Virus record (IMG/VR): IMGVR_UViG_3300017751_000146
Location: 1 to 28,945 of that record
From: a virus
Direction: 5' to 3' (one strand)
Length of the DNA: 28,945 nucleotides
In this document: one piece after another, positions 1-28,945 of the stretch
How the letters are laid out: each line of letters starts with the position of its first letter
Position numbering within the stretch: position 1 is the stretch's first letter
Notes under the pieces: model-generated
What the model saw: the letters and a program-made list of their open reading frames with translations, nothing else
Told to the model about the DNA's origin: nothing
Databases searched by the model: none
Program-made: the position numbers and the translations under genes

Positions 1-1
1 A

Positions 2-1021
2 CATGGGGAATTAATAGATATAGGAGTTGTAGACAGTTGGCAAAATGAAGCTGACGGTTTAAAAAATGATCAAGACGCGTTAAATGAATTTTACAGACAG
101 TTTCCAAGAACTACAGAGCATGCGTTTAGAGATGAAACTAAAAACAGTATATTTAACTTAGTTAAATTATACGAACAAATAGATTACAACGAAGAAATGT
201 CTAGAACACTAGGCATTACTAGAGGTAACTTTCAATGGGTTAATGGCGTTAAAGACAGTAACGTTATATTCTATCCAGATCCAAAAGGTAGGTTTAAAAT
301 AAGTTGGGTACCACCAACAAATATACAAAACAAAGTTGTAATAAAAAACGGTATTAAATACCCTGGCAACGAACATATGGGTGCTTTTGGCTGCGATAGC
401 TACGATATATCAGGTACCGTCGATGGCGTCGGCTCCAAAGGTGCACTCCATGGATTAACTAGGTTTAGCATGGAGGACGCTCCTGCTAACCAGTTCTTCT
501 TAGAATACTTAGCTAGACCACAAACTGCAGAGATATTTTTTGAAGACGTTCTAATGGCGTTAGTATTTTATGGGATGCCTATACTTGCAGAGAACAACAA
601 ACCTCGTCTATTGTATTATTTACGAAGACGTGGTTACAGAGGTTTTAGTATGAATAGACCTGATAAAATATGGAATAAATTATCTACAGCTGAAAAAGAA
701 ATAGGTGGCATACCTAACTCAAGTGAGGATATAAAGCAAGCTCACGCTGCTGCTATTGAAATGTATATACAAGATCACGTTGGTATGAAACAAGATGGGA
801 CTTTTGGTAGTTGTTATTTTAATGAATTACTAAACGACTGGGCTAAGTTTGACATAAACAAAAGAACAAAGCATGATGCGTCTATAAGCTCTGGTTTAGC
901 TATAATGGCTAACAACAGACATTTGTACAGGCCAAATGCAAAGGTTGAAAAACCTAAACTAAATATAAATATTGCTAGGTACACAAACAAAGGCAATGCG
1001 TCTAAATTAATTAAAGAATAA
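2..1021 (+). CDS. terL: Terminase large subunit, C-terminal part (5' end outside window)
   Basis: This is the C-terminal 339 residues of the DNA-packaging motor; the frame is open from base 2, so the ATPase half and the true start lie upstream. The first Met in frame (base 197) is internal. The visible part is the RNase H-fold nuclease that cuts concatemeric DNA. A linker with the usual pro-Thr-rich 'FPRTTEHAFRDE' wording (bases about 105-145) precedes it. Acidic residues in the expected order are Asp in GCDSYD (395-397, second Asp 404-406), Glu in AENNKPRLLYYL (590-592) and Asp in KHDASISSGLAIMA (875-877). The family places these three as the metal-binding triad. The gene ends two bases before the portal start, the standard packaging-gene order. 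The fold family (T4 gp17-like) is inferred from these motifs. Confidence 0.93.
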   Translation, partial: HGELIDIGVVDSWQNEADGLKNDQDALNEFYRQFPRTTEHAFRDETKNSIFNLVKLYEQIDYNEEMSRTLGITRGNFQWVNGVKDSNVIFYPDPKGRFKISWVPPTNIQNKVVIKNGIKYPGNEHMGAFGCDSYDISGTVDGVGSKGALHGLTRFSMEDAPANQFFLEYLARPQTAEIFFEDVLMALVFYGMPILAENNKPRLLYYLRRRGYRGFSMNRPDKIWNKLSTAEKEIGGIPNSSEDIKQAHAAAIEMYIQDHVGMKQDGTFGSCYFNELLNDWAKFDINKRTKHDASISSGLAIMANNRHLYRPNAKVEKPKLNINIARYTNKGNASKLIKE

Positions 1022-1023
1022 AT

Positions 1024-3432
1024 ATGATTACAAAAAGTTATTTTCCTTCTCAAGTTGTAAGCGACCTGGAAAAAATGAGCTATGATTATGGTTTAAAAGT
1101 AGCTAAAGCTATTGAAGCTGAATGGTTTTATACTGAGAGAGGTACTAACAGGTATATAAGTAACCACAATAATTTTCATAATTTAAGGCTGTACGCTAGA
1201 GGTGAACAATCAATACAAAAATATAAGGACGAGTTATCTATAAATGGTGATTTGTCATATCTTAATTTAGACTGGAAACCAGTACCTATTATACCTAAAT
1301 TTGTAGATATAGTTGTAAACGGTATTGCAGAAAGAACATATGATGTAAAAGCTTACTCACAAGATCCTTACGGTGTAGAAAAACGTACAGAGTATATGGA
1401 GTCTATACTGTCTGACATGAGATCAAAAGAATTAAACGATTATGCAGCTGAAGCTTTTGGTATTGACATGTATGAAAACAACCCTAAAACATTACCCGGT
1501 TCTGAAGAAGAACTAGCACTACACATGCAATTAACTTATAAGCAAGCTGTAGAGATAGCAGAAGAACAAGCTATAAACGTTTTGCTCGAAGGTAGTAAAT
1601 ACGAATTAATTAAAAAACAATTTTATTACGATCTTACAGTTTTAGGTATAGGCGCTGTAAAAACATCTTTTAACACGTCTGAGGGTGTTGTTGTTAATTA
1701 TGTTGATCCTACTGATTTAGTATACTCATATACTGAATCACCATATTTTGATGACATATACTACGTTGGTGAGGTAAAGTCTATACCAATAAATGAGCTT
1801 GTAAAACAATTTCCACATTTACAACATGAAGATTTAGAAGATATAGTTAAAAACAAAAACTACCACAAATCTAACTACAACCAAGGTCACAACGAAAACG
1901 ATCAAGACATTAACAAAGTTCAAGTTTTATATTTTAATTATAAAACCTATATGAACGAGGTTTATAAAGTAAAAGAAACTGGTAGTGGTGCTGATAAAAT
2001 ATTGTCAAAAGACGATACATTTAACCCGCCAGAAGATTCAAGTAATTTTGGAAAACTACACAGGTCAATAGAATGCTTGTATGATGGGGCTATTATACTA
2101 GGCACTGACAAACTGCTTAAATGGGAAATGGCTAAAAACATGATGCGCCCTAAAAGTGATTTTACTAAAGTTAAAATGAACTATGCTATTGTTGCTCCAC
2201 GCATGTATAAAGGCCGTATAGAATCTTTAGTACAACGCGTTACTGGTTTTGCTGATATGATACAGCTAACACACTTGAAGCTACAACAAGTATTATCACG
2301 TATGGTACCAGACGGTGTTTATTTAGATGCTGATGGTTTAGCTGAAATAGATTTGGGTAACGGAACAAACTACAACCCGCAAGAAGCTTTAAATATGTTT
2401 TTCCAAACAGGGTCTGTTATTGGACGAAGTTTCACTTCTGAAGGTGATATGAACCCGGGTAAAGTGCCAATACAAGAAATACAATCAGGTTCTGGTGGCC
2501 AAAAAATGCAAAGTTTAATTGCTACATACAATTATTACTTGCAAATGATAAGAGATACTACCGGGCTTAATGAAGCAAGAGATGGTAGTATGCCAGACAA
2601 AAACGCTTTAGTAGGTGTTCAGAAACTAGCTGCAGCAAATAGTAATACAGCAACAAGACATATATTGCAAGCTGGTTTGTATTTAACAGCTCAAGCGGCA
2701 GAATGTTTATCACTTAGAATATCTGATATTATAGAATACTCTCCAACTAAAAATGCTTTCATACAGGCTATTGGAGCTCACAATGTTGCTACTCTTGAAG
2801 AAATGCAAAATTTACATTTGTATGATTTTGGTATATTTATAGAATTAATGCCAGATGAAGAAGAGAAGGCAATGTTAGAACAAAATATACAAATGGCTTT
2901 ACAACAACAACTAATAGAATTAACGGATGCTATTGACCTTAGAGAAATTAAAAACGTAAAGCTAGCTAATCAATTATTAAAAATACGAAGAAAGCAAAAA
3001 TTAGAAAGAGACCAAGCTATGGCTCAACAAAACATACAGGCGCAAGCAAATGCCAACATGCAGACGCAACAGGCATCTGCACAGCTTGAAGTTCAAAAAG
3101 AACAAGCTAAGTCACAAGCAGAAGCTCAACTTGAGCAAATAAAAGCACAACTTGAAGCTCAAAAGCAAGCGCAAGAAGTTGAGTATAAAAAAGAATTAAT
3201 GGCTTTAGAGTTTCAAATGAATATGCAACTTAAGCAAATGGAAACTCAAAACATTAAAAACAAAGAAAAAGAAAAAGAAGATCGTAAAGACGAAAGAACT
3301 AGAATACAAGCGTCACAACAAAGTGAGCTTATAGATCAAAGAAAAAGTGAAAAACCACCTAAAAACTTTGAGTCCGCAGGTAATGATATATTAGGTGGCG
3401 GATTTGATTTAGGTAGTTTTGACCCTAGATAA
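1024..3432 (+). CDS. Portal protein with long C-terminal coiled coil
   Basis: The 802-residue product follows the terminase by two bases and precedes the scaffold and capsid genes, which is the portal position. It would form the dodecameric ring at one capsid vertex through which DNA passes. Residues about 1-600 have the mixed helix/strand make-up of a portal, including the stretch around 'TTGLNEARDGSMPDKNALVG' (bases about 2558-2617), which resembles the conserved stem or crown wording of large podovirus-type portals. Residues about 610-770 are a nearly unbroken Gln/Ala/Lys/Glu helix (QAEAQLEQIKAQLEAQKQAQ and similar), predicted to be coiled coil. The last 30 residues are Gly/Asp/Phe-rich (GGGFDLGSFDPR). 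The large size fits portals with a barrel reaching into the capsid. Identity rests on context plus recognised wording; no search was run. Confidence 0.88.
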   Translation: MITKSYFPSQVVSDLEKMSYDYGLKVAKAIEAEWFYTERGTNRYISNHNNFHNLRLYARGEQSIQKYKDELSINGDLSYLNLDWKPVPIIPKFVDIVVNGIAERTYDVKAYSQDPYGVEKRTEYMESILSDMRSKELNDYAAEAFGIDMYENNPKTLPGSEEELALHMQLTYKQAVEIAEEQAINVLLEGSKYELIKKQFYYDLTVLGIGAVKTSFNTSEGVVVNYVDPTDLVYSYTESPYFDDIYYVGEVKSIPINELVKQFPHLQHEDLEDIVKNKNYHKSNYNQGHNENDQDINKVQVLYFNYKTYMNEVYKVKETGSGADKILSKDDTFNPPEDSSNFGKLHRSIECLYDGAIILGTDKLLKWEMAKNMMRPKSDFTKVKMNYAIVAPRMYKGRIESLVQRVTGFADMIQLTHLKLQQVLSRMVPDGVYLDADGLAEIDLGNGTNYNPQEALNMFFQTGSVIGRSFTSEGDMNPGKVPIQEIQSGSGGQKMQSLIATYNYYLQMIRDTTGLNEARDGSMPDKNALVGVQKLAAANSNTATRHILQAGLYLTAQAAECLSLRISDIIEYSPTKNAFIQAIGAHNVATLEEMQNLHLYDFGIFIELMPDEEEKAMLEQNIQMALQQQLIELTDAIDLREIKNVKLANQLLKIRRKQKLERDQAMAQQNIQAQANANMQTQQASAQLEVQKEQAKSQAEAQLEQIKAQLEAQKQAQEVEYKKELMALEFQMNMQLKQMETQNIKNKEKEKEDRKDERTRIQASQQSELIDQRKSEKPPKNFESAGNDILGGGFDLGSFDPR

Positions 3433-3435
3433 CAA

Positions 3436-3463
3436 TTATTAATTATTATTATATTATATTATG
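3436..3463 (+). promoter_or_regulatory. AT-only leader of the scaffold gene
   Basis: The bases between the portal stop and the scaffold ATG are almost pure A/T, ending TTATATTATATTATG, with no Shine-Dalgarno sequence. Almost the same leader precedes the gene after the capsid gene (6202-6230). It probably serves as an unstructured ribosome entry site, and may also contain a promoter. Confidence 0.55.
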
Positions 3464-4639
3464 GCAAAAAAGAAAACAGAAGAAGTAGTCGAAAAGGCTA
3501 CTGAAGACAACGTAACAAAAGTTGATCTTAAACAAACAAAAAAAGATGATGAACTCATCAAAGTAAATTTAGACAAACCACCAACACCAAAAGAAGATGA
3601 AGTTAAAGAAGATAACGCTGACGACAACAGAGTGGTTGAGCTCGTTGAAGATGCCGACACCACAGAAAAACAAGAAGAAGTACAACCGGAAGCTGAAGCA
3701 CAAGAAACTCCAGTATTAGAAGAAATTACTGAAGAGGAGGTTAAAGAACAAGTAGAAGATTTAGCTGAACAAGCTCAAGAAGCCATGTTAGAATCTGCTG
3801 AAACTGGCAAAGCTTTACCTGAGAATTTACAAAAAGTTGTAGATTTTATGGAAGAAACTGGTGGTAGCTTAGAAGACTACGTACGTCTTAACCAAGATTA
3901 TTCTAGTTATGATGATATGACAGTATTAAGAGAATACTATAAACAAACAAAATCTCACTTAACAGACGATGAAATTAGTTTTTTAATGGAAGACTCGTTT
4001 TCATACGATGAAGAAGAAGATGATGAAAGAGAGATTAAAAAGAAAAAAATAGCGTTAAAAGAGCAAGTTGCCAACGCTAAAAGCCACTTGGACGGGCAAA
4101 AGTCCAAATACTATGAGGAAATTAAAGCTGGTTCTAGGTTAACTACCGAGCAACAAAAAGCAATTAACTTTTTTAATAGATATAACAAAGAGTCGGAAGA
4201 AACTCAAAAAATAGCGGAAAAACAAACTAACACTTTTAAATTAAAAACACAACAAGTTTTTAACGATAAATTCAAAGGTTTTGAATACAACGTCGGAGAT
4301 AAGAGGTATAGGTTTAATGTGAAAAATGCTAATGAAGTAAAAGAAACCCAAGGTGATATTAATAATTTTGTCAAGAAGTTCTTGAATGAAAATAATGAAA
4401 TGTCAGATGCTAAAGGTTATCATAAATCTTTATTTACAGCAATGAATCCCGACGCTATTGCTAATCACTTTTATGAACAAGGAAAAGCTGATGCTATGAA
4501 AGATAGTGTTGCTAAGGCTAAAAACGTAAGTATGGACCCTAGGCAATCATTTTCTAACGATAACACAAGTGGCCCTAAAGTAAGAGTGCTTAACAATGAT
4601 ACTTCTCCAACTTTTAAATTTAAAATCAAAAATAAATAA
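3461..4639 (+). CDS. Probable head scaffolding protein
   Basis: The 392-residue protein sits between portal and major capsid genes, the usual place for a scaffold. Residues 1-115 are highly charged and Glu/Asp/Lys-rich with no hydrophobic core (for example EEITEEEVKEQVEDLAEQAQ), typical of an extended scaffold N-terminus. Residues about 115-300 look helical, with a second acidic patch (DEEEDDEREIKKKK). The C-terminus ends in a short basic segment (FKFKIKNK), and scaffolds of other phages bind the capsid shell through basic C-terminal segments. No protease motif is visible, so a scaffold-protease fusion is not supported. The start is the first Met of the frame after an AT-only leader. Alternative: a minor capsid or portal-associated protein. 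The function is inferred from position and composition. Confidence 0.65.
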   Translation: MAKKKTEEVVEKATEDNVTKVDLKQTKKDDELIKVNLDKPPTPKEDEVKEDNADDNRVVELVEDADTTEKQEEVQPEAEAQETPVLEEITEEEVKEQVEDLAEQAQEAMLESAETGKALPENLQKVVDFMEETGGSLEDYVRLNQDYSSYDDMTVLREYYKQTKSHLTDDEISFLMEDSFSYDEEEDDEREIKKKKIALKEQVANAKSHLDGQKSKYYEEIKAGSRLTTEQQKAINFFNRYNKESEETQKIAEKQTNTFKLKTQQVFNDKFKGFEYNVGDKRYRFNVKNANEVKETQGDINNFVKKFLNENNEMSDAKGYHKSLFTAMNPDAIANHFYEQGKADAMKDSVAKAKNVSMDPRQSFSNDNTSGPKVRVLNNDTSPTFKFKIKNK

Positions 4640-4660
4640 TTAATTTAAAAAAACAAAATT
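4640..4660 (+). promoter_or_regulatory. A-rich leader of the capsid gene
   Basis: The 21 bases between the scaffold stop and the capsid ATG read T-AATTT-A-rich-C-A-rich (TTAATTTAAAAAAACAAAATT). No Shine-Dalgarno sequence is present. A-rich, unstructured leaders are associated with strong translation in Bacteroidetes, which fits the need for many capsid copies. Confidence 0.55.
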
Positions 4661-6154
4661 ATGTCAATTACTGCTGGATCTAATTTGAATAGTGTTCCTG
4701 CCCAAAGGCAACAAACATTATCTACAAATTACTTAGACCTAAACAGCTCTGCTGGTTGGGCACAACAATACTTACCAGATCTTATGGAGAAAGAAGCTGA
4801 AGTTTTCGGACCGAGAACTATTTCAGGATTTCTTTCACAAGTAGGAGCTGAAGAAGCGATGACTGCTGACCAAGTTATTTGGTCTGAGCAAGGTCGTTTA
4901 CATTTATCTTACAAAGGTGATATAGACACTAACAACATTATTACTATCCAAACGGATATTGATGGTAATGCAATATCTGCAGCTACAGATCACGGTATCA
5001 GAATAAATGATACAGTTATTGTATCAACTGTTACTGGAATTTTTAAAGCTATTGTAACTACTGTTAGTTCTTTAAACATTACTGTTGCAACTTACGATGG
5101 TAGCACTATTCCAACTTCTGGAAACACTTTAGATGGTGGAACTACTATATTAGTTTATGGTTCTGAATTTGCTAAAGGTACTGGTTATAACGCTGCTGGC
5201 GCTGCAACTACAGAAACAAGAGGAGCTAACGAGCCACAGTTCAAAACTTTCTCTAACAAGCCAATTATAATGAAAGATTATTACGAAGTTTCAGGTTCTG
5301 ATGCTTCAAGAATTGGTTGGGTTGAAGTTTCTACTGAAGGTGGTCAAGGAGGTTACTTATGGTACTTAAAAGCTGAGTCTGATACTAGAGCTCGTTTTAA
5401 TGACTACATTGAAATGGCAATGTTAGAAAGTGAAATTGGTTCTGATAACGCTCACACGTTAGGTGCTGGTGCTTCTGGTGCTGCTCACGGAGTTGATGCA
5501 CACCTTGGTTTAGCAACAGGTGCTAATACTGGTACTGAAGGTTTATTTGCTGCTGTTGAAGACAGAGGTAACGTAACTACTGGTGTAACTGGTGTTAACG
5601 CTGCTACTGATTTAGCTGAATTTGATGCTATCTTAGCAGAATTTGATAAGCAAGGTGCTATTGAAGAATACATGATGTTTGTTAACAGAGGTACTAGCTT
5701 AGCTATGGACGATATGTTAGCTGCAATGAATTCTTACGGAGCTGGTGGTACATCATACGGTGTATTTAACAACTCTGAAGACATGGCGTTAAATTTAGGT
5801 TTCACTGGTTTCAGAAGAGGTTCTTATGACTTCTACAAGTCTGACTTCAGATACTTAAATGATTTAGCTACTAGAGGTGGTATTAATGCTGCTAATGCTG
5901 CTAATGCTCTTAGAGGAGTTATGATTCCTGCTGGTACTTCTTCAGTTTATGATCAAACTGTTGGACAAAGCATGAAGAGACCTTTCTTACATGTAAGATA
6001 TAGAGCTTCACAAACTGATGACCGAAGAATGAAGTCTTGGGTTACTGGTTCTGTTGGTGCTGCTACATCTGCTTTAGATGCAATGCAATTACACTTCTTA
6101 ACTGAAAGATGTTTAATTACACAAGGTGCTAACAATTTCATGTTATTGAAATAA
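4661..6154 (+). CDS. Major capsid protein (HK97-type fold expected)
   Basis: The 497-residue product builds the icosahedral shell. The N-terminal wording (LNSVPAQRQQTLSTNYLDLN, then WAQQYLPDLMEKEAEVFGPR and GAEEAMTADQVIWSEQGRLH) is the kind seen in capsid proteins of crAss-like and related marine Bacteroidetes phages, as I recall them. Residues about 86-170 form a Thr/Val/Ile-rich, strand-forming insert, which looks like an added surface or loop domain in an otherwise HK97-like chain. The C-terminal part is Ala/Gly-rich and ends with RPFLHVRYRASQTDDRRMKS and a short hydrophobic tail. Codon usage is cleaner and more regular than in neighbours (many GCT, GGT and GAA codons), as expected for the most expressed gene. 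A strong terminator follows 17 bases after the stop codon. Confidence 0.9.
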   Translation: MSITAGSNLNSVPAQRQQTLSTNYLDLNSSAGWAQQYLPDLMEKEAEVFGPRTISGFLSQVGAEEAMTADQVIWSEQGRLHLSYKGDIDTNNIITIQTDIDGNAISAATDHGIRINDTVIVSTVTGIFKAIVTTVSSLNITVATYDGSTIPTSGNTLDGGTTILVYGSEFAKGTGYNAAGAATTETRGANEPQFKTFSNKPIIMKDYYEVSGSDASRIGWVEVSTEGGQGGYLWYLKAESDTRARFNDYIEMAMLESEIGSDNAHTLGAGASGAAHGVDAHLGLATGANTGTEGLFAAVEDRGNVTTGVTGVNAATDLAEFDAILAEFDKQGAIEEYMMFVNRGTSLAMDDMLAAMNSYGAGGTSYGVFNNSEDMALNLGFTGFRRGSYDFYKSDFRYLNDLATRGGINAANAANALRGVMIPAGTSSVYDQTVGQSMKRPFLHVRYRASQTDDRRMKSWVTGSVGAATSALDAMQLHFLTERCLITQGANNFMLLK

Positions 6155-6171
6155 GCACTGTTTATACTAAA

Positions 6172-6199
6172 GAACCGGGGCTTCGGCCTCGGTCCTTTT
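6172..6199 (+). terminator. Rho-independent terminator after the capsid gene
   Basis: A ten-pair stem with one mismatch and one G-T pair (6172-6181 with 6186-6195) is closed by a TTCG loop on a C-G pair, an unusually stable tetraloop. It is followed by TTTT and an AT-rich tail. It starts 18 bases after the capsid stop. It would let the capsid message end separately, or act as a partial stop or 3' shield while some transcription continues into the next gene. Confidence 0.88.
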
Positions 6200-6201
6200 A
6201 T

Positions 6202-6230
6202 TTATTAATTTTATTATATATTATATTATG
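6202..6230 (+). promoter_or_regulatory. AT-only leader of the post-capsid gene
   Basis: Directly after the capsid terminator, an A/T-only stretch ends in TATATTATATTATG, nearly identical to the scaffold leader at 3436-3463. If transcription restarts here after the terminator, a promoter would have to overlap this segment; no TTG/TAnnTTTG-type pair is seen. Confidence 0.5.
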
Positions 6231-7046
6231 TCAAAAAAACAAAAAACACAAGAGGTAGAGGCACCTGTTGTTGAAACACCAGTTGTTAAAACACAAACAC
6301 CTAAAAAAGTTGAACCTAAAAAACTAACTTGGGAAATAAAAGATAGAGTTTACAACTTAAATGGTAATAAAAAACCATTAACTTATATGTTAAGAAGTTC
6401 TAACGTATATTGGTTTGATGAAGAAAAAGGTTATGAAAGAGAACTTAAATATTGTCAAAACCAAAAAACTTCATTTGTAGATGAAATGAAAGGAGACCAG
6501 AGATTAGCTCATATTATTTTTAGAAATGGCACTTTGTTTGTGGAAAAAGAAAAAACAGTTTTACAAAAATTATTATCTTTATATCACCCACATAGAGAAA
6601 AAATATATTCTGAATACAAACCTGTTGAAGAAGCAGCGAGTGATATAGAAATATTAGAAATGGAAGCTGATGCAATATTAGCGGCTAGAGACATGGACGT
6701 AGATATGGCAGAAGCAATACTACGTGTTGAAAAAGGTTCTAAAGTGTCAGAGATGAGTTCTAAAGAACTTAAGCGTGATTTGTTACTATTTGCTAGAAAC
6801 AATCCTAACTTGTTCTTAGAATTAGCTACTGATGATAATGTTCAGCTTAGAAATTTTGGTATTAAAGCTGTAGAGTTTGGTATTATAAAGCTAAGCCAAG
6901 ACCAAAGAAACTTTTTATGGGGATCAAACAATAGGACTATAATGACAGTTCCTTTTGATGAACACCCATACACTGCTTTAGCACATTGGTTTAAAACTGA
7001 TGAAGGTATGGAAATATATGCAAATATAGAAAAACGATTAAATTAA
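6228..7046 (+). CDS. Conserved-type head morphogenesis protein of unknown function
   Basis: The 272-residue protein follows the capsid gene and its terminator. Residues 1-35 are a Lys/Glu/Pro/Val-rich flexible arm (VEAPVVETPVVKTQTPKK). Residues about 38-115 form a compact beta-rich block (YNLNGNKKPLTYMLRSSNVY, then WFDEEKGYERELKY and DEMKGDQRLAHIIF). Residues about 125-215 are helical and acidic, and the C-terminus (FDEHPYTALAHWFKTDEGME) is conserved-looking. Proteins with this wording occur next to capsid genes in marine phage genomes, but I know of no assigned role. Possibilities are a capsid auxiliary or vertex protein, or a head completion factor. It is a real gene by length, codon use and position; its function is open. 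Confidence 0.8.
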   Translation: MSKKQKTQEVEAPVVETPVVKTQTPKKVEPKKLTWEIKDRVYNLNGNKKPLTYMLRSSNVYWFDEEKGYERELKYCQNQKTSFVDEMKGDQRLAHIIFRNGTLFVEKEKTVLQKLLSLYHPHREKIYSEYKPVEEAASDIEILEMEADAILAARDMDVDMAEAILRVEKGSKVSEMSSKELKRDLLLFARNNPNLFLELATDDNVQLRNFGIKAVEFGIIKLSQDQRNFLWGSNNRTIMTVPFDEHPYTALAHWFKTDEGMEIYANIEKRLN

Positions 7047-7052
7047 TCAAAC

Positions 7053-7091
7053 TGTAGGAGCGGTCGCTCTACGGGGCGATCGCAAACTACA
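7053..7091 (+). other. GC-rich intergenic hairpin with two exclusive folds
   Basis: A stem pairs 7060-7067 (GCGGTCGC) with 7076-7083 (GCGATCGC), extended by TGTAG (7053-7057) with CTACA (7087-7091). The same GTAG can instead pair with CTAC at 7069-7072, enclosing AGC/GCT and a GGTC loop (7054-7072). Only one fold can exist at a time. There is no T tract, so it is not a classical terminator. It lies ten bases before a start codon, so a mRNA-processing, stability or translation role is possible. Confidence 0.6.
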
Positions 7092-7101
7092 ATAAAAAAA
7101 T

Positions 7102-7821
7102 ATGGTAAATATAGATAACGTATATCAAAAAGTATTAGCAATAGCTAACAAAGAACAAAGAGGTTATATAACACCTCAAGAGTTTAATTTATTTGCCGAC
7201 CAAGCACAAATGAGTATTTTTGAACAATACTTTTATGATTTAAGTCAATTTTTAAGAGTACCAGGTAACGATACTGATTACGCTGATGCTGTTACAAATC
7301 TTGAGCAAAAAATTAGTTTATTCGAGCTTTACAACGAAAATATTCAAATTGCTAACCAATATGGTGATGTACTTTTAGACGGTGTAAGTGATTTGTATAG
7401 GTTAGGTAGTGTTGCAGTGGTTTATGACAATGGTCCACGTTTTGTTTTGGCTAGTAAAATAAGTTTAAAAGAATTAAGGACATACGGGGCATCTCCTTTA
7501 ATAAGAGAAAATAAAAAATCACCTTATTACACTAAATATAAACAAAGAATTAAAGTTTATCCATACCCAATACCTCCAAAAGATAAAGTTTACATTAGCT
7601 ATGTTAGAAAACCAAACAAAGCGTATTGGGGTTATAACGTTGTTGGTGAATCTGCTTTATACAATCCAAGTAAGTCTAATAACTTTGAACTACACATGTC
7701 AGAAGAAAATGACTTAGTTATAAAAATACTTGCTTTAGCTGGCATAGCAATGAAAGATCCTTCTATGTATCAAATAGCTTCTGCTGAAGATCAAAAAAAT
7801 ATTCAACAACAAAAACAATAA
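7102..7821 (+). CDS. Head-tail connector (ring or adaptor) protein 1
   Basis: The 239-residue product begins with a helical segment of recognisable wording (QRGYITPQEFNLFADQAQMS then IFEQYFYDLSQF, residues about 19-50) that I associate with connector or ring proteins of crAss-like and marine podovirus-type phages. Residues about 95-180 are strand-rich (RIKVYPYPIPPKDKVYISYV and similar), and a final helix (NDLVIKILALAGIAMKDPSM) is followed by a Gln-rich tail. Helix bundle plus beta sheet fits a protein that docks under the portal. It lies directly before the second connector, with three bases between stop and start. The exact ring position cannot be read from the sequence, and the role is inferred from context and wording. 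Confidence 0.72.
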   Translation: MVNIDNVYQKVLAIANKEQRGYITPQEFNLFADQAQMSIFEQYFYDLSQFLRVPGNDTDYADAVTNLEQKISLFELYNENIQIANQYGDVLLDGVSDLYRLGSVAVVYDNGPRFVLASKISLKELRTYGASPLIRENKKSPYYTKYKQRIKVYPYPIPPKDKVYISYVRKPNKAYWGYNVVGESALYNPSKSNNFELHMSEENDLVIKILALAGIAMKDPSMYQIASAEDQKNIQQQKQ

Positions 7822-7824
7822 TAA

Positions 7825-9222
7825 ATGGGACTAATAAATAAAACAGCAAGAGAGTATTATGAAGGTTCTGACGGTATTCAAAATAATGGAGATGAAACTT
7901 ACAGTCAAACATACAACGCTAGTACTACTAGCTACGAGTTTATTTCTTTAGAAGATGTTATTAATCAATTTATTGTAGCTTATGTTGGAGATGGTAAAAT
8001 AATACCAACAATAAGAAGGCTTGATGTATCTTTTCATGCACAAAGAGCTTTGCAAGAATTAAGTTTTGATACTTTTAAATCTTTAAAATCACAAGAACTT
8101 ACAGTTCCACCAACGCTAACACTACCTCTTCCTCAAGATTATGTTAACTACACTAAATTATCTTGGGTTGATACTGCTGGAATAAAAAGAATTATACACC
8201 CTATTTCTAAAACATCAAACCCAATTGCTTACCAACAAGACTCTGAAGGTAAGTTAAAGTTTGAGGATAATATATATATAAGAACAAATCAAGCAGGAAC
8301 TAAAATATATACAGAGTACGGTATAACATCTAGAGACAAAGACGGTAACTATATAGGTAAAACATCAAGAAAAGGAAAATTTAAATCTGAAACTCCTTTA
8401 GAAAAATATGTTAAAGAAATTAGAGTAGACGTAACAGGTGACACAAGAGTAAACCCTGGTAACGGTAATAACAACACTAACTATCTTTTTTACGGTGGAA
8501 AAGGAGCTCTTGATATGAAAATGTTATTTCATGGAACAATTGATGGTATTGAAGTTGGCCAATCAGTTTTTGGACCAGGTATACCAGCAAATACAACTGT
8601 AGCTTCTGTGTTCGAAACTACAGGTGGTAATTATAGAGGTACTTCAATAACTATGACAAACCCAAAGTACGAGGCTGATAAGTTAAAAGAAACTCCAACA
8701 GGTATAGCCGGAAGACCTACAGGTTTTATGGTAAAAAACACTCAAGTTATAATTGTAGATTTAAACAAGCAGTCTACTAGTTGGAAAAACTACAAAGCGC
8801 ATGTAGCAAATGGAACAACTGACAGCTATGAAGATTACAGTAGATTTACTGCGGAAGGCGAAAGATATGGTATAGACCCTCAGCACGCTCAGTCTAATGG
8901 CTCTTACTACATAGACTCTAACACAGGTCTTATTCATTTTAGCTCTGTAATGTCAAATAGAACTGTTGTGATAGATTATTTAAGTGATAGTCTTGGCACT
9001 GACTCTGAAATGAAAGTTCACAAACTTGCGGAAGAAGCCATGTATAAGTGTATAGCATACTCTATAATATCTACAAGAGCTAACGTTCAAGAGTATATAG
9101 TTCGTAGATTTCAAAAAGATAAGTTTGCAGCTGTTAGAAAAGCAAAACTAAGACTATCAAATTTAAAATTAGAAGAATTAACTCAAATACTTAGAGGTAA
9201 ATCTAAACAAATAAAACACTAG
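7825..9222 (+). CDS. Head-tail connector or tail tube protein 2 with beta insert
   Basis: The 465-residue protein carries, at residues about 40-115, the wording DVINQFIVAYVGDGKIIPTI followed by HAQRALQELSFDTFKSL and LPLPQDYVNYTKLSWVD. This is a helical bundle followed by strands, as in tail-tubular (T7 gp11-like) or P22 gp4-like connectors; the match is from memory. Residues about 233-275 are a beta module (VGQSVFGPGIPANTTVASVF) that recurs in phage surface proteins and looks inserted into the connector fold. The C-terminal 100 residues return to helix (EEAMYKCIAYSIISTRANVQ) and end in a basic tail. It is three bases from its neighbours on both sides, so it is probably co-translated with them. 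Alternative: a tail tube protein without connector function. Confidence 0.72.
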   Translation: MGLINKTAREYYEGSDGIQNNGDETYSQTYNASTTSYEFISLEDVINQFIVAYVGDGKIIPTIRRLDVSFHAQRALQELSFDTFKSLKSQELTVPPTLTLPLPQDYVNYTKLSWVDTAGIKRIIHPISKTSNPIAYQQDSEGKLKFEDNIYIRTNQAGTKIYTEYGITSRDKDGNYIGKTSRKGKFKSETPLEKYVKEIRVDVTGDTRVNPGNGNNNTNYLFYGGKGALDMKMLFHGTIDGIEVGQSVFGPGIPANTTVASVFETTGGNYRGTSITMTNPKYEADKLKETPTGIAGRPTGFMVKNTQVIIVDLNKQSTSWKNYKAHVANGTTDSYEDYSRFTAEGERYGIDPQHAQSNGSYYIDSNTGLIHFSSVMSNRTVVIDYLSDSLGTDSEMKVHKLAEEAMYKCIAYSIISTRANVQEYIVRRFQKDKFAAVRKAKLRLSNLKLEELTQILRGKSKQIKH

Positions 9223-9225
9223 CAT

Positions 9226-12200
9226 ATGCCAGAGATTAAACACGTTTTTAATCAAGGTAAGATGAATAAAGACCTTGACGAAAGACTAGTACCTAATGGT
9301 GAATATAGACATGCACTAAACATACAAGTGTCTTCTTCAGACGGTTCTGATGTAGGTACTGTACAGAATTTATTAGGTAACAATAAGCTTTCAAATTTTG
9401 TAGGTTTAAACTCTAAATGCGTAGGCGCTATTTCTGATGATAAAAACAATGCTTTTTACTGGTTTATTAAAAGCCAATATATAGATTCAATAGTTGAATA
9501 TAAAAACGGTATTATAACTCCTGTAATTGTAGATACTTACCAAAATGTTTTAAAATTTACAAACAATATTATAACTGGTATAAATATTATTGACAACTTA
9601 CTTTTTTGGACAGACAATTATAATGAGCCAAAAAAAATAAATATAGATATTTGTAAACAAGGTACCGATATTAATGGCTACACTCACACAAAACTAGTTG
9701 TATCTGAAAGATTAATATCTGCAAATGACTATATAGATATTAGAGAAGAGCATATAACAGTAATAAAAAAATCTCCAAAAAAACAATTAACTTTAAATAT
9801 ATCCGCAAACAATGTAGTTGAAGGTAGTGCAGATTTAGAGTTTATGGACGTTAACTCTAACCAATACGTTGAAGGAGATATGTTTCAAGTATTAGGTATG
9901 AACTTACCCGCGGGATCTAGTTTTACCGAAGGTGGTGTTGTTTTGGTTTTGGCTTCTACAAGTACTGGTAGTTTACCTGAAAACCACGACATAAGACTTG
10001 AAGTGGTAGAAAATATTAGTGGTAAACAATCAATGGGTATTGGTGGTCAAAGCTACACGTTTCCACCACATAGCTATTGGTTTAAAGTTTTATCTACAAA
10101 CCAAAACATAACAACAAATCTAAAACTTTATTATTTTCAACAAGGTGGTAATGATGAGAAATTTTTTGATGATAAATTTGTAAGATTTAGTTATAGATAT
10201 AAATATCAAGATGGTGAATATTCTTGTTACGCACCTTTTTCAGAGCTCGCTTTTGTGCCTGATCAATTTAACTACGATACTAAAAAAGCTTACAACACTG
10301 GTATGGATAACTATTTAAGTGAGTTAGTTATATCAGGCTTTGTTGAAACAGATATTTTAGAAAATGTTATTGAAGTAGAGATAGTATATAAAGAGTCTAA
10401 CTCACCTTTAGTTTATTCTGTTGATAAAATAACTAAAACAGATTTTGATAATACAGAATATATAAATGACGGAGGTGCCATTGTTACATCAAACCACTGG
10501 AACTCTAATAGATATAAAATAACTTCTGATATTATATATGCTGTTTTACCAGCAAATCAATTGGCAAGACCTTTTGATAATGTTCCTAAAAAAGCTTTAG
10601 CACAAGAAATAACTGGTAACAGATTAGTTTACGGTAACTATGAACAAAATTATAATTTACCAAAAGCTTTAATTAGTGCTTGGAATAAACCTAGGTATGA
10701 TGTAGAGTTTGAAAATTTATTACCAAAAAAATCTTTAAAATCTTCTAGACAATATCAGCTTGGTGTTACTTACTTAGACAATTATGGTAGAGAAACTTCT
10801 GTGTTTACAAATCCAAAAGCAACTTTTAAAGTACCAAAAACACAAGCCGCTTCTTATAACTCAATCGCAACTAAGTTTACAACTGAACATCCCAGCTGGG
10901 CTAAAGGATTTAAATTTTACGTAAAAGAAACTTCTGGCGAGTTTTATAACCTTGCATTAGATAGAGTTTATGAAGCTGAAGATGGTAACTTGTGGTTATC
11001 ATTTCCTTCTTCAGAAAGAAATAAAATTGATGAAGAAACTTTTTTAGTGTTAAAAAAAGCTGTAGAAGGTAGTACCGTTATTGCAGAAGAAGCCAAGTAC
11101 AAGGTTATAGCTATTGAAAATCAAGCACCAACATTTATAAAAACATTAAAAAAAGAATTACTAAGAACAAACGGTGATCCATCGAGTAGTGTTACTAATG
11201 CAGATAATGTTATTGTACCAATAGGTGAATTTTTCTTTGATCACCAAACCCCGCAAGTAAATTCTAGAGAATTTTTAATTAAAAAAGAAGCATGGTTAAC
11301 ACCTATTAACGATGTTGAATTAGTAGATTTAACTGAAATAGCAGAACCTATATCAATTACATTTGCAGACTTAGGCGCTAATAGGTTTAGTAAAGAATAT
11401 AAAATAGCTAATATAACAACGGATAAAGATGTTACAACAGCAGCATATAATGTTATTTTAGATGATGTAATAGATGAAAGTGATGGCTGGATATATCCAG
11501 ACCTTGTAGATCCTAACTCCACAACAGCCATTACTAACAACACTGGTTTTAGCACTAGCTTAGCTATAATAATACATAAGTTTGAAATTGAAAATAGACC
11601 TGAATTTGAAGGTAGATTTTTTACAAAAATATATAGCGATGAAATTGCTAGGAAGTATATATTCTTACCTTCTTTAGACGAAAAAAATTATGAAACTTTA
11701 GCTGCTTGCCAAGCTTATTATTTTTCAGATACTTCAGCCGCTAATATGAATGGTACTACTGGAACAACAAGCTTTAGAGATGATGGCACAACAGTATTCA
11801 ATGGTGATACGACATCAGAAGGAACACAATTGATACAGTATAATTCAAACACTGATAAATATAGTGTGATTGACCAACCTTTTGCCTATATTCCAACAGG
11901 TTTAAATCAATTTCCTACTAGTGACGAAACTGAGTGGCAAGCACTGTTAGATATAGATAGTGACGGTGCTTCAGATGCTAACTTTTTTATAGATCAAGTT
12001 TATTTTAGAGGTGAAGCGCCTTTGAACTTTTTTGAAGCGTCGTCAGATAGAGATAGTGGTACTTTAGATACAACTAGTGTAGAAAAACATGGCTTAAGAT
12101 TAGTTCATGGTTATCAAGGTTCAAGTCCATACGTCACAATGGATTTTGATTGGGCGCCAGCTGTAACAGACTCTTTAATTAGAAAATTTGCTTCAGAAAA

Positions 12201-14808
12201 TGGTGGGGATAATTTTAGCCAAGGTATTTATGAAGAAAACGGGCAGTGGTATATTGAACTAGCTTTTTCAACATTAAGTAGAAACGAAATTGTTAATGAT
12301 TTTATTCCAAACAGTCAAGGTGGTATGGATGAGACACAAGTTTCTTTTGAGCCTTTACTTCCTGGTGGCATACACTTGGACGGGCTTTATCAAGACGCAA
12401 TATGGCAAGTAGACGAAATACATACTAAGTTTGTTGCTAACTTAAAATCTGGTACTATATTTACTTTTGAAGGAGATGCTAACAAAGCTTTTTACAAAAT
12501 AACTGATAATCCACAAATATTTAGAAGGTATAATCACACTAGTGCTTTTGATTGGTGGTACTCGTATTGCGAGTATATAGCTACTCCAAGTAATGTTACG
12601 GGCTTAACTAGAGGGGCAGAAGCTAAAGCTCAATTTGATAAATTTATAGCTAGTGATAACAGAAGAGTTACTTATAAAATTCCAATATCTGTATTTAACA
12701 AAGAAAGAGGTGAAATAACTGGTGAAGATGTCTTAGGTGCGAGTGATTTTAGTTCAACTGGTGCCTTGCAGGGGTTATTAAGTACAGCTACAGAAAACGC
12801 TCCTGTTAGAATAACATTTTTAAAAGAAAGATTTGATTCTAGCACAAGGTTAGCTACTGACAAACCAGCTATATTTGAAACAATGCCAAAAGAAACTGCT
12901 GAGCTAGATATTTACTACGAAGCTAGTCAAGTTTTTCCTACTTCTCTTAGTGATAAAACATTAAAGACTATTGTAGAAAAAGGCATGAAAATTACTTGTG
13001 ATAGAGTTGGTGTTATTACAGAAGAAACAGAAGTGTTGTTAATAACTAACAACTCAATAAAGTTTTCTAATGCTATGACAGATGAGGTTTTACAAACTGG
13101 TGATGTGTTTACTTTTACAGGTAAAGATGGAAGTTTTGTAAAGTTAAAGTTTAGTGCATTTCTTTCGTCAACTTTTTTAACTCCAGTGGGTCAGCAAAAT
13201 GGCTTTAACGTTTCTGAATATTTAGTTTTTAGCGAAATATATAATGAGTACGGCTTGTCATGGTTTAATTGCTATTCTTTTGGTAATGGCGTTGAGTCTA
13301 ATAGAATTAGAGATGGCTTTAACCAAGTAACTATAGATAAGGGTGTTAAAGTTTCCGCGCCTGTAGAAGATGTTTATAAACAAGAAAGAAGACTAAACGG
13401 CTTAATATATTCTGGTATTTATAATTCTACATCTGGGGTTAATAATTTAAATCAATTTATACAAGCTGAAAAAATAACTAAAGATTTAAATCCTACATAT
13501 GGTAGTGTACAAAAATTATTTAGTAGAAACACAGATTTAATTGCATTTTGCGAAGATCGTGTAATTAAAATACTAGCTAACAAAGATGCTGTGTTTAATG
13601 CCGATGGCAATCCTAATTTAACAGCTACAAACAAAGTGTTAGGTCAAGCAATGCCTTTTGCAGGTGATTACGGTATATCAAAAAACCCAGAAAGCTTTGC
13701 TAAAGAAAATTATAGAGCTTATTTTTCAGACAAACAAAGAGGTGCTGTTCTTAGATTATCAATGGACGGCTTGACGCCAATATCAGAGTATGGTATGTCT
13801 GATTACTTTTCTGATAATTTAAAACTCAACAATATATTACTAGGTAGCTTTGATGGTGATAAAAACGAATACAATTTAACATTAGACTCTACTAACGTTA
13901 CCGTTTCTTTTGACGAAAAAGTTAAAGGTTGGACAAGTTTTAAGTCTTTTGTTCCTGAGCAAGGTATCAGTATGTCAAACGACTACTATACTTTTAAGAA
14001 CGCACAAGTTTATAAACACCACGTTGAACAAGATAATTCTCAAAATCCTATAGCTAGAAATAATTTTTATGGTGATCAATATATTTCTTCTGTTGAAGTT
14101 CTTTTAAATGAACAGCCTAGTATTATTAAAAAATACAAAACACTAAACTACGAAGGTACAGATTCAAAGGTTATAAAAGAAGTTACAAATGTAAATAGTG
14201 GTTACCACAACCTAGAAGACAAACCTGGTTGGTTTTCTACTTATATAGAAACAAACGAAAACAAAGGCTATGTTAGCGAGTTTATAAAAAAAGAAGGTAA
14301 GTGGTTTAATTTTATAAAAGGAAATGATTTTGCTAGTAACCAAGAAATTGATACAAAAATGTTTACGTATCAAGGGTTAGGAAGAATAGTTAGTTTAGAT
14401 ATTGATCTTAGCCTTCATCAACAATCAATAATACCACCACCACCACCACCACCACCATCACCAACTGGAACTATTGGCTGTATGGATCCAAACGCAACAA
14501 ACTACGATCCTGCAGCGACTATAAACGATATTACTTTATGTTCTTATGTTGCTCCACCACCTCCTCCTCCACCACCAGCAAGTATTCCAGGCTGTACAGA
14601 TCCAACCGCGTTAAACTATGATCCATTAGCTACTTACAATGACGGTTCTTGTACATACCCTCCACCACCACCAATATCTGGTTGTACTAATCCAGATGCA
14701 ATAAACTATGACCCTATGGCAACTATTGATGATGGTAGTTGTATATTACCAGAACTTTACATAGAAGACATTGCTGATGATGATATAACTGGTCTTCCAA
14801 ACGTTTAA
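9226..14808 (+). CDS. Large tail stabilisation (muzzle-type) protein with C-terminal GCTDP repeats
   Basis: This 1860-residue virion protein is the largest tail component in the window. It opens with KMNKDLDERLVPNGEYRHAL and then SDVGTVQNLLGN, a signature I recall from large stabilisation or muzzle proteins of crAss-like and marine phages. A second conserved-looking core at residues about 1392-1650 contains GLIYSGIYNSTSGVNNLNQF, CEDRVIKILANKDAVFNADG and ISKNPESFAKENYRAYFSDK, probably beta-propeller-like as in P22 gp10. From residue 1737 the character changes to polyproline (8, 8 and 5 prolines) alternating with three cysteine repeats at 1751-1772, 1789-1809 and 1819-1839 (GCTDPTALNYDPLATYNDGS then C). 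This tail is probably exposed and disulfide-bonded. It starts three bases after its neighbour. The muzzle role is inferred; the repeats are directly visible. Confidence 0.8.
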   Translation: MPEIKHVFNQGKMNKDLDERLVPNGEYRHALNIQVSSSDGSDVGTVQNLLGNNKLSNFVGLNSKCVGAISDDKNNAFYWFIKSQYIDSIVEYKNGIITPVIVDTYQNVLKFTNNIITGINIIDNLLFWTDNYNEPKKINIDICKQGTDINGYTHTKLVVSERLISANDYIDIREEHITVIKKSPKKQLTLNISANNVVEGSADLEFMDVNSNQYVEGDMFQVLGMNLPAGSSFTEGGVVLVLASTSTGSLPENHDIRLEVVENISGKQSMGIGGQSYTFPPHSYWFKVLSTNQNITTNLKLYYFQQGGNDEKFFDDKFVRFSYRYKYQDGEYSCYAPFSELAFVPDQFNYDTKKAYNTGMDNYLSELVISGFVETDILENVIEVEIVYKESNSPLVYSVDKITKTDFDNTEYINDGGAIVTSNHWNSNRYKITSDIIYAVLPANQLARPFDNVPKKALAQEITGNRLVYGNYEQNYNLPKALISAWNKPRYDVEFENLLPKKSLKSSRQYQLGVTYLDNYGRETSVFTNPKATFKVPKTQAASYNSIATKFTTEHPSWAKGFKFYVKETSGEFYNLALDRVYEAEDGNLWLSFPSSERNKIDEETFLVLKKAVEGSTVIAEEAKYKVIAIENQAPTFIKTLKKELLRTNGDPSSSVTNADNVIVPIGEFFFDHQTPQVNSREFLIKKEAWLTPINDVELVDLTEIAEPISITFADLGANRFSKEYKIANITTDKDVTTAAYNVILDDVIDESDGWIYPDLVDPNSTTAITNNTGFSTSLAIIIHKFEIENRPEFEGRFFTKIYSDEIARKYIFLPSLDEKNYETLAACQAYYFSDTSAANMNGTTGTTSFRDDGTTVFNGDTTSEGTQLIQYNSNTDKYSVIDQPFAYIPTGLNQFPTSDETEWQALLDIDSDGASDANFFIDQVYFRGEAPLNFFEASSDRDSGTLDTTSVEKHGLRLVHGYQGSSPYVTMDFDWAPAVTDSLIRKFASENGGDNFSQGIYEENGQWYIELAFSTLSRNEIVNDFIPNSQGGMDETQVSFEPLLPGGIHLDGLYQDAIWQVDEIHTKFVANLKSGTIFTFEGDANKAFYKITDNPQIFRRYNHTSAFDWWYSYCEYIATPSNVTGLTRGAEAKAQFDKFIASDNRRVTYKIPISVFNKERGEITGEDVLGASDFSSTGALQGLLSTATENAPVRITFLKERFDSSTRLATDKPAIFETMPKETAELDIYYEASQVFPTSLSDKTLKTIVEKGMKITCDRVGVITEETEVLLITNNSIKFSNAMTDEVLQTGDVFTFTGKDGSFVKLKFSAFLSSTFLTPVGQQNGFNVSEYLVFSEIYNEYGLSWFNCYSFGNGVESNRIRDGFNQVTIDKGVKVSAPVEDVYKQERRLNGLIYSGIYNSTSGVNNLNQFIQAEKITKDLNPTYGSVQKLFSRNTDLIAFCEDRVIKILANKDAVFNADGNPNLTATNKVLGQAMPFAGDYGISKNPESFAKENYRAYFSDKQRGAVLRLSMDGLTPISEYGMSDYFSDNLKLNNILLGSFDGDKNEYNLTLDSTNVTVSFDEKVKGWTSFKSFVPEQGISMSNDYYTFKNAQVYKHHVEQDNSQNPIARNNFYGDQYISSVEVLLNEQPSIIKKYKTLNYEGTDSKVIKEVTNVNSGYHNLEDKPGWFSTYIETNENKGYVSEFIKKEGKWFNFIKGNDFASNQEIDTKMFTYQGLGRIVSLDIDLSLHQQSIIPPPPPPPPSPTGTIGCMDPNATNYDPAATINDITLCSYVAPPPPPPPPASIPGCTDPTALNYDPLATYNDGSCTYPPPPPISGCTNPDAINYDPMATIDDGSCILPELYIEDIADDDITGLPNV
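14434..14457 (+). repeat. (CCA)8 microsatellite encoding eight prolines
   Basis: Eight perfect CCA triplets in frame give a polyproline rod before the first cysteine repeat of the 1860-residue tail protein. A second polyproline tract of eight (14554-14577) mixes CCA and CCT, and a third has five (14659-14673). Slippage would change the rod length in whole residues without breaking the frame. Confidence 0.9.
14476..14742 (+). repeat. Three tandem GC(T)DP...NYDP...DGSC cysteine repeats
   Basis: The units encode residues 1751-1772, 1789-1809 and 1819-1839 of the large tail protein, separated by polyproline linkers, with 38- and 30-residue spacing. Each starts GC and ends with Cys about 20 residues later; the first unit is degenerate (INDITLC in place of the DGSC ending). 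This repeat is common in secreted Bacteroidetes proteins. Confidence 0.9.
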
Positions 14809-14819
14809 AAATAAAATAT

Positions 14820-16232
14820 ATGCATCAAGGTCCTAATTATAATTCTAATAACTTATATAGTGTTCAAAGAATACATGATGATAATGTCAATGCAGGTAAC
14901 TTTAGCACGACGCCATCTGGTCTTAAATATTATACACTTTTAATAACTCCAAATGACTACAGTCAACTAGTGTGTTCTGGTAACTTTACAATTGATGGTC
15001 TTTCAAGTTCTTGGGTTTATAATTCTGATTACCATCCAACTGGTAGCGGTAATGCTTGTTATCCTGTAAATCCACCATGGCACGGTAGTAGCGTTGGCCA
15101 AAGTGTAAGGCATTCAACTCCACACAGTTATATATTAAAAGGAGGCGCTGGCCCTAATGTTTGTTGGGGCCCTAATAGTAATAGTGGTCAAAATTTTATT
15201 GGCAATGGTACTTATAGGTTTAACGGTCCTTTTGAGTTCGACAACTCCGCTTACTGCGATGGAGCGTTTACAAGCTCAACAGACTCGGTAACTTGGAGAA
15301 AAATAATACTAATGGATATATACGAAAACGATCAAGGTAATTTGATAAATGATTTGTATGATCCTGCAACTTACTCAGAGAATTTAGAAACTTGGCTTCA
15401 GTATATGCCAGATCCTAACAACCCAAATTTTGTCCCATTAGAACCAACTCACAATGGTTACCCAAAACATATAAAAGTTTTTGTCTTTCCAGAGTATCAC
15501 GACGAAAACCCTTTACAGGCAACAATGGAAATTGATTTAGATATAGATTATGTAACACCTGTTCAAGGTTGTACAGATTCAGGGGCTAATAACTACGACT
15601 CTCTTGCAAGCACAAACGACGGTAGTTGTACATACCCACCACCACCACTTGCATTTCCACCTATAACAGTTAGTAGTGATATTACTTCTGCTAATCATAC
15701 TTTATACTCAGCAATGCAATTTAATGGTGGATATACAAATCCAAATGCGCTAACAGTTCTTGTTTTAGAAAATATCGTTTTTGATATTCCTATGCCAACT
15801 AACGGTACGCCTCCTTACAGTGAATACAGCATAGAATTATTAAATGATACTGTAACTGTATCTGGATCACCAACTGGTTCTGGATCGATACCCTCTGAAA
15901 TAATTCAGATTAATACTTTTGCATCTACTATTAATCCAACAGATCCATTATTATATGATGATATGCACCTTATGGACTTTACAGCTCAACTTCCCCCAGG
16001 TCCTAACTTTCCAGTTGAGCTTGACCAAGTAGGTGTTGAACCTGGAGATGGCGTTAGTACTTTTAATGCAGGAAGTTTTTATATTAACAAAGTGATTTTG
16101 TCAGTGCCGGGAACTCCTTCTAGTAGTTACTCTGTGCAAAACATTACGCTGCAAGTTTCAGCTGAAGATGCTAATGGTGATGTTGTTAATAGCTCTGTTT
16201 CAGTTGACATAGCGGCTGAACTAGGTATATAA
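14820..16232 (+). CDS. Tail surface protein with one GCTDP repeat, candidate receptor-binding protein
   Basis: I do not recognise the family of this 470-residue protein. Residues 1-245 are rich in Asn, Ser, Gly, Tyr and Pro, with scattered Cys (CYPVNPPWHG, GPNVCWGPNS, DNSAYCDGAF), suggesting a folded, exposed beta domain. Residues 250-270 are a single repeat of the type found at the end of the preceding gene (GCTDSGANNYDSLASTNDGS then C), followed by YPPPP. Residues about 285-470 are a Thr/Ser/Val-rich beta domain (ILSVPGTPSSSYSVQNITLQ) that looks like an Ig-like or adhesin fold. It starts 11 bases after the 1860-residue gene, in another frame. Sharing a repeat with that protein suggests the two are functionally paired on the tail. 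Receptor binding is an inference from composition and position. Confidence 0.6.
   Translation: MHQGPNYNSNNLYSVQRIHDDNVNAGNFSTTPSGLKYYTLLITPNDYSQLVCSGNFTIDGLSSSWVYNSDYHPTGSGNACYPVNPPWHGSSVGQSVRHSTPHSYILKGGAGPNVCWGPNSNSGQNFIGNGTYRFNGPFEFDNSAYCDGAFTSSTDSVTWRKIILMDIYENDQGNLINDLYDPATYSENLETWLQYMPDPNNPNFVPLEPTHNGYPKHIKVFVFPEYHDENPLQATMEIDLDIDYVTPVQGCTDSGANNYDSLASTNDGSCTYPPPPLAFPPITVSSDITSANHTLYSAMQFNGGYTNPNALTVLVLENIVFDIPMPTNGTPPYSEYSIELLNDTVTVSGSPTGSGSIPSEIIQINTFASTINPTDPLLYDDMHLMDFTAQLPPGPNFPVELDQVGVEPGDGVSTFNAGSFYINKVILSVPGTPSSSYSVQNITLQVSAEDANGDVVNSSVSVDIAAELGI
15567..15629 (+). repeat. Fourth GCTD...NYD...DGSC repeat, in the next tail gene
   Basis: A single unit encodes residues 250-270 of the candidate receptor-binding protein and is followed by a YPPPP linker, as in the third unit upstream. 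Its presence in a different gene and frame indicates that the module was copied between, or independently joined to, two neighbouring tail genes. Confidence 0.88.
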
Positions 16233-16249
16233 TTAAACATTAAAACAAT

Positions 16250-17545
16250 ATGATAATACAAGCATTTAACATAGACATGGGTAATAAATCTAGAAATTCT
16301 GTTTCTAGAAGTTATGAAGTTGTTGGTGAGCCAGAAGCTGTTTTTCATATTATAGTTCAAAACGCAAGTGGGCACTATTACAATTTTCCAGAAAACACTA
16401 TTATAAATCAAGAAGCAGGGATTTTTGCCCCTGCAGCAGCTTTTTCTACAACTCCAAGTAATTTATTTAACCAAAAAATACCTAGTTCTGGTGTTTATAA
16501 TGGAGCTATAACTCTTCCAGTTGATAACACTGATACTCATTATATAATAACAGTTATTGCTGGTAATGAAACAACTTTTGATTTAAATGTTTTTAGCAAT
16601 GAAAAAATTTTTATTAGCGATAAAATAAACGCTTACAACGTAACTGGAGTTACTTTTTCAATAACACACTCAAATGCCGCTGTTGTAGAGCCATCTGGAA
16701 ATAATGCTCCAATAGTTTTTAAAGGCAAAAGTAGTCAAGTTGATAGATCAAATGTAAATAACGTTACAAAAATAAACTGGCCTTTCACCTTAAGCTCTAG
16801 TTCAGCTAGTATAATAAGGCAGCCTATAGTAGATGATTTTGAATTTACAACTACAAAAACAACCCGTAACATTAGAACCACTACTGGTGCAACAACATCG
16901 ATAGAGTTGGCAGATGTAACTGGTCTTAGTGTGGGAATGGATGTTAAAGATGCAGAAGATCAAAGTTTAGGTCAAATAACTAAGATTGTACTTGGGTTTA
17001 AAGATTTTCAAAACTCAACTGACGGTAATCAAATTTATAAAATACCAATAAAAATAAACGATGATGGTGATGGTGTTGTTAATAGCACTGCTGGAACAAT
17101 AGTTGTTAGCACTGCTGTCAACTGGGGCGCTAGTGGTCAGTTAACTTTTACAGGCAAAGGCTCTTCTGCTAGTAATATTTTCAACAAAACTAGATTTAAA
17201 ATAAAAAATTTTAAAATAGAAATAGACCCTGTAGTAACAACAACAGACGCGGCGGTTTCAAATAGCACAACAATACCTGTAGCAAGTACAGATGGTATAA
17301 AAGTAGCTGACACTGTTTTAATGACTGGTATAGGTGTAACATCAACTTCACCGCACGTAGACGCTGTAAGCTCTGGTGTTAATGTAACGGTTAGCTCTGC
17401 GCAAACAATTGAAGACGGACAAACAGTAACTTTTACTGGTAGTAGTAGGTCTGGTAAAATTACTGGTGAGTTAGAAGTTTTAGAATATGGTGATAGTAAT
17501 ATAACTTTAGATTTTAATTTTGATAACATTTTAAACGTAAGCTAA
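16250..17545 (+). CDS. Beta-rich tail structural protein with two small repeat modules
   Basis: This 431-residue protein is almost entirely Thr/Ser/Asn/Val-rich, as in tail fibres and other virion surface proteins. A central block (NNVTKINWPFTLSSSSASII, residues about 170-190) looks conserved. Two related modules lie at residues about 207-235 (TTGATTSIELADVTGLSVGM) and about 328-365 (VTTTDAAVSNSTTIPVASTD). Both read as 'switch on at a strand, then GMxV' repeats, a pattern common in marine phage structural proteins. No enzyme motif is seen. The stop is one base before the next gene, so the two are probably translationally coupled. A tail fibre or baseplate-like role is inferred only from composition and from lying between the tail and ejection genes. 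Confidence 0.65.
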   Translation: MIIQAFNIDMGNKSRNSVSRSYEVVGEPEAVFHIIVQNASGHYYNFPENTIINQEAGIFAPAAAFSTTPSNLFNQKIPSSGVYNGAITLPVDNTDTHYIITVIAGNETTFDLNVFSNEKIFISDKINAYNVTGVTFSITHSNAAVVEPSGNNAPIVFKGKSSQVDRSNVNNVTKINWPFTLSSSSASIIRQPIVDDFEFTTTKTTRNIRTTTGATTSIELADVTGLSVGMDVKDAEDQSLGQITKIVLGFKDFQNSTDGNQIYKIPIKINDDGDGVVNSTAGTIVVSTAVNWGASGQLTFTGKGSSASNIFNKTRFKIKNFKIEIDPVVTTTDAAVSNSTTIPVASTDGIKVADTVLMTGIGVTSTSPHVDAVSSGVNVTVSSAQTIEDGQTVTFTGSSRSGKITGELEVLEYGDSNITLDFNFDNILNVS

Positions 17546-17546
17546 C

Positions 17547-17915
17547 ATGCAAATAAAACTAACATTTAATACCGAGCTAAACATATCTTTATCTATAGGA
17601 GACATTGTGTGGTACACTCCCGTTACTATTACTGGTGGTCATGAGGTTTCAAACACAAATTCAATAATAAAATTAGGTGAAGTTGAAAGTGTTGATCATA
17701 AAAATAAAATTGTTTTAATTAAAAAACCTCACGATCCTTTAAACTATGCTGGTATATCATTAACTCAAAATGATTTTGTAATGTTTTCTAAGCCAAACTC
17801 ATTTAACACTAGTAGTATAAAAGGTTATTATGCTAAAGTTAGATTAGATAATGATTCAACAGAAAAAATAGAACTTTTTGCGGTAAGCTCTGAAATATCA
17901 GAAAGTAGTAAATAA
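17547..17915 (+). CDS. Small virion-associated protein
   Basis: The 122-residue protein has strand-rich residues 1-75 (SIGDIVWYTPVTITGGHEVS, then IIKLGEVESVDHKNKIVLIK) resembling a small beta-barrel. Its C-terminal segment is IKGYYAKVRLDNDSTEKIEL then FAVSSEISESSK. I recall very similar endings (GYYA.V...N.S..K.ELFAV.SE..ESSK) in small structural proteins of many marine tailed phages, where no precise role is known. It begins one base after the previous gene and has no signal peptide or membrane segment. The annotation as a structural or assembly protein rests on that recalled wording and the position. Confidence 0.68.
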   Translation: MQIKLTFNTELNISLSIGDIVWYTPVTITGGHEVSNTNSIIKLGEVESVDHKNKIVLIKKPHDPLNYAGISLTQNDFVMFSKPNSFNTSSIKGYYAKVRLDNDSTEKIELFAVSSEISESSK

Positions 17916-17952
17916 CGCGTAAAAAGTGTAATTATAATAAAAAACAAATAAT

Positions 17953-18939
17953 ATGTCAACATTAAACAATCCATTTAGACCAAATATATTTAGTCCTACT
18001 CAAGGAGATGGTGGTGGTTATTATGAAACAAACCCTTTTAGCTATTCTAGTAATTATAATTTTTTTAATCAAGATTTATCTTTTGCTAACACTTTTCGCG
18101 AACGAGGTGATATTTTTAGTAATCCATTTTCTAGTTCTAGTGCACAAGGTATTTTTGGAAAATCTGGTGGAAGTATATTTCAACAAGGTGGTGGAGGTAC
18201 AGCTACAGATCTTATTGGCGACACTAAAGTAGGTCTTCCAGCTGCAGACGCAGCGGCTGCCGGTGGAGGTGGTATGTTTAGTAACATGTCTTCAGCTCAA
18301 CAAATGCAAATGGCTGGAGGTATCGGTGGTATTATACAGGGTTTAGTAGGTAGAAAGAAAAGAAGAGCTGCACAAAGAAAAGCTAAAAAAGAATATGAAA
18401 AGCAAAGGTCTTTATATCAAGCTCTAGATACTAGTAATTTAGCAGCTGGTTTTGGTAATGCTTTTGAAAATATGGAAAACACATACGAGGATATGACTGT
18501 TAATCAACAACAAGCACAGTTTATGGCCCAACAAAATCAACAAAGTCAAGCAAACACTATGCAAGCATTAAGAGGTGCTGCGGGTGGTAGTGGTATTGCT
18601 GGTCTAGCACAGATAATAGCTAATCAAAGTCAATTAGCAACTCAAAAAGCTTCTGCAAGTATAGGGTTGCAAGAAGCACAAAATCAAAAGTTTGCTGCAC
18701 AAGGTGCTGCACAAAATCAAATGGCAGAAAGAAAAGGTGAGTACCAAGCTCAAGCACAAAGATTAGCTGGTGCTAGAGAAGCTAGAGGTTTAGATTATCA
18801 AAAGCAAGAAATGGAATTAGGATTTGCAATGCAAGAAAAAGCTGCTGCAGATCAAGCTGTGCAAGCCGCAAATGCTGCTTTATACGGTGGTATTGGATCA
18901 TTAGCAACTCAAGCTTTAACAGGTGGCTTTGGCGGGTAG
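17953..18939 (+). CDS. Probable internal virion (ejection) protein with glycine zipper and coiled coil
   Basis: The 328-residue product has three zones. Residues 1-95 are Phe/Asn/Ser/Gly-rich and low in complexity (NPFSYSSNYNFFNQDLSF). Residues 118-133 are a glycine-spaced hydrophobic helix (MAGGIGGIIQGLVG) followed by a strongly basic stretch at 134-147 (RKKRRAAQRKAKK), as in membrane-inserting peptides. Residues about 150-310 are Gln/Ala-rich, coiled-coil-like (MEELGFAMQEKAA-type helices), ending in a second Gly/Ala-rich patch (YGGIGSLATQALTGGFGG). The layout matches small ejection proteins (T7 gp14-like) that form part of the DNA channel through the host envelope. It precedes two larger probable internal proteins, which supports this. 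The role is inferred; composition and order are seen. Confidence 0.65.
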   Translation: MSTLNNPFRPNIFSPTQGDGGGYYETNPFSYSSNYNFFNQDLSFANTFRERGDIFSNPFSSSSAQGIFGKSGGSIFQQGGGGTATDLIGDTKVGLPAADAAAAGGGGMFSNMSSAQQMQMAGGIGGIIQGLVGRKKRRAAQRKAKKEYEKQRSLYQALDTSNLAAGFGNAFENMENTYEDMTVNQQQAQFMAQQNQQSQANTMQALRGAAGGSGIAGLAQIIANQSQLATQKASASIGLQEAQNQKFAAQGAAQNQMAERKGEYQAQAQRLAGAREARGLDYQKQEMELGFAMQEKAAADQAVQAANAALYGGIGSLATQALTGGFGG

Positions 18940-18967
18940 TGTGTATAGCAAAAACAAATAAATAAAT

Positions 18968-20695
18968 ATGGCAAAAAAACAATCTACAAGACCTAACTTA
19001 CTAGGTATACAAAAACAAATGTTAGACGCTGGAAGAGATACTCGAGCAGAGTCTTTCATGAAAGGCGCTATGGGCGCTTTTGCTGTTAACATGGCTGAGA
19101 CTGAAAAGCAAGAGGCTATGATGGAAAAGCACATGGAAGATCTTGGTGGAGTAGCAAACATTGTAAAACTACCTATGGAACAAAGAGGTCAGGTAGAAGA
19201 GTTTTTAAGAACAAATAGAGATGAGTATAATACTTTGGCAGAGCAATACATGAAAACAAAAGACCCTGCTATTAAAGATAAAATGAACGCTATAAAGTAT
19301 AAGTTTCAAACGCTAGACAGCGAGCTTAGTAAGTTTGCAGCTAGTAAAGCAGAATACATGCATGATTACGAAGAAGGTAATTTAATGAAAGGTGGGAGTT
19401 TTGCTAAAGACAATTCTTTTTACATGGGTATGTACGGTGATCCTAAAACACAGTTTACTATTGGTGAGACTGGTGAGATGTCTTTTACTGTTAACGGTGA
19501 AACAAAAGCTTTTAAAGATGTAGGTAGTCATACGTTAAGAAATTACGAAGCAGAGAAAAATATTGACACTTTGTTTGGTACAGCTGCAGATTTAAAAGTT
19601 AGTGGTAAAGCGTTTGATAAAAATAGAATTACTAACAACTTTGTTAATGGCCATAAGAGTATTTCAAGAAATGATTTACAAGCTATACTACAAACAGATT
19701 TAACAGGTGATGGTGACAAACCTTCATTTATGGATCAATGGGCGTCAGGAGGTTTAGGCGATGAGTTTTACAATGGTGTTGATAAAAACAATATAACAGA
19801 AGAAGATGTAAAAACTTTATTAAAAGACAAGCAGAGAGGTTTAGATTTAATGGGTAAATATGTTGGTAATATTTCACAAGGTATATATGATGATGGTAAA
19901 CTAGATGAAACTATAGCTTTGACTAGAAAAGCTAAACAAGCTCAGATAAATGCTTCTAACAGAGCAAATAGAAAAGGTAGTGATGGAGGTGGAGATGGTA
20001 GTTTTACAGAAAAAGTTAAAATAGATGGGTTGCCAAATACTTACGTAGGACCAGAAGAAAGAAACAAAAGAAGAGATTATATAACAAACGAAGATGGTCC
20101 ACAAGATTTTTCAGGTGCTTATGGAGATTACAAATGGGATGAAAAAGAAGGTATGTACATATTAAATGGTGATAAAGAAAATATGAAAACACCTTGGGAG
20201 GTAATGCAAGATGAAAAATTAGATAAAAGAGGTGATTCTTCTGCTGATTATGGCGCAAACCCTATGAGTATACAAAACGCTTCTTTAAAACAAGATGGCA
20301 CAAGAGTTGCTGGTGGGTTAACTGCAAAAATGGTTGTAGGTGATGATGACACTGTAAAAGCTAACTTAAATGCTATTCTTCCTAAAAACAATCCTAACAA
20401 CTATTATTTTGACGAAAAGCCTGATTATATTTTTGGTATGGACCCTGGTTATGAAGACCCAACACTAAACGCTGTTGTATTAAAAGATGGTAATGGAGAA
20501 GTTGTTAAATATGAAGACGGAACACCTATAACTATATATACAGATGGTGGTGGTGGTTTTGAAAATACAAAAAATGAAGTGCAAAATTCAATTATAGCAT
20601 TTAATACTTGGATGGATAATCAAGAAGACTTTGGGCTAGAGTCTGGGCAAAAAGGACAAGACACTGAACCTGTAGATACAAAAGAAAAACAATAA
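18968..20695 (+). CDS. Probable internal virion protein of unknown function
   Basis: The 575-residue protein is not recognised as a named family. Residues 1-135 are helical and Met/Glu/Lys-rich (ETEKQEAMMEKHMEDLGG, then RGQVEEFLRTNRDEYNTLAE), probably coiled coil. The middle and C-terminal parts are Asp/Gly/Lys-rich and rather polar (GRDGGGDGSFTEK-like linker near residue 345, FGMDPGYEDPTLNAVVLKDG near 485), ending in a charged tail (TEPVDTKEKQ). There is no signal peptide, membrane segment or enzyme motif. It lies between the small ejection-type protein and the giant enzyme-bearing protein, with three bases to the latter, which suggests that it is packaged with them as a cargo or ejection protein. 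The alternative is a tail-hub component. Confidence 0.6.
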   Translation: MAKKQSTRPNLLGIQKQMLDAGRDTRAESFMKGAMGAFAVNMAETEKQEAMMEKHMEDLGGVANIVKLPMEQRGQVEEFLRTNRDEYNTLAEQYMKTKDPAIKDKMNAIKYKFQTLDSELSKFAASKAEYMHDYEEGNLMKGGSFAKDNSFYMGMYGDPKTQFTIGETGEMSFTVNGETKAFKDVGSHTLRNYEAEKNIDTLFGTAADLKVSGKAFDKNRITNNFVNGHKSISRNDLQAILQTDLTGDGDKPSFMDQWASGGLGDEFYNGVDKNNITEEDVKTLLKDKQRGLDLMGKYVGNISQGIYDDGKLDETIALTRKAKQAQINASNRANRKGSDGGGDGSFTEKVKIDGLPNTYVGPEERNKRRDYITNEDGPQDFSGAYGDYKWDEKEGMYILNGDKENMKTPWEVMQDEKLDKRGDSSADYGANPMSIQNASLKQDGTRVAGGLTAKMVVGDDDTVKANLNAILPKNNPNNYYFDEKPDYIFGMDPGYEDPTLNAVVLKDGNGEVVKYEDGTPITIYTDGGGGFENTKNEVQNSIIAFNTWMDNQEDFGLESGQKGQDTEPVDTKEKQ

Positions 20696-20698
20696 TAT

Positions 20699-23600
20699 AT
20701 GGCACAATATAAAGACGCTGACGGAGTAGCATACGAAGAATCTGATATTCGTGGTTGGGCTTTGAGAAGAGGTATTAGTTTTGAAGAATACCTTGATGTA
20801 AAAGGCTTGACTTATGACAAGATGGATTATGACGATGCTGATTTTAGCGACAAGCTAACGTCTATTGGTGCTTCTACTGCTTTAGGTTTTGTTAGTTTTG
20901 CTGAAGGATTAAGTGATTTAAAAGATGGTTTGATATATACCATGTCTACTGCCGGTGATGATTTAAACGCTAAACAAAAAGAAATAGCTATGAAGGCTGT
21001 TAAAGATAATTATGGCGGCGATCCTTTTGAAAAATATATGGAAAAGCTTGAAAAATCAAAACTTGAGTTTGACGAGCAAAGCATAACAGAAACATTTAAA
21101 GAAGGTGATTATTTTGAAGGAGGTTTTAGAGCTGTTGAAGCAGGTTTACAAAGTATGCCATCTATAATAGCAGCTGGATTTGGTGTGCCTGGATTAATAG
21201 GGTTAGCAGCATCAACTGCTGGTAGTAAATATGAAGAAGAGTTTGAGTTAACACCTGAAGAAAACGCTGGTACATTACTTTTTAACGCGGCTGGTTCTGG
21301 TGTAATTGAAGCTACTTTTGAACTTGCAACAAGAGGTCTTTTAAAAAGATCTGGTTTAGTCGCAGGTTTAGGTGGAAACGCTAACATGAAGTTAGCAGAA
21401 GAGATAGTTAGGGGTGGTGCTGCTAGTATTGTTAAAAACATTGGTAGTGGTATGGCTTCAGAAGCGGCATCAGAAGCTGCTACAGAGCTTACGTCTACAA
21501 TGTGGGATCAAGTTACTTTAGGTAAAAAAATTGATTGGGAAAGAAAAATATATGAAATAGCTGACGCTGGTATTGTTGGTGGTTTGGTGGGTGGTGTAAT
21601 GGCAGGCGCTGGTGAAGTTAATAAAAAGTCTAGAGCTTCGCAAGAAATGGCTTATGGCATACTGCAAGATAATCAAACTGGAAAACAACTAGCTGAAAAA
21701 CAAGAACAATTAGCCGCTTTAATATTAGATCAAAAAGGTACAAGACCAAAACCAAAGTCAGAAGATCCTGACGGTGAGTTTGAGCTAATAGAAGACAAAA
21801 TAAATGAAGTCTTGTATGAAATGGGTAATTTAAAACAAAGATCTATACAAGGTTTAAGAAACTTAAATAAAGATGAGTTTGATGTTTATTTTAAAAACAT
21901 TAAAAAAGCAAGGCCATTAAAGAAAATACTTGAAAGTGACAAGTCTGCAGTTATAAAAGATAGTGTTCAAAAAGAGTATGACGCTTTGATGGAAGAAAAC
22001 TTAGGCATGCTACAACAAGCTAGTGATAGAAAGTTAGATCAAAACTTAAGCGAAGCAGAAAGTAGAGCTTCACAAAGAAACGGTGAGGTAAGAGTATTTG
22101 AAAGTCAAGACGAGTATATAGAAGCTGTTAGTGGTGTTTCTGCTAAAAAAGTTTTAAATAAAGAAACTGGTAAAGAAGAGTATAGCCAAGCTTTCAAAGA
22201 AGCGGCTAGAGAGCATAGGTATAGCGATGGTAAAATAGTAGATGGTGTATCTTTTATAAACAAACAAACAGCTAAAAATTTAGGATCTGTGTCTGTTGGT
22301 TCACACGAAGTTCTTCATTCTATTATGGATAAATATGTTAGAAACGAAGATGGAACCACTAAAGATGACGCTATAGAGTTAATAGATGATATGTTGTCTG
22401 ACATGTCAAAAGGTGATAGAGCTATACTACAATCACGAATAGATAAAAACTACAGGTATAACAAAGACGGTAGTGAAAAAAATAAAAATGAATATTATGA
22501 TGAATATTTAAATGTTTTACACGATGCTATTGTTAAAAAGCAAATAACATACAATAAAAATTTTGATGCAATAGGTGGTAGGTTTAATAAAATATTTAAA
22601 AAGTTTGGTTATGGTGCTATTGACTTATCTTCAGGTAAAGGTTTATTTAATCTTATAAGAACATACACTAAAGCTATTGAAACAGGTGAAAGTACATCTG
22701 AGCTAGACGCTATAATAGAAGAGTCAAAAGGCTTTGCTATTACTGGTGAAGAATCTGGTAGAAAGTCTGTTGATTTAGGTTCAGAAGATGATGGTATACC
22801 ATTAAATGAAAAAATAGATCCGTTAACTAACAATGCTAAAACAAAAGAAGAGTTTCAAGCAGGTGGTATAAGAGGTGCTTTTGCTAAAGTATACCAAGGT
22901 ATAGTAGATGGTAGTTTTGACAGGCTTTTTGGTAGTGTTAGTGAACCTCAAAAAGAAATACAAAGAGAAAGTCTTGCTGATAGACTTATAAATTATGACC
23001 CAGCTAAATCACCTAGTCTTTTTGCTTGGATGGAAGGTAATAAGAGAAAAGGAAAACAAGGTAACGTTGAATTTGCTGCAAAAGATGCTAAAAAGAAATT
23101 AGCAAAAGATAAAGAAAAAAAGACTACAAGTCTTGACGCTAGAAAAAGAAGTAAAGATGGTGAAGTAAAGCAAGACGTAGAAGATGTTTCTGCAGATCCT
23201 GAACAACAATTAATAGCTAAAGAAAAAAGAGAACAGCAAGAAAAAATAATTAAAGCTAAACAAAAAAAGTTTGAGGCATCTTTAGGTATAAGTACTGATT
23301 TACAAAACAAAATTAAAGATGTAGTTACAAAGGTGTTTGGTGGTAAACTCCCGCCTGTAACAAGTCCTAAATACAGACAAGCATTAAAAGAAGAGTTTGT
23401 AAATGAAATAGGTAAAAAAATAGAAGAGATTTTTGGTGTAGAAGCTAACTATGATAACTTTATAGAAAATTATTTTGAAGATGTTATATTTCCAAACTTA
23501 TCAAATGCTAGATTAATACAAATAGAAAGACTTTTACCAAAAGGTGAAAAAATATTTGTAAGCAAAAGAAGAATAACAAAAGTTAAAGAAGTTAGAAAGC

Positions 23601-26600
23601 TACAAGAGCAAGGCTTAATAGATAAAAAAGTTAAACCAGCAAGCGGACCAAACCTTGTGCAGAAAATGAAGCTTAACATGAATAAAGTTAAAGACTTTTT
23701 TAATCCGCCAGAAATAAATCCTAAAACGGGTAAAAAAAGTGGTTTAAGAGGCACTAGAAAAAGAGCTTTAGCAGAGGCAATAGCAGAAGAGCTAGCGTTT
23801 AATCAAGTGCAAGAGGTTTTAAACAGTGAAGATGTTTTAAACAAGGTTGAGCAATTAAACGAGCTTTTTGAATATGACAAAGTTGATAACTACAAAGCAG
23901 AAGTAGTTAGACAAATGGAAAGAGGTGGTAGAAACTCTAATAGCTTAAATGATTTTATGAAAGTTCAAGACGTTTCGCCAGAAGCATTAATGAAATTACT
24001 TAGTGAAAAAGCTATAATTTTAGAAAATGAAAACAATGAGCTTTATAATGTTTTAAAAAACGATGCAGAGGAAAAGTATGGCGGTGAACAAGAATATATA
24101 GATAATCAAGGTTTTTTATCAAGACTTGCTGAAAATATAGATAATCCTGCGGTTCAAAAGTTTTTAAAAGACAAAGACTACATGTTACGTAAAGTAGTGA
24201 ACGGTAAAAAAGTTTACAACGAAGAAGGTGCTGTAGATCATGTAGACAACTACAATATACCTTTACTTGGTTTTATGCCAGCTTGGATGGGACAAAGAGA
24301 TCTACGTATGCAAAAGAACAAAAAAGGTAAACATATGTTCTTGCATAGAGCTGCTAAAATGGATAGTAGTAGAGGTGCTTTTGGTGGTTTACTTGCTTTA
24401 AGAAAGCAAAATATGGGTAGGTGGAAAAACGCTTTGCTTACTAAAATGGGCTTAAACAAAGGTATGTCTAAGCAGACTAAAAGACTTTGGGCTGAGTTTA
24501 GAAAAGTAGAGGGTGATTTAGAGCTTATGGAATCTTCAATGAACGAGCCTGGTGGAGTATTAAGAAGAGTTAAAGAAGTTCAAAAAATGAACAAAACTGC
24601 TAAAGAGAAAGCAGAAATACTTAGAAAAGAATTTAATCCAAAAGCTTTAGCAGCTGCGCAAGCATTGTTTAAAGCTTATAACTCAAGTATTCAAGACTGG
24701 GTGAATACACAAGTTAGTTCTGGTAAAATGACTAGAGAAGAAGCTATAGGTTATGTTATTAGAGACAAGCAGATGAACACTAACTTTAACAAAGGTGAAA
24801 GAGCTTTAGCCGCTTTAACCTCTGTATATCTAGTTGACGGTCCACAAAAAGTTAGCAAGCAAAAAGGAGAGCACATGGTTGACTCTGCTACAGTTTCTGC
24901 TGCTACGGTAGTGAGTATATATAATAATACTTTTTTACAAGATGCAGACAACATATTAAAAGGTTTTGAACAAGCTTTATTACCTAAAGAAGTAGCTGAT
25001 AGATTAGACAAGCTAGGTGGTAGAAACAGTCCATTAGGTAATTTCAGGTTTTTAATGGACCCTGTAATTGGTAAAAGTGTATATGATTTAGCTAGTGGTA
25101 GAACCATGTATGATGTTATGATTGATCAACATGGAAGAGATCTTGCTAATGCGGTTAAAAATGTTCACGACTTTAGTAGAGCTAGCAATAGTTTAAATAA
25201 AATTTATAAAGCAGAGCAGTTTCAGCTTGATCCAAGCAGTCCTGTAAGAGGTATGAGCGTTTTTGATTTTGACGAAACAGCTGGTATAAGCGATAATTTT
25301 ATTACAGCAACTAAAAACGGTATTGTAAAAACAATAGATTCAGCTGATTGGCCACTAGTTGGTGATGCAATGGTAAAAGATGGTTGGTCAATGGACTTTA
25401 CTGATTTTAATAAAGTTACAAATGGTAGACCAGGACCTTTAATGCAAAAGCTAAAAAATCAAATTAAAAAGTATGGTGCTGAAAACGTATTTATATTAAC
25501 AGCTAGAGCTAAAGAAAGCGCACCGGCAATACACGCATACTTAAAAAGTGAAGGTATTAATCTACCAATAGAAAATATAACGGGCTTAGGACAAAGTAGT
25601 GGTGAAGCTAAAGCTGATTGGTTTGTTGATAAGTTAGCAGAAGGTTATAATGACATTTATTTTGTTGATGACGCTATGCCTAACGTTAAAGCTGTTGACG
25701 ACTTACTAAGTCAGTTTGATATTAAGTCAAAAGTTGTACAAGCTAGAGCTAGAAACAGCAACAGTTTATACGATCAAGTAAATGAAATGCTTGAAATTAA
25801 TGAAGGTATAGGTAGAAATGTTGTTGTTGACGAAGCTTCGGCTAAAGTTGAAGGTGCTAAAAAAGGTAAAGGTATAGGAGCTAGATTTTTTAATGTGCCA
25901 GGAGCAAACGACTTTATGGGGCTAATGTACACTATAGCTAATGCAAAAGGTAAACTTGGTGAATCTCAAATAGCTTTTTTTGAAAACAACTTATATAGAC
26001 CTTATAGACAAGGTGTAGATAGAATAAATAGGTTAAAACAAGGCGTTTCTAACAACTACAAAGCTTTACTAAAATCTATACCTGGTGCAGCTAGTTTGTT
26101 AAAAGAAACAGTACCTGGCACAAGCTTTACATATGACACTGCTGTTAGAGTTTATTTATATAACAAAGCTGGTTACGAAGTGCCTGGTATGAGCTCTGAA
26201 AACGTACAAAAATTAGTTGAAGCTGTAGAAGCTAATAATGATCTGCTAACTTTAGCTAGTGGTGTTAATGCCATTGTTGGTAATTCAGATGGTAATTACA
26301 TGCAACCTGATAACGACTGGTTAGGCAGCACTATATTATCTGATTTAGATGCTTTAACAAATGATGTTGGTAGAAAACAACACATACAAGAGTTTATAGA
26401 AAATAGAAAAAAGATGTTTGGCGACTGGAAAAACGGTAAACTTGATGGACCTTTAATGAAAAAGCTAGAAGCTTTGTATGGGCCTGATTATGTTGACGCT
26501 TTAAATGATGTGTTGTGGCGTATGGAAAATGGTAACGCTAGACCAGCAGGTACTAGCAAGCAAGTAAACCAATGGCTTAACTGGCTGCAAGGTTCTATTG

Positions 26601-27835
26601 GTGCTATTATGTTTTTTAACACTAGATCAGCTATACTACAAACATTATCAACATTTAACTTTATAAATTGGGGCGATAACAACCCTATCAAAGCTGCTAA
26701 AGCATATGCTAATCAAAAGCAGTTTTGGAAAGACTTTGTAATGATATTTAACTCTGACTTTCTTAAACAAAGAAGAGGTGGTTTAAAACTTGATGTAAAC
26801 GAAGCTGCTTTAGCAAAAGCAATAAACCAAGGTGGTCAAAGTAAAGTAAAAGCTGCTTTAGCTTATTTGTTAAGAATAGGATTTTTACCTACTCAAATGG
26901 CTGATAGTTTTGCTATTGCTGCTGGTGGTGCTGCGTTTTACAGAAACAGAGTAGATACGTACTTAAGTCAAGGTATGTCAAAGGCAGATGCTGAAGCAAA
27001 AGCTTTTCAAGATATGCAAGACGCTTCTGAACCAGTTCAGCAGTCTTCTGATCCATCACTTATATCACCACAACAAGCTAGTATATTAGGTAGAATGCTT
27101 TTAGCTTTTCAAAATGTAACAATGCAATACACCAGACGTATGAAAAAAGCTGTTATTGATTTGGCTAAAGGTAGAGGTGATTTTAAAACAAATGTATCTC
27201 GTATAGTTTACTATGGCGCTGTACAAAATTTAGTGTTTAACGCATTGCAATCAGCATTGTTTGCTTTAGCTTTTGATGATGAAGAAGATGAAGTAAAAAT
27301 TAGAAGAAGAGATAGAGTTGCAAATGGTATGGTAGATTCTATTTTAAGAGGTTTAGGTATACCAGGCGCTGTGTTTGCTACAGGTAAAAATGCTATATTA
27401 GAATACGCAAAGCAAAATAAAAAAGGTTGGAACTCTAATCAAACATACACACTGCTACAGCTATTAAACATTTCACCGCCAATAGGTAGTAAGGCTAGAA
27501 AAATATACTCATCTTTTCAAACAGAAAAATTTAACAGTAAAGTTATACCTGAGATGTCACTTTGGAATTTAAGTAACCCAAGGTATCAGTCAATAGGTAA
27601 TGTTGTTGAAGGTATTTTTAACGTACCTATGGGTAGAACAATTAATAAAATAAACAACATTAAGCAAGCTTTAGATTCTGAAAATGATACTTGGCAAAGA
27701 ATAGCTTTAATGTTAGGTTGGAACACTTGGGATCTTGGCGTTAAAGACAAAGAGATACAGAGAATAAAAGATGAAGTAAAAGGAAACAAAAAAACTAACA
27801 AAAGTAAAAAATCGTTTAGTAAAAAACAATTTTAA
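20699..27835 (+). CDS. Giant injected polyvalent protein: metallopeptidase-like and HAD phosphatase domains
   Basis: At 2378 residues this gene takes a quarter of the window. In order: a helical N-terminus with two Gly-rich hydrophobic patches (about 158-175 and 291-306, GIVGGLVGGVMAGAG); an HExxH site at H536-E537-V-L-H540 with a candidate third zinc ligand at E602; a Lys/Glu-rich coil (about 780-870); conserved-looking helical blocks (about 870-970); a HAD domain at about 1518-1672 with all four motifs (D1523-F-D1525-E-T1527, T1601, K1638, D1657-D1658); and from about 1700 a C-terminal region with QQSSDPSLISPQQASILGRM and a hydrophobic helix (2175-2192), resembling large polyvalent-protein-associated domains (LPD38-like). 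The family is known to be carried in virions and delivered into hosts. HAD substrates may be nucleic acid ends or phosphoproteins; this is not established. Confidence 0.8.
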   Translation: MAQYKDADGVAYEESDIRGWALRRGISFEEYLDVKGLTYDKMDYDDADFSDKLTSIGASTALGFVSFAEGLSDLKDGLIYTMSTAGDDLNAKQKEIAMKAVKDNYGGDPFEKYMEKLEKSKLEFDEQSITETFKEGDYFEGGFRAVEAGLQSMPSIIAAGFGVPGLIGLAASTAGSKYEEEFELTPEENAGTLLFNAAGSGVIEATFELATRGLLKRSGLVAGLGGNANMKLAEEIVRGGAASIVKNIGSGMASEAASEAATELTSTMWDQVTLGKKIDWERKIYEIADAGIVGGLVGGVMAGAGEVNKKSRASQEMAYGILQDNQTGKQLAEKQEQLAALILDQKGTRPKPKSEDPDGEFELIEDKINEVLYEMGNLKQRSIQGLRNLNKDEFDVYFKNIKKARPLKKILESDKSAVIKDSVQKEYDALMEENLGMLQQASDRKLDQNLSEAESRASQRNGEVRVFESQDEYIEAVSGVSAKKVLNKETGKEEYSQAFKEAAREHRYSDGKIVDGVSFINKQTAKNLGSVSVGSHEVLHSIMDKYVRNEDGTTKDDAIELIDDMLSDMSKGDRAILQSRIDKNYRYNKDGSEKNKNEYYDEYLNVLHDAIVKKQITYNKNFDAIGGRFNKIFKKFGYGAIDLSSGKGLFNLIRTYTKAIETGESTSELDAIIEESKGFAITGEESGRKSVDLGSEDDGIPLNEKIDPLTNNAKTKEEFQAGGIRGAFAKVYQGIVDGSFDRLFGSVSEPQKEIQRESLADRLINYDPAKSPSLFAWMEGNKRKGKQGNVEFAAKDAKKKLAKDKEKKTTSLDARKRSKDGEVKQDVEDVSADPEQQLIAKEKREQQEKIIKAKQKKFEASLGISTDLQNKIKDVVTKVFGGKLPPVTSPKYRQALKEEFVNEIGKKIEEIFGVEANYDNFIENYFEDVIFPNLSNARLIQIERLLPKGEKIFVSKRRITKVKEVRKLQEQGLIDKKVKPASGPNLVQKMKLNMNKVKDFFNPPEINPKTGKKSGLRGTRKRALAEAIAEELAFNQVQEVLNSEDVLNKVEQLNELFEYDKVDNYKAEVVRQMERGGRNSNSLNDFMKVQDVSPEALMKLLSEKAIILENENNELYNVLKNDAEEKYGGEQEYIDNQGFLSRLAENIDNPAVQKFLKDKDYMLRKVVNGKKVYNEEGAVDHVDNYNIPLLGFMPAWMGQRDLRMQKNKKGKHMFLHRAAKMDSSRGAFGGLLALRKQNMGRWKNALLTKMGLNKGMSKQTKRLWAEFRKVEGDLELMESSMNEPGGVLRRVKEVQKMNKTAKEKAEILRKEFNPKALAAAQALFKAYNSSIQDWVNTQVSSGKMTREEAIGYVIRDKQMNTNFNKGERALAALTSVYLVDGPQKVSKQKGEHMVDSATVSAATVVSIYNNTFLQDADNILKGFEQALLPKEVADRLDKLGGRNSPLGNFRFLMDPVIGKSVYDLASGRTMYDVMIDQHGRDLANAVKNVHDFSRASNSLNKIYKAEQFQLDPSSPVRGMSVFDFDETAGISDNFITATKNGIVKTIDSADWPLVGDAMVKDGWSMDFTDFNKVTNGRPGPLMQKLKNQIKKYGAENVFILTARAKESAPAIHAYLKSEGINLPIENITGLGQSSGEAKADWFVDKLAEGYNDIYFVDDAMPNVKAVDDLLSQFDIKSKVVQARARNSNSLYDQVNEMLEINEGIGRNVVVDEASAKVEGAKKGKGIGARFFNVPGANDFMGLMYTIANAKGKLGESQIAFFENNLYRPYRQGVDRINRLKQGVSNNYKALLKSIPGAASLLKETVPGTSFTYDTAVRVYLYNKAGYEVPGMSSENVQKLVEAVEANNDLLTLASGVNAIVGNSDGNYMQPDNDWLGSTILSDLDALTNDVGRKQHIQEFIENRKKMFGDWKNGKLDGPLMKKLEALYGPDYVDALNDVLWRMENGNARPAGTSKQVNQWLNWLQGSIGAIMFFNTRSAILQTLSTFNFINWGDNNPIKAAKAYANQKQFWKDFVMIFNSDFLKQRRGGLKLDVNEAALAKAINQGGQSKVKAALAYLLRIGFLPTQMADSFAIAAGGAAFYRNRVDTYLSQGMSKADAEAKAFQDMQDASEPVQQSSDPSLISPQQASILGRMLLAFQNVTMQYTRRMKKAVIDLAKGRGDFKTNVSRIVYYGAVQNLVFNALQSALFALAFDDEEDEVKIRRRDRVANGMVDSILRGLGIPGAVFATGKNAILEYAKQNKKGWNSNQTYTLLQLLNISPPIGSKARKIYSSFQTEKFNSKVIPEMSLWNLSNPRYQSIGNVVEGIFNVPMGRTINKINNIKQALDSENDTWQRIALMLGWNTWDLGVKDKEIQRIKDEVKGNKKTNKSKKSFSKKQF

Positions 27836-28915
27836 ATGAAAAAACTAATAATAATACTATTAACAACTTTAATTGCATGTGCTGCGCCAAAAGAGTGTTG
27901 CTCACAAAACTTTAAAAAGTATTTTAAATTTGCTACGTTTTATGCTGCGGCTAACGGTGGTAATTCAGTTTCAGATGTAGATGTATTTTCTGTAACCAAT
28001 GGTTTAGAAACTGTAACGGTAGAAACACCATATGATTACAACTTAGCTTTAGGTATACGTAAAATAGCTAGGTTTGGTTATGAAAACAGAGCTAGTACAT
28101 TTTATGATGGTACAGAGGAGTCATGGTCAGACGGTGCTAGTATTGGTAAAGTACGTGGTTTAGAATTTTTATTTGAAGTAGATTACAAAAGACAACAAGG
28201 TAACGAATATTTAGACCAGCATCACTTTATAAGATTTGTTGGCGATGATGGTTGTGGTGAAAAATTTTGTTTAAAACATTTCATACTAAAAGGTGAATAC
28301 TTAGAAGATGGTTTTGCTGATATTAAATATGTTGAAACGTCAGAAAGATATAGATATAAAGTTAATGACAAATTGTCCTTTAATGCTGGGCTTGCTCAAA
28401 GGTTATCCGAACCGTACGGATATGACCCCTTGGCAGAGTGGATGCTAAGCAATGGCAATATACATTACACTTATCTAGCACTACAAGAAGGCTACAATGT
28501 CGATGTAGCTGCTAGTGAGTATTTTTCTCCAGATGGAGAACTCGTTGCTACAAGCAAAGAGGTTTGGGAAGAGGTTGTTATACCTACAATGTTAGCTGAT
28601 TATACTGAAAGAAAACGTAATGAATTAAACCAAATAATACAACACTCTGTTGTTCTAGGTTTTGATTACTATCATTATACAAAATCATTTTGGTCGCATG
28701 CTTGGGCTAACTTAATGCCTTGGCATTATAATGATAGCGGTGAGTTTTCTTATCACACTTATAATGGTGGTCAATGGTTAGATTACAATGGTGGTTTAAT
28801 ACTTGGTTACAAGATGAATAAATCTTTAGGTGCATTTGTAGAGGGTAAATATAACAAATACTGGAATCGTGAGTGGTATGACTTTAAATTTGGAGTAAAC
28901 TACGTAATCTTTTAA
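27836..28915 (+). CDS. Secreted outer-membrane beta-barrel-like protein or lipoprotein
   Basis: The 359-residue product starts with a signal peptide: two Lys, a hydrophobic run (LIIILLTTLIA), then either a lipobox L12-I-A-C15 or a type I cut after SQ at 23-24, the Bacteroidetes-favoured ending. The mature protein shows alternating polar and aromatic strands, most clearly at the C-terminus (GGLILGYKMNKSLGAFVEGK, then YDFKFGVNYVIF). It ends in Phe, the usual signal for the BAM barrel-insertion machinery. Residues about 190-270 are helical and may form a loop or plug. It starts immediately after the giant gene (TAA directly followed by ATG), so it is translationally coupled. It could alter the host surface (for example superinfection exclusion), or be a virion protein. 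The envelope location is well supported; the role is open. Confidence 0.72.
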   Translation: MKKLIIILLTTLIACAAPKECCSQNFKKYFKFATFYAAANGGNSVSDVDVFSVTNGLETVTVETPYDYNLALGIRKIARFGYENRASTFYDGTEESWSDGASIGKVRGLEFLFEVDYKRQQGNEYLDQHHFIRFVGDDGCGEKFCLKHFILKGEYLEDGFADIKYVETSERYRYKVNDKLSFNAGLAQRLSEPYGYDPLAEWMLSNGNIHYTYLALQEGYNVDVAASEYFSPDGELVATSKEVWEEVVIPTMLADYTERKRNELNQIIQHSVVLGFDYYHYTKSFWSHAWANLMPWHYNDSGEFSYHTYNGGQWLDYNGGLILGYKMNKSLGAFVEGKYNKYWNREWYDFKFGVNYVIF

Positions 28916-28933
28916 CTATAACAAATTTACAAA

Positions 28934-28945
28934 ATGGCGAAAGAA
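28934..28945 (+). CDS. Start of a further gene (truncated by the window end)
   Basis: An ATG followed by codons for Ala-Lys-Glu lies 18 bases after the previous stop codon, preceded by the A/T-rich leader typical of the genes here (ATTTACAAA). Only four codons are visible, so nothing can be said of the product. The start is supported only by its leader and by the tight spacing of the operon. Confidence 0.4.

Follow-up and report, generated by a model that had tools for sequence, protein, structure and literature searches.

The window analysed here is a 28,945-base IMG/VR virus record of a marine phage, the hosts of which are likely Bacteroidota. Up to position 9222 its genes match PHROGs for terminase, portal and further proteins of the head, of packaging or of the virion structure. 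The gene that comes next (9226–14808, plus strand) encodes a protein of 1860 amino acids, which the earlier note had called a large tail protein and which, judged by its family matches, is the muzzle (distal tail) protein of a crAss-type tail. Residues 1611–1699 match the muzzle C-terminal domain PF25729 (E 3.3e-7; 31.1 bits against a gathering score of 27), the protein also matches phrog_14478, and residues 1 to about 1735 form a conserved core whose profile was followed across 79 loci. Its named relatives, with 34–35% identity, are from Cellulophaga phi38:1-like and Flavobacterium elemo phages, the nearest being phi38:1 (Pervagoviridae in the record taxonomy) and Elemovirus. A nozzle-like propeller and the crass fold were described for phiCrAss001, and the placement of a muzzle at the tail tip follows the same work (PMC10172136). 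Since the 1860-aa protein is identified as a muzzle, the array of units at its end would sit on the predicted tail tip. Near the end of the window, the 2378-aa protein (20699–27835) gave no significant Pfam or PHROG match, and the 359-aa protein (27836–28915), which has a signal-peptide-like N-terminus (MKKLIIILLTTLIACA), gave no family match.

The core is followed by polyproline runs, encoded mostly by CCA, and by units of about 23 residues with the pattern GC.D..A.NYD..A...DGSC and two conserved cysteines. Eight prolines encoded by CCA repeats (residues 1737–1744; 14434–14457) open this added tail, and the sharp break noticed earlier at residue 1737 is real in that the match to the conserved core profile stops close to it. 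Unit 1, a degenerate copy (GCMDPNATNYDPAATINDITLCSY; residues 1751–1774; 14476–14547), is followed by a second run of eight prolines (residues 1777–1784; 14554–14577), unit 2 (residues 1789–1811; 14590–14658), a third run of five prolines (residues 1812–1816; 14659–14673), unit 3 (residues 1819–1841; 14680–14748) and an acidic C-terminal peptide (LPELYIEDIADDDITGLPNV) with the stop codon (14749–14808). Unit 4, supported by alignment, lies mid-way in the 470-aa product of the next gene (residues 250–272; 15567–15635) and is followed by PPPP (residues 273–276; 15636–15647); all these features are on the plus strand. The four units alternating with polyproline on two proteins, as first reported, were confirmed and are precisely three at the end of the muzzle (residues 1751–1841) and one in the next protein. 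Units 1 to 4 scored 25.7, 45.0, 38.1 and 40.6 bits, respectively, with a profile trained partly on these very units, although hundreds of independent sequences contain the motif too; shuffled versions of the two unit regions (2000 each) scored 7.2 bits at most. The four units are 43–74% alike in protein and 57–68% in DNA, and hence are not fresh duplications.

The 470-aa protein encoded by the next gene (14820–16232, plus strand) is an accessory protein with family members in four of the eight closest viruses; Pfam, PHROG and NCBIfam searches assigned no family to it. In the alignment, a conserved N-domain (residues 1–249) is joined to a variable C-domain through a unit and a proline run. The N-domain is clearly related to the N-domain of L019. 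Its assignment to a family of domains of about 120 amino acids was weak (23% probability in a strict test) and is regarded as suggestive. The C-terminal half (15648–16229, plus strand), a candidate host-contacting part, is without a clear homologue, and phmmer gave no match to it beyond the window; its similarity to the muzzle tail of L120 (E 4e-4) came from a comparison picked by eye and is likewise treated as suggestive. The AF2 model of the 470-aa protein was poor (pLDDT 38) and was set aside. Further downstream on the plus strand lie the genes of a 431-aa protein (gp3; 16250–17545), which directly follows the muzzle in relatives without the accessory gene, and of a 122-aa protein (gp4; 17547–17915). 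In the cultured relatives phi38:1 (gp097) and elemoA (gp25), a gp4 homologue follows the core in one chain as the C-terminal domain of the muzzle, and the same fusion was found in L053, L067, L069 and L070. A separate domain of about 120 amino acids, which in many relatives starts the product of the next gene, is fused straight behind the core in L038, L044, L045, L048 and L054. By the usual reasoning from gene fusions, products of this slot likely sit on the muzzle. Together, these gene arrangements show a module-insertion site of the muzzle gene, a slot which holds the units and the next gene and which is newly described in this analysis.

The 79 muzzle loci were fetched by core patterns and thus blind to the repeats. 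Units were found in 18 of them, so the repeats are not shared by all homologues; it was their presence in all distant homologues that the earlier note had named as counting against recent capture. All units fall within the muzzle or its adjacent gene, at a spacing of −3 to +14 bases between the two genes. Seven members of the window's own group of eight carry units and the muzzle of the remaining one (L008) stops at the core, while a few relatives (L029, L091 and L101) have units within the core region. Complete homologues lose their match to the core profile at about profile position 1715–1725; roughly half of them end no more than 40 residues from that point and the others carry tails. This bears out the earlier suggestion of a module added at the C-terminus, since many relatives end at the core; the accompanying expectation that homologues lacking the repeats end near residue 1735 holds for many of them, not for all. 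The tree of 66 cores showed at least five changes of unit status on starred (well-supported) branches, in what is a quick tree with L024 and the L026/L091 pair on long branches. The units are an optional, recurrent module of the muzzle and next-gene slot.

Acidic peptides similar to that at the end of the window's muzzle (such as LTIEDLNDDD) end the muzzle in separate lineages (L004, L005, L019, L084–L086 and L090), often where an extra gene follows. The association of such an end with an extra next gene gave a Fisher p of 9e-4 under a definition made after looking; it was lost when the tree was controlled for (two to four independent pairs against none, median p 0.125, not significant). The acidic end as a docking motif was therefore set aside, and the peptide is kept as a lead, a candidate docking peptide.

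Units 2 and 3 were modelled with AF2 from an input which also contained 39 other two-unit segments. The pLDDT averaged 88.5 and exceeded 93 across most of the unit region; the overall pTM was 0.47 and the linkers were flexible. A Foldseek search of the PDB with the unit model returned only three entries, all of them MPEG-1/perforin-2; the top one superposed at 0.6 Å over 24 residues with E 1.9, and E values above 1 are to be expected for 24 residues. VIA-align found no match of the unit model at Z 2 or more. Perforin-2 was also found, independently, in the PDB with a 23-row unit profile (6u23, residues 332–353, E 6.9e-6), which aligned over profile positions 1–22 including both cysteines; a search with a single sequence returned nothing. 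In perforin-2 the MACPF and P2 domains are hinged by an EGF-like module (PMC6989145), described elsewhere as a small folded linker (PMC7593815), and the matched segment was assigned to this hinge because of its position between the two domains. The unit itself is not a true EGF domain with six cysteines and three disulfides: it has two conserved cysteines and no Pfam EGF match. No Pfam, PHROG or NCBIfam model matched the unit, and a text search of the literature for the motif gave letter-string matches only, in a few papers unrelated by title and abstract.

Outside the muzzle loci, a genome scan found units mostly in Flavobacteriales, and also in Poseidonia and other archaea, Neomarinimicrobiota, CPR bacteria, Pelolinea and Pseudoalteromonas. 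In the census, made at E 1e-6, all 61 genomes of one Flavobacteriales family carried units (16 to over 140 copies each), as did 14 of 198 genomes from the phylum of a Flavobacteriales centre, 16 of 97 from the phylum of a Poseidonia centre and one of 200, the centre itself, from the phylum of a Pseudoalteromonas centre. The Flavobacteriales protein L197 has 11 units and a T9SS C-terminal sorting domain, and many other unit proteins of this order have similar ends. In the archaeal L215, an amylase-type domain is followed by three units and a hydrophobic C-terminal stretch. Among 50,697 phage records, recognisable units occurred only in cyanophages and one marine virus, and those of the unit-bearing genes that are annotated are structural genes of the tail-fibre cluster. 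Thus the earlier description of the unit as typical of secreted Bacteroidetes proteins stands as regards their T9SS signals and the abundance of units in Flavobacteriales; exclusive to this group the unit is not, given the archaea, other bacterial phyla, cyanophages and human perforin-2. Absence of the repeats from Bacteroidetes proteins, the second point that the note had named against its proposal, is contradicted by these counts. The T9SS sorting domain (PF18962, TIGR04183, PF13585) was sought in the two unit-bearing window proteins as well; Pfam gave no such match in either of them, nor did NCBIfam in the muzzle.

Some viral-classed contigs encode proteins with 7–33 units and a T9SS-type C-terminal domain (L143, 4288–7299; L125, 4051–7062; L123, 3652–8079; L118, 4408–6543). 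For neighbouring genes on L143 and L114, the matches were DUF5824 or phage families without known function. The four contigs represent either phage-encoded T9SS cargo or stretches of host DNA. In a unit-rich Flavobacteriales genome (G690 contig C67, 1–16148; L248), a TonB-dependent receptor gene has as its neighbours, on the opposite strand, phage genes of the muzzle type and a gene for an M15 peptidase, an arrangement which may reflect integration, a chimera or a phage-borne receptor.

The earlier proposal of a recent capture of the repeats from a host is not supported by these data. GC at third codon positions is core-like in the tail (0.16 vs 0.19 in the core) and gives no composition signal, the raw GC rise in the tail coming largely from proline codons; moreover, unit status changed repeatedly on the tree, and the unit is shared by archaea, other bacterial phyla, cyanophages and an animal protein. 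The window units are equally close to host units and to other phage units. An exchange of units with hosts is plausible; its direction cannot be told from 23 residues.

We consider it probable, at about 55%, that the units are hinge beads of a jointed stalk for exchangeable parts of the tail tip. Each unit would be a 23-residue microdomain, its two cysteines most likely disulfide-bonded, and would form one bead of an extended, jointed stalk in which the polyproline rods are further spacers. Three beads would lengthen the distal end of the muzzle and one would join the two halves of the 470-aa protein, which may be docked at the muzzle tip. Such a stalk could let the 470-aa protein reach through surface layers and reorient, its variable C-terminal half being the putative host-contacting part. 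This is consistent with unit 4 parting the conserved N-domain from the variable C-domain, with the confinement of units to the slot in 18 of 79 loci, with the fusions found there in cis and trans, and with the confident AF2 model of the unit, whose only solved profile match is the perforin-2 hinge. Because the unit commonly sits at a joint, either from one domain to another or from a domain to the end of it, we read it as a compact hinge bead. On the other side, the structural comparisons are weak (Foldseek E 1.9, VIA-align Z below 2), the muzzle array of the window is closed by a short acidic peptide instead of a folded tip domain, the array occurs in L010 without the accessory gene, and the AF2 model of the 470-aa protein is poor.

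A less probable explanation is that the units themselves bind a surface glycan, or a divalent metal organising a glycan-binding surface, and that the array gives avidity. The Asp/Asn and DDGS positions are conserved, units occur on secreted proteins, one of them of glycoside-hydrolase type, and there are up to 33 copies in one protein. However, the family searches gave no carbohydrate-binding match, and the perforin-2 papers searched call the matching module a hinge or linker, calcium being unmentioned in two of them. Direct binding of polysaccharide or metal, as put forward in the earlier note, is unsupported here, with an inter-domain hinge as the only solved match and the unit often standing elsewhere between a functional domain and an anchor. 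Still less probable is that the units are mainly a genetic seam, low-complexity and repeat DNA for swapping or losing tip domains, with little function of their own. They do mark the border of conserved and variable parts, (CCA)n tracts are prone to slippage and the slot was rebuilt repeatedly, but unit residues are strongly constrained, and units 57–68% alike in DNA are poor substrates for homologous exchange. The least probable reading is a homotypic or mimicry contact, in which phage units pack against matching arrays on secreted surface proteins of the host and unit gain or loss would track host surface architecture: Flavobacteriales hosts are unit-rich and the sole muzzle homologue in 399 Flavobacteriales genomes lies in a unit-rich one, but 180 of 199 sampled genomes of the order have units, which makes this co-occurrence a weak host link, and the flexible linkers of the modelled tandem (pTM 0.47) indicate no packing.

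With hinge beads as the preferred reading, the muzzle, the gate of crAss-type tails, may be seen as a platform on which tip modules, fused or encoded by neighbouring genes, are gained and shed along a single fixed seam. The microdomain recurs at domain joints in phage tails, in secreted proteins of Bacteroidota and archaea and in the perforin-2 hinge, and its hinge function can therefore be tested on the 23-residue unit. For uncultured phages, units on the tail may in addition be of use in host prediction.

The window muzzle shares its C-terminal domain with phiCrAss001 gp44 (PF25729), and the tail gene likewise stands in a structural cassette; it differs from gp44 by the added tail of units and polyproline, in place of which the muzzles of phi38:1 and elemo phages carry the gp4-type domain. 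The T9SS arrays of Flavobacteriales (e.g. L197) contain the matching unit in tandem, 24–27 residues apart, whereas the phage arrays lack their sorting domain and are spaced by polyproline. In the T4-like cyanophages, S-H9-2 gp134 and S-CAM4 gp233 are structural proteins encoded in the tail-fibre cluster, with one unit each, although phage and protein are unrelated to those described here and the host phylum is different. The EGF-like hinge of perforin-2/MPEG1 resembles the unit in its end-to-end profile match and its location between two domains, and perhaps in its local fold, to judge from the weakly scored superposition; it is present there in a single copy, in an animal pore-forming protein which is otherwise unrelated.

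Follow-up and report, generated by a model that had tools for sequence, protein, structure and literature searches.

A predicted giant ejection protein in a Pervagoviridae-like podovirus carries a conserved HAD phosphatase domain, which houses a kinase in some relatives

Introduction

Is the giant protein encoded in IMG/VR virus record IMGVR_UViG_3300017751_000146 delivered into the host cell with the phage DNA, and what would its enzyme-like domains do there? Ejected giants are a phage's first contact with host defences, and the enzymes that they carry as cargo are mostly unknown. Phage T7 ejects gp14, gp15 and gp16, the last of which passes through the inner membrane (PMC8954989); in phage DEV the gp16 role is taken by a giant RNA polymerase that acts as an ejection protein (PMC10925440). 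For polyvalent proteins, it has been proposed that their metallopeptidases (MPTases) cut their own chain into working pieces (PMC5512222). An initial annotation of the locus had described a probable injected polyvalent protein that combines a protease-like site and a HAD phosphatase domain with an LPD38-like C-terminus. Here, this description was followed up by searches for relatives, profile comparisons and structure prediction.

Results

The giant gene closes the structural module of a Pervagoviridae-like podovirus

The stretch of DNA analysed (the window) comprises 28,945 bases of the virus record. The structural genes, among them those for terminase, portal and a capsid-type protein, are colinear with their counterparts in the Flavobacterium elemo phages, Maribacter phage Panino, the Manatee Spring uncultured podovirus and, within Pervagoviridae, the Cellulophaga phages phi38:1 and phi40:1. 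With the core structural genes (portal, capsid and others) in this order, the window is, as judged from sequence, the structural module of a Pervagoviridae-like podovirus. The giant ORF is open from its ATG to its stop codon over 20699-27835 (+) with zero internal stops, confirming a single chain of 2,378 residues (Table 1). In all compared phages a giant gene closes the structural module, with products of 1,691 aa in phi40:1, 1,829 aa in Panino, 3,694 aa in elemoF and 3,859 aa in the Manatee phage. Homology was not detectable between the 575-aa product of the preceding gene (18968-20695) and phi40:1 gp100.

Two further observations concern neighbouring genes. The family profiles of the genes at 14820-16232 (+) and 17547-17915 (+) match inside the large phi40:1 gp97 (MS/MS-proven), which suggests that these phages differ in how one structural protein is divided or fused. 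Directly 3' of the giant lies a gene for 359 aa (27836-28915, +) with a lipoprotein-like N-terminus, which gave no match to a known family and is kept in about 30 related loci (58-67% identity on some MAG contigs).

Table 1. Features of the giant ORF and of the two genes preceding it, in window coordinates.
Feature	Position	Strand	Remarks
328-aa protein, T7 gp14-like position	17953..18939	+	related to phi40:1 gp99 (MS/MS-proven)
575-aa divergent protein, phi40:1 gp100 position (T7 gp15-like position)	18968..20695	+	placed by position
Giant ORF, predicted ejection (polyvalent) protein	20699..27835	+	final gene of the structural module, 2378 aa
N-terminal mini-domain, ~40 residues, strand-strand-helix-helix	20699..20821	+	from model, pLDDT about 68-83
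Membrane-prone helical segment, residues 112-333	21032..21697	+	common to Panino CDS69 and elemoF gp18; phi40:1 gp101 by family profile
Metallopeptidase-like domain, residues 455-700	22061..22798	+	HEVLH 536-540, Glu602
Middle region, residues 701-1500, mostly without assignment	22799..25198	+	parts common to some relatives
Predicted HAD phosphatase domain, residues 1510-1685	25226..25753	+	D1523, D1525, T1527, T1601, K1638, D1657, D1658
Conserved all-helical C-terminal module, residues 1690-2350	25766..27748	+	fold as in other phage polyvalent proteins

The N-terminal segment is related to that of a proven virion protein

Hydropathy analysis placed membrane-prone segments at residues 149-175 and 284-302 near the N-terminus and one more at 2173-2192, in agreement with the membrane-prone helices noted initially. 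The hydrophobic helical segment (about residues 112-330) was matched by BLAST in Panino (7e-11) and elemoF gp18 (2.6e-7), and a family profile of the N-terminus matched phi40:1 gp101 (E = 2.9e-16) and the Manatee giant (2.6e-14) as well as Panino and elemoF. In the phi40:1 record, gp99, gp100 and gp101 are labelled 'structural protein, annotation based on experimental MS/MS proteomics analysis', and the homology of this segment by family profile links the giant to gp101, whose place in the virion is proven. Neither the HAD profile nor the C-terminal one found anything convincing in the giants of phi40:1, Panino, elemoF and Manatee, and presence in the virion is therefore argued from position and N-terminus only; that gp101 resembles the giant in no more than the N-terminal segment counts against the ejection reading. 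As regards the properties of an ejection protein of the T7 gp16 type, the giant has the cassette-end position and the membrane segments, and virion detection is confined to phi40:1 gp101, which has the N-terminus in common with it.

Small N-terminal modules similar to residues 1-40 of the giant were also seen in relatives L020, L035, L037 and L050 (loci carry L numbers), seemingly doubled in L037; a packaging or docking signal is a possible role for them.

Relatives form a mosaic family under purifying selection

Searches of cultured phages by tblastn, with the giant and with its HAD domain, returned no matches, and relatives were therefore taken from a scan of IMG/VR viral contigs, in which 49 loci with relatives were found, 47 of them with a long ORF (2,003-4,137 aa). 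Since single-sequence searches of Pfam and PHROGs with the whole giant recognised nothing usable, the case rests on these relatives; a weak CdiI_2 match in the giant (E = 0.056) was dismissed. The family is a mosaic, with 650-850 C-terminal residues retained by all members and a variable N-terminal half. Comparison with three close relatives gave dN/dS values of 0.14-0.17 for the HAD domain, 0.12-0.20 for the metallopeptidase region and 0.10-0.13 for the C-terminus, with 0.30-0.60 for the linker at residues 331-454, indicating purifying selection on the domains. The giant ORF of L004 is broken into frames of 2,190 and 219 aa (16501-17157), probably by an assembly frameshift. The same giants also occur on MAG contigs L059-L069, assigned to Woesearchaeota, Maricaulis, Aliivibrio and others, which are probably misbinned phage contigs.

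A single HExxH site is conserved

Exactly one HExxH was found in 45 of the 47 relatives, against a shuffling expectation of 0.0125 per protein, and this single site per relative is not due to chance. The HExxH with a downstream Glu that had been noted in the giant was borne out as HEVLH (536-540) and Glu602, both conserved in relatives; in fact, H536, E537, L539, H540, E602 and Y656 are invariant among 23 aligned metallopeptidase regions. The Peptidase_M78 profile matched four of these 23 members (best E = 4.9e-5), and the best result of a PDB sequence search with the metallopeptidase profile was MJ1213 (0.045). In the structure model (pLDDT mostly 54-88), HEVLH and E602 lie on two helices (536-546 and 602-612) after a small sheet, which is the zincin/gluzincin arrangement of an HExxH and a third-ligand Glu on a downstream helix. 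The structure prediction suggested for residues 460-680 thus recovered the helices bearing both motif parts, in a low-confidence model that Foldseek matched to no PDB entry; owing to the poor model, this fold search, run with residues 1-720, gave no useful information. A related HExxH domain is present in elemoF gp18, and HExxH is absent from phi40:1 gp101 and the Panino giant.

The HAD domain retains all catalytic motifs at a fixed place

All five catalytic residues listed in the initial annotation (D1523, D1525, T1601, K1638 and D1657) were found at their positions, together with T1527 and D1658, giving the complete HAD set of DxD(x)T in motif I, Thr in motif II, Lys in motif III and Asp-Asp in motif IV. 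The domain is kept in 40 of the 47 relatives, immediately before the C-terminal module, and its catalytic residues are invariant in 38 aligned sequences (29 HAD domains and nine with inserts). Relatives matched PF00702 (3.5e-5) and HAD_2/HAD in Pfam, and the window's own domain matched DUF2608 alone (6.5e-4, below the family cut-off). The model of this region shows alternating strands and helices in a Rossmann-like arrangement with the motifs carried on strands, and Foldseek aligned it with HAD structures in the PDB at probabilities of 0.93-0.98, the individual E-values of which were above 0.1 and not significant. Family profile and model agree on a HAD domain with a Rossmannoid core, as had been anticipated for residues 1510-1680. 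When PDB sequences were searched with the profile of the HAD domain, ResA thioredoxins alone were returned (E = 0.18), and these were set aside as chance.

Among named phage families, phrog_415 comes nearest; it was matched by 23 of the 29 members (best 1.4e-6). Its scores were 8.6e-26 for the phosphatase domain of T4 PseT, 1e-8 for the HAD of relative L009 and 1.1e-3 for that of the window, for which another search gave 0.087. This match suggests a 3'-end phosphatase, but it does not establish one because phrog_415 also matches all 14 of the 14 control genomes; a single-sequence hhalign of the HAD with T4 PseT, run with E. coli HADs as comparison, covered 15 columns. Second in rank was phrog_1238, a family that bears the label phosphoheptose isomerase and was matched by 14 members (5e-5), and the Foldseek neighbours include the Legionella effector Ceg4 (probability 0.97).

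Seven relatives lack the HAD domain, and in six of these Pfam recognised no domain in its place. Domains without identification are inserted within or just after the HAD in L026 (14522-17608) and L029 (13901-16858), and a stand-alone homologue (a 178-aa frame) was seen on a Flavobacteriaceae MAG contig, L070.

Seven relatives carry a kinase within the HAD domain

Seven relatives (L017, L021, L023, L027, L031, L042 and L047) carry an insert of ~200 residues with a complete Walker A motif between HAD motif I and the cap, in a single open frame. The AAA_33 and Zeta_toxin profiles recognise all seven inserts (with best values of 4.5e-14 and 4.4e-10, respectively), the best solved structure is zeta toxin (3.9e-5), and phrog_505, 'polynucleotide kinase', was matched at 4.2e-8. 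A specific kinship with T4 PNK was dismissed, as the control shikimate kinase AroK outscored T4 PseT; one relative in BFVD is named UDP-N-acetylglucosamine kinase. The nesting of what the profiles assign as a P-loop kinase of the zeta-toxin/PNK class inside a HAD domain is new here. On a tree built from the C-terminal module, without the columns of the insert, the distribution of carriers requires at least three changes, so that the insert was gained or lost repeatedly. The window's own HAD is without a kinase insert. Stand-alone homologues of the kinase were found in marine T4-like phages, and in Methylophilales phage Melnitz-3 (L073, 3450-4749) such a homologue adjoins a gene with a HAD-like DxD motif.

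The C-terminal module resembles polyvalent proteins by fold

The LPD38-like C-terminus of the initial annotation did not hold at the sequence level: the Pfam LPD38 profile (PF18857) matched neither the window nor any of 10 relatives, even with E-values up to 1 admitted, hhalign of the C-terminus against LPD38 members was negative, and membership was dismissed as both Pfam and profile comparison failed. The Panino giant matched LPD38 at 1.8e-5, below the cut-off, and most LPD38 matches in the genomes resemble low-complexity repeats. The likeness to polyvalent proteins did stand at the level of fold, the all-helical C-terminal model being matched by Foldseek to many phage proteins (E-values around 1e-5 to 1e-7) that are named 'ART-PolyVal' or 'large polyvalent protein associated domain'. 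None of the polyvalent families in Pfam matched the giant. Its chain thus combines multiple predicted enzymatic domains, recognised by motif and conservation, with a C-terminal module recognised by fold, and the model supports the view that it works like polyvalent proteins and shares a fold with them.

Discussion

Apart from LPD38, the initial annotation was mostly right: the locus encodes a giant of the ejection/polyvalent type with a conserved HAD domain that houses a kinase in some relatives. Its claim of injection found indirect support in the ejection-slot position, the N-terminal segment in common with MS/MS-proven gp101 and the C-terminal fold match. Because the giant holds the slot of phi40:1 gp101 and has an N-terminal segment in common with it, we consider it probable that it is a large inner-virion protein, ejected by a Pervagoviridae-like podovirus that infects Bacteroidota, which delivers a metallopeptidase and a phosphatase and works in the manner of T7 gp16 or the virion RNA polymerase of DEV and N4. 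The products of the genes starting at 17953, 18968 and 20699, the giant being the last, would be packaged and expelled ahead of the DNA, with the N-terminal membrane segment crossing or lining an envelope channel. The HExxH/Glu domain would act as a metallopeptidase, most likely cutting the giant itself and thereby releasing its domains, or else host proteins. The HAD domain would enter the cytoplasm in active form and there hydrolyse phosphomonoesters, most likely those of nucleotides or of nucleic-acid 3' ends, the latter a reasonable but weakly backed guess, and so help the incoming genome to survive. The all-helical C-terminus would be the conserved module that serves delivery or packaging in phage polyvalent proteins. 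These roles are inferred from gene position, domain conservation, intact motifs, purifying selection, the N-terminus in common with gp101 and the C-terminal fold match.

In a narrower version of this explanation, the HAD domain, in relatives jointly with the kinase nested in it, would be an end-healing enzyme of the PNKP type that enters along with the DNA. Like T4 PseT, it would remove 3' phosphates and, with the kinase, re-phosphorylate 5' ends where host defence nucleases have cut tRNA or DNA. The standing of phrog_415 as best named phage family of the HAD (23/29 members) and the kinase matches to phrog_505 and Zeta_toxin/AAA_33 point this way, but we entertain it only tentatively in view of the 14 matched control genomes, the 15 columns aligned with PseT, the better score of AroK than of PseT for the kinase, zeta toxin as its best solved structure, the lack of an RNA ligase partner in Pfam scans of relatives and the kinase-free HAD of the window. 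A still bolder proposal is that an end-healing enzyme built into a virion ejection protein, and freed by its own metallopeptidase, repairs defence-cut nucleic acids at entry, before phage gene expression; the HAD would be the 3'-phosphatase, joined in some relatives by a P-loop kinase nested at the cap position, with the insert as a swappable cassette. As a whole we regard this as rather unlikely. The phosphatase could also act on host metabolism or signalling at entry, with small molecules, nucleotides, sugar phosphates or phosphoproteins as substrates and a zeta-like UDP-GlcNAc kinase nested in relatives. In favour are the second rank of phrog_1238, Ceg4 among the structural neighbours, zeta toxin as the best PDB match of the kinase and the name of a relative in BFVD, yet each of these matches is weak and family-level, and we see this alternative as conceivable rather than likely.

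That the HAD and HExxH domains lie within a large structural protein, and that the HAD is absent from seven relatives, would also suit mainly structural or regulatory parts of an ejection channel without a role against host defences; the invariance of the catalytic residues wherever the HAD occurs in the aligned set, under strong purifying selection, makes such a role unlikely. It is highly improbable that the giant is a non-virion protein made late, such as a lysis or takeover factor, that merely adjoins the structural genes: virion detection is known for gp101 and not for the giant itself, but the two have position and N-terminus in common, and the slot is constant across cultured relatives.

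Under the preferred reading of an ejection protein that delivers enzymes, about 40 related marine phages keep a predicted phosphatase domain with intact motifs at one fixed place, and some nest a kinase inside it. The HAD is a defined domain of 180 residues with point mutants indicated, suited to expression and assay, and cultured relatives are available for studying delivery.

Among known systems, gp101 of phi40:1 and phi38:1 (Pervagoviridae, Callevirus) is one of the closest, placed at the end of a colinear structural module and with a homologous N-terminal membrane segment by family profile; gp101, itself a virion protein by MS/MS, differs from the giant in its 1691 aa without HExxH, HAD or a matching C-terminal module. 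Elemo gp18 and Panino CDS69 have the slot and a BLAST-matching N-terminal segment, and elemo gp18 also a related HExxH domain, whereas both lack the HAD and a clear C-terminal match; the LPD38 match of Panino is below cut-off. The general design recalls T7 gp16 and the Schitoviridae virion RNA polymerase (DEV gp71), large ejection proteins that are accompanied by two smaller ones and combine membrane segments with exchangeable enzyme domains (PMC8954989, PMC10925440), although sequence homology with these was not detected and neither a transglycosylase nor an RNA polymerase was found in the giant. With polyvalent proteins (MPTase-PolyVal and LPD families; PMC5512222) it has in common a giant phage chain, a zincin-like metallopeptidase beside other enzymes and the C-terminal fold; 'phosphatase' and 'polynucleotide kinase' are absent from the main text of that survey. 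T4 PseT (Pnkp) is approached through a weak match to its HAD 3'-phosphatase family, phrog_415, and, in some relatives, through a similar class of kinase. PseT, however, is a soluble enzyme with kinase and phosphatase in tandem, whereas in the relatives of the giant the predicted kinase is nested within the HAD domain of a virion-type giant protein.
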